Positions 1-64,000 of a stretch of DNA of 64,000 bases are shown here, piece after piece. Origin of the DNA: Colwellia sp. GTDB lineage: Bacteria > Pseudomonadota > Gammaproteobacteria > Enterobacterales > Alteromonadaceae. The DNA lies in assembly GCA_013215655.1 (NCBI GenBank), contig JABSOX010000012.1, positions 65,608 to 129,607 of the forward strand. Reading direction: 5' to 3'. A program made the translations under genes and the position numbers. Below the pieces are notes generated by a model, which had not been told where the DNA came from, made no database searches, and worked only from the letters and a program-made list of their open reading frames with translations. Positions within the stretch are counted from its first letter, which is position 1. Every line of letters starts with the position of its first letter.

Positions 1-351
1 AAATAGATAACGGTCTAATTGATAAAAATTAACAATGGCGATGGCTCTCGAATCAGGACGACCCGTAACATTTTTATATTCAATGCTGCCATGCTGTTCA
101 ACATCAAGGCACTGAGCAATCACCAGATCAGCACCTAACTTAATAGCATGTTCAATATATTTTCGGCCATCTTGTTCAGTGCCAATAACGGCGCAGAAAA
201 TATCATGAGCTTTAATGCAGCGCGTATCATTGACCAGATCACGCTGAGCAACTTGTTCTAGCTCAACATCTAACGGAATACTAAATTCAAGCAAGGCTTC
301 ATTGATAGATAAGGCTGGCATTGAAGAGTTGGAGCTATTAGACACTGTCAT
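1..351 (-). CDS. murE: UDP-N-acetylmuramoyl-tripeptide synthetase, N-terminal part (truncated by window edge)
   Basis: Manual minus-strand translation from ATG at 351 gives MTVSNSSNSSMPALSINEALLEF...VNDTRCIKAHDIFCAVIGTEQDGRKYIEHAIKLGAD..., typical MurE N-domain; directly downstream of ftsI and overlapping its end. Confidence 0.85.
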   Translation of the reverse strand, partial: MTVSNSSNSSMPALSINEALLEFSIPLDVELEQVAQRDLVNDTRCIKAHDIFCAVIGTEQDGRKYIEHAIKLGADLVIAQCLDVEQHGSIEYKNVTGRPDSRAIAIVNFYQLDRYLF

Positions 352-2083
352 GCTCCAATTTTTTATTTGAGCTGATATTAGTCTGTGAGCGTAAAGTATG
401 TGCATCTGGGGTAATATTTAATAGATGTAGAGCCCCTTTCATAATACGAGCAAAAACGGGTGCGGCAACATCAACACCATGATATAAATCGCCACCGGGC
501 TCATTAATGACCACAACAACGACTAACTCAGGACGACTAACCGGTGCCATACCGGCAAATAATCCCACGTAATCGTTACCATAGCCGCCAGCTAGGGCCT
601 TAAAAGCAGTGCCTGTTTTCCCACCGACACGATAACCTTCCACTCTTGCTACTTTGTAGTGGTCATCAATAACATGCTCTAACATGCCAACAACAGCTTC
701 GGTATTTTTTTGTGAAAATATCCGTTCCGCATTTTCTTTATCGAGGGTATCTTCATCTATTTTTAAAATGCTTAACGGCATTTTAATGCCGCCATTAGCA
801 ATGGTTGAATAAAAACGAGCTAACTGTAGAGGCGTAACCGCAATCCCCATCCCGTAGGATAATGTCGCTAATTCAATTTTCGACCAGCGTTGACGATCAT
901 GCATAATGCCTGAGCTTTCACCAATTAATCCGGTACCTGTATCTTCACCAAAACCGGCATCAAAAAATTTATCAAGGAAGAATTCTTTTGGCATCGCTAA
1001 AGCAAGTTTAGTTGTGCCCATATTTGAAGAGTGTACTAAAATTTCGGTTAAGCTTAATTTACCCAAATATCTTGGATCGCTCATTCGACGACCACCTAAA
1101 CGCATTGGCGAAGTATCAATAATACTATTTTCATCAACCTCGCCAAATTCTAACGCACTCAACACCGTCATCGGTTTCATTGCCGAACCCGGTTCATAAA
1201 AATCAGTAATCGCACGATTTCTAAAGCGATGTAATGCCGTATTGCGACGATTATTGGGATTATATGAAGGGCTATTCACTAAAGCTAAAATTTCGCCGGT
1301 ATTAACATTAGTAACAACGACAGAGCCTGATGTGGCTTTAAAGGCTTTTACTGCGCCTTTAAGCTCTGAATAAGCCAAGGCTTGAATGCGTTGATCAATA
1401 CTTAAAGTGATATCTTTAGGTTGTGTTGCCTCTTCCACTTTAAGAATTTCAATCTTTCGACCTTTTGCATCTTTGCGAAATTGTTTTTTTCCGTCTATGC
1501 CGGTAAGAAGTTGATCATAAACACGCTCTACACCTTCAATACCTTTATCATCAACATCCGTAAAACCAACCACATGGGCACTAATTTCACCCGCGGGGTA
1601 AAAGCGCTTAGACTCTTTACGAAGATAAATTCCGGGTATTCTTAGCTCACGAACATAGTCTGCCATAGCAGGTGATACTTGACGCTCAACGTAAACAAAA
1701 CGTTTTGCAGGATTGCGAGCAACACGACTGGTTAACTTATTAACATCTTGTCCTAAGACATCAGCCAATGCTTGCCAATGTTCAACCATTGCTAGAGCAT
1801 TATTCTGCATTAATATTTTGGGATCAGCCCAAATGGTTTCAACGGGAACACTGATCGCCAACTCTCTACCATTTCGATCAACAATTGAACCACGCTGTAC
1901 CGTTCGAGCAGCAGTGCGTAATGAACGCATGTCTCCCTGCTTTTTTAACATGTCGGGTTCAAAAACTTGAATATAAGCACTGCGCGCTAATAAACCCGCG
2001 TAAATAAAGACAATAACACCTAACACTACGTAAAAACGCCATGTTACCGTTGTTGCTTTAAATGTATCGGCTCGTTTATCCAC
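338..2083 (-). CDS. ftsI: Peptidoglycan D,D-transpeptidase FtsI (PBP3)
   Basis: 581 aa, N-terminal TM, transpeptidase motifs (SAMK-like EPGSAMKPMT, SSN, KTGT); dcw cluster context. Confidence 0.97.
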   Translation of the reverse strand: MDKRADTFKATTVTWRFYVVLGVIVFIYAGLLARSAYIQVFEPDMLKKQGDMRSLRTAARTVQRGSIVDRNGRELAISVPVETIWADPKILMQNNALAMVEHWQALADVLGQDVNKLTSRVARNPAKRFVYVERQVSPAMADYVRELRIPGIYLRKESKRFYPAGEISAHVVGFTDVDDKGIEGVERVYDQLLTGIDGKKQFRKDAKGRKIEILKVEEATQPKDITLSIDQRIQALAYSELKGAVKAFKATSGSVVVTNVNTGEILALVNSPSYNPNNRRNTALHRFRNRAITDFYEPGSAMKPMTVLSALEFGEVDENSIIDTSPMRLGGRRMSDPRYLGKLSLTEILVHSSNMGTTKLALAMPKEFFLDKFFDAGFGEDTGTGLIGESSGIMHDRQRWSKIELATLSYGMGIAVTPLQLARFYSTIANGGIKMPLSILKIDEDTLDKENAERIFSQKNTEAVVGMLEHVIDDHYKVARVEGYRVGGKTGTAFKALAGGYGNDYVGLFAGMAPVSRPELVVVVVINEPGGDLYHGVDVAAPVFARIMKGALHLLNITPDAHTLRSQTNISSNKKLEHDSV

Positions 2084-2116
2084 GGTTTTTGCTCATTCTT
2101 TTGTTCGCTACTTTAC

Positions 2117-2431
2117 TCATTGCAAGGTAATTATTATTTCTGATTTTGCATCGGGTCGTTTCATATTAAGTTTTTTAATGGCTTTATTTTCAATGGAACT
2201 ATGTTCCGCCAAGCTATTTTGCTCTAACAATAAATTACGCCACTCAATATCTAATTCATCACGTTCGGTTAATAAGACTTCTCGTGCGCTTGTTGATTGA
2301 CGATTTAAATGGGTAAAATAAATCACTGAAAACGCAGATAAAACCACTAAAATCAATAAAATATAGACTAATATATTTCTTTGAATGTCTTGCCATATAT
2401 CAAATACAAGCACGACCTTTGCCGCAGCCAT
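2117..2431 (-). CDS. ftsL: Cell division protein FtsL
   Basis: 104 aa bitopic protein with one TM, between rsmH and ftsI. Confidence 0.92.
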   Translation of the reverse strand: MAAAKVVLVFDIWQDIQRNILVYILLILVVLSAFSVIYFTHLNRQSTSAREVLLTERDELDIEWRNLLLEQNSLAEHSSIENKAIKKLNMKRPDAKSEIIITLQ

Positions 2432-2448
2432 TGATTAAAGCACCACGA

Positions 2449-3390
2449 CTAATGCGCCAATCTCTGCGCAATACGTAAAACAGAACTACGCGAGCGAACA
2501 TTCTCTTCAACCTCTGTTTTACTCGGTTTTAGTCTGCGTCCAACTAAAGCTAATTTTTTACCTTTTTGTAATTCAACTTCACTAATAGGTAAACCACGAG
2601 GTACCTGTTTTCCTTGTGAATGTTTTCTCATAAACTGTTTAACTAAGCGGTCTTCAAGGGAGTGAAAACTGATAACTACTAAACGTCCACCCTCAGCAAG
2701 CACGTTAAGCGATGATGCCAAAACCTTTTCAATTTGTTCAAGTTCGCTATTTATATAAATACGAATAGCTTGAAAACTACGGGTCGCAGGATGTTTTTTA
2801 ATTTCTCGTTGAGGTGCTGTGGTTTTGATCAATTTAGCTAACTGTGCGGTACGGGTAAATGGCGTTTCTTCACGTGCATCAACAATGGCGTTAGCAATAC
2901 GCCAAGCATGTTTTTCTTCACCAAAGGTACGCAATACCCAAGTAATGTCTTCAACATCTGCAACCGCTAACCACTCGGCCGCTGTTTGGCCTCGTGTTGT
3001 ATCCATACGCATATCTAATGGACCGTCTTTCATAAAACTAAAACCACGGTCGGCATCGTCAAGTTGCGGAGATGAAACACCTAAGTCTAATAATATGCCA
3101 TCAATTTTTTTTGTTAACTGGTGCTTCTCAACAATATTTTCTAGCTCAGCAAAACCATGATGTTCGATAAGGAATCGTTTATCATCAGCAAATTTTTCAG
3201 CGGCAGCAATGGCAGTTAAGTCACGATCGATAGCAATTAAACGGCCATGCTCAGATAATTGTGAAAGAATAACGCCAGAATGGCCACCACGACCAAAAGT
3301 ACAATCGATATAGATACCGTCTGGTTTAATGTCTAAACCGGAAACAGCTTCTTCAAGTAAAACTGAAATGTGAGAATTATCTATTTGCAT
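2449..3390 (-). CDS. rsmH: 16S rRNA (cytosine1402-N4)-methyltransferase
   Basis: [13 protein letters not shown]...[10 protein letters not shown] and [20 protein letters not shown] motifs. Confidence 0.97.
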
Positions 3391-3422
3391 TTTTATGGTT
3401 CTATTGGCTGTTAGTTTTTATT

Positions 3423-3881
3423 TTAAAGTGATAAATCTAATAAACGTTCAGTCAGTTGAATTTCACTCGACTGTACTTCACTAAGGTTTTGTTGCATTTG
3501 GGCTTGCCAAGCAGACTCACTCCAAATTTCAAACTTTTTCAGTTGACCCACTAAAATTATATTTTTTTCTAAGTTTGCATGTTGTCTTAATGGCCCATTG
3601 ATCAACAACCGACCACTTTTATCAATTTCACAATCATTGGCATTACCCAATAATTTTTGCTGAGCTAAACGCTCTTGTGGGTTCATGCTGGACAATTCAC
3701 ACAACTTAAGTTCTATTTCTTCCCATTCAGGAAGCGGATAAAGCAATAAACAAGCGTGTTGTATGTCAATGGTACAAACCATTTTTCCGGCACAATCAGC
3801 AAATAGCTCTTCACGATACTTAGTTGGTATCGTGATCCTATTTTTACTGTCAAGCGTAATTGCGCTGGTGCCTCGAAACAT
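3423..3881 (-). CDS. mraZ: Transcriptional regulator MraZ
   Basis: 152 aa, MFRGTSAITLDSKNRITIPTKYRE (AbrB-like MraZ fold), first gene of dcw cluster. Confidence 0.97.
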   Translation of the reverse strand: MFRGTSAITLDSKNRITIPTKYREELFADCAGKMVCTIDIQHACLLLYPLPEWEEIELKLCELSSMNPQERLAQQKLLGNANDCEIDKSGRLLINGPLRQHANLEKNIILVGQLKKFEIWSESAWQAQMQQNLSEVQSSEIQLTERLLDLSL

Positions 3882-3926
3882 ATTCTCAATTCTTGTTGTT
3901 ATAATTTATCAGGAAATTGTTTTTGA

Positions 3927-3951
3927 TCCACTTTTTCCCACTTTTCTCCAC
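3927..3951 (-). promoter_or_regulatory. MraZ-type operator: three direct repeats with 10-bp period
   Basis: Minus strand reads GTGGAgaaaaGTGGGaaaaaGTGGA upstream of mraZ; matches the TGGGN-type direct-repeat layout known for MraZ autoregulation. Confidence 0.75.
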
Positions 3952-4234
3952 ATTGACCAGTTTAGTGACTAATGTGAACCTATGTCAAGCAAAGTTTCGA
4001 AAAATCGATCTGGCTGAAGGTCAATAAAATTGAGGTCTTTAAGGAAGTTTATGAATTTGTGGGGTTTTGTGGATCTCGAGCCCAATTAATTAGAAATAAT
4101 TCGTCTAAAAAGTCGTTTTTAGCGAAAAAATAGACTATGCCTATGGATAAAGTGGTTGGTCATCCCAAGCCGAATCGATTTTTCATATGTGCTGCTTTTT
4201 AAAACATTCATGGAGTAAATAAATTTGGTAAAAA

Positions 4235-5110
4235 TCAAATTTTAATACCAACCATACCAATAATGAGTAACCAAAAAGCAAAAAATAGTTTTAGTCGAGT
4301 TGCCGATAAATAGCCGACTAAGGTTTTAGCAAATATTCCGCCTAATACGGCACCGGGTCCGGCAAATATAACCACCTGCCAATAAACTTGGAAATCCACC
4401 GCTGTATGCTGCCAAATTCCTGCCCATATCGTTATTGCCGAAACGATCACCGCAGCAGATACCGCCATGCTGATATCAAATCGTCTTAAAATAAGATATA
4501 TCGCCAATAATTCACCGACACCAACGGATAACCATGCCGTTAATGCGCCACCAAAAATGCCTATTGCTGATAAAACTAAGCCATCAAAAAGATAAAGCTG
4601 ACTACGTTCGCGGTGCGGCTTTAAAAAATAAACCGTTATTACAATGAACATCCCCAGTAATAACGAAAACCAGTTAAAACTTTGATGCAAACTCGACGGT
4701 GATGGAATATCAAAACCATAAACTAGCCAAAGACCAATAACCGAAGCAATACTGGTAATCGCAATAATCCGTTTAAAGCCCTGCCACAAACGTAGTTCCG
4801 TTTTTTGCGCTTGATAATGACTCCACCATGTTATGGCTCCAGCGGTCATGCCAAAACATTGAATAGCAAAACTAGTTGCTATCGATTGCTTATCCGTAAA
4901 TCCTAATTCATTAAACATTGGAATGAAAACAACACCACCACCCGCGCCAGTAGAATTGGCAAAGATAGCGCCTAAGATACCTAATAAGCTAAATAAAATG
5001 TAATCAAGCAATTCAGCTAAAGACGCAGGGGCAAGATATAACAATAAAAACCAACAAATTATAAACGACGATATAAAATATAGATTTGAGAGACGGATAG
5101 GGTTATTCAT
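4235..5110 (-). CDS. TauE/SafE family sulfite exporter / permease
   Basis: 291 aa multi-TM protein with NSTGAGGGVVFIPMF and GPGAVLGGIFA motifs. Confidence 0.85.
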   Translation of the reverse strand: MNNPIRLSNLYFISSFIICWFLLLYLAPASLAELLDYILFSLLGILGAIFANSTGAGGGVVFIPMFNELGFTDKQSIATSFAIQCFGMTAGAITWWSHYQAQKTELRLWQGFKRIIAITSIASVIGLWLVYGFDIPSPSSLHQSFNWFSLLLGMFIVITVYFLKPHRERSQLYLFDGLVLSAIGIFGGALTAWLSVGVGELLAIYLILRRFDISMAVSAAVIVSAITIWAGIWQHTAVDFQVYWQVVIFAGPGAVLGGIFAKTLVGYLSATRLKLFFAFWLLIIGMVGIKI

Positions 5111-5127
5111 TAAGATGGTATCTTTAT

Positions 5128-5601
5128 TTAGTGCTTTGTCGCCAAAAATTGTTGTGCATCGCTTGAGATACAGGCATTGGAAATATAATTTTTACCTGTT
5201 GTATGAGTAATTAACCAACCTTTATCCGTAGACTTAAGCTCGGTAATGTTTTCCCATAAAATATCAAGATTCACATAATAAGACTCAGTAGAAATACCTT
5301 GTTCATTAATGGTTAGTTTTACTTCGCCTTTAGCTGACTTACCCAGCATTTGACGCATTACCCACCATGGTTTCTGATAATAAACACTTAACGCTTCTAA
5401 AATTCCCAAAGCAAAAACAAACCAAGCCGCATAAGCATTAATTTCAGTGAAGAGTACTAACACCATACCAAACAAAGTTAAAATAATAGCTTTAAGGTAT
5501 GCTTTTACGGAATAATCACTACCAACAGATTGACTATGACATTCATTAAAATGCGCTTTATCTAAGGTAAACTGGCTAACGTAAGATACGGATTCATTCA
5601 T
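5128..5601 (-). CDS. YcxB-like membrane protein
   Basis: 157 aa with two TM segments then a C-terminal PH-like region (EVKLTINEQGISTESYYVNLDILWENITEL). Confidence 0.5.
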   Translation of the reverse strand: MNESVSYVSQFTLDKAHFNECHSQSVGSDYSVKAYLKAIILTLFGMVLVLFTEINAYAAWFVFALGILEALSVYYQKPWWVMRQMLGKSAKGEVKLTINEQGISTESYYVNLDILWENITELKSTDKGWLITHTTGKNYISNACISSDAQQFLATKH

Positions 5602-5735
5602 GTGATGATTAAATATTGATGTACTAGAATACTTGCACGCTAGTGTAACGATTAGTCTTTATTGAAGATAGCACTATCTTTCAATATTCAAGCCAGTAAA
5701 ACACCATCATATTAACAAATAACATAAGCCCATGA

Positions 5736-6044
5736 TCAAGCGCTTTGCATAACACATTGTTCAATACTTAAATTTTCAATGCTCAAATGCGGTTCTCCTT
5801 CAAACTTGATTTGTGATAACCCCAAACGCTGGCAAAGTTTCATGAAAGTAGAATAATCTTCTTGATTCAATTTTTTATCATCTTTGGTCATTAAACCATC
5901 GATGTAGACACTGTCACCATTTATACATAAGTTAGCGATAGCATTATAAGGTTCTCCGTAACTATCAACTCGAATCGCGCGAACACTTTTTAACTCAAAT
6001 ATCCAATCATCTACTTCTACATATCTTAATATAGTATCACTCAT
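5736..6044 (-). CDS. Hypothetical protein (start at internal ATG preferred)
   Basis: ORF track starts at 6152, but ATG at 6044 (MSDTILRYVEVDDW) has an AAGGA-type RBS and avoids a predicted terminator inside the extension. Confidence 0.6.
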   Translation of the reverse strand: MSDTILRYVEVDDWIFELKSVRAIRVDSYGEPYNAIANLCINGDSVYIDGLMTKDDKKLNQEDYSTFMKLCQRLGLSQIKFEGEPHLSIENLSIEQCVMQSA

Positions 6045-6076
6045 GACAATGTCCTTAAGTTTGGGTTTATGTTTAC

Positions 6077-6118
6077 AAAAAAGGCCGATTGCAAAATAAT
6101 TTGGTTGGGGCAACCGGC
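6077..6118 (-). terminator. Intrinsic terminator downstream of the EF-hand gene
   Basis: Minus strand GCCGGTTGC...GCAATCGGC stem followed by CTTTTTT. Confidence 0.65.
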
Positions 6119-6157
6119 ATAAAGGGAATAGATTGACTTCCCAAAAGAGCAAATACG

Positions 6158-6529
6158 TTATTTATTCAGTTTGATCTTATTAGTAAAAGCAACAAACTCT
6201 TGTTCACTAATATTATCGTCAGTATTAATATCTAATTTATTAAACGCGATATGTAAGGCTTGATTGTTACTTGCTTTGAGTTCGCTCTGACTTAATAAGC
6301 CATTATTGTCTGTATCAAATTGAGCAGTAAGTTGAGAAAATTTAATTTGCTTCTTCATTGGTTTATTAGCTTGTTTAGCTTTTTGCTTAGCGGCCTGTTT
6401 AGTGACGACAACATCCTTTACTTGCACTGTAGTAGCAATATCATCACTGGCACTCACCAGTAAGGTTGTAAAGGTGGCCGCAATAACAACCAGTGAAATT
6501 TTAGTTAATCTTAAATTATTCATATCCAT
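6158..6529 (-). CDS. Secreted/periplasmic EF-hand domain protein
   Basis: Signal peptide-like N-terminus; two EF-hand loops (FDTDNNGLLSQSEL, LDINTDDNISEQEF). Confidence 0.8.
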   Translation of the reverse strand: MDMNNLRLTKISLVVIAATFTTLLVSASDDIATTVQVKDVVVTKQAAKQKAKQANKPMKKQIKFSQLTAQFDTDNNGLLSQSELKASNNQALHIAFNKLDINTDDNISEQEFVAFTNKIKLNK

Positions 6530-6576
6530 TCCTTTTCTTAATTTGTTTTTGGTTTTTTGATGTTCAACTCAGGTGT

Positions 6577-6592
6577 TGCACAAGCCATACCA
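6577..6592 (-). promoter_or_regulatory. Candidate sigma54 (-24/-12) promoter for the EF-hand gene
   Basis: Minus strand TGGTATGGCTTGTGCA; GG and GC separated by exactly 10 nt, about 48 nt before the start codon. Confidence 0.6.
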
Positions 6593-6644
6593 AAATGTAA
6601 CTTATTGATATTTATAAATAATATACAAACCACACCTTAACTCG

Positions 6645-6662
6645 TGTCGCCATTTAGCGACA
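6645..6662. promoter_or_regulatory. GlrR (QseF)-type binding site 1
   Basis: TGTCGCCATTTAGCGACA = exact TGTC-N10-GACA. Confidence 0.7.
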
Positions 6663-6765
6663 AGTATAAATAATTTGATTAATTAAAAAGAAAAAAACAT
6701 CGAGACTTTACATAAAAACACCTTAAAATCAAAGACTAACAAATAACAATAACGTTAAGTAAAAA

Positions 6766-6783
6766 TGTCGCCACTTTGAGACA
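6766..6783. promoter_or_regulatory. GlrR (QseF)-type binding site 2
   Basis: TGTCGCCACTTTGAGACA = exact TGTC-N10-GACA. Confidence 0.7.
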
Positions 6784-6857
6784 CCCTTATCTTTTCCCTA
6801 AATATCACTTAAAATACAACTTCAATTTCTCCGTAATGTTAACCATGGTAATCACCT

Positions 6858-8372
6858 GTGCAAAGCTCAAATTATATTACAAACGTCATTGTTAAGAGTT
6901 TTACAAAGATAGAAACAATATCTATAAAGAAGCTCACCCCTCTTGGCTTTGCTTTAGTTGCACTGCCGCTGGTGATTGCACTTATTTATGCGGCAATACA
7001 AGTTAATCAATTAGCTAAAAATAGTGAAGGTGCAATAAGGGATACCGCAAAAATCACTGAAAACATCGGGGAGTTAAGGGCGACTTTATCTAAAATGGAA
7101 AGATATGCCAGCCAATACATAGTGCTTAATGATCCTGAATTAATTAATAGTTACCTCCAGCAAGAACAAGTAATAATAAGCTCACTTGATAACAACTTAA
7201 TCACTCATCAGGATACTTTACTCAGTAAAAATAGCGATGAACTTAAACAAGCATTAATTACCTTACAGCAACAATTGTTACCCAACCCATCTAAAAAAAA
7301 TGCAGAACTGTCTTTAACCGAATTACAGCGTGAATTTAGCAATCTGGTTAACATCAGTCAAAAGATTACTCGCCGTAGTAATACCTTAATTTCGTTACAA
7401 GTAAACCACATCAGGGCTTCAGCAATAGCACTTAGTCAAACGATGTTAAATAGCTTGATGATCATTCCTGTCACTATAGCCATTGCGTTTTATTTTATCT
7501 TTATTATTGCTAAGCCACTTAAGAAATTAACGGCAAAAATCCAACAATTTGAACACGGAAATTTTGAACAAACCATCACACTACGCAGCTCCCCTGAAAT
7601 AAATGAAATAGTTGATGCGTTAGAAGTTATGCGTACACGCTTGCACGCGCTAGAATTACAAAAATCGAGTTTTATTCGACATATATCTCATGAATTAAAA
7701 ACCCCATTAGCAGCAATACGCGAAGGTACAGAATTACTGTATGACAACAGTGTTGGTGAATTAAATGATCAACAACAAGAAATCAGTCTCATTATCAGAA
7801 CCAGCGTTACACGTTTACAACGCCTTATTGAAGATTTGCTTAATTTCAATATTGTTTTAGATTCCACCAGCTTACAAGATTCCATCGCAATAAATGTGAA
7901 CGCTGTGCTTGAAAGTGTTTTGCTTGCTCAAAAACTTGATATTAAACGTAAACATCTTGTTATTAATAACTCACCCGTTGATATACAAGTGCAAAGTAAC
8001 GAAAAGCAGCTCAATGTCATCTTGGACAATCTCGTATCAAATGCAATCAAGTATTCACCGGACCACGGAGAAATCACCATTGATTGCAAATTAATAGGTG
8101 AACATTTAGCAATCAGTGTCATTGATCAAGGGTCAGGCATTGAAGTGACTCAACAAGAGCGAATATTTGATGCTTTTTATCAAGGGTCACCACCACAAGA
8201 TAGTCATATAAAAAGCAGTGGCTTAGGCTTAACCATCGTAAAGGAATTATTGATGAGAATTAATGGCACAATACAAATACAAAGTAAGACATCTGAAATT
8301 TCTGGTACACAAGTAACCATCATTCTACCTAAAGCACAGTACATAAATAAACAACAGACAGGAAAAAGATAA
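6858..8372 (+). CDS. glrK: Sensor histidine kinase GlrK/QseE
   Basis: HAMP, HisKA (FIRHISHELKTPLAAIREG), HATPase (GSGIEVTQQERIFDAFYQG); followed by qseG-like and glrR-like genes. GTG start as given by the ORF track is uncertain. Confidence 0.88.
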   Translation: MQSSNYITNVIVKSFTKIETISIKKLTPLGFALVALPLVIALIYAAIQVNQLAKNSEGAIRDTAKITENIGELRATLSKMERYASQYIVLNDPELINSYLQQEQVIISSLDNNLITHQDTLLSKNSDELKQALITLQQQLLPNPSKKNAELSLTELQREFSNLVNISQKITRRSNTLISLQVNHIRASAIALSQTMLNSLMIIPVTIAIAFYFIFIIAKPLKKLTAKIQQFEHGNFEQTITLRSSPEINEIVDALEVMRTRLHALELQKSSFIRHISHELKTPLAAIREGTELLYDNSVGELNDQQQEISLIIRTSVTRLQRLIEDLLNFNIVLDSTSLQDSIAINVNAVLESVLLAQKLDIKRKHLVINNSPVDIQVQSNEKQLNVILDNLVSNAIKYSPDHGEITIDCKLIGEHLAISVIDQGSGIEVTQQERIFDAFYQGSPPQDSHIKSSGLGLTIVKELLMRINGTIQIQSKTSEISGTQVTIILPKAQYINKQQTGKR

Positions 8373-8926
8373 TGAGTACTTTAATCATTGTTAGAAAAAC
8401 CATCTTACATATCTCTTTGTTGATTTTTTTGTCACTCAATACTGGCTGCCAATTACTTAACCAAACAACAATGATAACAGCAAGCTACGGTCAATATTAT
8501 CTTTGGCTTAAAAGTCTCAATCTAGAAGAATTACAACAAGAAATTGTACAACAGAAATATAATCTAACGGAAATAAATAGCGATGCAGAGCTCTATTTAT
8601 TATTAATACATGCCTTGCCTAACTCACCTATTCATAACCCTTATACTGCCAAGGCTTTATTAAATGTTTTCCAATTGCAATATGTGAGCACCCGTTATAA
8701 TTCTGAGAATTTGGCATTTATTACTATGCTAAGAGATCAATTAAATGAACAATTACTGATCTTAGAAAAACTCAATAAGGCATCAAAAATCAACGAAGAA
8801 AATCAAATAATTCAAGCTTCACTACATAAAGAAAACGTTCAACTCCAACAAGACATAGAGCGATTAACCCAACAAATTATTCAACTCAAAAAAATAGAAC
8901 AAACCATTAATAATCACGGGCAATAG
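8372..8926 (+). CDS. qseG: QseG/YfhG-like lipoprotein
   Basis: Lipobox LSLNTGC, coiled-coil C-terminus, located between glrK and glrR. Confidence 0.7.
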   Translation: MSTLIIVRKTILHISLLIFLSLNTGCQLLNQTTMITASYGQYYLWLKSLNLEELQQEIVQQKYNLTEINSDAELYLLLIHALPNSPIHNPYTAKALLNVFQLQYVSTRYNSENLAFITMLRDQLNEQLLILEKLNKASKINEENQIIQASLHKENVQLQQDIERLTQQIIQLKKIEQTINNHGQ

Positions 8927-8931
8927 TAATA

Positions 8932-10311
8932 ATGAAACAAACAGTAACTGAACAACGTAATGAAGTGATTAAAAATAAAATTTTAATTGTTGATGATGAT
9001 CCAAATTTATTACGTTTACTTGGTATTCGACTGTCTGCTGCTGGTTATGATGTTGAATCAGCTGCCAATGCCAAAATAGCTTTGGGAAAACTTGAAAGTT
9101 TTCATCCTCAATTGGTGGTCAGCGATCTAAAAATGGAAGGTATGGACGGTATGGCACTTTTTGAACAGATCAGGCAACGCCATGCAAATATGCCCGTTAT
9201 CATTATGACCGCCCACGGTACTATTCCTGATGCTATTAATGCCACTAAGCAAGGAGTATTTAGCTTTTTGACCAAGCCCTTTGAAAGCAAGGAACTGCTA
9301 GATACAGTTCAGCAAGCCATACGTTTACAGCCAAACGAAGAACGTCATGATAAAGAAGAAAATAGCTGGCGTGCAAAAATCATTAGTCGTAGTGCAGTCA
9401 TGGAGACTTTACTACAGCAAACTAAACAAGTTGCCAATAGTGATTTTAGTTTATTAATTCATAGCCAAAGTGGTACGGGTAAAGAGTTATTAGCAACGGC
9501 TATTCATCAAGCAAGTAAAAGACGTGATAAATCATTCACTGCAATTAATTGTGCTGCAATACCAGAGCAGTTACTAGAGTCTGAATTATTTGGTCACTGT
9601 AAAGGCGCTTTTACTGGCGCTGAAAAAAAACATATTGGCTTATTTCAAGCAAGTTGTGGTGGCACATTATTTCTTGATGAAATTGGCGATATGCCAATGA
9701 GCTTTCAAGTTAAATTATTAAGGGCGTTACAAGAAAAAGAAATAAGACCACTAGGTAGCACTCAAACAATTAAAGTTGATGTTCGGATCATTGCCGCCAC
9801 CCATAAAAATTTGCAACAAGCGATTATAGATAAAACCTTTCGTGAAGATCTTTATTATCGCTTAAATGTTGTTGAGCTTGAATTACCCCCACTATCTGAA
9901 CGCCGAGAAGATATTCCATTACTTGCCCAATATTTTTTGTCAAAAATTAACAAAAATTCAGAGAGTGCCATCAATGGATTTTCTCAGCAAGCGATGGAGT
10001 TATTAATCAGCGCGCCGTGGCCGGGAAATATTCGTCAATTACAAAACGTCGTAGAACAAAGTGTTGCGCTTTCTACAGAGTCATTAATAAGTGAAACACT
10101 GATCAAAAATGCGTTACGCGATAAAACGACTATTTTACCTTCGTTTCAACAGGCACGAGATAAATTTGAACGTGATTATTTAGCCAAACTATTAAGGATA
10201 ACAGCCGGTAATGTTTCGCAAGCAGCTCGTATTGCCCAGCGTAATCGCACTGAGTTTTACAAGCTGCTTAACCGCCATCATTTAACAGCGGAAGCTTTTC
10301 GTGATGACTAG
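8932..10311 (+). CDS. glrR: Sigma54-dependent response regulator GlrR/QseF
   Basis: REC domain, AAA+ with ELFGHCKGAFTGAEKKH (GAFTGA), Fis-type HTH. Confidence 0.92.
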   Translation: MKQTVTEQRNEVIKNKILIVDDDPNLLRLLGIRLSAAGYDVESAANAKIALGKLESFHPQLVVSDLKMEGMDGMALFEQIRQRHANMPVIIMTAHGTIPDAINATKQGVFSFLTKPFESKELLDTVQQAIRLQPNEERHDKEENSWRAKIISRSAVMETLLQQTKQVANSDFSLLIHSQSGTGKELLATAIHQASKRRDKSFTAINCAAIPEQLLESELFGHCKGAFTGAEKKHIGLFQASCGGTLFLDEIGDMPMSFQVKLLRALQEKEIRPLGSTQTIKVDVRIIAATHKNLQQAIIDKTFREDLYYRLNVVELELPPLSERREDIPLLAQYFLSKINKNSESAINGFSQQAMELLISAPWPGNIRQLQNVVEQSVALSTESLISETLIKNALRDKTTILPSFQQARDKFERDYLAKLLRITAGNVSQAARIAQRNRTEFYKLLNRHHLTAEAFRDD

Positions 10312-10337
10312 CAAGCAATCCAATTAAAAAGAAAGCT

Positions 10338-10814
10338 CTATTCGTTAATCGCTAACAATTCCACATCAAAAATAAGTAAAGAACCTGGTGCTATTTTTCC
10401 TGAAGCTCTATTACCGTAACCTAAGTTAGCTGGAATGAAAAAACGTGTTTTATCGCCAACAACCATAAGTTGCACACCTTCTGTCCAACCTTTTATTACT
10501 TGGTTTAAGCCAAAACTTATCGGTTGATTACGTTCAACCGAACTATCAAAGACGGTGTCATCAAGTAATGTACCGTGATAATGCACTTTTACTTTATCTG
10601 TAGCATTAGGATGTTCGCTACCAGAGCCCGCAGTTAATACTTTATATTGAAGTCCTGATGATGTTTCGATCACTCCTTCTACATTCTTATTCTCTGCCAA
10701 AAAGGTCAGTCCCTTTTGAATGTTCTCTTTTGCCACTTCTTTATTATTATTGGAATTAATAAAATAATACGCTGCTAGCGCAAATATAACGGCTAATACA
10801 ATAAATTTACTCAC
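10338..10814 (-). CDS. FKBP-type peptidyl-prolyl cis-trans isomerase
   Basis: VKVHYHGTLLDDTVFDSS...FGLNQVIKGWTEGVQLM. Confidence 0.93.
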   Translation of the reverse strand: MSKFIVLAVIFALAAYYFINSNNNKEVAKENIQKGLTFLAENKNVEGVIETSSGLQYKVLTAGSGSEHPNATDKVKVHYHGTLLDDTVFDSSVERNQPISFGLNQVIKGWTEGVQLMVVGDKTRFFIPANLGYGNRASGKIAPGSLLIFDVELLAINE

Positions 10815-11719
10815 TAAATATTCTCTTTACTTAAACTAGAAACAATATGTATGTCTCTTTGTGGAAACGGTATTTTAATTTTTTCTTGCTCTAGTGCAAC
10901 ATATATCGCTTCATAAGCTTTATATTTAGCGGCATACAAGCTAATTGTTGGTGTCCATAATCTTATGGCTATATTAATTGAACTATCAGCAAAAGCATCA
11001 ATACCAACCATCGGCTCTCTAATATCACTAACAATATCAAGTTCGCCTATCACCTTTTTTAATAGTTCAACCACTTCAATGGGATTATGTTGATAATCAA
11101 TACCTACGGTTAACTCAAGTAATGAGTCATTTTTTGAATTAAGTAATATTTCGCCAACAATATGTTTATTTGGAATGGTGATTTCAACGTTGTCTTCATC
11201 ACTTAAAATGGTGTAAGCGAGTAGAACTTCTTTAACAATCCCAGTTACCCCGTCAACAGTTATAGTATCGCCTACGACAAAAGGACGTATGATAATAATG
11301 TTAAAACCCGCCGCGTAGTTAGCAAGTAAACCTTGCAAAGCTAAGCCTGCACCTAAAGAAATAGCACCAATTGCGGCGATAAAGGGTGTAACACTGATAC
11401 CTAGTTTTCCTAAAGAAATAATGGTGATCATAATAACAATCAACATTTTTGTGGTATTCGCCAAGAAACGACTCAAGGTAATATCAAGCTTATTTCTTTC
11501 ACATAAACGTAGAACTAAGCCTGAGATTTTTCCGGCAAAAACATAACCGATAATGAAGATAATAAAGGCACCAACCAATTGAAAACTATAGTTGGTAAAA
11601 AATTCAATCAAGACATCATAAAATTGACTAACCTGATCAATTTCATCTTTTAACAAATCAATAGGAACAAGTTCACTGATTGTTTCACTAGTAGATTTTT
11701 CTGTAGCTGTTTCAGACAT
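10814..11719 (-). CDS. Small-conductance mechanosensitive channel (MscS family)
   Basis: MscS core: AIGAISLGAGLALQGLLANYAAGFNIIIIRPFVVGDTI. Confidence 0.93.
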   Translation of the reverse strand: MSETATEKSTSETISELVPIDLLKDEIDQVSQFYDVLIEFFTNYSFQLVGAFIIFIIGYVFAGKISGLVLRLCERNKLDITLSRFLANTTKMLIVIMITIISLGKLGISVTPFIAAIGAISLGAGLALQGLLANYAAGFNIIIIRPFVVGDTITVDGVTGIVKEVLLAYTILSDEDNVEITIPNKHIVGEILLNSKNDSLLELTVGIDYQHNPIEVVELLKKVIGELDIVSDIREPMVGIDAFADSSINIAIRLWTPTISLYAAKYKAYEAIYVALEQEKIKIPFPQRDIHIVSSLSKENI

Positions 11720-11799
11720 GATTATTTCCTCATTTTCCCTTTTCTAATAGTTTTGATCATATTGATTTTTTTGAGTAAATTAAAGAAAAATTTAAGTTT

Positions 11800-12690
11800 T
11801 CACGATAAAAGATTTTGTGCTGAACTGATAATTTCTTCTGATATTTTTTTGTTTACGCCCTTCACAAGAACCCAACTGTGCCAATATAAATTTTCAATCA
11901 AAACCTTATCAGGACACAAGTTAATCAACTGACCATTTATTAATTCATCTTTAATCTGTAATTCCGAGATCAAACTATAAGCTAAACCTCGTTTTGTTAA
12001 ATTAACAAAGGCTTCAGAAGAACGCACATTATGGCAATAATATTCACTTGCAGCCAAATTAAAATGTTTAGTAATGAAGTGCTCATGCATATCATCTTTA
12101 GAGTCGTAACTAATACCCGGTGCCATTTTTAGGCTTTGTGTCGTAACGCCATCGCTAAAATAACGGTGTCGAAACTCTTTTGATGCAACCAAAATATACT
12201 TTAATTGACCTAATTTAGAAGATTGATAACCGGGTAACGGTGTCGATTGCTTTGAAACAGCGCCAATGGCTTCACCTGAACGAAGTTTGCTTACGGTATC
12301 TTGCTCATTTTCAATCAGTATATTTAATTCAATCAGATAATTTTTAAGTAGTGGTGCCATCGCATCAAAAAACCACGTCGCAATGCTATCGGCATTAATG
12401 GCAAGAGTGATCCTTATGGGTTGCTTGGGCATATCAGGCAACAACTCTGGCAATAACTCATTCTCAAGCTGCTCAACCATTTTAAAGTGGCTCAAAAGTT
12501 TCTCGCCTGCCATCGTTTTTTTTATTGGCTGACCTCTAATGATAACCGGTTGACCAATATTTTCTTCTAAGGCTTTAATACGTTGAGATACAGCAGATTG
12601 GGTGATGAAAAGTTTTTGTGCTGCATTATCAAAACCCTGCTCTTCTACTACGGCATTTAATGCTTCTAATAACTTGTAATCGAATTTCAC
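11800..12690 (-). CDS. argP: LysR-family regulator ArgP
   Basis: LysR HTH (YKLLEALNAVVEEQGFDNAAQKLFITQSAVSQRIKALEE), divergent from a LysE-type exporter. Confidence 0.85.
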   Translation of the reverse strand: MKFDYKLLEALNAVVEEQGFDNAAQKLFITQSAVSQRIKALEENIGQPVIIRGQPIKKTMAGEKLLSHFKMVEQLENELLPELLPDMPKQPIRITLAINADSIATWFFDAMAPLLKNYLIELNILIENEQDTVSKLRSGEAIGAVSKQSTPLPGYQSSKLGQLKYILVASKEFRHRYFSDGVTTQSLKMAPGISYDSKDDMHEHFITKHFNLAASEYYCHNVRSSEAFVNLTKRGLAYSLISELQIKDELINGQLINLCPDKVLIENLYWHSWVLVKGVNKKISEEIISSAQNLLS

Positions 12691-12787
12691 ATTAGAACCA
12701 CTAATGAATGATAAGATTTATTAATTATATTTATATTAAAATAAATTGCAAAATAATCTCATTATTTATTCGGTTGAGAGAAAAACA

Positions 12788-13408
12788 ATGGGTTTCTTTA
12801 TTTTAGTTAAAGGTTTTGCGTTAGGTTTAAGTATGATTGTGCCAATTGGTAGTCAAAATGCGATGATTTTAAATCAAGGCATTGCTCGAAATCATCACTT
12901 AACCACTGCTGCACTTTTTGCAAGTTATGATATTTTATTAATTGCTCTAGGGGTAATGGGCGGTAGTTTATTGTTATCAAGCAATAGTACCGCCTTTAAT
13001 ATACTTTCTTGGGGAGGAATAATATTTTTGCTTTGTTATGGTGCTTTATCATTTCAGCAAGCAATGAATAATTCAACAGCTAACAATGACGGTTCATCAA
13101 GTAAAAAATCATACAAAGTTGTTATTATAACCACACTCATTGTTACTTTTTTAAATCCACATGTTTATGTTGATACAGTAATGGTGATCGGTAGTGTCGG
13201 TGGGCAATATCAAGATAATAATAAGTTGTTTTTCATGATTGGTACCATGTTAGCGTCTATTGTTTGGTTTTTTGCATTAGCAATAAGTGCAGCAAAGCTA
13301 TCAGTACAGTTAAGTAAACCCAAAGTTAAACGTTTTATCGATAGTGCAGTTGCGTTCATTATGTGGGGCATTGCTTGGTCTTTATATCAGAGTTGGTTAA
13401 TACATTAA
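12788..13408 (+). CDS. argO: LysE/ArgO family amino-acid exporter
   Basis: GFALGLSMIVPIGSQNAMILNQGI and FLNPHVYVDTV motifs; start at 12788 preferred over the upstream ORF-track start at 12746. Confidence 0.87.
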   Translation: MGFFILVKGFALGLSMIVPIGSQNAMILNQGIARNHHLTTAALFASYDILLIALGVMGGSLLLSSNSTAFNILSWGGIIFLLCYGALSFQQAMNNSTANNDGSSSKKSYKVVIITTLIVTFLNPHVYVDTVMVIGSVGGQYQDNNKLFFMIGTMLASIVWFFALAISAAKLSVQLSKPKVKRFIDSAVAFIMWGIAWSLYQSWLIH

Positions 13409-13412
13409 CGCA

Positions 13413-13727
13413 TATACCCGTTGCCATTCAAAGTGCATGATTTCAGTTGGAGTTATAAGCACTTTAAGCGAGGCATTCATTTTAGATAATGGTCATTCTC
13501 GGAAAATGCGTCCTGCGTTGCCCTAATGGTCCACATCCATGTGGAAACCTTGTCACAATGAATAACGTGGCATAAAGTGCTTATAAACCAACCCAGAGGG
13601 GACTACTGAGCAAACCATGCTCGTCGTTGTCTCTTTTTTTAAGGGAATGACCATTAATAAAAAGAGACGCCTTGACCATGAATTGCTCAGTAATCCTGAA
13701 ACATGCATCTTGATTGGCAACGGGTAT
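13413..13727. repeat. Structured inverted-repeat element, copy 1 (MITE-like)
   Basis: 26-bp terminal inverted repeats (23/26) ATACCCGTTGCCATTCAAAGTGCATG / CATGCATCTTGATTGGCAACGGGTAT; homologous to 24905-25166. Confidence 0.85.
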
Positions 13728-13802
13728 CTACCATCTGGTCAGATCACTTTACATCAGTACAATATATTGCCATGATGAAAAAAATAATTACGAGTGTTTA
13801 TC

Positions 13803-14333
13803 ATGAAAAGTGTTGAAGAGCAGTTATCTCAATATAAAAGTGTTCACTTTAATAAAAATAATATCAAAACACATTTTGTTGGCATTCCGTTAATTATATT
13901 GGCATTAACACTTTTACTAAGCTTGTATTCATTTGATGTGAACTTACTCAGCATAAAGATAAACCTTACCCCAGCGATAATATTTTTCAGTGGCGTATTG
14001 ATTTATTATTTTGTGCTGCACTGGCGATTGGCATTAGGCATGGTTTTTTATATTATCCCAAACTTATATATTGCCAGTTTGATGGCACCCATGCCAAACA
14101 GCTATTTACTGGCAATCATTATTTTTGTGGTTGGTTGGATAATTCAATTTATTGGCCATTACTTTGAAAAAGCCAAACCTGCTTTTGTTGATGATTTAAG
14201 CCAATTTTTAATTGGCCCTTTTTTCTTAATGGCAGAGGTTTACTTTTATATAGGGCTGGAAAAAAAACTCAATGAAGACATTACGCCGCTAGCAATTAAG
14301 CGACGTCGACAGCTAGAAGAAAATAAAAGGTGA
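13803..14333 (+). CDS. DUF962 / Mpo1-like membrane protein
   Basis: MKSVEEQLSQYKSVHFNKNNIKTHFVGIPLI...QFIGHYFEKAKPAF typical of the family. Confidence 0.85.
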   Translation: MKSVEEQLSQYKSVHFNKNNIKTHFVGIPLIILALTLLLSLYSFDVNLLSIKINLTPAIIFFSGVLIYYFVLHWRLALGMVFYIIPNLYIASLMAPMPNSYLLAIIIFVVGWIIQFIGHYFEKAKPAFVDDLSQFLIGPFFLMAEVYFYIGLEKKLNEDITPLAIKRRRQLEENKR

Positions 14334-14352
14334 TTTCTGGTGACCGCTAGGC

Positions 14353-14616
14353 TCAATGTTTAAACTGAACCACATTACCAGCACCATTCTTAGTATTTAG
14401 GTTCACCAACGGGTTTGCAACGTTAGAGTGCCCGTTTACCTGTACTTCTAAAGAGTTAAGATACATTTGATACGCTTTTTCTGTATCTTCATTTGCCAAC
14501 ACGAGCAACTCTCCTAAACAGTCAACTATATCTAAAAATTTATTTAATTGCGGCTCTGATAATGTTTCTGAAAACTTTTGAATATTTGTAAGCATCACTT
14601 GGTTAGTAGTCGGCAT
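14353..14616 (-). CDS. Hypothetical small protein downstream of flagellin
   Basis: ORF on minus strand; ATG at 14616 (MPTTNQVMLTNIQKFSETL) preferred. Confidence 0.5.
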   Translation of the reverse strand: MPTTNQVMLTNIQKFSETLSEPQLNKFLDIVDCLGELLVLANEDTEKAYQMYLNSLEVQVNGHSNVANPLVNLNTKNGAGNVVQFKH

Positions 14617-14763
14617 AGTGTTCTTCCTTTGGCATTGCGTCAAAATAATGGATAACAATTTCGTTAACCAATAGAGAGCAAATATTGAGCCAATAGGGAG
14701 GTAAAAATAAAGAAAGCTATTGGCCATACCAATAAGATTATTTAACTGATCATTTAGTGAGAA

Positions 14764-16731
14764 CTAACCACCAAGTAATTTACTAATAAAGTTACGTTCA
14801 GACTCCTGACTTTTAACAAAAAGTTTAGTACTTATCTCTTGGGAAAGGCGTGCTTGAATGAACTCAGAAATAGAACGTGCATAATCAGCATCTTGTATAC
14901 GAGAACGTGAACTCTCAGATTGGATCATTGAATCAGATAAATTGCTAATGGTGGAGATGAAACGCGATTGAGTAGCTCCTAAACTACTACGCGCTTCACT
15001 AACTTGATTGATAAGATTATCGATGCTGCTAATTAAATCCCCCGAATTTTCAACCGTAGCCACATTGCCGCCAGTGTTTGTAGAAAATCCACCAACATCA
15101 CTTAATCCTAATTTACTGATTGCTGCACTTTGTGATGATATATCAGCATTGGAACTAATATTAATTTCGCCTCCGTTACTTGCACTTAAACTCATTTCAC
15201 CACGTTGACTAAAGTTATTATTAATTGCCGTGCCATTTTGACTCAGTGCAGTTGCACCATTATCAATATTGATATCTTGCCCTGAGTTTGAGCTTAATAC
15301 TAATTCGCCATCAACATTACTACTTGCCGTAATATCGCCTATGCCTGCTGCGTTCACTTGGCTAATAACGTCACTCAATGAACTTCCAGAGAAGCTACTA
15401 AAAACGTCAACCCCATTAATCGTTAAGTTATTATTTTGTAATGCCGAAACATCTGCGCTGAATTCAACTTGTGTATTAGCCGTTGCCGTTACGCCCGTTT
15501 CATTGCTGATATTATTAATTGCTTGGCTAATGTCACTAGCATTAATTGTTGAACCGCTAGTGCCTACGCTTCCAAGTGCTACGCCATTAATTTCAATACC
15601 ATCAGCTTGACTAATACTTTGTCCTGTTACTTGACCACCAGAAAGTGATGAAGCACCTTGTTGCTGATTAAAACCAAATATTTTTAAATCATCAATACTA
15701 CCGGTATCCGTTGTGGAGATTGAGATATCATCGCCGTTTGCGCTCGATAAACTAATACTTCCAGAGTAATTTCCAGCACTTAAACCTAAGCTACCTAACC
15801 CGCCAACAGTATTATCCGCTAAAGTAATATCTTTTCCGGTGTTATTGTATATTTGCAATGAACCATCACTACCAATTTTTGCTTCAGCACCTGCAACATT
15901 AAGATTAAAGTCTTTAACAAAATCATTAAGATTCGCCGAACTGCCTAACGTCGTAGTATTACCATCAACCGTTACGCTAATGCCTTGAGTTATCGGTTGA
16001 TTGGCATTGACACTGCCGCCTTGAATGACATTACTTGCGGTCGCGGTAACGCCTGTTTGCCCCGATACTTGATTAATTAAATCGGTTTTTACATCTGCTT
16101 GTCCCGCCGTTGATGCCGCTAAAGCGCCAAGCTCAACACCATTAAGACTAATGCTTCCGGCACTAACGCCCGCAGTTGCCGCATCAACTCGGCCACTTTC
16201 TAAATCTCCCGAGGCACTATTTAATCCACTCGTTAAACTACTGCTTGAAAAACTACCCAGTTCAAGGGAAATACTTTGGTTAAAACCGACTTGTATATTA
16301 AGTGAAGTATTATTCTCAAAAACATTAATACCGTTAAATCTTGTATTTTTACCAATATCGCCAAGTTGATCAGTTAACTGATTAATTTCTTCTTGAATAT
16401 TATCGCGATTTGAATCATTTAATGTACCGTTACCCGCTTGTACCGCTAATTCTCTAATTCTTTGCAATACATCATTGGCACCACTTAAGGCTCCATCAGC
16501 GACTTGTGTTAAAGAAATCCCGTCATTGGCATTACGAATTGATTGATTATTTTCTCGAATTTGCGAAGTAAGTAGGTTAGCAATGGCCAGACCTGCGGGA
16601 TCATCTTTTGCGCTATTAATACGCTTGCCTGAGGTTAATTTTGAACTTGCATCAAATAATGCTTGTTGACTTTTTTGCAGCTGGAAAGCACCTTGCATAT
16701 TTCTAACCATAGAACCAACAGTGATCATCAT
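14764..16731 (-). CDS. Flagellin, large variant with extended central domain
   Basis: Conserved flagellin N-terminus (ASSKLTSGKRINSAKDDPAGLAIANLLTSQIRENNQSIRNANDGISLTQVADGAL) and C-terminus; central flagellin-IN-like repeats. Confidence 0.92.
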   Translation of the reverse strand: MMITVGSMVRNMQGAFQLQKSQQALFDASSKLTSGKRINSAKDDPAGLAIANLLTSQIRENNQSIRNANDGISLTQVADGALSGANDVLQRIRELAVQAGNGTLNDSNRDNIQEEINQLTDQLGDIGKNTRFNGINVFENNTSLNIQVGFNQSISLELGSFSSSSLTSGLNSASGDLESGRVDAATAGVSAGSISLNGVELGALAASTAGQADVKTDLINQVSGQTGVTATASNVIQGGSVNANQPITQGISVTVDGNTTTLGSSANLNDFVKDFNLNVAGAEAKIGSDGSLQIYNNTGKDITLADNTVGGLGSLGLSAGNYSGSISLSSANGDDISISTTDTGSIDDLKIFGFNQQQGASSLSGGQVTGQSISQADGIEINGVALGSVGTSGSTINASDISQAINNISNETGVTATANTQVEFSADVSALQNNNLTINGVDVFSSFSGSSLSDVISQVNAAGIGDITASSNVDGELVLSSNSGQDINIDNGATALSQNGTAINNNFSQRGEMSLSASNGGEINISSNADISSQSAAISKLGLSDVGGFSTNTGGNVATVENSGDLISSIDNLINQVSEARSSLGATQSRFISTISNLSDSMIQSESSRSRIQDADYARSISEFIQARLSQEISTKLFVKSQESERNFISKLLGG

Positions 16732-16977
16732 TCCCTCTTATACAAAACCAGTAGCATGTCTAACTATTATCTAGCATAATTATAGCTTATTTTTCAATCA
16801 AAATAGATTTTAATAATGCGACGGAGATAAAAAAACAATTTCAACTTTTATTCACATTAAAGTCATTGTTTAGTAATAATTTTTTATATTGGACTATAAT
16901 TTATGAGGTGTCTAAAAATGAAAGTTTACGCTCCGCTCCTATACAAAAAAACTAAATGAAAATCATGAGAAAACATT

Positions 16978-17529
16978 TTGCATAGCAATAAAATAAAAAT
17001 AGCCGTTGCTTTACTGATGTTATTTTTCAGCTTTCAAAGTACATTTGCTGCAACCAATAATATTTCCGAAGCAAAAATTAAAGCAGCGTTAATTGTCAAT
17101 TTCATTAATTTTACTCGTTGGCCAAGTACTGCCTTTTTAGACAATCCCAAAAGCTATAAATTATGTATTGCCGGTGACGATCCATATTCCAAAATATTCG
17201 ATAATTACCCAGAGCTATCCGTTAAGGGAAAGAGCTTGCAACTGCTCCATCTCGATGAAAGTCCTTCACATCTAGTCGTGCAATCTTGTCATATTCTCAT
17301 TCTCCAATTTAAAAGAAATAACAAAATTCAGGCGCTGTTGAAAAAAAGTAACAACAAGCCTGTTTTAACGATTAGTGAATCAACGCTAGACGAAGCAATG
17401 ATCATCTTTGTCAAAAATAAGGGCAAAGTTGGCTTTGCTATTAATAGAACAGTCGCACAGAAATTAGGTATTGATTTTAGCTCAAAAATGCTGCGCCTAG
17501 CCACTAAAGTTGTAGAGAATAAAGTCTAA
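16978..17529 (+). CDS. YfiR family periplasmic protein
   Basis: Signal peptide then AKIKAALIVNFINFTRWPS...KSYKLCIAGDDPY; non-ATG start (TTG or ATT). Confidence 0.85.
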   Translation: MHSNKIKIAVALLMLFFSFQSTFAATNNISEAKIKAALIVNFINFTRWPSTAFLDNPKSYKLCIAGDDPYSKIFDNYPELSVKGKSLQLLHLDESPSHLVVQSCHILILQFKRNNKIQALLKKSNNKPVLTISESTLDEAMIIFVKNKGKVGFAINRTVAQKLGIDFSSKMLRLATKVVENKV

Positions 17530-20500
17530 TGACCTTGCTCTCAACATCAAAATCTTGGCTAGCTAAGTGCTCAATTAGCACTAAGTTAAAGCTCATCATT
17601 ATGTTTGTAAGTACTATGGGAATCGTACTGGCAGGCACTAGTTTAGCGGTTTTTCAATGGTATGACATCAGAGCAAACATGGCAAATAAACTAGTTACCA
17701 TTACTCGGATCATTGCTGATAATACAACGTCTGCCGTCTCATTTGTAGATACTCAAGATGCCAATGAGGTTTTACTATCATTAAAAAGAAACTCCGCTAT
17801 TATTGGCGCAATAATATACGATAGTTCAGGCAAGATATTAGCTCACTATGCACGAGACAAAAATGCGTTAAGCACTAAAAGCTATAGTATTTTGAAATCG
17901 TTCAAAGAATATCGATTTATCAAGCAAACGCTCGAGGTTCAACAAAATATCTATTTAGATGATGTTATTATTGGTAAGGTATTGATATGCTCCGACTTAA
18001 GTGAACTCAATAACGCATTACTACGATTAACCTATCTTTTTTTAACCATATTGGTCGTTGTCGGCTTATTTGCATATTTTTTAACCTCAATTATGCAAAA
18101 AATTATTTCCCAGCCACTTCTATCTTTGGCAAAACTCACCCGGAAAATTTCTCAACAGAAAAACTATACCTTGCGTGCAAAAAAATCGAGTGACGATGAA
18201 TTAGGTGCTTTAGCTGATGATTTTAATGAAATGATCAGCCAAATAGAAAAACGAGATAAAGCCCTAACCGAAAGTGAACACCGCTTTCATATCCTCATAG
18301 AACAAGCCGCCGATGCAATATATCTATGTGACCTTGACGGCAACATACTACATGTAAATGCCAGTGCCACAAATTCTTTGGGATTTGATAAAGATGAATT
18401 ATTACAAATGTCACTTACCGACATAGATTTAATCTTTAAACAAGTACCGCCTAAAAATCATGACTGGCAAGATCTTAAACCTGAACATTCATATATTTCT
18501 TACAGCTCTTATCAACGAAAAAATGGCGAAGATTTTCCTGTTGAAATCCACTTCGGTGCTTTACAACTCGACAATCAATCGTTAGTGCTCTCATTTGTTC
18601 GTGACATAACAGAGAGAAAACAAGCTGAGCAAGATCTTAAAAAAGCCAATGATGAACTTGAAGATAAAGTCAGTGAACGTACTATTGAACTCATTGAATC
18701 AAATAAACATCTCAAACTTGCCAAAGATCAAGCAGAAACAGCCAGCCATGTAAAGTCAGAGTTTTTAGCTAACATGAGCCACGAAATAAGAACACCGATG
18801 AACGCGGTTATTGGTTTTACCGAATTACTACAACAGTCTGAACTAGATGAAAAACAACGCTCCTATATGTATTCCATTCAAGCAGGAGCAAAAGGTTTAA
18901 TGACCATTATTAATGATGTGCTCGACTTATCTAAACTTGAAGCAGGAAAAATAAGTCTCGAATATGAAATCGTTGATTTACATAGCTTTGTCACCAGTAT
19001 TAAACAAATATTCAGCCAAGCGATGCTTGATAAAGGGCTAGCGTTTGAAATATTAATAGATGATAACCTACCCGACGCTGTGATTTTTGACCAAACAAGA
19101 GTCAGGCAAATATTGGTAAATTTAATTGGCAATGCCATTAAATTTACTGAACAGGGTTTTATTCAGGTGAGGATTATTGCCGAAATACAATCCCCGGATA
19201 AACAAATCGACCTTGAAAGTTCCATAACTCTTTTATTTTCCGTTGAAGATAGCGGTATTGGTATCAGAAAAGACCAACAGGAGCTTATATTTGAACAGTT
19301 TACCCAACAAGAAGGACAAAGCGTTAAGCAGAATGGCGGTACAGGACTTGGTTTATCTATATGCCTAAATTTAGCCCATATCATGGATGGCAGCATAAAT
19401 TTAGTCAGTGACGAAGGTAAAGGTTCGTTATTTACGCTTTATTTGCACAATGTTGAAGTTGCCAGTACTTACGATGAAACTCGCCATGAGAACGACAAAA
19501 ATCATAAGCTCACATTCAATAGTGCAACCATTTTACTGGTCGATGATATTGCCGTTAATCGCCAGCTGGTCAAAGAACAATTCAGTGACTTTACGTTTTC
19601 ATTCATTGAAGCCGAAAATGGCGTACAAGCCATAGAGCTAACAAAAAAATTCAAACCTGCCTTAATCCTAATGGACATTAGAATGCCAGTAATGAACGGT
19701 ATCGATGCCACTATCAGGTTAAAGAAAGACCCACAAACTAATCATATTCCCATTATCGCCTTAACCGCTTCAATATTGATCACCAATGCTCAAGTAGAAC
19801 TACAACAACACTTCGATATGTTGCTACACAAGCCCATTAGACGCACAGAGATCATTAACGCTTTTAAACAATATTTACCCTACCAAGAAGTTTTAAATAA
19901 TACTGAGTTCAATAAAAAATCAGAGGGAAGCCCTTCTAGTGAAATACCAAATGACTTTAATCATCAAAAAGTTCTAGTTGTTGATGATTTTGAGCTCAAC
20001 AGAGAGCTGTTTATCGAGCAGTTTGAAGAAAGTAATCTGAAATTTATCCAAGCTGAAAATGGTAAACAAGCTATAGAAATTTGCTTAAGTGATAAACCTG
20101 ATGTTGTGTTCATGGATTTAAATATGCCAATAATGAGCGGCCAAGAAGCTTGCGAAAAATTAAAAAGACATGAACAAACCCAATCAATTCCTATCATTGC
20201 CATGACCGGGCATATTCTGGGGTCTGATGATGCTAAACAATTTGACCAAGTACTTACCAAGCCGATCAAAAAATCTGATTTTGAAGATGCATTAAACAAC
20301 GCTTTTTTAAAAAATAAAAAACGACAAGCTGAGCAGAATTTGGAAAAACAAAAATTATCGCCAACAGATCAAATAAAACTACTAAAAGAGCTTAATAGTA
20401 TTCTGGAAAGCTCATATCAGAAAGCATCCACCAGTGGCTTAATGGATGATATTGAAATATTTACAACAATGTTAGGTGAACTAAGTCTACAATTTAGTCA

Positions 20501-20648
20501 GTTAGAGATAAGCAATTACAGTGAAAAACTAGTAAATTATGCTAACCTTTTTGATATCAAGGAAATAGAAAGATTACTAGCTCAATATCCCGCATTAATT
20601 GAGAGTATTTCGCCAAGAGTAAGCCCCAAGGATAGTAAAAATGTGTAA
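17529..20648 (+). CDS. Hybrid sensor histidine kinase (CHASE8-like sensor, HAMP, PAS, HisKA, HATPase, two REC domains)
   Basis: FLANMSHEIRTPMNAVIGFTELL H-box; ATPase motifs; REC1 LMDIRMPVMNG and REC2 FMDLNMPIMSG. Confidence 0.9.
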   Translation: MTLLSTSKSWLAKCSISTKLKLIIMFVSTMGIVLAGTSLAVFQWYDIRANMANKLVTITRIIADNTTSAVSFVDTQDANEVLLSLKRNSAIIGAIIYDSSGKILAHYARDKNALSTKSYSILKSFKEYRFIKQTLEVQQNIYLDDVIIGKVLICSDLSELNNALLRLTYLFLTILVVVGLFAYFLTSIMQKIISQPLLSLAKLTRKISQQKNYTLRAKKSSDDELGALADDFNEMISQIEKRDKALTESEHRFHILIEQAADAIYLCDLDGNILHVNASATNSLGFDKDELLQMSLTDIDLIFKQVPPKNHDWQDLKPEHSYISYSSYQRKNGEDFPVEIHFGALQLDNQSLVLSFVRDITERKQAEQDLKKANDELEDKVSERTIELIESNKHLKLAKDQAETASHVKSEFLANMSHEIRTPMNAVIGFTELLQQSELDEKQRSYMYSIQAGAKGLMTIINDVLDLSKLEAGKISLEYEIVDLHSFVTSIKQIFSQAMLDKGLAFEILIDDNLPDAVIFDQTRVRQILVNLIGNAIKFTEQGFIQVRIIAEIQSPDKQIDLESSITLLFSVEDSGIGIRKDQQELIFEQFTQQEGQSVKQNGGTGLGLSICLNLAHIMDGSINLVSDEGKGSLFTLYLHNVEVASTYDETRHENDKNHKLTFNSATILLVDDIAVNRQLVKEQFSDFTFSFIEAENGVQAIELTKKFKPALILMDIRMPVMNGIDATIRLKKDPQTNHIPIIALTASILITNAQVELQQHFDMLLHKPIRRTEIINAFKQYLPYQEVLNNTEFNKKSEGSPSSEIPNDFNHQKVLVVDDFELNRELFIEQFEESNLKFIQAENGKQAIEICLSDKPDVVFMDLNMPIMSGQEACEKLKRHEQTQSIPIIAMTGHILGSDDAKQFDQVLTKPIKKSDFEDALNNAFLKNKKRQAEQNLEKQKLSPTDQIKLLKELNSILESSYQKASTSGLMDDIEIFTTMLGELSLQFSQLEISNYSEKLVNYANLFDIKEIERLLAQYPALIESISPRVSPKDSKNV

Positions 20649-21669
20649 AAACAACTTCAGAATATTAGTCGTTGATGATAACCCCACCAACATTCAGCTT
20701 ATTGCTCAAGTACTTAAAATTAAAAACTATCATATTGCTTATGCTACTAGTGGTGCAAAAGCGTTATCCTCACTTAAAGAGAATGACTTTGACTTAGTAC
20801 TTCTTGACGTCATGATGCCAGGGCTAAATGGCTATGAAACGTGTAAGGAAATAAAAAAACAGCCAAAACATGAACATCTACCGATTATTTTTCTTACGGC
20901 AAAAACAGACGACGAAAGCATTATTGCGGGATTTGATTGTGGTGGTGTTGATTATGTTGCCAAACCTTTTAATCAACGTGAACTATTAGCCCGCATAGAA
21001 ACACATTTAAAGTTAAAGGATTACGAAGACAATTTAGAATATAAAGTGCTACAACTCACCCATGAAATTGAAGCAACTCAACGCGAAGTTGTTTTTACCA
21101 TGGGTGCTATCGGTGAAACACGCTCAAAAGAAACCGGTAATCATGTTAAACGGGTAGCAAAATACAGCTATCTGTTTGCAATAAAGTCAGGACTATCGGA
21201 ATCGGAAGCGCAACTATTGAAAGAATCGTCACCTATGCATGACATAGGTAAAGTTGGTATTCCTGACTCCATATTAAACAAACCGGGCAAGTTAACCGCC
21301 GATGAGTGGCAAGTTATGATGACTCATGCACAAATAGGCTACGATATGTTAAAAATGTCAGAACGCCCTATTCTTAAAGCTGCTGCAACGGTAGCCATTA
21401 TGCATCATGAAAAGTATGACGGTAGTGGTTACCCCAATGGACTAGCCGGGGAAGCCATTCATATTTATGGACGTATTACTGCAATTTCAGATGTTTTTGA
21501 TGCTCTTGGTAGTGCCCGCTGCTATAAAGAAGCGTGGCCAGATCAGGATATATTTAATTTAATGAAAGAAGAACGAGGTAAACACTTTGACCCTCAACTT
21601 ATTGATATTTTCTTTGAAAATTTAGATGAGTTTTTATCGATCAGGAATAATTTAAAGGATAGTGATTAA
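20641..21669 (+). CDS. RpfG-like response regulator: REC plus HD-GYP phosphodiesterase
   Basis: REC (LLDVMMPGLNGYE); HD-GYP motifs MHDIGKVGIPD and HHEKYDGSGYPNGL. Confidence 0.93.
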   Translation: MCKNNFRILVVDDNPTNIQLIAQVLKIKNYHIAYATSGAKALSSLKENDFDLVLLDVMMPGLNGYETCKEIKKQPKHEHLPIIFLTAKTDDESIIAGFDCGGVDYVAKPFNQRELLARIETHLKLKDYEDNLEYKVLQLTHEIEATQREVVFTMGAIGETRSKETGNHVKRVAKYSYLFAIKSGLSESEAQLLKESSPMHDIGKVGIPDSILNKPGKLTADEWQVMMTHAQIGYDMLKMSERPILKAAATVAIMHHEKYDGSGYPNGLAGEAIHIYGRITAISDVFDALGSARCYKEAWPDQDIFNLMKEERGKHFDPQLIDIFFENLDEFLSIRNNLKDSD

Positions 21670-21730
21670 CTTTAACCTCCCTATTTATACTTAAAAGTTA
21701 TACCAATAACATTGCCTATAAACTTCCAAA

Positions 21731-21770
21731 AAATAAAAAAGCCTTATTGTGTTCACACAACAAGGCTTTT
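21731..21770 (-). terminator. Bidirectional-type intrinsic terminator
   Basis: GCCTTATTGTG-ttca-CACAACAAGGC hairpin with flanking A/T tracts between convergent genes. Confidence 0.75.
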
Positions 21771-21808
21771 ATAAAGATTGTTTACTTAACAACATTACCT
21801 AAGTAAGT

Positions 21809-24505
21809 TTAAAACTCTTTCGCTACACCTAAGTAGAAAAAGCGACCACGTAGTGAGTAGGTATTGAAGTCGACACCGTTAGTACCTTCATAGCGTAGAG
21901 GTGGTTCTTTGTCCCACAAGTTTTTAATACCTAAGTTAAAATCAATACCTAAGTTTTCATAATGATAATCGACCTGCGCATGATGAAAATTAGTTGCTCC
22001 CATTTCATGTCCGCCCGGCTCCGTTGTTGCTGAAATATATTCAACATTGTAAGAAGCTGACCAGTCATCATTCTTCCAACCTGCGGTGAAATTAGCACGG
22101 TCTTCTGGAATGTTACCAAAGGAATTATCATATTCACCGATGATTGAACGTGACGGTGAGTCCGCCGTATCTTGCACATCAAAAGTAAGGAAGTGAGATA
22201 CTTCCAAATTAACGTCAAATTCGCCATATGATGTATCAAAGGCATACATTACGGCGATATCTAAACCATCAAGAGTACGCTCAGCAATATTGTCATTTGG
22301 AGCATAAACCGAGACAATGTAACCTTTACCCGCTTCAGCACGTGTAACTGAATTTGCATACGCTGGGTTTTGTGCAACATAGGCTTGATTAATAACATAT
22401 TCAGGACTTTGAAAAACAACGTTTTCTTGACTAATGCGGAAATAATCCAAGGTAAAAGAAAGCTTATCTGTCGGCTGGTAAACTAAACCAAGTGTTAAGT
22501 TTTCAGCTTCTTCAGGCTTAAGCTCTGGGTTGCCACCGGAAGTAACATTAAAGCCTTTAACTGTGTTTTGAACAAGACCATCAACTAAACCTGAACAGCC
22601 CGGTAAGCTTGCAACTACGCCTGTACCTGTTGGATCACATGGGTCTGCAATTCCTTCGGTAAAGTTGGCTGCTTGACCAGAATACATTTGCAACATGGTA
22701 GGCGCTCTAAAACCAGTCGAATAACTACCACGTACGGTAACTTCTTCAATAGGTTTCCAAATAACACCAAACTTAGGGTTAGTGGTGGTTTTATCAAGGT
22801 CGCTGTACTCAGAAGTACGCACAGCCAGTTCCACTTCTAAATTGTCTAAAATAGGGATAACCACTTCGGCATAAAATTCATCAATTTTACGAACCGGCGT
22901 TATGACATCTGGTGATGCGCCGCCCCACGAAACATCAAACGTCTCTGTTTGTTGGCTGATATCTGCTCGCTGTGTCGCTTGCTCTTCACGATGTTCATAA
23001 CCCACAGCAAATTGTATCGAACCTGCTGGTAAGTCCATTACTGGTCCCGCTAAACTTGCCTGATAATAATCAAGGCTATTGTCATTAATCACAAAAGGTT
23101 TAGTGGTATTGATGTAATCAAGCATATCTGTAGTAATTGAACCTGGAGGACCAAATACATTTAGAGGTACACAAGATGGATCTGCTGTAGTTCCACAAGC
23201 ATCAGATAATGCAGCATCAATGCGCATTAGTGAAGGCTGACGGCCACCGTCAGTAGTAACACGACCATCTTGAGCAGAATAGGTGACGTTCCAATCATAA
23301 TCACCAAAGGTACCATTTAGGCCTAAAGTATAACGACTGATATCTGTTTCAGTTGAATAAATTCGCGGACCATATTCAACAAAACGACGTGATACATTAC
23401 CCGATACACCAAACGGATTGTAAAATTGATTGGCACCGATACCAAACTGCTTACCGTCTGCATCATTATGATGAAATGCAGGTGTTTCCGTACCACCACC
23501 GTACCAACCGGTATCAACACCAGGAGGTGCCTGATTTCCCTGGTTCCAGCCTTGGAAAGAACTTACTTCCGCAAAAAATTGAATGTCATCAGTTAAATCG
23601 TATTCTGCGGTTAAAAACATCGTGGTGTTTTTAATACTGTTTGAACCTGAAGTTACGCTGTGATAATTATAGCCCATCTCATCATAATTCCATGGCACAA
23701 CGTTACTTGGATTATTTGCATCCATTATTGTCCAATTGCCATCACCCAAACCGAAACCTGATAACTTAGAATTTGGTGCAGTTCCTGAACGTTGGTTTTG
23801 TCCGCCAACATGCCTAAAATCAGCATCTTGTGTACGTTTACGATCTTTCGATAACCAACCATCAGTATTATTATGTGATAACGCTAACATTAAACTACCA
23901 CGGTCACTACTTGTGCCGATGGTTAAACCAACACGTTTTTCCGCACCATCATTTTCGCTAGAAACCCCATAACTACTATTAAAACTAACACCATCAAAAT
24001 CAGTTTTGGTGATAATATTAACAACACCAGCAATAGCATCTGAACCATATATTGCTGAAGCGCCGTCTTTTAATACTTGAATTTGTTCAACGGCTTCAAA
24101 AGGAATAGACAATAAATCTACTTCATTACGCGCATTAGCGGCAATTGTGCGGCGACCATTGATCAGAATAAGGGTATTACTTGCTTCAATGCCACGCAAA
24201 GTCACGGTTGCTGTTGAACCATTACCGCTATCCGATTGTGAATTGGCTGTATTCCCCGTTAGCGCTGGCAATTTACGCAATGCTTCCCCTATATCCGTAA
24301 TACCTAATCGTTCCATCTGCACTTTAGTCACTACGGTGATCGGAGAAGACGAGGCAAGTTCGGTACGAGCAATTCTCGAACCAGTAACCATAATTTTTTC
24401 AATTTCTTCTTCTTCAGCCGCATATGCTGGCGTAACGATAGCAGGTACTGATGCAATAACAGCAAGCGCAAGTGCTGAATATTTGAGTTCTTTTATTGTT
24501 TTCAT
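21809..24505 (-). CDS. TonB-dependent receptor
   Basis: Plug domain (ITVVTKVQMERLGITDIGEALRKLPALTGNT...), 898 aa, C-terminal barrel ending FYLGVAKEF. Confidence 0.93.
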   Translation of the reverse strand: MKTIKELKYSALALAVIASVPAIVTPAYAAEEEEIEKIMVTGSRIARTELASSSPITVVTKVQMERLGITDIGEALRKLPALTGNTANSQSDSGNGSTATVTLRGIEASNTLILINGRRTIAANARNEVDLLSIPFEAVEQIQVLKDGASAIYGSDAIAGVVNIITKTDFDGVSFNSSYGVSSENDGAEKRVGLTIGTSSDRGSLMLALSHNNTDGWLSKDRKRTQDADFRHVGGQNQRSGTAPNSKLSGFGLGDGNWTIMDANNPSNVVPWNYDEMGYNYHSVTSGSNSIKNTTMFLTAEYDLTDDIQFFAEVSSFQGWNQGNQAPPGVDTGWYGGGTETPAFHHNDADGKQFGIGANQFYNPFGVSGNVSRRFVEYGPRIYSTETDISRYTLGLNGTFGDYDWNVTYSAQDGRVTTDGGRQPSLMRIDAALSDACGTTADPSCVPLNVFGPPGSITTDMLDYINTTKPFVINDNSLDYYQASLAGPVMDLPAGSIQFAVGYEHREEQATQRADISQQTETFDVSWGGASPDVITPVRKIDEFYAEVVIPILDNLEVELAVRTSEYSDLDKTTTNPKFGVIWKPIEEVTVRGSYSTGFRAPTMLQMYSGQAANFTEGIADPCDPTGTGVVASLPGCSGLVDGLVQNTVKGFNVTSGGNPELKPEEAENLTLGLVYQPTDKLSFTLDYFRISQENVVFQSPEYVINQAYVAQNPAYANSVTRAEAGKGYIVSVYAPNDNIAERTLDGLDIAVMYAFDTSYGEFDVNLEVSHFLTFDVQDTADSPSRSIIGEYDNSFGNIPEDRANFTAGWKNDDWSASYNVEYISATTEPGGHEMGATNFHHAQVDYHYENLGIDFNLGIKNLWDKEPPLRYEGTNGVDFNTYSLRGRFFYLGVAKEF

Positions 24506-24748
24506 TAGTAAAACCTTATGTTTTTAATCTCATGTTTTTAACTATTCATTAAATTCCTTGTAGCTAGACTTGTATCTCCATATAACAAAGTATAATGTAT
24601 ACAATATATCGCACTTAGATCAAGGATAATTTTTGTCCGTCCCTATAATTAATAAACATAAGAATGACAAGTTAAATTTATTACTATAAAAAACAACCTG
24701 TTAACAATTGAAAACTAATTGAAACAAATAATTAATGAGGTATTAAAA

Positions 24749-24895
24749 ATGAATACACAAACACCGCCCTTGTTTGTTATAGAAGAAGAGTTGGAAAGTA
24801 AATTAATAACTACTAATGAAAAAAACAATGAAGAGCCTACAAACCTTTATGAAAAGGAAGGTGATGAAAAGTTTTTTATTAAGGGGTACAACTAG
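24749..24895 (+). CDS. Small ORF, 48-aa acidic peptide (not in the ORF track)
   Basis: ATG preceded by AATGAGG; translates MNTQTPPLFVIEEELESKLITTNEKNNEEPTNLYEKEGDEKFFIKGYN*. Confidence 0.4.
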   Translation: MNTQTPPLFVIEEELESKLITTNEKNNEEPTNLYEKEGDEKFFIKGYN

Positions 24896-24904
24896 TTGAG
24901 TTAT

Positions 24905-25166
24905 ATACCCGTGATACTTCAAACTGCATGATTCAGTTGGAATTAGAAACGTTTTAGGCAAGGCATTGATTGTAGAGAATGGTTATTCCCTTATCAAAAT
25001 CTATAACGAAGCATAAAGCGTTTATAAACCAACCCGTAGGGGACTTCTGAGTAAATCATGCTCGTCGTTGCATCTATTTAAAGGGAGCAACCATTAATAA
25101 AAAGATGCGCCTTGATCATGAATTACTCAGCAGTCCTGAACAAGCATTTTGAAGTAACACGGGTAT
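24905..25166. repeat. Structured inverted-repeat element, copy 2 (MITE-like)
   Basis: 26-bp TIRs (23/26) ATACCCGTGATACTTCAAACTGCATG / CAAGCATTTTGAAGTAACACGGGTAT; shares internal blocks (CATGCTCGTCGTTG, ACCATTAATAAAAAGA, TTATAAACCAACCC) with copy 1. Confidence 0.85.
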
Positions 25167-25208
25167 AGATAATTAATAACAATAAAAAATATCTAACGGG
25201 TGGTAATA

Positions 25209-26594
25209 ATGTCAGCTATAGCAAAACGAAATAATAATGAAAATTGGTCATCACGACTCACCTTCTTAATGGCCTCAATTGGTTTTTCAGTTGGTTTGGG
25301 CAATATATGGCGCTTTCCTTATATCGTCGGTGAAAATGGTGGGGCAGCATTTGTACTAGTATATTTAGCCTGTGCATTATGTATTGGTGTGCCCTTAGTT
25401 ATGTCAGAGTGGGCTATTGGTCGACGCGCACGTAACGCATCATCAGCCGTAAGCTGTTTTGCAGAACTCAGTAAAGATAATAAATTATCAAGACACTGGT
25501 CACATGTTGGAGGAATGGCAATAGCCGCTGTTTTTTTATTGATGTTAACTTATACCGTGATCACTGGCTGGACACTCGATTATTTTGTCAAAGCAATTTC
25601 CGGCGAACTTAACAATGTTGATGCGACAACCTCAAAAGGCATATTCGATAATCTGTTGGCAGACCCTGTTAGATTATTGTTTTGGCATACCTTTGTTGTA
25701 GCTATCACAATATTCATCAGTGCCAAAGGACTAAAGGGCGGGATAGAAAAAGCGGTTAATTTTTTAATGCCAGCATTATTCATTTGTTTAATTATCATGG
25801 TTATCTATTCAAGTATTGTCGGTAATATGAATGCAGCAGTGCATTTCTTGCTGACACCTGACTTTAGCCAAATCACCGCAGATACATTCTTGTTGGCGCT
25901 AGGACAAGCATTTTTCTCAATTGGTATTGCTATGGCAGTGATGATTACCTACGGTTCATACTTAAGTGACGACTCCCCTATCACCCAAAATGCCTTTATT
26001 GTTGTATTTGCTGATACTTTTGTAGCCATGTTAGCCGGATTTGCAATATTTCCGTTAGTGTTTGCCCATGGGCTAACACCTGATGCTGGCGCCGGTCTAG
26101 TATTTCAAGTACTTCCTATTGCATTTGGCAACTTAAATGGTGGGCAAATTTTTAGTGCGGTATTTTTTTTCTTGTTAGTTGCTGCCGCCTTAACCTCTTG
26201 TATTGGTAACTTTGAACCCATAGTTGCTTGGACCAAAGAACGCTTTAAACTTAGTAGAACTAAAGCTACCTTAGTCTGTGGTACAACAATCTGGCTGTTA
26301 GGCATCTTGTCCATATTGTCACTTAATATTTTAAAGGATTTTCATCCTTTTGATTTTATTAGCCTGTTAAAAGGTAAAACTATCTTTGAAAGTCTAGATT
26401 ACATATCTGCTGCTATTCTTCTTCCTCTAGGTGGATTATTAACAGCTATATTTGTCGGTTGGCGATTACCATTAAAAGAAATCAAAGCTGAGCTAAAAAT
26501 TAGCGGTTGGAAGTTTAATCTCTGGAAAATATTAATACGTTATGTAGCCCCTATTGCTATTGGACTTGTTTTCATCGTCGGTATAACTAAATAA
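25209..26594 (+). CDS. Neurotransmitter:sodium symporter (NSS) family transporter
   Basis: SSRLTFLMASIGFSVGLGNIWRFPYIVGENGGAAFVLVYL signature. Confidence 0.93.
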   Translation: MSAIAKRNNNENWSSRLTFLMASIGFSVGLGNIWRFPYIVGENGGAAFVLVYLACALCIGVPLVMSEWAIGRRARNASSAVSCFAELSKDNKLSRHWSHVGGMAIAAVFLLMLTYTVITGWTLDYFVKAISGELNNVDATTSKGIFDNLLADPVRLLFWHTFVVAITIFISAKGLKGGIEKAVNFLMPALFICLIIMVIYSSIVGNMNAAVHFLLTPDFSQITADTFLLALGQAFFSIGIAMAVMITYGSYLSDDSPITQNAFIVVFADTFVAMLAGFAIFPLVFAHGLTPDAGAGLVFQVLPIAFGNLNGGQIFSAVFFFLLVAAALTSCIGNFEPIVAWTKERFKLSRTKATLVCGTTIWLLGILSILSLNILKDFHPFDFISLLKGKTIFESLDYISAAILLPLGGLLTAIFVGWRLPLKEIKAELKISGWKFNLWKILIRYVAPIAIGLVFIVGITK

Positions 26595-26823
26595 CCTCAA
26601 CACGGGATAAGCAGCACTTGCTCAATATTCGCCTTTATTCGATCCTCTGCGTTAAAACGTCGATAAATAGCTCGCTATTCATAAACGTTTTTCCTTGATA
26701 ATTGAATAAATTGAAACATCGATTGAGTTGTTATTACCCTTAATTAACCTGCTAAAATTGAGCTTATAGTCAACTTGTTGATTTTACTTAGATATCAAGC
26801 ACTCATTATCCCGAGTTCAGGTT
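26593..26823. mobile_element. MITE-like element with 27-bp terminal inverted repeats
   Basis: AACCTCAACACGGGATAAGCAGCACTT versus reverse complement of the right end AACCTGAACTCGGGATAATGAGTGCTT; candidate 4-bp AAAT target duplication. Confidence 0.65.
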
Positions 26824-26905
26824 AAATGAACTTTGTCGAAAGTGGGAGTACTAAACTTGGAAAGATAATATGTGTGAACAAAAATAATTCACACATAAGG
26901 TGTCA

Positions 26906-29905
26906 CTACTGCTCTATATTTTGAATACTTTTAGTTTCGGTTAATAAAACCTGTAACCTCTGCAATAACTCTTGAGCTTTATAAGGTTTATGCAGAACAT
27001 TTTCTTGTAAGGTTTTTCCAACTAAATCTATATGACTGCTCTCACTGAAACCACTAGCGAGTTGTATTTTTATATCTGGATAGTGTTTTCGCACTTCAGT
27101 TGCCAGTTGGTAACCATTCATTTCAGGCATAATAATGTCAGAAAAAACCAAATCGATTTTTTCTTTAGATAAAAGTTCTAAAGCCAACATTGCATTTTCA
27201 GCCTTAAAAGTTACATAACCATGTTGATTTAATATTTCACAAGAAAGGTTAAGTAATGCCAGTTCGTCATCCACAACTAAAATTATCTCGCCATTACTTT
27301 TTTCCGCTAAAGCGACTGTCTCGATTGCTTTTTTATCATTATTCTCACTTTGATGATAACGAGGAAAATATAATGAAAACCGAGTACCTACTCCTACTTC
27401 TGAATATACATTAATAACACCGCCACAACGTTCAACAAAGCTGTATACCTGACTTAACCCTAGGCCTGTACCTTTTTCACCTTTCGTTGAAAAGAAAGGG
27501 TCAAAAATCTTTTCTACAGTTTCTTTTGTCATACCACAACCAGTATCAGTGATATTAAGTAATACATAATCGCCAGCATCTACTTGCGATATTTTTGCAT
27601 CAACTTCATTAATATGTTCATTACTGGTTTGTATAGTCAAACAACCACTTTCCTTAATTGCATGCATGGCATTGATACTTAAGTTAATCACGGTATCTTC
27701 AAAATCGCCGCTATCCACTTTAACCGACCATAAATCGTTACTTAATTGATGTTCTAGCGCAATACGTGCTGTTAACGTTTTCTCCATCATTTCTTGTTCT
27801 TCTTTAAGAAGATCATTAATATTTATCGGCTTAACATTGGCGCTACGTTTACTTGAAAAAGCTAACAATTTTTTTGTTAAATCGGCACTTCGTTCACCTG
27901 CATGAATAATTTTCTGACAGAATTTTTCAAGTTTAGGTTGATCAGATAAAGAGCGTTCAAGTAATTCAGCAAAACCCAGAATAACCCCCAACATATTATT
28001 ATAATCATGTGCTATACCACCGGTTAGTTTGCCTAGGGCTTCCATTTTCTGGCTACGACGTAACTTCTCTTCTTGTTGATTACGTTCACTCAAATCAATA
28101 ATAAAAACGATAAACTCATCACCATCATCACGATATCTTGAACCGCCAATTAAAATAGGAATACGATAGCCATCTTTGTGATAATACTCTTTTTCAAATG
28201 GCGTCCAAAAGCCTCTACTTTGTGCTTCTATAATCGCTTTTTCGTCAAGAGGAAAATATTCTTCAGGTGTTAACGTCCTCCAGTCAATACTTCCTTCTAA
28301 TAACTCTTGTTTGGTGTAACCTAGCATATCAAGCATCATTTGATTTGCTTCAATTATTCGACCATCAGACCAGGTATGTAAAATTCCAATAAAGTTAGAT
28401 TCTTTCCAGAGCTCAAAGCGTTTAGCGTTTTCTCTGAGCATATTTTCCATTTTTTTACGCTCAGTTATATCGGTTGAAATACTACATACGGTATTTTCTT
28501 TTTCAGTATCTCCTGATATTAGGAACTTAACCGAAACATAAGTATGCACGCCATCTTCCTGAGGAATTAACTCCTCAACTTCCAAGGACTGTTCAGACTC
28601 TAGTACATTACTATCGTGGCTTTGTAGCATTTGAACTATATCTTCAGGAAAGATCTCATGCTCAGTTAAACCGATAATTTTTTTTCTTTCAATGTTATAA
28701 AGCTGTTCAAACCTTTTATTAACAAAAGTAAAACGTCCTTTTATATCTTTAACATAAATAACCGCGGGAGAATTATCCATAATCGCTTGTAAATGCTTTT
28801 TATTTCTTGTTGCAGCTTGGCGTAGTTGGTACTGCTCAGTAATATCATTAAAAACTAATACCATGCCTAAAATGACACCCTCTTCATCTCGAATAGGTGC
28901 AGCAGAGTCGGCAATTTGATACTCCTTACCATCTTTAGAAATAAGCGTTGTATGGTTACTTAAATAGACGGTTTCTCCTGATTTCAATACTTGTTCAACA
29001 GGATTACTGACCATTCTTCGTGTAGAAACATCCATAATAGGAAAAATCACACTTAAAGACTGTTTTTGTGCTTCAGCAAATGACCACCCCGTCAAAATTT
29101 CTGCAACGGGATTCATGCGCGTAATGTTACCTTTTTCATCTGTCGTAATAACCGCATCACCAATACTATTAAGTGTCGTTTTTAAGTCTTGCTCACTTTC
29201 AACAACTTCTTGAGTTGCCTGTCGTAAGTTATCTTGCATTTGCGATAAAGCAATTTGCAACATATCCAATTCATCATAATATTTTTTACTATTAACTGGT
29301 CGATTTAAAACAAGCTCTTGATGTAACGTATTTAAATTTAGGTTTTGTGAAAACATTGCAATTTGATTTAAATGACGAGCCACTAATCGGTGAAAAATCA
29401 ATAGAATTAATCCTGCAACAATAAACGTTTTAATGGCATTAGTAAGCAGAATAAATACCGCTCGGTTGATCATGTTTTGATATATATCATCGAGTGTGGC
29501 TTGTACAACAAGTTCACCTATCAATCTGTTTTGCTCGTTAAAGCGATGAAAGAGAGGGTATCTCTTTACGATAATATTATCTTTGTGACTAACACCTGTA
29601 GATAAGAGCAATTCATCATCGGCATAAATGGTAACAGACTGGATATAGGGAAGGTCTAATAAACCTTTTAAGGTGATCTTCAAATCTTCTGTTTCTAATT
29701 GCCAAACACGTGAAGATATATTTGAAAGATGGGTTTTCTCAATTTGTTCAAGCCCTAAATGTACTACATCAAGATCGTTTTGAAATTCCGAATAAATTTG
29801 TAACGATGTGGTAAAAATAGCGATAATGGTACTGGCAAAAATAACATATAAGCTTAACTTCCGAGCTAAGCGGCCTTTGATAAACTGAACTTTATCTTTC
29901 ATCAA
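26906..29905 (-). CDS. PAS-containing hybrid sensor histidine kinase
   Basis: 999 aa; several PAS modules, HisKA (LGKLTGGIAHDYNNMLGVILGFAELLE), HATPase, C-terminal REC (DLVFSDIIMPEMNGY). Confidence 0.92.
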   Translation of the reverse strand: MMKDKVQFIKGRLARKLSLYVIFASTIIAIFTTSLQIYSEFQNDLDVVHLGLEQIEKTHLSNISSRVWQLETEDLKITLKGLLDLPYIQSVTIYADDELLLSTGVSHKDNIIVKRYPLFHRFNEQNRLIGELVVQATLDDIYQNMINRAVFILLTNAIKTFIVAGLILLIFHRLVARHLNQIAMFSQNLNLNTLHQELVLNRPVNSKKYYDELDMLQIALSQMQDNLRQATQEVVESEQDLKTTLNSIGDAVITTDEKGNITRMNPVAEILTGWSFAEAQKQSLSVIFPIMDVSTRRMVSNPVEQVLKSGETVYLSNHTTLISKDGKEYQIADSAAPIRDEEGVILGMVLVFNDITEQYQLRQAATRNKKHLQAIMDNSPAVIYVKDIKGRFTFVNKRFEQLYNIERKKIIGLTEHEIFPEDIVQMLQSHDSNVLESEQSLEVEELIPQEDGVHTYVSVKFLISGDTEKENTVCSISTDITERKKMENMLRENAKRFELWKESNFIGILHTWSDGRIIEANQMMLDMLGYTKQELLEGSIDWRTLTPEEYFPLDEKAIIEAQSRGFWTPFEKEYYHKDGYRIPILIGGSRYRDDGDEFIVFIIDLSERNQQEEKLRRSQKMEALGKLTGGIAHDYNNMLGVILGFAELLERSLSDQPKLEKFCQKIIHAGERSADLTKKLLAFSSKRSANVKPININDLLKEEQEMMEKTLTARIALEHQLSNDLWSVKVDSGDFEDTVINLSINAMHAIKESGCLTIQTSNEHINEVDAKISQVDAGDYVLLNITDTGCGMTKETVEKIFDPFFSTKGEKGTGLGLSQVYSFVERCGGVINVYSEVGVGTRFSLYFPRYHQSENNDKKAIETVALAEKSNGEIILVVDDELALLNLSCEILNQHGYVTFKAENAMLALELLSKEKIDLVFSDIIMPEMNGYQLATEVRKHYPDIKIQLASGFSESSHIDLVGKTLQENVLHKPYKAQELLQRLQVLLTETKSIQNIEQ

Positions 29906-29914
29906 TACATGCCC

Positions 29915-30688
29915 TTATGATGTATATTTATCACGTAATCTCTCAAGTTCACCACGGAGAAGTATTTTCTGAAAAGATTTATATAACTGATTTATAAATG
30001 CTTTGTGTTGACTCTTTTTAGATATTTGTAACCAAGGAATACGCTCAGAAACAACTAAAGGTTTACCCAAGTTTTTATTCGAAAAACCTACCTCTTTTGC
30101 TGCTTTCAATAATGCCTCATAAGGACCAATCATGGCGTCAACACGTCCAGCTACCAACATTTCTGCAGCCTTTTTAAAATTCTGTGTATAGTGCTTTTTA
30201 ATGCTGGGATCATTGTCAATTGCCTGACTAAATTTAGCGCCTCGTAAATAGGCAATACTTTTCCCCTTCAATGCATCAATTGATGTAAAAGAATTCATTT
30301 TTAAACCAATCACTACATTTTTGATCGGTGGCAATGGTGCTATATAAGTTACAAACTCTTCAAGCTCTTGATATTTAAACATAATAGTAATATCAGTTTG
30401 ACCCGATTTTAGTTCATGAATAATTCTAGCGTAGGGGTAAATGTAATGTTCTACATCAATATCAATATCATTCGCCAACATTTCGGCTAGATCATAATAT
30501 ATACCACTAGAGTTACTTGAACTTGTAATCCCATAGGGGGATACCCCAATTGTCCTTACCTGCAATAAAGCAGTATCTTGACTAAAGGTCATATTCGAAA
30601 AAAGTAACAAGAAACAAAGTAACAGTATGAAGCTTTTATTAATTGAGCTTTTATTAATTGAGCTTTTTATAAGTAAGTAAGCTAACAA
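29915..30688 (-). CDS. Periplasmic substrate-binding protein (SBP_bac_3-like)
   Basis: Signal peptide; SGIYYDLAEMLANDIDIDVEHYIYPYARIIHELKSGQTDI... Confidence 0.8.
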   Translation of the reverse strand: MLAYLLIKSSINKSSINKSFILLLCFLLLFSNMTFSQDTALLQVRTIGVSPYGITSSSNSSGIYYDLAEMLANDIDIDVEHYIYPYARIIHELKSGQTDITIMFKYQELEEFVTYIAPLPPIKNVVIGLKMNSFTSIDALKGKSIAYLRGAKFSQAIDNDPSIKKHYTQNFKKAAEMLVAGRVDAMIGPYEALLKAAKEVGFSNKNLGKPLVVSERIPWLQISKKSQHKAFINQLYKSFQKILLRGELERLRDKYTS

Positions 30689-30850
30689 CCTTTTCCTTAA
30701 GTATTAACAAATTAAGTTAGCTTAACTGTTAATTTTATTCATTTTATTTGAACTAAACGTTATTGATAAAAGTGTAGCTTATTTTTATAATTAACGCACT
30801 AAAGGAACGAACTAGTGATTTATATCAAAAATTTTATTGAAGTATAGTCT

Positions 30851-31462
30851 TTATAAGGCTAGCCAAGACGCGGATAATATTTCACGATGATGTTGAAATA
30901 CACGAACAGAAAACTTAGCATCAGGAAGAATAGTACCAACACCTTTAGGGGTTCCCGTCATAACTATATCGCCATCTTTTAAGGTAATAAAACGTTCCAA
31001 TTCGGCTAAAATTTTTCGCGGTTTATAGATCATCAGCTCAATAGCTCCCATTTGTACTACTTTATTATCAATGCACAATTCAAAAGATAGTGAAGCGTCA
31101 ACATCATCAATTGCAACAAAGTCACTAAAAACGGCCGAACCATCAAATGACTTAGCGCGCTCCCAAGGTAACCCCTTCACTTTAAGTTTGCTTTGTAAAT
31201 TACGCTTAGTTATATCTAAGCCAAACCCAACGGCAGCAAAGCCCCCATTTTGATATAAAAAGCACAGTTCTCCTTCAAAATGGAGTTGCTCTTGATGAAA
31301 CGATCGAAGCTCAGTAGAAATAGCGGAATTGGGTTTTATGAAAACAACCATTTCATCAGGAACTTCATTACCTAATTCTTTAATATGTTCTACATAATTT
31401 CGACCAATGCAGATGATTTTTGAAGGTATTATATTTTGATTATTAAGATTTATTGAAGACAT
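30851..31462 (-). CDS. Fumarylacetoacetate hydrolase family protein
   Basis: IICIGRNYVEHIKELGNEVPDEMVVFIKP...GDIVMTGTPKGVG. Confidence 0.92.
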   Translation of the reverse strand: MSSINLNNQNIIPSKIICIGRNYVEHIKELGNEVPDEMVVFIKPNSAISTELRSFHQEQLHFEGELCFLYQNGGFAAVGFGLDITKRNLQSKLKVKGLPWERAKSFDGSAVFSDFVAIDDVDASLSFELCIDNKVVQMGAIELMIYKPRKILAELERFITLKDGDIVMTGTPKGVGTILPDAKFSVRVFQHHREILSASWLAL

Positions 31463-31562
31463 TTTTTCTTAAAAATAGAACGATAAAGGTTTTATGATTA
31501 TAAAAGATAAGTATGGTTAAGGACAATAACAGTGGTGAATACTAGTTATCTGCTTTAAATGA

Positions 31563-31919
31563 CTAAAACAATACTTCAGCACTTGAAATGTTATTAAAAT
31601 GGTTGATTTTTAGTTCGTGAATGGCGAGTGTACTTTCAAAAATACTTAAGTCACTTTGGGTATCTTGGCTTACTATAGCTATTCTCCAAACACATTCCAT
31701 TAAATCAGAAAACAACATCGATATATCCAAGACACTTTCCATACTTCGATTAAAAATACTCTCCTTTGATGTTATTAATAGGTTTTTAACCTTAGCCGAC
31801 ATCGCAATAACTTTTGCTTTACGTAATGATCGCTCTAGATGTTGTAAATCCCAATGACTCGGTAGCGTTAATAAGATATACCGACCATTTTCCGAAATAG
31901 TTACGCTATCAATATTCAT
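31563..31919 (-). CDS. STAS-like / SpoIIAA-like hypothetical protein
   Basis: 118 aa alpha/beta pattern; overlaps the upstream response regulator gene. Confidence 0.45.
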   Translation of the reverse strand: MNIDSVTISENGRYILLTLPSHWDLQHLERSLRKAKVIAMSAKVKNLLITSKESIFNRSMESVLDISMLFSDLMECVWRIAIVSQDTQSDLSIFESTLAIHELKINHFNNISSAEVLF

Positions 31920-32730
31920 AATTTTCTTTGCTTGATTGCACGTTGTCAGGTTTTACTTTGTCGGATAAAAATTTCTTAAAAACTTGGTTAAAATGCGCAG
32001 TATCTTTATAGCCTATTTTTGCACTGATTTCTTTGGCTGAATACCCTTTACCATTCAATTCCTGTGCATAATTCATTCGGATTTTTAGAATGTATTCGCT
32101 ACATGAACAATTCAAATATTGTTTAACTTTTCGTTGTAATTGCCTTTTACTATGAGCCATTTCACTGGCTAAATGGTCAATTGAAAGGCTATTCTTGCCA
32201 ACTAACAATCCTACAACATGTTGCAATTTTTCAACAAATATCTCGCTTTTACTTAGCAGCGATTCAGAGAACTCGGAATTGGCTAACGTTGGTACCACAG
32301 TGTTATTACGACACCAATCAACCACTCGTTGTCGATTTTTTAGTTGCGAATCAATTCGATGTAGAAGTTCGTTGTTTGACCACGGTTTTTTTATATAATC
32401 GTTAGCCCCAAATAAAAGCCCTTTAGTGATAGCGCTTTCAGAGTTGAAACCAGAAATAATTATTATTGGGATGTGTGAATATTCATCGCTAGATTTTAAC
32501 TCTTGGATAATATCTAAACCACAGCCATCAGGTAACTTTAAGTCACATAAAATAAGATCAGGAGTGACCTCTTTGAATAGCTTGAAAGTACTTTTAATAT
32601 CAATGGCAATATATAAAAAGTACGTGTCACAAAGTAAGGCAACTAGTGCATCATAAACGATAGGATCATCATCAATGATAAATAACGTCTTTTTACTTCT
32701 TTGGTCAAAAGCTAAATTATTAAACTCCAA
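31909..32730 (-). CDS. Response regulator with AraC-type DNA-binding domain
   Basis: REC (DLILCDLKLPDGCGLD) and C-terminal AraC HTH (YSAKEISAKIGYKDTAHFNQVFKKF). Confidence 0.88.
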   Translation of the reverse strand: MEFNNLAFDQRSKKTLFIIDDDPIVYDALVALLCDTYFLYIAIDIKSTFKLFKEVTPDLILCDLKLPDGCGLDIIQELKSSDEYSHIPIIIISGFNSESAITKGLLFGANDYIKKPWSNNELLHRIDSQLKNRQRVVDWCRNNTVVPTLANSEFSESLLSKSEIFVEKLQHVVGLLVGKNSLSIDHLASEMAHSKRQLQRKVKQYLNCSCSEYILKIRMNYAQELNGKGYSAKEISAKIGYKDTAHFNQVFKKFLSDKVKPDNVQSSKENYEY

Positions 32731-32746
32731 AAATACTTTCCTTAAT

Positions 32747-32795
32747 ATCTAACTAATATCTAACTAATATCTAACTAATATCTAACTAATATCTA
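32747..32795. repeat. Tandem repeat, 11-bp unit ATCTAACTAAT, 4 full copies plus partial
   Basis: Read directly; begins 17 bp upstream of the response regulator start codon. Confidence 0.95.
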
Positions 32796-32955
32796 CGTCG
32801 CTATAATTAAATTACACGAAAAGTACATAAAATATTATAGATATTGAAATATTGGCACAAATTCCGCATTTTTTGACACTCTTTTCACTACTTGACTAAA
32901 ATTAGACTATAAAACATTCAATAAAACAGTACTCTTATTGCAAAAAAATAGAATA

Positions 32956-33102
32956 ATACCATTTTCATTAGGTTCAAGATCTTGTAGTGCGCAGGAAAAA
33001 CATTTCAAGGCAAGGCATTAGATTGACCAATAGTTGGCCTATTGCGATTGATAGCAACGCAGCCATGGACTATTTTAACTAACACAAGGGCAATATTGGT
33101 AT
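32956..33102. repeat. Putative small dispersed element with ATACCA...TTGGTAT ends
   Basis: ATACCATTTTCATT...GGGCAATATTGGTAT; internal CAATAG/CTATTG hairpin. Confidence 0.4.
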
Positions 33103-33326
33103 AAGACTGTCTTATCAGCTAGAGCTGTTATTACAGCGTATTTTTAATCAGCCCATTTCTGTACATCATTGTTTATAAATTAAAGTGAATAGCACAGTGA
33201 AATTATTTGGACAATAATGTCTAGAAAAGATTTATACCAAGTTAGCAGATGAACGAGGTAATTTAAGTTTGCAACTCCAACAAAGGAAAAATTTGGAAGG
33301 ATGAATAAAGTTTTTGCAAAGATTCT

Positions 33327-33362
33327 CATAATAAAATCGGCTAAAAAACCGATTTTATTATG
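33327..33362 (-). terminator. Intrinsic terminator downstream of the PDZ gene
   Basis: 14-bp perfect stem CATAATAAAATCGG / CCGATTTTATTATG with 8-nt loop. Confidence 0.7.
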
Positions 33363-33393
33363 AACTATGGAGATACTTTTATTGCTGGATAAG

Positions 33394-34527
33394 CTAACGT
33401 CTTGGCGCTTTATCTTTGTCTATCGCACCTAGTCCTCGCCATAACACTGCATTTTCTTTATCAATATCAACTTGTGTACGACAAATAGTTTTTCTAATTC
33501 TAGAGCCTGTTTGAGTTACCGCTTTACATACCAGATCATCTGCGTAATCAGTTTCTATCTTAGTCTCTGCGCTTGAAAGCATGCTTGAACAACTTTCATT
33601 TTTTGTTTTAATTATACTAGGTCCTGAATAGGGCTCTCTATCAATTCGACCAACACCACTGTCTTCCCACTCAGCATTACGAACATAGCCAATATAATAA
33701 GTAATATTCGGTTCAACAGTTAAACTAATAATATCTTTAATACTATTAGAATAACGTTTGTTAACTTTTAAGGTATGCTCACCAACAGCTAAACGATGGC
33801 TCAAGGTTTGTACACTTACATTTTGACCATCAATATTAGATATTGCAGCGGTTCCCGAAAGACGAGAAAATTCTGATAAATATCGACCAACAATCACTCG
33901 ACCACAAGATGCATATAAATCACTGTCTGCCGATGTAGGAGGGACGTTAACCGGATTGTTTTCTAATATCAGTGAACTACTACTCAATGACCATTGTGGA
34001 ATATATTTAGGTTTTAAAGTCCCAATAAGTAATAAATCTTTGGAACTATTTAGCTGCCATTGGGGTGTATATTTAGCTTTAAATGCACCACCTAACATTA
34101 ATTCTTGATTGTTTCTTTGTACCTTTAAAGTCAAGTCGGTATTTGCTTCAGCATATTGTAATTGCTTATGCCAATCGTTTTTTGATAGTAAAATTGGCGA
34201 GTTATTAACTTCGAGAATGATATCACCCGACTGTAAACCTAATGTATATGCAGGACTTCTTGGCGTTATTGATATAATTTTCCCTTGAATACGAGCATCA
34301 AGGATAGCGCCAAATCGACCACTGTCATAGCGTTCAGTTTGACTTAGATCTATCTTTATATCTTCAGGCTCAGCGCCAGCAGCAATTTCCAAAGCGGCTA
34401 TTTCAGCTAATTTTTGATTAATAGAACGAACAAGTTGATCTGCAAGTCGCTGTGATTTGGCAGATAAAAACTCATGAGCCAATAAAGGAAAATTAATGAG
34501 CAGTAAACAACATATTATTTTTTTCAT
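33394..34527 (-). CDS. PDZ domain-containing secreted protein
   Basis: Signal peptide, PDZ-like segment (ISITPRSPAYTLGLQSGDIILEVNNSPI). Confidence 0.75.
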   Translation of the reverse strand: MKKIICCLLLINFPLLAHEFLSAKSQRLADQLVRSINQKLAEIAALEIAAGAEPEDIKIDLSQTERYDSGRFGAILDARIQGKIISITPRSPAYTLGLQSGDIILEVNNSPILLSKNDWHKQLQYAEANTDLTLKVQRNNQELMLGGAFKAKYTPQWQLNSSKDLLLIGTLKPKYIPQWSLSSSSLILENNPVNVPPTSADSDLYASCGRVIVGRYLSEFSRLSGTAAISNIDGQNVSVQTLSHRLAVGEHTLKVNKRYSNSIKDIISLTVEPNITYYIGYVRNAEWEDSGVGRIDREPYSGPSIIKTKNESCSSMLSSAETKIETDYADDLVCKAVTQTGSRIRKTICRTQVDIDKENAVLWRGLGAIDKDKAPRR

Positions 34528-34536
34528 CTAGCTTCT

Positions 34537-34992
34537 CTATATTTCGTGCATTTCAAAAGGATGTACATAAAAATCAATCATCTGTGTTAATAGTTGCGTA
34601 CGACTTGACCACAAATTCAAATCAAATAATTCAAGTTCTTGGTGTTCTATGTTTTGGTCAATAAGTTCTAATTCAGCATACCAATTACTCATAATCATCT
34701 GTTGACCATCTGTCAATGACATAAAAGAAACCTGAGCAAGTTTAATTTCTAAGGCTTGGTTTTGCGCAACCAAATGAGTTGAGTCAAATTCTCTTGGTAC
34801 ATCTACAAACCATAATAAGAAACAAACTAAGGTGATACTGGCTGCTACAGCGATATGTCGTAAATTCTTTTTCTGCTGATAACGACGCCAAATTTTATGT
34901 GAAAAGTCGGGTGCTTTATGAATGGTCATCACGTCTTCACTAGCATCTAAATAGTCGTTGATTTGCTGTTCAATACTATTCATTATTTTCAC
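34537..34992 (-). CDS. Putative membrane protein, anti-sigma-factor-like
   Basis: One TM (HIAVAASITLVCFLLWFVDV), directly after and overlapping the ECF sigma factor gene. Confidence 0.5.
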   Translation of the reverse strand: MKIMNSIEQQINDYLDASEDVMTIHKAPDFSHKIWRRYQQKKNLRHIAVAASITLVCFLLWFVDVPREFDSTHLVAQNQALEIKLAQVSFMSLTDGQQMIMSNWYAELELIDQNIEHQELELFDLNLWSSRTQLLTQMIDFYVHPFEMHEI

Positions 34993-35542
34993 CTTGTTTT
35001 TTTAAACAAGACCTCATTTGTTTCAATGCTCGGCGGTATAATTGCCTACTGTTACTTTCTTCAATGCCCAAATTAGGGGCGATCTCACTATGCTTTAAGT
35101 CTTTAACCGTATGTAAATAAACCACTGAACGGGAAGTTGATGACAACTGTTCTAATGCAGAATTAACTGTAACATCGCTACTTTCATCTCTAGCATATTG
35201 TTGTTCTGCTGAATTATTAACAACATGCAAAGGACTATTGAAAAATATATTATCGCGCTTAGTTTGCCTAAAGTAATTCATACATGCATTAACCGAACAT
35301 TTTTTTAGCCAAGGACCAAATGTTTCTGCTCCTTGTAATTTCGATGACTTATTTAGTAAGGTTTCGAATACAGCTTGCAATAAATCAGATGAAACTTGTT
35401 CATTACCCACAATATGAAAACACAGAGAATAGACATGATCAGCATACAGCTTATATGCAGCATTAAATCCATAGTGTTTCCCTTTTTTCAGTGCGATAAA
35501 GTCAATTTCTGACAGTACCTGACCGAAGCCCTTTTTGATCAT
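34976..35542 (-). CDS. RNA polymerase sigma factor, ECF type
   Basis: Region 2 (YKLYADHVYSLCFHIVGNEQVSSDLLQAVFETLL...) and region 4 (LEQLSSTSRSVVYLHTVKDLKHSEIAPNLGIEESNSRQLYRRALKQMR). Confidence 0.85.
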   Translation of the reverse strand: MIKKGFGQVLSEIDFIALKKGKHYGFNAAYKLYADHVYSLCFHIVGNEQVSSDLLQAVFETLLNKSSKLQGAETFGPWLKKCSVNACMNYFRQTKRDNIFFNSPLHVVNNSAEQQYARDESSDVTVNSALEQLSSTSRSVVYLHTVKDLKHSEIAPNLGIEESNSRQLYRRALKQMRSCLKKQGENNE

Positions 35543-35847
35543 GAAAATCCAATTTTATTTTTAATTGATTATTATATTAATTTTTTCGATCTTATATTAG
35601 ATGTTCTAATAAAAGAAAGTGTGACAAATTATTTTAAATAATTTATTCAGCCGCATTAATAGCATATTTACAGGTGATGGAATTATTATTTCACGATTTA
35701 AAGAGTAACAAATCATTAACATTTTGCTAAAACTGGCAATTTCGGGCATAGTAATCATAATCAATGTAAGCAATATTGCCTCTTATAATTTGTAATTCAT
35801 TGAAAAATTAAATAAGTTTATTTCAACGCTGTAAATTATTAGCTTAT

Positions 35848-38256
35848 ATGACTAAAGATTATTCTCGATACCAAAAAATCATCACTCAATTTCGTGGTCA
35901 AGTACACAACAACGATTTTGATAATACATTTTCGCTTGTAGCAAAACATATCCCAAAAACTGAACGTTTTTTATTAAAAATGGAATTAAAACGCTTAGCA
36001 ACTCCGTGTGTTCGCTCTTTGGATTTACGAGAATATGTAGAAGACAAATGTTTATTTTTTGAATATGGCGAACAACAACATATTCTTAACCAAGACGCTA
36101 TCAATATATTTGAAGATAACGTCAATGCTTATGGAGGATATACCTTCGGTGTATACGAATCCGTAATAAAATCGGCAACAAGTTCCCGTTATAATATTCA
36201 GGCAGAAAGCTCTGCAGCTGCCCCAAAAAACAAAACAAATTTCTTAGTTAAATTTTACCAATTTGGCCCATATTTTAATCGAAGCCAAGAACGTATGAAT
36301 TACGCTACCTCCTTACAGTTAACACTAAATGACAAATACGTTGTTGAGGCGATAAGTTCAGATATTAGCGAAAGTGGTTGTAAAGTACGTTTTAACAAAA
36401 CACAAAACCTGCGTATTGGGCAAATAATAAATATTAGATTTTCAAAATTCAAAACAGACTTCCCTGTAGATGTTGACAATAAATATGCCTATCAAGTTTG
36501 TAATATTTACTTTAGCAATGACATGCAATTTGTCGGTTTATCTCGAGTCTATAAAAATGAAGCCACCGACAGTCTAAGGATTTTTCTTCGCGACTATATT
36601 CAAAATAATAAAAGTCGTTACAAAATAAATATGGATAATACGCTAAATGCCATCCGCTCACGGAGCTTTGAACATTTTAGTTTACCGAAATCGAATGAAT
36701 TAGCTGTTTTTATTGAACATGATAAAAAAGATATGCGCCCTCGCTATGCGTTGACAACCAACAACAACGAATCTGTTTATAGATACTGGAAAAATGAAGA
36801 CAACAAGTCACAATTACATTGTTTAATAACCCCAGAACGCATTGCTCTTTTAAAGAAAGCGGCAACACTTGGACGTACATTACTGGTTTATAGTTTTATT
36901 CATATAAACCAAGGTAAATGCTATTTTTATACTGCTGATGAGAAACAGTTAACCGAAGAGCCAAACTTAATGGCAAAGTTTTTGAGTTTTGCAGCATCAA
37001 AAACTTCTTTTGCTATAACCAACTTAACTATCATTAAAACCAATGATAGATTAGCACATTCACCTTTGACCTTAACTGACACATTATCTGATAATACTTT
37101 ATCAAAAGAGGTTGAAGTAACATTATCTAATTTGCCTTATATTATTGTCACCAATGCCATTAATCATGAAAATGTAATTGATGAATACACTAAACTCCCT
37201 TTTGATAAAAGCAATTTAGCAAATCTAAAGAAGTTTGGTCATCAAAGAACCTATGACAATAAAATTGATGAAGTATTTATTAACTATAATGAACAAGAAT
37301 TTGAACCTCGTTATCATTATAAAACATCTGTTCTTATCACATCATCGAAAAAAGACATTAAAGGGCAGTCTCAAGATATCTCAATTTCTGGTTTAAAAAT
37401 AATATTGGATGAAGCGGTAACATTACAGAAAGGTGACATGGTTAGTTTGACTCTGCCAGAATTGCAAAAACTAACCGTTAGCTACAACTTAAAAAAATTA
37501 TCTTATAGGGTTGTACAAATCACAAAAGCAGAACAAGTGGTACACTTAGAGGCTATTGATAAAAGATCACCACATCAAGGAAAACTCTTCTTTAAACAAC
37601 TTATTGAAAAAAATAAGGCACAACTTGCCACAGAGTTATGTGAAACAATTATTCCAGGTTTAGCAAAAGCTTTACGCAACATTTATAGCCAAAGCCTAAT
37701 AAATCCGGCATTAATGATTCAAGCTGATGGTAATGGTTATAACATTGAAGCACTGGTTAGTGGTGCTGAACAAGGTAAAATTTTATCGCATATGCGTCAT
37801 TTGAGCACTCAGCAGTCATTTTACAATTTATATCCAATCTTAAATAAAATTCAAATGTTCGACTTAATGATCACTGAATTAAAAACTATGCATGAGAATG
37901 ATGCGCCATTGGTTAATACATTATATATTGCAATAAACCCCAATGGTGAAACAATTGAACGTTCAGTAACCACAAAACTAGAAAGTGAGTTAACTTCACA
38001 AAAGCTCAAACAAATATTCATTAATAACGCCCTAAAACGTGGTCACTTCTTTTGCTTACAAATTAAATTATCACGTACAGAAAAACCAGAGATGAGCTAT
38101 CTTGCTCCCGAGTTGAAATACATCAGTACTTACTTCAAACAAAAAGCGAAAGAAATAGAAATTGAAAATTCCAAAGTTATTGGGGTTATGCAGTTGTTTG
38201 ATATTACTCAAGAAGCTCTTATTCGCCATAAATGCATGACTACTATCGCTAAATAA
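35848..38256 (+). CDS. Large PilZ-domain protein with two PilZ-like segments
   Basis: RSQERMNY...SSDISESGCKVRF and EPRYHYK...SQDISISGLKIIL. Confidence 0.8.
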   Translation: MTKDYSRYQKIITQFRGQVHNNDFDNTFSLVAKHIPKTERFLLKMELKRLATPCVRSLDLREYVEDKCLFFEYGEQQHILNQDAINIFEDNVNAYGGYTFGVYESVIKSATSSRYNIQAESSAAAPKNKTNFLVKFYQFGPYFNRSQERMNYATSLQLTLNDKYVVEAISSDISESGCKVRFNKTQNLRIGQIINIRFSKFKTDFPVDVDNKYAYQVCNIYFSNDMQFVGLSRVYKNEATDSLRIFLRDYIQNNKSRYKINMDNTLNAIRSRSFEHFSLPKSNELAVFIEHDKKDMRPRYALTTNNNESVYRYWKNEDNKSQLHCLITPERIALLKKAATLGRTLLVYSFIHINQGKCYFYTADEKQLTEEPNLMAKFLSFAASKTSFAITNLTIIKTNDRLAHSPLTLTDTLSDNTLSKEVEVTLSNLPYIIVTNAINHENVIDEYTKLPFDKSNLANLKKFGHQRTYDNKIDEVFINYNEQEFEPRYHYKTSVLITSSKKDIKGQSQDISISGLKIILDEAVTLQKGDMVSLTLPELQKLTVSYNLKKLSYRVVQITKAEQVVHLEAIDKRSPHQGKLFFKQLIEKNKAQLATELCETIIPGLAKALRNIYSQSLINPALMIQADGNGYNIEALVSGAEQGKILSHMRHLSTQQSFYNLYPILNKIQMFDLMITELKTMHENDAPLVNTLYIAINPNGETIERSVTTKLESELTSQKLKQIFINNALKRGHFFCLQIKLSRTEKPEMSYLAPELKYISTYFKQKAKEIEIENSKVIGVMQLFDITQEALIRHKCMTTIAK

Positions 38257-38277
38257 GAATTTGCTAACTCGATACGT

Positions 38278-38355
38278 TTAAACAATAAAACAAATAGTAA
38301 TTTGGGTTCCTTCACCTTCGCCCGACTCAATATCAATACTGCGTGTGTCAGTAAC
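38278..38355 (-). pseudogene. C-terminal relic of a sensor histidine kinase
   Basis: Minus-strand translation VTDTRSIDIESGEGEGTQITICFIV* resembles the HATPase G2 box and C-terminus; no upstream kinase remains. Confidence 0.5.
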
Positions 38356-38411
38356 ATATTATGACGATTGAATACGAATATAAATTAGCAGCATCATCAA
38401 ATTTCAGGCAT

Positions 38412-38432
38412 AAAAAAACGACTCGAAGTCGC
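38412..38432 (-). terminator. Intrinsic terminator for tRNA-Leu
   Basis: Minus strand GCGACTTCGAGTCGTTTTTTTA. Confidence 0.7.
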
Positions 38433-38477
38433 TTATATCTACAATAACACTTAAAAACTCTTTTAAAAACAAAGGAA

Positions 38478-38563
38478 TGGTACCAGTGGCCGGACTCGAA
38501 CCGGCACGCTTATTCAGCGGGGGATTTTGAATCCCCTATGTATACCAATTTCATCACACTGGC
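38478..38563 (-). tRNA. tRNA-Leu (anticodon CAA)
   Basis: Minus strand GCCAGTGTGATGAAATTGGTATACATAGGGGATTCAAAATCCCCCGCTGAATAAGCGTGCCGGTTCGAGTCCGGCCACTGGTACCA; full cloverleaf, long variable arm, encoded CCA. Confidence 0.93.
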
Positions 38564-38610
38564 ATTCCAAGTTTTATTTTCTACTACTTTTCAAAATTTA
38601 TGCTGTCCAT

Positions 38611-38657
38611 GCAAAGGATTTTGAATTCGTCATGCATACCAATTTCACCAAACCGAC
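38611..38657 (-). pseudogene. Degenerate 5'-half tRNA-Leu
   Basis: Minus strand CGGTTTGGTGAAATTGGTATGCATGACGAATTCAAAATCCTTTGC aligns to the 5' half of the adjacent tRNA-Leu(CAA); no T arm follows. Confidence 0.65.
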
Positions 38658-38778
38658 GATGAAATCACTTCAAATTGCTGTAAAACATCATGAAGTGGCA
38701 GGCATTATACGAAATTTATTTCTCTTGGCAATAGTTTTTATCATTCAAGCGTTTGTTTGTTGATAATTTAGCCAATAC

Positions 38779-39177
38779 TTAAGATAGCAATTGTTCAAGC
38801 CATGATTTGGCATCTTTCGTATTATCAAAAAAAGCGTGCTTTAAGCCCGTTTTTTCATAAACTTGCCTAAACATGCTTTCGCCACTTAAAGGCGTACTAC
38901 TATATTGTAAATTAATAGCTATACCTTTGGCGTTGCCTTGTAAAACAAATGATTCGTGTAAAGTAAGCGCTTCTGATATTGCTATAGTTTCACCGTGAGG
39001 AATAAACAATATCGCATAATTATTTTTATCTAACTGGTGATAAGCGGCTCTAAAATCATCATGCATTTGTTGAAAAAACTCAAGATTCCATGGTCCCTCT
39101 GCTTCAATAACAATGATATTATCGCTCGTTGATAATTTATATTGTCCGTGTATTGCAAATTTATTATTAGTCATCAC
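38779..39177 (-). CDS. Hypothetical STAS-like protein
   Basis: 132 aa; IIVIEAEGPWNLEFFQQMHDDFRAAYHQL... fold pattern only. Confidence 0.5.
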   Translation of the reverse strand: MMTNNKFAIHGQYKLSTSDNIIVIEAEGPWNLEFFQQMHDDFRAAYHQLDKNNYAILFIPHGETIAISEALTLHESFVLQGNAKGIAINLQYSSTPLSGESMFRQVYEKTGLKHAFFDNTKDAKSWLEQLLS

Positions 39178-39290
39178 TTATCAACATCATCTGTTAAAAT
39201 AAAACGCCTACTAACAATGATACAACAACAGATAAAAATTCGCGCTTATACTTTACTACCCACTTTTGCTAAACTACCGAAAATTACTTA

Positions 39291-39803
39291 ATGATGTGTT
39301 GTATAAGATTGTCTAATTCTGAATCATTCCCCCGCGCTGGCTTTCGACGTCGTTTCGCTTCATGGATATATGATGTACTTGTCGCTTTTGCTGTTTATAT
39401 GACAGCAGGCGCTTTGTCATTTCTATTTATGTATTGTTGTTATTACTTTGGTTTATTTGATATGCAAGGTTATGAACATTTCTCTGACACTATCGCAAAT
39501 ACCTACTGGTTAAAGTGGCCTAACGAAATGTGGAAACTTGGTTGGGTTGCCTTTTTCTTTGTATGGTTTTGGTCTAAGAGTGGTCAAACTATTGGTATGA
39601 AAGCATGGCGTTTACGTGTGCAAAATACTGATGGTTCACGTATATCTATACTTACAGGTGTGAAGCGGTTAATTCCAACCTTAATGGGGCTAGGTAATAT
39701 ATTAGTTATTTTTGATCGAAAAAATAAGTTAAGTTTACAAGATAGATTAACAAAAACCGAGATTGTTTTATTAACATTAGACGCTAATAGAGGCCGACTT
39801 TAA
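39291..39803 (+). CDS. RDD family membrane protein
   Basis: AGFRRRFASWIYDVLVAFAVY and GQTIGMKAWRLRV...LQDRLTKTEIV. Confidence 0.9.
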   Translation: MMCCIRLSNSESFPRAGFRRRFASWIYDVLVAFAVYMTAGALSFLFMYCCYYFGLFDMQGYEHFSDTIANTYWLKWPNEMWKLGWVAFFFVWFWSKSGQTIGMKAWRLRVQNTDGSRISILTGVKRLIPTLMGLGNILVIFDRKNKLSLQDRLTKTEIVLLTLDANRGRL

Positions 39804-39873
39804 CATTCTGGTTTAACTACTAAACTGTTTGACCACAAATTTAATCTTATACCCTTTGTGGTCTTTCTCCCCG

Positions 39874-40935
39874 CTATGTCGGGCGTTTATTCATAAAATA
39901 TAATGCCACACTAACAAACAATATACTTGGCATTATAGCGCCCATAAAAGGGTGTAATTGATATACTAAACTCATTGACCCCATCACTTGATTGCTAATA
40001 TGAAAAAGTATGCCCGTTGCAACTCCCATCATAATGCGAGCCCCCATGGATACACTTCTTAATGGGCCAAAAATAAAGGATAAAGCAACAAATAACATTA
40101 CAGCGACAGTAAAGGGTTGCACAACCTTACGCCAAAAGGCTAATAAATAACGACTAGTATCTTGGTCATTATCAGCTAAGTAGTCTAAGTATTCAGAAAG
40201 GCCACTTAAAGATAACGATTCAGGAGTGATCACACTTAGTTTATTTGGCGTTAACGAAGACTGCCAAATTTTTTCATCTATTTTCTCAGAAACAACTTGT
40301 TGCTCTTTGACCGTTGTTTCAACTACATTCAGTAAACGCCAATGGTTATCATCATAGAGTGCACTTTGTGCAGATATCCAACTATCCAGTTTCAGTTCTT
40401 CGTTGAAGCGGTATATTTGAATATCTTTTAAAACGCCCTGCTCTTGCACTTCACCGATATGAACAAAATAATCACCATCTTTAGCCCACATACCATTTTT
40501 AGAGGAAACTAAACTACCACCCGAAATTGCTTGTGCTCGAACTTGTCTTGAGGCAGCTTCTCCTTGTGGTGCTAACCATTCACCAATAGCCATACTTACA
40601 AAAATCATAATCACTGCGGTTTTCATCACGGATTTAATAATATCTAAGCGTGATAAACCAGCAGACTGCATAATGATAAGTTCACTATTACTTGCCATCA
40701 TACCAATACCAATCAAACCACCAATTAACGTCGACATTGGAAAGAATATTTCAACATCACGTGGTACCGCGTATAAAACAAATAAGGCAACATGAGAAAT
40801 ATCATAGTTACCACGACCAACCAAATTCATTTGCTCAACAAATTTAATGATGCTACTTAAACTAACAAATACTGCAAGTGTTAAAAAGGTCGTAGAAGCG
40901 ATCACTTTACCTATGTAAATATCAAGGATACGCAT
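39874..40935 (-). CDS. lptG: LPS export permease LptG
   Basis: YjgP/YjgQ family; LDIYIGKVIASTTFLTLAVFVSL; paired with lptF. Confidence 0.95.
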   Translation of the reverse strand: MRILDIYIGKVIASTTFLTLAVFVSLSSIIKFVEQMNLVGRGNYDISHVALFVLYAVPRDVEIFFPMSTLIGGLIGIGMMASNSELIIMQSAGLSRLDIIKSVMKTAVIMIFVSMAIGEWLAPQGEAASRQVRAQAISGGSLVSSKNGMWAKDGDYFVHIGEVQEQGVLKDIQIYRFNEELKLDSWISAQSALYDDNHWRLLNVVETTVKEQQVVSEKIDEKIWQSSLTPNKLSVITPESLSLSGLSEYLDYLADNDQDTSRYLLAFWRKVVQPFTVAVMLFVALSFIFGPLRSVSMGARIMMGVATGILFHISNQVMGSMSLVYQLHPFMGAIMPSILFVSVALYFMNKRPT

Positions 40936-42068
40936 TATTGTACTCCCTGATTGTTACGATAATTCATCAGTCTTGTAAGTATTTTTTTTCCCTTTGGTCG
41001 ATCTTTACTCAATAATACTCCACCCAAAATTAAAGCAGATAAATGTATCGGCCATAAACCAATTAAGCTTGGCATAGCACCACTTTCGATACCTGAACGC
41101 AACGCGGTTAACATTAAAAAATAACTGAGAAATAAAATAAGTGCTGGCAGCATTTTTGCAAATTTACCCTGTCGAGGGTTTACAACACTCAGCGGTACCG
41201 CAATAAAAGTAACAATGAGACACACCAAAGGAAAAGCAATACGCCAATGAATTTCTGCACGATAATTGGCGCTATCATCATCAAAGAGTTGATGAGTAGG
41301 AATAGCCCTTAATTTTCGCCGTTTATGTTCAACTTTTTGGTCTTCAATTTGAATGTAGTATTTACTGAAAGCAACTTCTCTAAATTCATTGTTTTTTATA
41401 TCATTTTGATAGCGTATGCCATCTGTAAGAATGAGCCGCTGCAAACCGTTATCTTCTTCAATTATCTGCCCTTTAGCAGCATATACTAAACTAGTATTTA
41501 TAATGCTTTGCTGATCACCATGATTTTTAGGTAGTTGGGCGACAAATACTTTTTCTAGTGAGCCATCATCTCGGTTTTTATTATGAATAAATACCACCGC
41601 TTTTTTATTACCCGTTTTTTGAAAACGCCCAGCAGTTAAAGCACTTAAACCTGAGTCTGCCGCGAGTTTATCTTTTACTTGATATTCATATTCGGCCGCT
41701 AAAGGGGTGAGGTATAGCGTAAACATTCCGGTCAATAATGCAGTAATAAAGCCAAGAATTAAGGTTATACGCACCACATACCATTCACTAATACCACAGG
41801 CATGTAACACCGTCATTTCACTGTCAGCATAAATACGCCCGTAGGCTAGCAATACACCAAGAAAAAAACTCAGCGGTAAAATCATACTGGCCAATTCAGG
41901 AATTCTCAGTGCAATAAAAATCATCACCAATTGTCCGGGAATACCACCTTCGGTAGCCTTACCCAGTACATTAACAAATTCGTTACTAATAAAAATTGCC
42001 ATTAATATGATGAACACAGCAAACTCAGCTTTGGCAACTTCTTTAAGTAAATAACGAAAAATAATCAT
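40935..42068 (-). CDS. lptF: LPS export permease LptF
   Basis: MIIFRYLLKEVAKAEFAVFIILMAIFISNEFV; adjacent to lptG, divergent from pepA. Confidence 0.95.
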   Translation of the reverse strand: MIIFRYLLKEVAKAEFAVFIILMAIFISNEFVNVLGKATEGGIPGQLVMIFIALRIPELASMILPLSFFLGVLLAYGRIYADSEMTVLHACGISEWYVVRITLILGFITALLTGMFTLYLTPLAAEYEYQVKDKLAADSGLSALTAGRFQKTGNKKAVVFIHNKNRDDGSLEKVFVAQLPKNHGDQQSIINTSLVYAAKGQIIEEDNGLQRLILTDGIRYQNDIKNNEFREVAFSKYYIQIEDQKVEHKRRKLRAIPTHQLFDDDSANYRAEIHWRIAFPLVCLIVTFIAVPLSVVNPRQGKFAKMLPALILFLSYFLMLTALRSGIESGAMPSLIGLWPIHLSALILGGVLLSKDRPKGKKILTRLMNYRNNQGVQ

Positions 42069-42309
42069 ATGTATATCCTACAAAAACTTAGTTTTTTTCT
42101 GACAATTGCTCTATTTTTAAGTAAACTGGTCGTTTTCATATATATAATATTTATTCGCATTAGAGTGAAGGTTGGTCAATCCAGCGTTTATTATAGCCTT
42201 TAGCTGAATAGATTTAAAAGTAAGCTTATCTATTAATTGTAGATTTAAGCAAGTTAAAGTACATTTTTTACAATGAAAAGTGCTTTTATTGAAATATTTA
42301 GGAGATCTC

Positions 42310-43818
42310 ATGGAGTTTAGTGTTAAAAGTGGTAGCCCAGAAAAGCAACGTAGCGCATGTATTGTTGTTGGGGTATTTGAACCACGTCGACTTTCAGCAA
42401 TAGCTGAACAACTAGACGAGATCAGCGAAGGTTATATTAGTAACTTACTTCGTCGCGGCGACCTAGAAGGAAAATCAGGACAGATGTTATTGTTACATCA
42501 GGTACCAAATATTCTTAGCGAACGTGTATTATTAGTAGGTTGTGGTAAAGAAAGAGAATTAGACGAACGTCAATATCGTCAAATAATCAGTAAAACAATT
42601 AACACCTTAAATGAAACCGGTTCAATGGAAGCGGTTTGTTTCTTATCTGAATTACATGTTAAGGGACGAGATACTTATTGGAAAGTTCGTCAAGCTATTG
42701 AAGCAACACAAGATTGTTTATATAGCTTCAATAGCCTTAAAACACGCAAAGAAGAAGCCCGTCGTCCATTACGAAAAATTGTTTTTAATGTGCCAACACG
42801 TCGTGAATTACCCATTGGTGAACGTGCAATAAATCATGGTTTAGCTGTTTCAGAAGGTGTCAGTACCTGTAAAAATGTAGGGAATATGCCACCTAACATC
42901 TGTAATCCAGCCTATTTAGCTGAACAAGCAAAAATTCTCGAAAATGACTATGAAAAAGTCAGTACACACATAGTTGATGAAAAAGAAATGGAAGAATTAG
43001 GTATGGGCTCATACCTTGCTGTGGGTAGAGGTTCGGTAAATGAATCGATGATGAGTGTCATTAAATATAATGGCGCTGGCGATGATTCAAACCCGATTGT
43101 ATTTGTAGGCAAAGGTGTAACGTTTGACAGCGGCGGTATTTCTCTCAAACCTGGCGAAGCCATGGACGAAATGAAATATGATATGGGTGGTGCTGCCAGT
43201 GTTTTAGGGGCAATGCATTCTTTAGCAGAACTTAATTTACCCCTCAATGTCATTGGCATATTAGCGGGTTGTGAAAATATGCCCGGCGGCAATGCTTATC
43301 GTCCGGGAGATATATTAACGACGATGTCAGGGCAAACTGTAGAAGTATTAAATACTGATGCTGAAGGCCGTTTAGTATTATGTGACGCCTTAACTTATGT
43401 AGAACGTTTTGAACCAGATACTGTAATAGATGTAGCAACACTAACCGGTGCTTGTGTGGTTGCTTTAGGTAAACATGCAACGGGTTTATTAAGTAGCCAC
43501 AATCCACTGGCTCATGAGTTACTCAATGCATCAGAGCAGAGTGGTGACAGAGCTTGGCGTATGCCGCTTTGGGATGAATACCAAGAACAACTAGAAAGTC
43601 CGTTTGCTGATTTTACCAATTTAGGTGGTCGTGGCGCGGGTACTATTACAGCCGCATGCTTCTTATCTCGTTTTACCAAGAAATATCATTGGGCACATTT
43701 AGATATTGCGGGTACAGCATGGCGTAGTGGTGGTAAAGATAAAGGTTCAACAGGTCGTCCAGTAAGCATGTTAACCCAATTTTTATTAAACCGCTCAGGT
43801 GCAGAACAAGGCGAATAA
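42310..43818 (+). CDS. pepA: Leucyl aminopeptidase PepA
   Basis: [29 protein letters not shown]; catalytic [10 protein letters not shown] motif; ATG 42310 with GGAG RBS. Confidence 0.97.
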
Positions 43819-43873
43819 GCCGATAACCTTAGTTATCCTATTATTATAATAAATTTAAATGTAAGAATTTAAA

Positions 43874-44365
43874 ATGCAAACACAGGTTATGTTTTATCTG
43901 CTCAATGAAAATGAGCAACCCCAATTAGTATCGGATAAAAACAAACCTTTTTATCCTGTTTGCCTGCATGCATGTCAGCAAGCTGCAAAGTTTTATCGCA
44001 ATAACCAACGTGTTTTTATTTACACTGAAAATCAGCAAGATGCTCACGACATTGATGAAATGTTATGGGCATTTGAACCGGACTCTTTTGTTCCTCATAA
44101 CCTTACAGGTGAAGGGCCAAGAAACGGTGCTGCGGTTGAAATTAGCTGGCAAATGCCAACAAATCGTCGACCCATATTAATTAATTTGACTAGCACAGTG
44201 CCAAATTTTGCTAGTCAATTTTCAACCATTATTGATTTTGTTCCCACTGATGAAACATTAAAACAACAAGCAAGAGAACGATTTCGAACTTGTCGACAAT
44301 GGGGGTTTGCCGTTGATAATCAAGCAGTCCCACAAATCATTATTGAAAGTACAATATCTCAATAG
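43874..44365 (+). CDS. holC: DNA polymerase III subunit chi
   Basis: FYLLNENEQPQ..., CQQAAKFYRNNQRVFIYTENQQDAHDIDEMLWAF; between pepA and valS. Confidence 0.93.
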   Translation: MQTQVMFYLLNENEQPQLVSDKNKPFYPVCLHACQQAAKFYRNNQRVFIYTENQQDAHDIDEMLWAFEPDSFVPHNLTGEGPRNGAAVEISWQMPTNRRPILINLTSTVPNFASQFSTIIDFVPTDETLKQQARERFRTCRQWGFAVDNQAVPQIIIESTISQ

Positions 44366-44403
44366 ACCTCTTAAATTGATAAAATATTCTGACGGAAAAT
44401 CTG

Positions 44404-47289
44404 ATGGAAAAAACGTTTACCCCCTCTGACATAGAACAATCCCTGTACAAAAGCTGGGAAGAACAAGGTTATTTTAGCCCAACGGGCGAAGGCGAAGGTT
44501 ATTGTATCGCCATTCCACCACCCAATGTCACGGGTAGTTTGCATATGGGTCATGCCTTTCAACAAACGATCATGGATACTTTAATTCGTTATCAACGTAT
44601 GCAAGGAAAAAACACCTTATGGCAGTCTGGTTGTGATCATGCTGGTATTGCTACACAAATGGTGGTTGAACGTAAAATAGCAGCTGAAGAAGGTAAAACT
44701 CGCCACGATTATGGTCGTGAAGCGTTTATCGATAAAGTTTGGCAATGGAAAGAGGAATCTGGCGGCACCATAGGTACACAAATGCGCCGTTTAGGAAATT
44801 CAATTGATTGGAGCCGCGAGCGCTTCACCATGGATGAAGGCATGTCTGAAGCGGTGCAAGAAGTTTTTGTACGTTTATTTGAAGACGACCTAATTTACCG
44901 TGGTAAACGACTCGTCAATTGGGATCCAAAATTTCATACCGCTATTTCTGACTTAGAAGTTGAAAATAAAGATAAAAAAGGCCACATGTGGCACTTGCGC
45001 TACCCATTAGCAGATGGCGCTAAAACAGCAGACGGTAAAGACTATATTGTAGTTGCAACAACTCGCCCAGAAACCATGTTAGGTGATACTGGCATTGCCG
45101 TTAACCCTGAAGATGAACGTTATCAGCACCTAATTGGTAAACACGTATTACTGCCACTGGTTAATCGTTTGATTCCTATTGTCGGTGACGATCATGCTGA
45201 TATGGAAAAAGGCACGGGTTGTGTAAAAATCACCCCAGCCCATGACTTTAACGATAATGAAGTGGGTAAACGTCATAACTTACCTTTGATCAATATATTA
45301 GATAAAAATGCTGCCATTTTAGCAACCGCTGAAATTTATAGTGGCAACGGTGAAGTTAGTGATGCTTATGATCCTAGTTTGCCCCCTGAATTTGCAGGCC
45401 TTGATCGTTTTGTTGCTCGTAAAGCTATTGTTGCACAATTTGATGAATTGGGACTTTTAGTTGAAGTTAAAGAACATGACTTAGTCGCGCCATATGGCGA
45501 TAGATCGGGCGTTATCATTGAGCCACTACTAACCGACCAATGGTATGTACGTGTGGAAAAGCTTGCCGGTCCAGCCGTTGACGCGGTAAAAGATGGACAA
45601 ATCGAATTTGTACCAAAGCAATATGAAAACTTATATTTCTCTTGGATGAAAGATGTTCAAGACTGGTGTATCTCTCGCCAACTTTGGTGGGGACATCGTA
45701 TCCCGGCATGGTATGACGAAAACGGTAATGTGTATGTTGGTCGTAACGAAGACGAAGTTCGTGCTAAACATGCTCTTGGCGCAGATATTAAACTGAGCCA
45801 AGATGACGATGTATTAGATACTTGGTTTTCTTCTGCACTATGGACATTTTCCACATTAGGTTGGCCTAAAGAAACAGAAGACTTAAAGAATTTTCATCCT
45901 ACTGATGTTTTAGTAACGGGTTTTGACATTATCTTTTTTTGGGTTGCACGTATGATCATGATGACCATGCATTTCAACAAAGACGAAAAGGGTAAACCAC
46001 AAATTCCTTTCAAAAAAATCTACATGACGGGTCTTATTCGTGATGAAAATGGCGATAAGATGAGTAAGTCTAAAGGTAACGTGATTGATCCTCTCGATAT
46101 GATTGATGGTATATCTTTAGAAGACTTATTGAAAAAGCGTACCGGCAATATGATGCAGCCAAAAATGGCGGCAAAAATTGATAAGTTAACCAAAAAAGAA
46201 TTTCCTAACGGTATTGAAGCACACGGCACTGATGCCTTACGTTTTACACTCACGTCAGTTGCCACGACAGGCCGAGATATAAGTTGGGATATGAAACGAC
46301 TTGAAGGTTACCGTAACTTTACTAATAAATTATGGAATGCCAGTCGTTATGTATTAATGAATACCGAAGAGCATGATTGCGGTAAACCTTCACCACAAGG
46401 AAAGAGTGCTGAAATGGAGTTTTCACTCGCTGACCGTTGGATATTAGGACAATTCCAACAAACGGTTAAAACCGTGCATGAGGCATTTGATACTTTCCGT
46501 TTCGACTTAGCGTCACAAGCCTTGTATGAGTTTACTTGGAATCAATTCTGCGACTGGTATTTAGAATTAACTAAACCGGTACTCTTCAAAGGTAATAAAG
46601 CTCAGCAACGAGCAACTCGCCATACCTTAGTTAACGTTTTGGAAGGTTTATTACGCTTAATGCACCCAATAATGCCTTACATTACTGAAACGATTTGGCA
46701 GCGCGTAGCTCCTCTAACTAACTTTATCAAAGAAAATGGCAGTAAACATGGTGACAGCATCATGGTGCAAAGTTTCCCTCAATTTGATGAAAAGCAATAT
46801 GACCAACAAGCCATTGATGATTTAGAGTGGGTTAAGCAATTTGTTGTTGCTATTCGTAATATCCGCGGCGAAATGGATATATCTCCTGCTAAAACCCTGC
46901 CCGTTTTATTGAAAAATGTTAATGCTGAAGATCAACGTCGCTTAAATGAAAATCAACAATTTTTAAGTGCTCTTGCAAAACTCGAAAGCATTGATATTTT
47001 AGCTAATGATGATAATGGCCCTTTATCAGCCACTGCCGTAGTAGGCGATTTATCGATATTAATTCCAATGGCAGGTTTGATTGATAAAGATGCTGAAATT
47101 GCACGTTTAAATAAGACGATAGATAAGTTAAATGCTGATGCACAACGCACCCGTGGCAAGCTAAGTAATGAAAAGTTTGTTAGTAAAGCGCCTGAAGCAG
47201 TTATTAATAAAGAAAAAACCAAATTAACTGAAACTGAATCAGCCTTAACTAAAATGATCGATCAAAAAGCCCAAATTGAAGCGCTTTAG
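44404..47289 (+). CDS. valS: Valine--tRNA ligase
   Basis: [21 protein letters not shown] and [12 protein letters not shown] motifs; 961 aa. Confidence 0.98.
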
Positions 47290-47349
47290 TTTATTAATTA
47301 GTGGTCAACCTCTTTTAAAGTTAGTTTTGTAAAGTACATAAAATTGTGC

Positions 47350-47377
47350 AAAGCCAGCGATTTAGCTGGCTTTTTTA
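47350..47377 (+). terminator. valS terminator
   Basis: AAAGCCAGCgatttaGCTGGCTTTTTTA. Confidence 0.85.
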
Positions 47378-47630
47378 TTGTAAAAAAATAAAGAAACATG
47401 GGAACTAATATGTTACCATGCGGTCGCGTTGAGTTTTTGCGTTTCGGGAGAGGGATGAATTTTCTTAAGTTGTTTAGTAATAGATAACTAAGTTGATTAA
47501 CCCAGACGCTTTAGTATTGTGTTAGTAGAAACTTTCTTTATTAGCATTTGTTAATGAAGAGCATTTACTCCGTATTTATTGTAACCATTTTGGTTATATT
47601 TTTAATTTTTGACCTGCGAGAAATGCAAGT

Positions 47631-47840
47631 ATGTCTGATACAGTAACTGGTAAAGTAAAATTTTTTAACGAATCTAAAGGATTTGGTTTCATCGAGCAAG
47701 AAAACGGTCCTGACGTTTTTGTTCACTTCAGCGCAATCTCTGGTGACGGTTTCCGTACATTAGTTGATGGCCAAGCAGTAACTTTTACAGTAAAACAAGG
47801 CCAAAAAGGTCCTGAAGCTGAAAACGTTATAGCACAATAA
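47631..47840 (+). CDS. Cold shock protein (CspA family)
   Basis: [30 protein letters not shown]. Confidence 0.97.
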
Positions 47841-47890
47841 TTAGTACTTTCTTTATCAATTAAAGAAATACGATTAAAGTAACAAATTCA

Positions 47891-47927
47891 AAAAAAGGTG
47901 AACAGAATTTCTGTATCACCTTTTTTA
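47891..47927 (+). terminator. csp terminator
   Basis: AAAAAAGGTGAacagaatttctgtaTCACCTTTTTT. Confidence 0.85.
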
Positions 47928-47979
47928 TTGTCTATTTTTTATGGCACAAAATTTTAGTAAATGAGATATACCCATTCGA

Positions 47980-48996
47980 TTAATTAATTGATGGCTCTAT
48001 AATAGCTAATAACGCTTCAATATGATCATCACGATCATTTAATGCCGCAATATATCGATATTCCTGTCCACCCTCATTAATAAAAACATCACGATTTTCC
48101 TTTTCTAGCTCTTCAAGTGTTTCTAAACAATCGGCACTAAAAGCAGGGCTGATAATCGCTATATTCTTACACCCTTGCGCAGGTAGCCCCGCTAGCGCTT
48201 CATCCGTATAGGGTTTTAGCCATTCAGCCTTACCAAACCTTGATTGAAAGGTCATTACAAAGTCGTCTTGTTTAAGATCAAGTTTCTCAACTAACAACTC
48301 GGTCGTTTTATGACAAAACTCAAAATATGGGTCACCCCATTGATGAAAGAGCTTCGGCATACCGTGGTAAGATAAAACTAACTTATCAGGTTTACCGTGT
48401 TCTTTAATATGCTCTTCTATACTATTAGCAAGTGCATTGATGTAAAGCGGATGATCGTGATAACTACTGATAAAATGTAAACTTGGTACCCAACGCCATT
48501 GCTTAAGCTCATTGGTCACCTCTTCAAAAGTTGAACCTGTTGTTGGCCCTGCATATTGAGGATACAAGGGCATAACAACGATATTATGTACGTTAAGCTC
48601 TCGAAAACGCTCTAACGCAGCAGTTATAGAAGGTTTTCCATAACGCATCGCCAATTCAACAATAACATCATCGCCAAATTTTTTGGCTAACTGTACTTCA
48701 ACTTTCTGCTTTTGCTGTTCACTGATCACCAATAATGGCGAGCCAGCTTCGGTCCATATCTTTTGATAAAGTTTTGCAGACTTGGCCGGACGAAATCGTA
48801 AAATAAACCCATGTAAAATAACCATCCAAATAAAACGTGGAATTTCTACAACACGGGGATCAGATAAAAATTCGCTAAGATAATGACGTAATGCCGAGGG
48901 TGAAGGTTGTTCAGGCGTGCCTAAATTAGTTAACAATACACCAGTACGTTTATTATTTACACCTGAAAGATCACTACTACCTTTATATCTAGACAC
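47980..48996 (-). CDS. hemH: Ferrochelatase
   Basis: GVLLTNLGTPEQPSPSALRHYLSEFLSDPRVVEIP; SYHGMPKLF. Confidence 0.97.
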   Translation of the reverse strand: MSRYKGSSDLSGVNNKRTGVLLTNLGTPEQPSPSALRHYLSEFLSDPRVVEIPRFIWMVILHGFILRFRPAKSAKLYQKIWTEAGSPLLVISEQQKQKVEVQLAKKFGDDVIVELAMRYGKPSITAALERFRELNVHNIVVMPLYPQYAGPTTGSTFEEVTNELKQWRWVPSLHFISSYHDHPLYINALANSIEEHIKEHGKPDKLVLSYHGMPKLFHQWGDPYFEFCHKTTELLVEKLDLKQDDFVMTFQSRFGKAEWLKPYTDEALAGLPAQGCKNIAIISPAFSADCLETLEELEKENRDVFINEGGQEYRYIAALNDRDDHIEALLAIIEPSIN

Positions 48997-49050
48997 TTAT
49001 TTTTATCTCAGTATTTATGGCATTAAATTCATTTATTGCGTTAAATTCAT

Positions 49051-50319
49051 CTATTGCACTATATCATTAATCAGTAAACTTAAAGGCTCAGCTGATTTAA
49101 CATCAACACCAAGCATTTCAGCTTTATAATCACCTGGTTTTATACCTGCGCCGCCACTCGCAGAAACAATGGCATAAACATGCACACGCTCAACATCACT
49201 TAATTTTGCTTGTGGCGTCATAGCACGGCTATCATTAAGTATTATAGTTGTTGGTAAATCACTGATGTTCATTTTAATTGCTGCAACAGGCATGCGCCCT
49301 TTTGATGAATCGGCAGGAATTGCATAAATAAAGACAACTTTATCTTCGCCCTGCTCTAATTTAGCCTGTAACGCATCACTCAACTTAACCGTTATTTTTA
49401 ATTGCGGTCCTTGGCTTTCGTCAACATTTGAAGACGGTGTATTGGCTACGCCGGATTGTCTTTGTTTAGCCTCTTCAATAGCTTCAATTAATGCTGGTGA
49501 ATTAACATTACTACGATCCGAGTCTACCACTAGCTGCCAGTGCTTTATTGCCTTAGCATAATCGCCAGCAATGAAACTATGCATGCCAATTAAAATATTG
49601 GTTGATGGATCTGCAGGGTCCATTGTTAGCGCTTTATCAATTAATGATTGTACAACCTCATCAATTTTCTGATCATTTTTATAATAATTTGCTTGCGCCT
49701 TTGCGCCAAGTAAATCTGCTGTTTCGCCCTCGATACGAATTACTTGATCATAAGCATTTAAGGCTTGCTGATATTCGCCCATGCCTATATATGATTGCCC
49801 TAAACTATACCAAGCATCAGAATTTTCAGGCTCTTGTGCCGTTAAGGTTAATAATGACTTAACTTGCTGCAGCGCTTGTTGTTGAGCTTTTTGTTGCGAA
49901 TTAACGGGCGCTTGTGCCGTCGGTATTGGTTTACTGAGCTGTTGATAAGCACCATTTTTACTATAAAGCATAAAGCTGAAAATAATAATGAACAAACTAA
50001 GTGTCGCAGGCCATAACATCGATATCGGCTTATCAACAATCTGCTCTTTAGCCGATGCTATTTTATTTACTTCAATATCTTGTATAAGGCTTTTATCTAG
50101 TTCCGACAATAGATACTGATAATTTTCATCGTCGATAGTACCTTGTGAGAAGTCTTTTTCAATTTCTTGTTTATGCTCGTGATATAAACGTATATTGGTA
50201 TCGTCACGCTGGCTATTATCAACAAGTCCAACTTTTTGACTTTGTCGTAAAACAGGTAACCATACAATAACGAGAATGAATAAAACAAAGGCAACAATTA
50301 ATATAATGAGTTCTAACAT
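49051..50319 (-). CDS. ccmI: c-type cytochrome biogenesis protein CcmI
   Basis: N-terminal TMs plus TPR region (SDAWYSLGQSYIGMGEYQQALNAYDQV). Confidence 0.92.
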   Translation of the reverse strand: MLELIILIVAFVLFILVIVWLPVLRQSQKVGLVDNSQRDDTNIRLYHEHKQEIEKDFSQGTIDDENYQYLLSELDKSLIQDIEVNKIASAKEQIVDKPISMLWPATLSLFIIIFSFMLYSKNGAYQQLSKPIPTAQAPVNSQQKAQQQALQQVKSLLTLTAQEPENSDAWYSLGQSYIGMGEYQQALNAYDQVIRIEGETADLLGAKAQANYYKNDQKIDEVVQSLIDKALTMDPADPSTNILIGMHSFIAGDYAKAIKHWQLVVDSDRSNVNSPALIEAIEEAKQRQSGVANTPSSNVDESQGPQLKITVKLSDALQAKLEQGEDKVVFIYAIPADSSKGRMPVAAIKMNISDLPTTIILNDSRAMTPQAKLSDVERVHVYAIVSASGGAGIKPGDYKAEMLGVDVKSAEPLSLLINDIVQ

Positions 50320-50320
50320 A

Positions 50321-50794
50321 TTATTCTTTATCTTTTAAAATATTATTAAGCTGATTTTTTTGTTCTGCACTCAGAGCTTGCTCGGATTGAACCGCGGGTT
50401 TTTTACGTAAAATAACAATAACGATAATCACACCAAACAATAATAAGAGCGCAGGACCAAACCATAAAACATAGGTGAGACTAGATACGCGAGGACGATA
50501 TAACACAAAATCACCGTATCGTTTCACCATAAAATCTACAATTTCTATATCCGCTTTACCCTGTTGCAGTAATTCATATACTTCTCGACGTAAGTCTGCC
50601 GCAATAGGAGAATTAGAATCAGCTAAATTTTGATTTTGACACTTCGGACAACGTAACTCTTTGGTCAGCGCATTAAAACGAGTCTTGGTTACTTCGTTTT
50701 GAAATTCATACGTATCAACCGGACTGGCGTAAACAGGTACATTACTTATAAAAAGCAATGAAAATAAAGCCAACACAATAACCTTATGCAACAT
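50321..50794 (-). CDS. ccmH: Cytochrome c maturation protein CcmH
   Basis: LTKELRCPKCQNQNLADSNSPIAADLR (RCPxCQ motif). Confidence 0.95.
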   Translation of the reverse strand: MLHKVIVLALFSLLFISNVPVYASPVDTYEFQNEVTKTRFNALTKELRCPKCQNQNLADSNSPIAADLRREVYELLQQGKADIEIVDFMVKRYGDFVLYRPRVSSLTYVLWFGPALLLLFGVIIVIVILRKKPAVQSEQALSAEQKNQLNNILKDKE

Positions 50795-50796
50795 AA

Positions 50797-51348
50797 TTAA
50801 TTGCTCCTTTGCTTACGTTCTTTTTCTATTTGAATGATAAGTGGTTCAAATTCTCGACGCCAAACACGCGCATCAATAGGACCAGCAAAACGTTTACGAA
50901 TAATCCCTAAATCATCAACTACAAAAGTTTCTGGTGCAGCGTATACACCTAAATTCATACTGAGCTTACCTTGTTCATCAAAAGCAGAAAACTCATAGGG
51001 ATCACCTAATCGAGCTAACCACTGTTGAGCAAGCCCTCTTTCATCATCGTAATTTAAACCATATAAACTAAAACGTTTACTTTTTGACAGTTCAAGTAAA
51101 AAAGAATGTTCAACTCGACAAGACGGACACCATGTCCCCCAAACATTGACGAGTTTAATACCACTTTTTAAATCAGCTTTGGTGACCGTACGTTGTGCAT
51201 CATTCACCACTGCCAATGAAAACTCAGGAAAAGGCTTGCCAATTAATGCCGAAGGTAATGACGTTGGGTCTAATGATAAACCTCGAAATAATACAATACC
51301 CAAGGCAACAAACAAAACTAACGGTAGAAAACGAATAACTTTATTCAT
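50797..51348 (-). CDS. ccmG: Thiol:disulfide interchange protein CcmG/DsbE
   Basis: LVNVWGTWCPSCRVEH (WCxxC thioredoxin motif). Confidence 0.95.
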   Translation of the reverse strand: MNKVIRFLPLVLFVALGIVLFRGLSLDPTSLPSALIGKPFPEFSLAVVNDAQRTVTKADLKSGIKLVNVWGTWCPSCRVEHSFLLELSKSKRFSLYGLNYDDERGLAQQWLARLGDPYEFSAFDEQGKLSMNLGVYAAPETFVVDDLGIIRKRFAGPIDARVWRREFEPLIIQIEKERKQRSN

Positions 51349-53387
51349 GATTGCTTTCCTACTGATTGAGCCATAGATTCAGTCATTGAGGATTGAAGAA
51401 TAACGTCATCGTTACATTTTTCAGTAGATAGCGACGCTTTAGTTGGTATCACTTTTTCTTTTTTACGACGATAACGTTTATCCATCACTGCACACACACC
51501 TCCCAAAGCCATCAACATTGCTCCGAACCAAATCCAGCGTACAAAAGGTTTAAAATGCACACGTATTGCCCAAGCATTTCCTGATAAGGGATCTCCCAAG
51601 GCAATATATACATCTCTAAATAAACCGGCATCCATCGCAGCTTCAGTCATGCCCATCGTTTGCACAAGATAAGTTCGCCTTTCAGGTTGTAACAAACTAA
51701 TGAAATCACCATTTTTTGATAAGGTTATTTGTCCTTGGTCGGCACTGTAATTGGGTCCTTGAACTTGTTTAACGCCATCAAAACGAATATCAAAACCGGC
51801 AACAGTAACACTTTCACCGGCTATCATTTTGACATTAGTTTCTGTTTCATAAATAGACACTAATGTTATACCGACAATTGTCATGGCAATACCGCTATGC
51901 GCTATTGTCATACCCCACTGACTCAAGGTTAAACGAGCAAAACTACGTCTGCCGTTATTTAATTTGGTTTGATTAAAAAGCTCTTTTAAAACGACAAGTT
52001 GTACCCAGCAAGCTAAAGTGATCCCCATAGTTACCCATGCATTAAATTCGCCACCGTAAACAAAGGGAAAAGCAAGTCCAATGAATATACTCATAACTGA
52101 TGGTGAAGATAGCTGTTTACGTAGCTCACCTTTTTTGGCTTTTTTCCAGCGAATTAAAGGGCCTATGCCCATCACGATAAACAACAAACTCATAATGGGA
52201 ACAAATACCGCATTAAAGTAAGGAGGACCAACGGACATTTTCCCTAAACCCATAGCATCTACGAGTAGTGGATATAAAGTACCTAAGAGCACAGTAATAC
52301 AAGCAATAACTAAAATAATATTGCAGATTAATATTGCCGTTTCTCTTGAGTACAATGCAAAACGACTAAAGCTAGCAACATTTGAAGCCCTAAAAGCAAA
52401 CAAGGTAAGTGAACCACCTACAGTGATAGCTAGTAGATATAAAATAAACATACCGCGGCTAGGATCAGCTGCAAATGAATGTACCGAGGTGATGATCCCT
52501 GAACGAACAATAAAAGTACCTAATAAACTTAAGCTGAAAGCAAAAATAGCTAATAAAACTGTCCAGTTTCTAAAGGCACCGCGTTTTTCAGTTACCGCTA
52601 AAGAATGAATAAGCGCAGTACCAATTAACCATGGCATAAAGGAGGCATTTTCAACAGGATCCCAGAACCACCAACCGCCCCAACCTAATTCGTAATATGC
52701 CCACCAACTGCCAAGGGCAATACCTACGGTAAGAAAAACCCAAGCAGCAACTGTCCAAGGTCTTGCCCAACGCGCCCAAGCAGCATCTAGTTTCCCGCAC
52801 ATTAATGCGGCGACAGCAAAAGCAAAGGCAACAGCAAAACCAACATAGCCCATATATAATATTGGCGGATGGATCAAAAATAATACATCTTGTAGTAATG
52901 GATTTAAATCTCGACCTTCCATAGGAACATTTGGCCATAAACGGTCAAAAGGATTGGAAGTTAAAATGGTAAAAGCAATAAAACCAACAACAATCATGCC
53001 TAAGACCGCGAGTACTCGCGCAATAAAAACATCTTCAATGTCTTTACTGAATTTAGCTACCGCTGCTGTCCATATCGTTAAGGAAAAAACCCATAATAAT
53101 AAAGAACCTTCATGCCCACCCCATATGGCACTCATTTTAAAATAATAAGGTAGATGAGTATTAGAATGACTGGCAACATATTTCACCGAGAAGTCATCGG
53201 TTACAAAACTATAAGCCAAAATGATAATGCTGATCGCGGTAAATGAAAACATACCAAAAGTTAATGGCTTAGCATAAGTGATTAACTTTTGATGATTACT
53301 GATGATGCCAACCAAGGGCACAATACTTAGGCAAATTGCAAAAGCTAAAGCGATAATAAGAGCAAAGTGCCCTAACTCAGGTATCAT
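51345..53387 (-). CDS. ccmF: Heme lyase subunit CcmF
   Basis: WGGHEGSLLLWVF and WAYYELGWGGWWFWDPVENASFMPW. Confidence 0.97.
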   Translation of the reverse strand: MIPELGHFALIIALAFAICLSIVPLVGIISNHQKLITYAKPLTFGMFSFTAISIIILAYSFVTDDFSVKYVASHSNTHLPYYFKMSAIWGGHEGSLLLWVFSLTIWTAAVAKFSKDIEDVFIARVLAVLGMIVVGFIAFTILTSNPFDRLWPNVPMEGRDLNPLLQDVLFLIHPPILYMGYVGFAVAFAFAVAALMCGKLDAAWARWARPWTVAAWVFLTVGIALGSWWAYYELGWGGWWFWDPVENASFMPWLIGTALIHSLAVTEKRGAFRNWTVLLAIFAFSLSLLGTFIVRSGIITSVHSFAADPSRGMFILYLLAITVGGSLTLFAFRASNVASFSRFALYSRETAILICNIILVIACITVLLGTLYPLLVDAMGLGKMSVGPPYFNAVFVPIMSLLFIVMGIGPLIRWKKAKKGELRKQLSSPSVMSIFIGLAFPFVYGGEFNAWVTMGITLACWVQLVVLKELFNQTKLNNGRRSFARLTLSQWGMTIAHSGIAMTIVGITLVSIYETETNVKMIAGESVTVAGFDIRFDGVKQVQGPNYSADQGQITLSKNGDFISLLQPERRTYLVQTMGMTEAAMDAGLFRDVYIALGDPLSGNAWAIRVHFKPFVRWIWFGAMLMALGGVCAVMDKRYRRKKEKVIPTKASLSTEKCNDDVILQSSMTESMAQSVGKQS

Positions 53388-53402
53388 TTAATTCTCCACG
53401 TT

Positions 53403-53450
53403 ATACCAAATGAAATAATGATTTGATCAATTCTTGAATTCAATTGGTAT
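53403..53450. repeat. 48-bp imperfect palindrome (ATACCAA...TTGGTAT)
   Basis: ATACCAAATGAAATAATGATTTGATCAATTCTTGAATTCAATTGGTAT. Confidence 0.7.
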
Positions 53451-53821
53451 TACCCAATTAGGTAAAATATAACAGTTTCAACGAATACCTTGGATGACTT
53501 CAGGGTAAATATTAATGTCACTATAGGTGACTTAATTAGCATTAAAACGAATATTGGTACGATTAGTTGGGAAGTAACAAACTAACAACTAAAAATTGCG
53601 GTTATTCTAGCACTAAGTGATCCTAATATTCATCAAAGTTGAAAGGATTAATAATTATTAATATTCTCCGGTCGTATAACTAGCCTTTATTGGTTGCTAT
53701 AGTATGATAAGTACCGCATTGTTTGTGCGATCTAAATCAACTGTTGCATAAGATTATTCGGTTATTATAAGTATATAGATAAATACAAACCGCCTTACGC
53801 AACTCACTACATATAGGTTCA

Positions 53822-54478
53822 TTGTTGAATAATCCCGAAGTCTATTCTCCCCTACCATTAATCACTGCAAGCGGTTTAACCTGTATCCGTGAAGAGCGTA
53901 TCTTATTTGAATCATTAGATTTAGAAGTGAAAGCGGGTGATATTGTACAAATTGAAGGACCCAATGGTGTTGGCAAAACAAGTTTATTACGAATACTTGC
54001 GGGACTATCAATGCCCTATGATGGCGATGTTCACTTTCAAGGAACATCAATCTCATCAGTAAGAGATGACTTTCATCAAAATTTACTCTATTTGGGGCAT
54101 TTACCCGGCGTAAAAGGGGAAATGACCGCACAAGAAAATTTAGAATTTAACTTATCTATGCATGGACTTAATCCCGAATATGCGGAAGCAACATTGCAAG
54201 AAGTTAACTTATTAGGTTTTGAAGATGCCCTTGCCTCTCATTTAAGTGCAGGACAACATCGACGTATAGCACTTGCTAAATTATGGCAAAGCAATGCTCC
54301 TATTTGGATCCTCGATGAACCTTTTACTGCCATAGATAAATTAGGGGTTAAAAAATTAGAGCAGTTATTCATTGACCATGCCAAACAAGGCGGCTGTGTG
54401 ATACTTACTACTCATCAAGACTTAGCCATTCCTGAGACACTTTTAAAGAAAGTCACTTTAGCCTATCGGTTTTATTGA
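53822..54478 (+). CDS. ccmA: Heme exporter ATP-binding protein CcmA
   Basis: Walker [33 protein letters not shown] signature. Confidence 0.95.
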
Positions 54479-55215
54479 GAATAATAATGAATAACAATAA
54501 TTCAATAACAACGATTAATCAGGAAAAGATAAAAAATAATTTGTCTTATCGCGCGGCTTTTATGTTGATATTAAAACGTGATATCACCATAGCTTTTCGT
54601 CATCGGGATGACATTATCAACCCACTATTATTTTTTGTTATTGTGGTCACCTTATTTCCTTTAGGCATAGGTCCTGAATCATCAACTCTGTCACGTATTG
54701 CCCCCGGAATTATTTGGGTAGCGGCATTACTTTCTACGCTATTATCTTTAGATAGGTTATTCAAATCAGATCATGATGACGGTTCATTAGAGCAAATGTT
54801 ATTAAGCCCTCATCCGGTATTTATTTTAGTTTTAGCAAAAATTGTGGCTCATTGGTTATTAACAGGTTTACCTTTAATTTTTATTGCTCCGTTATTAGCG
54901 GTATTACTGCATCTAAATGAAAATAGTTATGGGGCATTAATGCTAACCCTTTTACTTGGTACGCCCATTTTAAGCCTGATCGGCGCTATAGGTGTCGCTT
55001 TGACTGTCGGCATTAAAAAAGGCGGTGTATTGCTAAGTTTGCTGGTCTTGCCGTTGTATATTCCCGTACTTATTTTCGCGACCAGCGCCATCGATACAGC
55101 AGCAATGAATTTACCCTTTAGCGGACAACTTGCTATAATCGCCGCACTATTTTTTGGCTCTTTAACCTTAGCCCCTTTTGCTGTTAGCGCGGCCTTAAAA
55201 GTGAGTACCAACTAA
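54475..55215 (+). CDS. ccmB: Heme exporter protein CcmB
   Basis: [36 protein letters not shown]. Confidence 0.95.
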
Positions 55216-55958
55216 TGTGGAAATGGTTACATCCTTATGCTAAACCTGAAATTACCTATCACTTTACCGGTAAAATATTGCCTTGGTTTTCCTATCTAGC
55301 AACCATATTACTTTCAATTGGTATTGTTTGGGCACTTCTTTTTGCTCCAGCAGATTACCAACAAGGTGATAGTTTTCGAATTTTCTATCTACATGTACCA
55401 GCCGCATCACTTTCGATGGGCATATATGTAGGCATGGCTACTGCTGCATTATGCAGTTTAGTATGGCAATTAAAATTGGCTGATGCTTCAGCCGCTGCTA
55501 TGGCACCCGTTGGCGCCACATTTACCTTAATAGCCCTAATAACAGGTGCTGCTTGGGGAAAACCTATGTGGGGCACATGGTGGATTTGGGATGCACGGTT
55601 AACCTCAGAGCTTATTCTATTATTTTTATATTTAGGTGTTATTGCACTACACAATGCTTTTGAAGATAAAACACTGGCAGGTAAAGCCGCAGCAATATTG
55701 ACACTAGTTGGTGTGATTAATATACCCATTATTAAGTATTCCGTTGAGTGGTGGAATACCCTTCATCAAGGCGCCACCGTGAGTAAGTTAGGAAAGCCAT
55801 CCATGACCATGGATATGTTTTGGCCGTTTGTTTTTTGTTTTTTAGGTTTTGCTTTATTAGTAGCAACCATTATTTGTATTCGCTTTCGAACAGAGATATT
55901 AGCGCGCAATAGCATGCGTCCCTGGGTTCGTGAACTTGTCGAAAAAGTAGAGGGGTAA
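55215..55958 (+). CDS. ccmC: Heme exporter protein CcmC
   Basis: RIFYLHVPAASLSMGIY and GTWWIWDARLTSELILLFLY. Confidence 0.96.
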   Translation: MWKWLHPYAKPEITYHFTGKILPWFSYLATILLSIGIVWALLFAPADYQQGDSFRIFYLHVPAASLSMGIYVGMATAALCSLVWQLKLADASAAAMAPVGATFTLIALITGAAWGKPMWGTWWIWDARLTSELILLFLYLGVIALHNAFEDKTLAGKAAAILTLVGVINIPIIKYSVEWWNTLHQGATVSKLGKPSMTMDMFWPFVFCFLGFALLVATIICIRFRTEILARNSMRPWVRELVEKVEG

Positions 55959-55960
55959 CC

Positions 55961-56233
55961 ATGCAGTTTGACAGTATCAATGCATTTTTTAATATGGGTG
56001 GCTATGCCTTCTATGTTTGGTTATCTTACGGCGTTAGCACTTGTTTGCTCGTTGCCTTATTTTTCTCTAGTAAGGCTAACAACCAAAAAATAATTAAAAA
56101 AATAGCACAACGTCAAAAACGTGAAAATAAACTACGACAAGCAGCAAAGCTTCAAAATGAACAAAATAAACAAAATAAACAAAATAAACAAAATGAGAAA
56201 AATACTATTACATCCTCAGAGGAAAAGTCATGA
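55961..56233 (+). CDS. ccmD: Heme exporter protein CcmD
   Basis: [24 protein letters not shown]; low-complexity [13 protein letters not shown] tail. Confidence 0.9.
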
Positions 56234-56742
56234 ACCCACGTCGTAAAAAACGACTTACCATTGTCACCGCTATTATTATTGGTTTAAGCCTAGTTACCGG
56301 ACTAGTACTTTATGCTCTAAGCCAAAATATCGATCTTTTCTACAAACCTTCAGAAATTTACTTAGGTAAAGAAGATACTGGAATTAAACCCATTAATGGT
56401 CAACGACTACGTATCGGTGGTTTAGTTGTACCGGGCAGTGTGCACAGAGATGAAGACAGCTTAAAAGTAAACTTTAAGTTAGCTGATATGAAAATGCCGA
56501 TCACTTTCAACGAATCAGATCCTACGGTCACTGTAAGATACGATGGCATATTGCCTGACTTATTTAGAGAGGGACAAGGCATTGTCGCTAATGGTGTCTT
56601 AGTCGATGGTAAGTTTATTGAAGCAAGTGAAGTTTTAGCTAAGCATGATGAAAACTACATGCCAAAAGAGTTAGCTGAGGATGCTGGTGAACAACACGAA
56701 AAACCAAGCTACAGTCAAGAGCAGCTGAAAAAGGATAATTAA
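56230..56742 (+). CDS. ccmE: Cytochrome c maturation heme chaperone CcmE
   Basis: [51 protein letters not shown] heme-binding motif. Confidence 0.96.
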
Positions 56743-56861
56743 GAGTTTGAATTACACTGCGCCTTGAATTTTAAGGCGCTGTTTTAAAGAGATGTATACT
56801 GAAAAGGCTATTCTGTAAATGATTAACTTTATAGATGATTATTTGTATACTTGAGAAAAGA

Positions 56862-57083
56862 CTACGCGACAAAATCCACCGATAAGATCCTATCACCCAC
56901 TTTATTTAATATCTCAACTTCACCATCACAAACAGCAATAATTGATTTATGTTCTTTATATAATTCAGGGATGATGACACGACCATTTTTATTTTCATCA
57001 AAATCGAGTACTTCATGTACTAATTCAAGAGAGCCTTCTCTATAGTATATAACTGTAACGGTACGGCGTTGCACGTCAACCAT
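56862..57083 (-). CDS. Small conserved protein, TIGR02922-like
   Basis: 73 aa MVDVQRRTVTVIYYREGSLELVHEVLDFDENKNGRVIIPELYKEHKSIIAV; family assignment from memory. Confidence 0.5.
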   Translation of the reverse strand: MVDVQRRTVTVIYYREGSLELVHEVLDFDENKNGRVIIPELYKEHKSIIAVCDGEVEILNKVGDRILSVDFVA

Positions 57084-57394
57084 AATACTTCCTCGCTTTA
57101 TTTATTTTTTTATACTAAAAAATACTACAAACAATGACAAGTTCTAATATGCATTAAATATTGTATATAAGTTAATATGCTCACATTTATTAACTTAATT
57201 TTTATCAAACGCATCATACCTGTTTTTTTATTTAAGACAAAACTCAATACTGATGTTATTTTGTACATAGTTAGAGTGTTTTGTAAACATACGATGACAA
57301 TGATGTCTTTATTTGCACTGTATTGATAAGTCCTTTTAATATAACAATGACTTATGCTCTTTACTATATTTTTTAGTATTAACTATAATTTTGA

Positions 57395-57424
57395 CAAAAA
57401 AAACCCTGAGCATAAACTCAGGGT
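57395..57424 (-). terminator. Terminator of the nag operon
   Basis: Minus strand ACCCTGAGtttatgCTCAGGGTTTTTTTTG. Confidence 0.85.
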
Positions 57425-57521
57425 CGATCAAAATAGACCGTTTAACGCACCCTCAACAAGTGAGATCGAATATCCTTACGGATAAATATTTTACAAAAAC
57501 TTAACAATTCGCTTGGCGACT

Positions 57522-58862
57522 TTATTTCCAACTTTTCATTTTATGACCTTTAATGGCATAAAATAAGATGAAGCCATAAATAGGTACTACCATCCAATAA
57601 GCTGACTGCCCATCAATAGACTCTGACAACATGCCATAAATAAGAGGCAACAAGGCTCCGCCTGATATGCCCATAATAAGTAGTGCAGAACCTTTAGACG
57701 TGAACTTACCTAAACCTTCTAGCGCTAATGGCCACACTGCAGGCCAAACCAATGCATTAGATAAACCAAGTAGAGCGATAAAGGTAATGGTATCGGGCAA
57801 CGTTGGAATACCCGTCCAGCCCCATAGAACTTCTGAAACCATATAGCTTTCAGTACTACTGAATACAATAAACATGGAAAAAATCAAACCTGAAATTGCC
57901 GAAGCAATCAACGCTTTTTCTTGATTAATAAAGCGAGGAATTAGTGCAATGCCTAAGGTATAACCAATTAACATAAATGCCATGGTATAAGATGTTAAAG
58001 AAGTCGCATTGGCCACACCTAAATTTGAAGCAAATAAACCAATAGTATCACCAGCAATAACCTCAGTACCTACATAAACAAAGATAGTTATCGCACCTAA
58101 AACTAGACTTGGAAAATGCATAATAGATGTTTTACTTTTACCATTGCCATTATCCAAATCTTCTTCATGTGTATTAACATTTGGTAACTCAGGTAATGAT
58201 GATGCTTTCAGCAAAGCGGCTATTACGATGAAGACAACTGCCATACCAATATAAGGATTAATTAAACCTTCAGATAACTGAGTGATCATTGCTGATTTTT
58301 CAGGTTCAACCATAGCAGCTACACTAACAGCAGTAATGCCGGTCATATCACCTAAAACAACAGCAGTGAAAGCAAGAGGAGCAATAACACCTGCACCTTT
58401 ATTCATTAGCCCCATAAACATAATGCGTACAGCGGCACTTTCGCTAGGACCAATTTTAACTACATAGGGATTTGCAGCCGTTTGCAATAAGGTTAAACCG
58501 CTACCTATAATGAATTGCGCCAGCAAAAACAGTCCAAATTCTTGGCTACTTGCTGCGGGTATATAAGCCAAAAAGCCTACAACTAAAATAAGTAAACCAA
58601 CAGCCATGCCGTTTTTATAGCCGATTTTCTCTAATATAGATGCAGAAGGTAAAGCCATTAATGTAAAAGCAAAATAAAACGTTACTGCAACGAGTAAAGC
58701 TTCAGTATCAGTTAATTGGCAAACAATTTGTAAATAAGGAACCAATGCACCATTTTGCCAAGTAACAAAACCAAAAATAAAAAATAACGCACCAATAATG
58801 GCGAGTGGTCCCAAATTGCTTTGGGTTTGTGTCATATCATCTGTCATAACTGTAGTACTCAT
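57522..58862 (-). CDS. nagP: GlcNAc transporter NagP (MFS)
   Basis: GALFFIFGFVTWQNGALVPYLQIVCQLTDTEALLV; next to nagA/nagB-II/nagK. Confidence 0.9.
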   Translation of the reverse strand: MSTTVMTDDMTQTQSNLGPLAIIGALFFIFGFVTWQNGALVPYLQIVCQLTDTEALLVAVTFYFAFTLMALPSASILEKIGYKNGMAVGLLILVVGFLAYIPAASSQEFGLFLLAQFIIGSGLTLLQTAANPYVVKIGPSESAAVRIMFMGLMNKGAGVIAPLAFTAVVLGDMTGITAVSVAAMVEPEKSAMITQLSEGLINPYIGMAVVFIVIAALLKASSLPELPNVNTHEEDLDNGNGKSKTSIMHFPSLVLGAITIFVYVGTEVIAGDTIGLFASNLGVANATSLTSYTMAFMLIGYTLGIALIPRFINQEKALIASAISGLIFSMFIVFSSTESYMVSEVLWGWTGIPTLPDTITFIALLGLSNALVWPAVWPLALEGLGKFTSKGSALLIMGISGGALLPLIYGMLSESIDGQSAYWMVVPIYGFILFYAIKGHKMKSWK

Positions 58863-58953
58863 AAAGCTTCCTATTAATTACTCAATTTAGTGTAAACTCA
58901 ATATCAATACAACGATAATTTGCTCTTTGTTCAACTAATTAGAGTGTTTCTTA

Positions 58954-60093
58954 TTATATAATTTTTTTATAAACTTGCTGTCCTGCAATCCATGTTGATA
59001 GCACTTTAAGTTTTTCATTAAGGACTACAAAATCGGCCTGATACCCTATTGTTAATTCACCGCGAATACCTGACTGATTGATATAATTTGCCGGGTATTG
59101 AGTTGCCATTCGAATCGCTTCATCTAAAGGTAAATTTACACCCAAATGTGCATTTTCAACAGCAGTCGACATTTCAAGAGCAGCCCCCGCTAACTCTCCT
59201 GTAGTAGAAGTTAATCTGCCATCTTTTAAATAGACGGTGCGATCAAAAAACGAAAATTCAGTTTGGTCAGTACCAATTGTTGACATCGCATCAGACACTA
59301 AAAAAACTTTGCCCTTAGGCTTTGTTTTTAATGCTAGTTTCACAGTTTCATAATCAACATGATGACCATCAATAATAATGCCACATGCTGTATGATCATT
59401 TAATAATGCACACCCTACTACGCCAGGCTCTCTGCCTTGCAGAGGTGACATCGCATTAAACAAATGCGTAAAACCATCAGCACCTGCATCAATAGCAGCT
59501 TGCGCGGTTTGGAAATCTGCATTGGTATGACCTAAACAAACTTTAATACCTAAAGAAACCATACGTTCAATATCATTAGGTGTAACAGACTCTGGCGCTA
59601 ACGTGACTAAAATTTGACCTATATCTTTACGCTCAAGTACTCGCCACTCGTCATCTGAAATAGGACGAATATGTTCTTCTGGATGAGTGCCTTTTTTAGC
59701 AAAAGACAGGTGTGGTCCTTCAAAATGAATACCTAAAATACCGGGAACATTTTCTGCAATAGCCTGCGCCATAGCATCCGCGGCTGCGGCCATCACTTCA
59801 ACTTTATCGGTGATCAGTGTTGGCAACATACCGGTTGTGCCAAACTGAGAATGAGCGGTGATGATGGTTTTCAAACCATGCAATGTGGGAGAGACATTAA
59901 ATAGTTTTCCACCACCACCATTAACTTGTAAATCGATATACCCCGGAACAACTAAACCCTCAGCAACAACATCACAACGCGAAATATCAGCGTCGATTGC
60001 AACAATTTTACCATCAGCAATTGTTAATACTTGATCATCACTGTAGCTCTGCCCATCAAATAGTCGTTGAGCATGAAGGCGAAGTTCTTTCAT
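58954..60093 (-). CDS. nagA: N-acetylglucosamine-6-phosphate deacetylase
   Basis: VPGYIDLQVNGGGG, GIHFEGPHLSFAKKGTH, VCLGHTNA motifs. Confidence 0.95.
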   Translation of the reverse strand: MKELRLHAQRLFDGQSYSDDQVLTIADGKIVAIDADISRCDVVAEGLVVPGYIDLQVNGGGGKLFNVSPTLHGLKTIITAHSQFGTTGMLPTLITDKVEVMAAAADAMAQAIAENVPGILGIHFEGPHLSFAKKGTHPEEHIRPISDDEWRVLERKDIGQILVTLAPESVTPNDIERMVSLGIKVCLGHTNADFQTAQAAIDAGADGFTHLFNAMSPLQGREPGVVGCALLNDHTACGIIIDGHHVDYETVKLALKTKPKGKVFLVSDAMSTIGTDQTEFSFFDRTVYLKDGRLTSTTGELAGAALEMSTAVENAHLGVNLPLDEAIRMATQYPANYINQSGIRGELTIGYQADFVVLNEKLKVLSTWIAGQQVYKKII

Positions 60094-61091
60094 TATAAAG
60101 TCCGTGTTACCTTTTTAAGGCCTTTAGGCTCATCAGGATTAAAACCACGGGTAACTGCAACTTCAGCGACATCAAGATAAAAACGTTGTAAAACAACTAA
60201 TGGTGCTAAACGAGGATGAACATTTAAGTCTGTTTGACGCATATGTACTAAGTCTGCACCACGGTCTTTCATTTCTTGAATTTGTTCTTGATGAGACGTT
60301 GCACTTTCATCATTTACTTCACAGTTTAAAATAGCTAAGCCCTGCTCAACTAATGTCACCGGACCATGTAAAAATTCTGCACTACTGAAGGCTTCAGCAT
60401 GAATACTGCTGACTTCTTTTAGTTTAAGCGCCATCTCTTTAGTGATTGCATAACCTAAACCACGGCCTAAAATCACCATATTTTTAACACCAGCGATAGA
60501 TTGTGATGTTAGTTGAGGCTCTGAATCGATGATAGTTTGTAATGCAGCAGGTAATGTATCTAATGCAGAAATTAGCTCTTCGTTTTCAGTCCAGTAAGCA
60601 GTTAATTGCAACAATGCTGATAAGGTTGCCAAATAACTCTTTGTCGCAGCAACTGATATTTCTGCGCCCGCTTTAAGTGGTAATACTTCATCAACAATAT
60701 CTTTTAACGGTGACGTTTCATCGTTAACCAAGGCGATACAAAATGCACCAGCTGCTTTCGCCATTTTTGCTTGCGCTAAAATATCTGGACTACGACCTGA
60801 TTGAGAAATAACAATCACTAAAGCTTGTTCAAGTTTAAGTTGTTTACCATAAACACTAGAAACAGAAGGTGCCGCTGCAAATGTTGGTACTCCCGCTTCA
60901 ATTTCAATAAGGTATTTACCAAATACACCCGCATGATCAGATGAACCACGTCCAATGATCATTACCATTTTAGGGTTAAATTCACGCAATTTAGCACCGA
61001 TAGATTCGGCTAAGTCTTTGTTTGTCTTTAATTGGTTTTTTATAACAACAGGCGTTTGTTTTGCCTCTTGTTCCATAATTGTTTGTGTCAT
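60093..61091 (-). CDS. nagB-II: Glucosamine-6-phosphate deaminase, SIS-domain type (NagB-II)
   Basis: SIS domains (GRGSSDHAG; ISQSGRSPDILAQ; GRGLGYAITKEMALKLKEVSSIHAEAFSSAEFLHGP). Confidence 0.88.
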   Translation of the reverse strand: MTQTIMEQEAKQTPVVIKNQLKTNKDLAESIGAKLREFNPKMVMIIGRGSSDHAGVFGKYLIEIEAGVPTFAAAPSVSSVYGKQLKLEQALVIVISQSGRSPDILAQAKMAKAAGAFCIALVNDETSPLKDIVDEVLPLKAGAEISVAATKSYLATLSALLQLTAYWTENEELISALDTLPAALQTIIDSEPQLTSQSIAGVKNMVILGRGLGYAITKEMALKLKEVSSIHAEAFSSAEFLHGPVTLVEQGLAILNCEVNDESATSHQEQIQEMKDRGADLVHMRQTDLNVHPRLAPLVVLQRFYLDVAEVAVTRGFNPDEPKGLKKVTRTL

Positions 61092-61125
61092 GTTTTAACC
61101 TTTATATAATCTTAAAATTTTTAAA

Positions 61126-62022
61126 TTACACTAATGCCAGTTGCTGTTGAGCAAACAGTATCGAACCAATTTCTGGTGGGCTTAGTGGCTCTAAGAGCTT
61201 ATCTTGTATTTCTTGAGCTAACCATGGTTTAAGCCTTGGCGTTAAACCACCGATCATCGACATGCGCGGGGGATTTTGTCGCCATAATTGACGGGCGACG
61301 TTATTGATGTATTCAGAACCTTCTGCAACAATTGAGGCGGCTAGTTCATCACCTTGTTCTGCACAATCAAATACTAAGTTTGCCATACGCGCATAAAATG
61401 CGGCAGGCTTACCAGCAATTGCTTCAACTAATTCAACGCCATTAGTAACACTGAGTAAATCTAATACTTTGTCATTCATTAGTGATAAGGGGATCAAACC
61501 ATCTAATGATAATAAAACTTGTTTTGCAGCTTGTAGGCCAAACCATGCGCCGCTGCCTTTATCTCCATGAGGAAAACCATGAGCACCAACAATAAACGGA
61601 TGACCATCTACATTGGAAAAACCGCAAGAACCGGTTCCGGTGATCATCACAGCTCCATCTGCACCTTGATGTGCACCTAAACAAGCAATCAGTAAATCAG
61701 TTGCCAAAAACATACGTTTAAAAGGATGTTGCCAATTGGACATCTGCTCAAACAATACCGGTAAATTCACACCGGCTAATCCTACACCAGCGACAACTTC
61801 AGATAATGCGATATCTTCGAGCCCTGCATCTTTTAAAGCCAAAAGTGCAGATTCAGTTATTGAATTAACGGCTTGGTCGTAACCATGTCCTGGATTTGCA
61901 GGTCCAGAAATTCCTGTGCCTAAAATTTTGTTATCTGTTGATGTAATTATGGCTTTACATTTACTTCCACCACCATCAATACCTAAAAAATATTTATTGT
62001 TCTTGTCACTGCTACTAAGCAT
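61126..62022 (-). CDS. nagK: N-acetylglucosamine kinase (BadF/BadG family)
   Basis: YFLGIDGGGSKCKAIIT; GTGSCGFS; in nag operon. Confidence 0.9.
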   Translation of the reverse strand: MLSSSDKNNKYFLGIDGGGSKCKAIITSTDNKILGTGISGPANPGHGYDQAVNSITESALLALKDAGLEDIALSEVVAGVGLAGVNLPVLFEQMSNWQHPFKRMFLATDLLIACLGAHQGADGAVMITGTGSCGFSNVDGHPFIVGAHGFPHGDKGSGAWFGLQAAKQVLLSLDGLIPLSLMNDKVLDLLSVTNGVELVEAIAGKPAAFYARMANLVFDCAEQGDELAASIVAEGSEYINNVARQLWRQNPPRMSMIGGLTPRLKPWLAQEIQDKLLEPLSPPEIGSILFAQQQLALV

Positions 62023-62099
62023 GCCGACCTCATGTTTACTACAATTCGATTTAGGATTTTTAACATTCCTTAAATCTGACTTGTTTTCATCTTAACTAT

Positions 62100-62119
62100 A
62101 AATGACAGCGTTGTCATTT
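62100..62119. promoter_or_regulatory. Palindromic operator candidate, NagR-like
   Basis: AAATGACAGCGTTGTCATTT upstream of nagK; near-perfect 20-bp palindrome. Confidence 0.6.
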
Positions 62120-62221
62120 ATTTTTTTAACAAAACGCATATTTTTTAATTAATCCGTTTCTGCTCATTTATAACGCACTGGTTACACTACAAAAAGTTAA
62201 TAACGAGTACTCAAAGTAATA

Positions 62222-64000
62222 TTATTTACTCGCGCTAACTTTACTAATACGACCTGTTCTTTGACCATTATGACTACGACTTCGAACCAAAATCTTACTA
62301 GAAACCTTATCAGAAACCTTGCTCGGTTCTTTATAAGTAAACCACTGACCACCGTTTTCTTGGTACTCAATAGTAAGACCCGGAAAAGCAATATTGGCAT
62401 GTAACAGGCCATCTTTTATTAGCGCGCCAACAGTAGGTAAACGATAATCAATATTAAACTGCTCAAGCTTTATTAGCTCTTTCTGCCCTAAGGCATTCGC
62501 AAATAGTTTCCATTTAACATCACGATTTGCACGTAATTCATCGTTAAATTCATTGGTATTTTGACTGTACTTAGCGCCTTGATAATTATAAGGAACTGCC
62601 CAGTCAGCTAAATGCCATGCTCGTTCAGCTAAGGCATGTAAACGAGGAAATACTTTATATTCAGCCATAGTGTCATTACGAGTATTTTCACTCCATAATT
62701 GCCCTTGAATACCTAAAAATTTACGATTAGCATCTAGCGGCGTTTTAGTATCATCAGTTTCGTAAGCATTATCTTGTCGATCTAACCAAAACTCGGCATG
62801 CACAGGTAGATTATCAGGCATAAACTGGAATACTTTTTCAGTATTGGTGTGTCGTGATGCCCAATAATAACCATGTTCTTTAGGATCAGCTTCATAAGGG
62901 AAATCAAAATATAAAACATCAGGACTAGAGATAACCACTTGCCAGTCACGATTCGCTATTTGATGCACCTTATTTTGACCATTCCAAAATAGCGCATCCC
63001 AAGCATTTGACTGCACAATAGCAGGCATATTTTCTTTACGAGTATGTTCTAAACCATCACTCCAACCTGCTGTTTCAATATTTAAATCAGATAAAATTCC
63101 CGCAACACGTTCAATAAAGTAAGCGCCTAATTCGCTCATTTCTTTAACGCCTTTATCATTATTGGCAATAAAATCTTTACAGGCTTGTGACTCTAACCAT
63201 GCACCGGCTGTTTCATCAGCACCAATGTGGTAGCGAGTTAATGGTTGACCTGCATCCGCATGAATTTGTTTTACTTGTGTCATCACTTCAGTAACAAAGG
63301 CATAAGAGGACTCCAAACAAACATTAATAGTATTATCGTTGTAATACTGAACTGATGAGTACACGGTAGGATCATTTTTATCGTATAAATTAAATTGCAG
63401 AGCTTTATCGTCTTGTTCTGCAATAGAGTATTTTTTAGTACGTGCTGCCATGGCTTTTATTGCGGCTCTCGAATGGCCCGGCATATCAAGTGAAGGGATC
63501 ACTTGGATATGTCTTGCCGTTGCCGCTTTTAAAATTTCTTGATAATCAGCGACCGAATAAAAACCATTAACTTCAGTTGTTTTATCAACACCGGCTCCTA
63601 GCTGAGAGACTAAACATTGTTCATCATTTATATCAAAACAACGGGTAGAGCTTAGTTCTGTTAATTCAGGAAGACTGGGTATTTCCAAACGCCAACCTTC
63701 ATCATCACCTAAATGCAGATGTAATTTATTAAGTTTATAGGCAGCCATTTGCTCAAGCATGTCTAAAATAAATTCTTTACTATGAAAGTTGCGTGCAACA
63801 TCAATTAACAAGCCACGGAAGGCGAAATGAGGTTCATCAATTGCAGTTAATACCGGTAACGTATTTGAACCTAATGTTACTAAGCTAGCTAACGATTGCA
63901 GACCATTAAAGACACCGTTATCATCAACACCTTGTATTGAGATTTCAGACTTACCTACTGTTAATTGATAACTACCAATAGGTTTATCATTATCTTTAAC
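62222..64000 (-). CDS. Beta-N-acetylhexosaminidase (GH20), 5' end beyond the window
   Basis: FRGLLIDVARNFHSKEFILDMLEQMAAYKLNKLHLHLGDDEGWR; YHIGADETAGAW. Frame stays open upstream of 63811 to the window edge (VKDNDKPIGSYQLTVGKSEISIQGVDDNGVFNGLQSLASL...). Confidence 0.95.
   Translation of the reverse strand, partial: VKDNDKPIGSYQLTVGKSEISIQGVDDNGVFNGLQSLASLVTLGSNTLPVLTAIDEPHFAFRGLLIDVARNFHSKEFILDMLEQMAAYKLNKLHLHLGDDEGWRLEIPSLPELTELSSTRCFDINDEQCLVSQLGAGVDKTTEVNGFYSVADYQEILKAATARHIQVIPSLDMPGHSRAAIKAMAARTKKYSIAEQDDKALQFNLYDKNDPTVYSSVQYYNDNTINVCLESSYAFVTEVMTQVKQIHADAGQPLTRYHIGADETAGAWLESQACKDFIANNDKGVKEMSELGAYFIERVAGILSDLNIETAGWSDGLEHTRKENMPAIVQSNAWDALFWNGQNKVHQIANRDWQVVISSPDVLYFDFPYEADPKEHGYYWASRHTNTEKVFQFMPDNLPVHAEFWLDRQDNAYETDDTKTPLDANRKFLGIQGQLWSENTRNDTMAEYKVFPRLHALAERAWHLADWAVPYNYQGAKYSQNTNEFNDELRANRDVKWKLFANALGQKELIKLEQFNIDYRLPTVGALIKDGLLHANIAFPGLTIEYQENGGQWFTYKEPSKVSDKVSSKILVRSRSHNGQRTGRISKVSASK

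Follow-up and report, generated by a model that had tools for sequence, protein, structure and literature searches.

The glrK-qseG-glrR locus and its divergent neighbour

The window, a stretch of 64,000 nt from Colwellia sp. (assembly GCA_013215655.1, contig JABSOX010000012.1, positions 65,608-129,607 of the forward strand), contains a two-component locus of the GlrKR/QseEF type and, divergent from it, a minus-strand gene cluster (Table 1). The regulator has the receiver, sigma54-activation and HTH regions of GlrR: the Pfam domains Response_reg, Sigma54_activat and AAA-lid were matched, and the C-terminal HTH region aligns with that of E. coli GlrR. The two proteins are 55% identical, and the HTH segment RNRTEFYKLL is unchanged. 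Among all NCBIfam models the GlrR equivalog scores best, though at 617.8 bits it stays below its cutoff of 763 bits, and the protein is therefore named GlrR-type, its orthology being judged from the best hit and the gene order. The order of kinase, small exported protein and regulator is that of GlrR loci. The ORF in the qseG position gave no match in Pfam and NCBIfam searches. In enteric bacteria, GlrKR is known chiefly as a switch for GlmY and rpoE.

The first gene of the minus-strand cluster encodes a small EF-hand protein. Its ORF reaches 6529, corresponding to 123 aa; Met3 was preferred as the start because AAGGA lies 6 nt before it and because it aligns with the starts of relatives. The protein exceeds the Pfam EF-hand_1 cutoff (30.9 against 25.4 bits) and carries the canonical D..D..E ligands; it would be a protein of calcium-binding type. 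The ligand residues D72, E83, D100 and E111 are unchanged over 23 diverged EF-hand copies. In the predicted structure, residues 61-120 form an EF-hand pair with pLDDT mostly above 90, and the N-terminal part is uncertain; the best structural matches are calmodulin-like but weak, with E-values of about 0.01-0.04. The signal peptide and the transcript terminator were called by eye, and in a separate scan of the terminator region the sole stem reported was a nested, weaker one at 6103-6115.

Table 1. Genes and predicted regulatory features around the glrK-proximal intergenic region (window coordinates)
Feature	Position	Strand	Remarks
DWIFE protein gene	5736..6044	-	next downstream of EF-hand gene; second in minus-strand cluster
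Candidate terminator of EF-hand transcript	6076..6118	-	GCCGGTTGC...GCAATCGGC then CTTTTTT; from sequence
EF-hand gene	6158..6523	-	121 aa from preferred start; signal-peptide-like N-terminus, two EF-hands
EF-hand loop 2	6197..6232	-	DINTDDNISEQE; D100, E111 invariant in alignment
EF-hand loop 1	6281..6316	-	DTDNNGLLSQSE; D72, E83 invariant in alignment
Shine-Dalgarno-like AAGGA	6530..6534	-	ahead of ATG 6523-6521; from sequence
Sigma54 -24/-12 element (predicted)	6577..6592	-	TGGTATGGCTTGTGCA; such an element in 39/39 loci
IHF-like site	6598..6610	-	TATCAATAAGTTA (exact WATCAANNNNTTR); 5 bp before -24 element
Proximal GlrR operator (predicted)	6645..6662		TGTCGCCATTTAGCGACA; exact TGTC-N10-GACA
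Distal GlrR operator (predicted)	6766..6783		TGTCGCCACTTTGAGACA; exact TGTC-N10-GACA, 121 bp beyond proximal
glrK-like sensor kinase gene	6858..8372	+	HAMP, HisKA, HATPase; start approximate
Small ORF in qseG position	8372..8926	+	no family match
GlrR-type response regulator / sigma54 activator gene	8932..10311	+	best NCBIfam model = GlrR

Predicted GlrR operators and sigma54 promoter

Two exact TGTC-N10-GACA palindromes had been reported upstream of glrK in a preliminary description; their coordinates were right, and they are the sole matches in the 64 kb. Both have the form and the position of a GlrR operator, that is TGTC-N10-GACA upstream of a sigma54 promoter; the paper defining this operator is reportedly that of Gopel in 2011. 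The palindrome count alone is weak evidence. Shuffled windows contained a mean of 0.59 matches, with at least two in 11 of 100 shuffles, and the whole genome holds 39 matches compared to 33 for a reversed control pattern, which is barely an enrichment. Two palindromes being unremarkable by count, conservation was used as evidence instead and carries the case. Past the core, the proximal site agrees with the E. coli glmY sites, TGTCTGTAAATCACGACA, TGTCGCTTTCTGGCGACA and TGTCTCTTTTTAGCGACA in the MG1655 sequence, sharing TGTCGC-N6-GCGACA.

The -24/-12 element described earlier on the minus strand is present, with TTTTGGTATGGCTTGTGCAACA giving GG-N10-GC within TGGYAYG-N4-KTGCW, the pattern of a sigma54 promoter, and RpoN dependence is predicted. 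The operators do lie upstream of this element, at recomputed distances of 52 and 173 bp instead of 53 and 174 bp. Likewise, the element precedes the EF-hand gene as described, by 53 nt rather than about 48 nt when Met3 is taken as the start. The exact IHF consensus was found in 16 of 39 upstream regions (the window and 38 relatives) compared to 1.5 in shuffled regions, the shuffling being approximate, and IHF-like sites mostly lie 5-7 bp ahead of the -24 box.

The whole genome was also searched for the combined pattern of site plus promoter, which returned the EF-hand locus and three others; the reversed control also returned three. With wider spacing, two matches were obtained, both degenerate. 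A wider GlrR regulon was sought among 16 inspected loci with exact palindromes and rejected, as most of these were intragenic and lacked a -24/-12 element on the right side. No second convincing GlrR target was found by these pattern searches of the whole genome.

Conservation among relatives and competing explanations

Regions upstream of glrR were sampled from 80 family genomes, with a closer group of 38 loci from 14 genera (L053-L090). The search of these 38 relatives required GG-N10-GC and allowed at most one operator mismatch, leaving position and phasing free. A divergent EF-hand ORF with one or two loops beside glrK, a -24/-12 element and one or two operators upstream were found in all 38, counts that are non-independent trials given that the genomes are related. 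Between the proximal operator and the -24 box there are 51-53, 63-65 or 73-75 bp, corresponding to roughly whole helical turns, and the two operators are 119-122 bp apart in most loci and 111, 133 or 141-142 bp apart in a few. The 39 upstream regions (10,140 bp) contain 36 exact palindromes, compared to 0-1 for each of 11 permuted palindromes, and a proximal operator at the right distance was found in 36/39 regions versus 0-2/39 in shuffled regions. The preliminary description had named loss of the operators and the GG/GC element in related genomes as a refuting outcome; its reading passes this test, with operators, -24/-12 element and EF-hand gene kept together across the 14 genera. One member of the genus (G003) is without glrR and without the EF-hand gene alike. 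Tandem copies of the EF-hand gene adjoin glrK in five loci, L057 (G087), L065 (G050), L070, L076 and L078.

The co-conservation with helical phasing, the glmY-type sites and the same HTH segment support the proposal that the divergent EF-hand gene is the target of the GlrR operators and the sigma54 promoter. Judged from the DNA, a GlrKR-controlled sigma54 promoter very probably drives expression of this small exported protein.

The same promoter might instead control an EF-hand and DWIFE operon of which DWIFE is the main functional output. In many relatives the DWIFE gene comes next after the EF-hand gene, and in L134 and L135 it lies directly at the GlrR/sigma54 promoter. We nevertheless consider this arrangement unlikely, given the candidate terminator between the two genes in the window and the 14 of 38 relatives in whose fetched stretch the DWIFE motif was not found.

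Autoregulation of glrK was also considered, in which case the operators would serve glrK, the EF-hand gene would have an ordinary sigma70 promoter and the -24/-12 match would be incidental. The operators are intergenic, preceding the annotated start of glrK by 213 and 92 bp, and could act on glrK too; in Proteus, one promoter is common to glmY and qseEGF (PMC8745638). This reading is very improbable: an element directed at the EF-hand gene was found in 39 of 39 loci, at phased distances from the operator, and a sigma70 scan gave matches no commoner than in shuffles, with none immediately before the EF-hand gene.

Proposed mechanism and comparison with known systems

For GlrKR control of the EF-hand gene, a mechanism can be proposed whose steps past the DNA sequence are drawn from E. 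coli GlrR/QseF work (PMC6075780). GlrK would phosphorylate GlrR, and GlrR~P would bind both operators upstream of the -24/-12 element; phosphorylation dependence and binding are both taken from known GlrR/sigma54 biology. Bending of the DNA, probably by IHF at the IHF-like site, would bring GlrR~P to the waiting sigma54-RNA polymerase, and the GlrR AAA+ domain would then open the promoter. The product would be a short EF-hand mRNA starting near 6565, with a probable end at the candidate terminator near 6080.

The arrangement resembles GlrKR/QseEF-glmY of Enterobacteriaceae in its GlrR orthologue, TGTC-N10-GACA operators, IHF-like site and -24/-12 promoter beside glrK. It differs in its output, a divergent exported EF-hand gene, and in having two operators about 121 bp apart, whereas enterobacteria have three operators and the sRNA GlmY is co-directional with glrK (PMC6075780). 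A second parallel is ZraSR, whose sigma54 activator acts on divergent promoters, one for the periplasmic zinc-binding ZraP and the other for the activator's own two-component system (PMC4987338). Both systems place a small exported protein of metal-binding type divergent from a two-component system with a sigma54 activator. The window, however, has GlrR in place of ZraR and an EF-hand fold in place of ZraP, and kinase feedback is a feature of ZraP; only EF-hand-type Pfam families, and not the ZraP family, match the window protein. CpxP-CpxAR likewise pairs a small periplasmic protein with its own divergent two-component system, but CpxR is not a sigma54 activator and CpxP is without an EF-hand.

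By analogy to ZraP acting on ZraSR, it may be speculated that the EF-hand protein works with GlrK in the periplasm, as its Ca2+-dependent partner or as a regulator giving feedback, and feedback on GlrK is plausible on the same comparison. The envelope-stress or Ca2+ role suggested for GlrKR in the preliminary description is a conjectural physiological function. Among the papers searched, none describes a GlrR-driven EF-hand output and none mentions both GlrR and EF-hand.

Output genes in other lineages

The gene at the glrK-adjacent promoter varies by lineage, being GlmY, the EF-hand gene, a K/E-rich secreted protein or another gene. In enterobacterial-type loci there are three operators and the promoter is on the plus strand, consistent with GlmY. 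In Alteromonas-type loci (L106-L132), the EF-hand gene adjoins glrK in 24 of 27, and in 22 of these it shares the strand of glrK and takes the glmY position. Because the EF-hand gene is beside glrK in this group too, the EF-hand output may have replaced GlmY, in line with the earlier view of redirected control, or may have come first. A promoter-like TGGCAY-N7-TG[TA] is present in L106-L129, where TGT or TGA replaces the -12 TGC and the usual C is missing.

The interval from this sigma54-like promoter to the EF-hand gene holds a conserved structured RNA in L114, L239 (G123:C1:22219-22236), L106, L108, L110, L112, L113, L115, L119 and L120. Its hairpin has a CUGGUUCC loop, and pairing in the stem is kept through two-sided changes as checked by hand; RNAalifold missed the covarying hairpin owing to the alignment. 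The RNA ends near GGCARGGAWGCC, often with a U-run, and exact matches to its string TGYGATGGCGTTTGCAWC in 147 family genomes are upstream of glrR. It belongs to no Rfam family and is a candidate sRNA or leader in the GlmY position. Among known RNAs, the relatives' loci gave one weak STnc430 match, in L104, which was rejected as it falls under the gathering score.

That in the window GlrR drives a small RNA as GlmY counterpart, with the EF-hand ORF as passenger, is very improbable, even though GlmY holds this position in enterobacteria and Alteromonas-type relatives have their structured RNA there, since the window has just 53 nt from element to start codon, an Rfam search of 4000-11000 found neither GlmY nor any other match, the signature of the Alteromonas-type RNA is absent from the window genome, and the EF-hand ligand residues are invariant in diverged copies.

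With the EF-hand gene retained as the output in the window, a broader model can be offered, tentatively and with less than even confidence. The glrK-adjacent promoter would be a conserved output slot whose cargo (GlmY, the other structured RNA, EF-hand, K/E-rich secreted protein, DWIFE gene) was swapped between lineages while operators and regulator were kept, and the EF-hand protein would be a Ca2+-dependent GlrK partner closing a feedback loop. If an exported EF-hand protein is under GlrKR control throughout Colwellia-like bacteria, the ancestral job of GlrKR may concern the envelope and ions, not amino-sugar control, and one regulator could be compared over lineages in which the operators were kept and the output changed. 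The EF-hand/GlrKR locus would also be a compact candidate for a signalling system linked to calcium in marine bacteria.

Two further arrangements were seen. In L091, L092, L093 and L097, a small signal-peptide-bearing K/E/A-rich protein replaces the EF-hand protein behind the operators and the -24/-12 element, and in L107 a K/E-rich stretch is fused to the EF-hand pair.

Follow-up and report, generated by a model that had tools for sequence, protein, structure and literature searches.

Two related palindromic elements in the window

The window, that is, the whole 64,000-nt stretch of DNA that was analysed, contains two related palindromic elements, here called copy 1 and copy 2. Copy 2 lies about 40 nt upstream of the start codon of an NSS symporter gene, between this gene and a 48-aa ORF (24749-24895, plus strand) that precedes both and has no Pfam match. 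The presence of two related elements at these places, as had been claimed, was upheld by 82–84% identity across two conserved halves of 91 and 64 nt. Copy 1 belongs to a 315-nt subfamily with an additional insert of about 50 nt; its left target TA is intact (13413-13414) and the right one is mutated to TC. The boundaries of copy 2 were set by the TA-duplication model, as read on a nested copy in locus L061. The features are given below in window coordinates.

24904..24905, unstranded: left TA of copy 2, target-site duplication (from the sequence and TA-flanked aligned copies)
24906..25165, unstranded: copy 2, MITE body TACCCG...CGGGTA, 260 bp (from the sequence and homologues)
24906..24936, plus strand: left terminal inverted repeat and outer stem of copy 2; including the TA it reads TATACCCGTGATACTTCAAACTGC and matches IS630 and ERIC ends
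24937..25032, unstranded: left arm hairpin, reverse complement of the module CGTT-stem-AAGGGAATAACCATT-stem-GCCTTG (from the fold; lower stem, helix 2, paired in 98% of cells)
24959..24971, minus strand: candidate IHF site in the left arm, AATCAATGCCTTG against the consensus WATCAANNNNTTR, a lead only
24978..24992, minus strand: left-arm core motif, reverse complement of AATGGTTATTCCCTT
25040..25136, unstranded: right arm hairpin, the same module as the left arm in the opposite orientation (from the fold; helix 7 paired in 93%, with 11 doubly changed pairs)
25081..25095, plus strand: right-arm core motif AAGGGAGCAACCATT
25136..25165, minus strand: right terminal inverted repeat and outer stem of copy 2; its reverse complement including the TA reads TATACCCGTGTTACTTCAAAATGC
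25166..25167, unstranded: right TA of copy 2, target-site duplication (from the sequence)
13415..13726, unstranded: copy 1, long-subfamily element whose left-arm loop carries an additional insert of about 50 nt

No transposase gene is present inside the element, there being no ORF of at least 80 aa in its 260-315 bp, and two ORFs at copy 1 (52-55 aa) are without any sign of being genes. An Rfam search of the window at gathering thresholds returned nothing but one tRNA. The insert of the long subfamily (window 13490-13548) is placed within one arm's core and is built from two small hairpins, one GGCAACTGCGTCCTGCGTTGCC-like and the other CCACATCCATGTGG; a comparable insert occurs in L061:520-900 and L062:505-830, and in other subfamilies it is found in inverse orientation. 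The window also holds a 655-aa flagellin-like ORF (14764-16731, minus strand) with a long, variable-looking middle region.

Compared with shuffles of their sequences, both elements have far more stable folds (copy 1, z −11.4; copy 2, z −9.8). In the predicted shape, the terminal inverted repeats pair as an outer stem, accompanied by one small hairpin and two long arms that resemble a single module, GCGTT-stem-AAGGGAATAACCATT-stem-GCCTTG, in opposite orientations. The compensated positions listed in the original prediction had been read correctly, apart from one A.A mismatch that also arises in the outer stem of copy 2. The proposed crossing helix stood only in part: double changes do occur in the pairing of the loop motifs, few as they are, but they do not prove a pseudoknot, since arms that are inverted copies of one module give complementary loops from that alone. 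The blocks CATGCTCGTCGTTG and TTATAAACCAACCC, described as unpaired and more constant, turned out to lie mostly within stems; their conservation is 0.92-0.94 in the close set of copies and an unexceptional 0.78-0.82 in the wide set, and it is the truly unpaired columns that have the lowest mean conservation (0.79 and 0.70, respectively). Matches to the IHF consensus number 10 in the window against 8.6 expected by chance, so the left-arm match alone is not significant.

A dispersed intergenic family flanked by TA

In Colwellia and its relatives the element forms a dispersed family of intergenic MITEs. At least 20 matches lie in its own genome, which is one of 12 with matches among 39 good genomes searched. 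This genome has 74 occurrences of the terminal motif, whereas the reversed control gave none. In named genomes, nearly all exact left-arm matches are from Colwellia and Alteromonadaceae, with one from Thalassotalea; plasmids gave four partial matches, from Pseudoalteromonas, and phage records gave none. All 31 copies examined are intergenic, none lying inside an ORF of 100 aa or more, and frequently only a few bases separate a copy from the end of a gene. The 30 copies classified by gene context lie between tandem (19), divergent (6) or convergent (5) genes.

Evidence for mobility comes from the TA dinucleotides, which flank 24 of the 30 aligned copies on both sides. In one clean case, a nested copy (L061:3669-3932) splits the sequence GTGTTTATAAACCAGCC with the TA duplicated, as seen by comparison with the uninterrupted sequence in other copies. 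The many intergenic copies and the insertion at TA support the earlier proposal of a mobile or dispersed family. In a comparison of joined flanks with congeners only coding parts aligned, and no exact empty site in a sister strain was found; related genes without the element were seen, and in three congeners there was no TATACCC-ended pair beside them. Orphan TATACCC ends at L069, L070, L077 and L080 were taken as truncated copies and set aside. A second nested insertion is located in L279 near position 4148, where an element of the TACCC type lies within the left arm of one of the TACCAA type.

The copies fall into size classes of about 46 bp (outer stem only), 160-190 bp (one arm), 264-269 bp (two arms) and 315 bp or more. 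Elements of 46-50 bp with the outer stem only look as if the arms had been cleanly removed (L072:3571-3616, L076:3915-3960, L065:431-477 and L067:427-476). The two-arm elements mostly retain AAGGGAATAACCATT, and in the one-arm elements of L063 and L079 the core is altered to the self-complementary AAGAGAATAACTATTCTCT; this difference between some one-arm and two-arm elements could be due to chance or to subfamily history.

Terminal repeats shared with ERIC and IS630

To relate the element to known repeats we used an ERIC query, which was confirmed by hits in 5410 of 5426 E. coli genomes, and all comparisons were made on the sequences retrieved. Against a Klebsiella ERIC, the left end of copy 2 has 2 mismatches in 27, with none such in the control, and the ERIC left end in turn matches an IS630 end (L187) at 21 of 24 positions. 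The terminal repeat TATACCCGT.ATACTTCAA.CTGCATG, at 2 mismatches in 27, is thus common to the element and to ERIC, also known as IRU or RU-1 (MITEEc1; MITEPlu5 of Photorhabdus, 123 bp). Like the element, ERIC has TA at its ends, is intergenic and forms a long hairpin, and comparison of the folded sequences revealed the same internal GCGTT/GCCTT loop. However, the element is about twice as long (260-315 bp versus 127), has two arms where ERIC is a single hairpin, and has the core AAGGGAATAACCATT in place of the CCCCAG...CTGGGG hairpin of ERIC; this central hairpin, the region of the ERIC-PCR primers, is absent from the sequence of copy 2. Because length, arm number and central hairpin differ, the element is not ERIC in the strict sense. 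Its hosts differ as well, being Colwellia and relatives, whereas ERIC has previously been reported from enterobacteria and Vibrionaceae (PMC10969869, PMC2267715).

RUP of Streptococcus pneumoniae, likened here by description, is gene-less, has IS630-type ends and inserts at TA as the element does, but it is a single short element (107 bp) without a two-arm body; it has been proposed to be moved by IS630-Spn1 (PMC2229807). YPAL (RU-2) of Yersinia, about 168 bp, is likewise a palindromic intergenic mobile repeat, but is reported to lack a terminal TA and to have duplications of 3-26 bp (PMC2229807). IS630-family insertion sequences (Tc1/mariner superfamily) have the same terminal repeats and TA target; by contrast, the element is without a transposase gene and its interior consists of palindromic arms.

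IS630-family transposases with such ends are present in the same order, in agreement with the original prediction of a trans-acting transposase sharing the ATACCC end. An IS630 DDE domain, not found in the own genome, is present in 22 of 120 family members. L156 is an intact IS630 element of 1121 bp (NCBIfam IS630 match, 3.2e-66) with the ends TATACCCGTGATCATTGAAAATGC and TATACCCACGCTACTTCATTTTGC; its transposase has relatives in 30 of 395 genomes from the same order. We inspected the flanks of 13 IS630 elements, L156 included, and recognised 24 ends (both ends in 11 elements). All 24 carry TATACCC and match the ends of copy 2 at 16 or more of 24 bases, a level reached by only 4-6 of about 96,600 other positions. 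Two genomes of the genus of G014, a genome that holds many copies, contain IS630 elements with the right ends TATACCCAAGCTACTTCAAGATGC (L163) and TATACCCATCCCACTTCAAGATGC (L160). IS630 elements of the TACCAA type are also present (L159, with TACCAATCCCATTAA ends). These matches extend an observation made in 2018 on the ERIC-related MITEPlu5 of Photorhabdus, which resembles CCC-type IS630 ends with a TA target (PMC6267812).

Taken together with the TA signature, the matching ends suggest that IS630 transposases with these ends move the element. We regard the element, with considerable confidence, as a non-autonomous MITE of the IS630/Tc1-mariner kind and a larger, two-armed form within the ERIC superfamily. 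A transposase made elsewhere would bind the inverted ends TATACCC...TTCAA..TGC, excise the element and insert it at a TA, which would be duplicated. The own genome may have lost the transposase or never kept it, and the copies look like relics of past bursts.

Several observations count against this reading. A partner transposase in the same genome is usual, although not required for an old MITE, yet partner and copies are not found together: the IS630 DDE domain (DDE_3) gave no match in the own genome (G000) or in G007, G013 and G014, which are also rich in copies, and no gene was found between TATACCC ends in longer elements among 20 stretches examined in the own genome. The sister-strain comparison, as noted above, gave no exact empty site. 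Binding of a transposase at the ends does not explain the strong conservation of the internal arms. Finally, repeat ends are in many cases short, and it is conceivable that a TA-flanked end evolved by convergence.

Maintenance of the palindrome and of the two-armed body

For covariation counts, the structure of copy 2 was imposed on one alignment (A1) with 30 copies, drawn from the own genome and a single relative, and on another (A2) with 22 more divergent copies, some of them common to the first. Cells in which both sides of a pair had changed numbered 225 in A1, compared with 83.6 ± 9.2 in shuffled alignments and 10-44 with partners slid, and 252 in A2, compared with 92.5 ± 8.1 and 26-55. 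The slid-partner control preserves relatedness, which the shuffles do not, and the covariation excess is therefore real. Thus the compensatory changes hold over a wide alignment, and chance as their source is excluded.

As a source of paired changes, transfer of sequence from arm to arm has to be weighed. In close copies (3-15% divergent), single-sided changes outnumber double ones (700 versus 117). Doubly changed pairs lay next to each other in 16 cases where 2.8 were expected, and unpaired changes showed no clustering (0.92); the clustering of double changes is to be read with the caveat that rates differ from site to site and that sequence pairs are non-independent. The arms of inverted repeats are known to be homogenised when template switching takes place between them (PMC7202029, PMC8604942), and the clustered double changes fit arm-to-arm copying of this kind as a contributor. 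Gene conversion between arms, foreseen as an objection to selection on structure, is in this respect partly borne out. In its strong form, the argument would be that covariation is mainly mutational, imperfect palindromes being copied from arm to arm with no selection needed, which is compatible with the MITE reading. This is quite possible, although we would lean slightly against it: internal mismatches such as the GCGTT/GCCTT loop persist across genera without being levelled, some clustering could come from unequal site rates, and symmetric recognition of the ends also yields paired changes. Template switching probably contributes to the paired changes. Under the MITE reading, each lineage would keep the palindrome at the DNA level, the paired changes arising in part from symmetric recognition of the two ends and in part, probably, from one arm templating the other during replication.

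Selection on a folded transcript would also drive paired changes. In an RNA under selection, G-U is expected to dominate the mismatches. In mostly Watson-Crick stems we counted 36 G-T against 50 A-C mismatches in A1 and 39 against 59 in A2, whereas a 6S RNA control from relatives gave 46 against 7. With structures predicted afresh for each strand, the G-T:A-C counts were 34:32, 45:34, 33:38 and 56:26, so that only one of four readings (A2, minus strand, with its own predicted structure) leans towards G-T. Since G-T is not in excess over A-C, unlike in 6S RNA, the symmetry appears to be kept at the DNA level, and the structure is most likely maintained as a largely strand-neutral DNA palindrome. 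It is accordingly improbable that the element acts as a structured RNA or in mRNA stability, a role suggested for ERIC in the mRNAs of Yersinia, and the suggestion of selection on a functional RNA is left unsupported. The fold is very stable, the symporter start codon lies close downstream of copy 2, and ERIC in Yersinia is reported, in work cited in PMC2229807, to expose an RNase E site once transcribed; however, the copies have no preferred arrangement relative to genes, and the window has no Rfam match beyond the tRNA. More generally, where a repeat is palindromic, covariation alone does not argue for an RNA, and the G-T versus A-C count serves as a simple discriminator.

It is very unlikely that the host maintains the element as a transcription terminator or nucleoid-binding site, as had also been suggested: the examined copies are always intergenic, often close to a gene end, and the left arm has one IHF-consensus match, but convergent genes flank only 5 of the 30 classified copies, the element was not seen beside related genes in congeners, and its ends match transposons. 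That a Y1/HUH transposase uses the element as single-stranded DNA, in the manner of IS200/IS605 or REP/RAYT, is a reading for which long hairpins enclosing conserved unpaired motifs might speak. It is scarcely credible and not needed, because those systems have short hairpin units or ends without long inverted repeats or duplication, whereas the element has terminal repeats of more than 20 bp and a TA duplication in the nested copy, both pointing to a double-stranded IS630/Tc1 mechanism, and its ends match those on DDE-type IS630 elements.

The arms themselves are not confined to one kind of end. Among 73 classifiable copies, 54 have TACCAA-type ends, 16 have TACCC-type ends and 3 have neither, and most copies of both end classes are about 263-267 bp long; one two-armed body is therefore found on two kinds of IS630 ends. 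Because the GCGTT/GCCTT loop and the AAGGGAATAACCATT core keep a fixed spacing even with the other end type, the conserved arms probably serve the element, for example in host-protein binding or DNA shaping, and they may aid transposition. We would put forward only tentatively, and with some doubt, that selection acts on the two-armed body of about 265 bp as a unit in its own right. As a parasite of IS630 transposases, this body would retain its length and internal motifs while its ends change between TACCC and TACCAA; the arms would act as a transposition enhancer or host-protein platform, and ERIC would belong to the same superfamily with a single arm.

For decades ERIC repeats have served in strain typing, but what moves them has been uncertain, and a review of 2007 names no mover (PMC2229807). 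Intact IS630 transposases with ERIC-type ends can now be named, providing a concrete candidate mover and turning the matter into a directly testable question. Furthermore, the occurrence of one body with two kinds of ends suggests that repeats of this sort may swap ends and in this way make use of different transposases.
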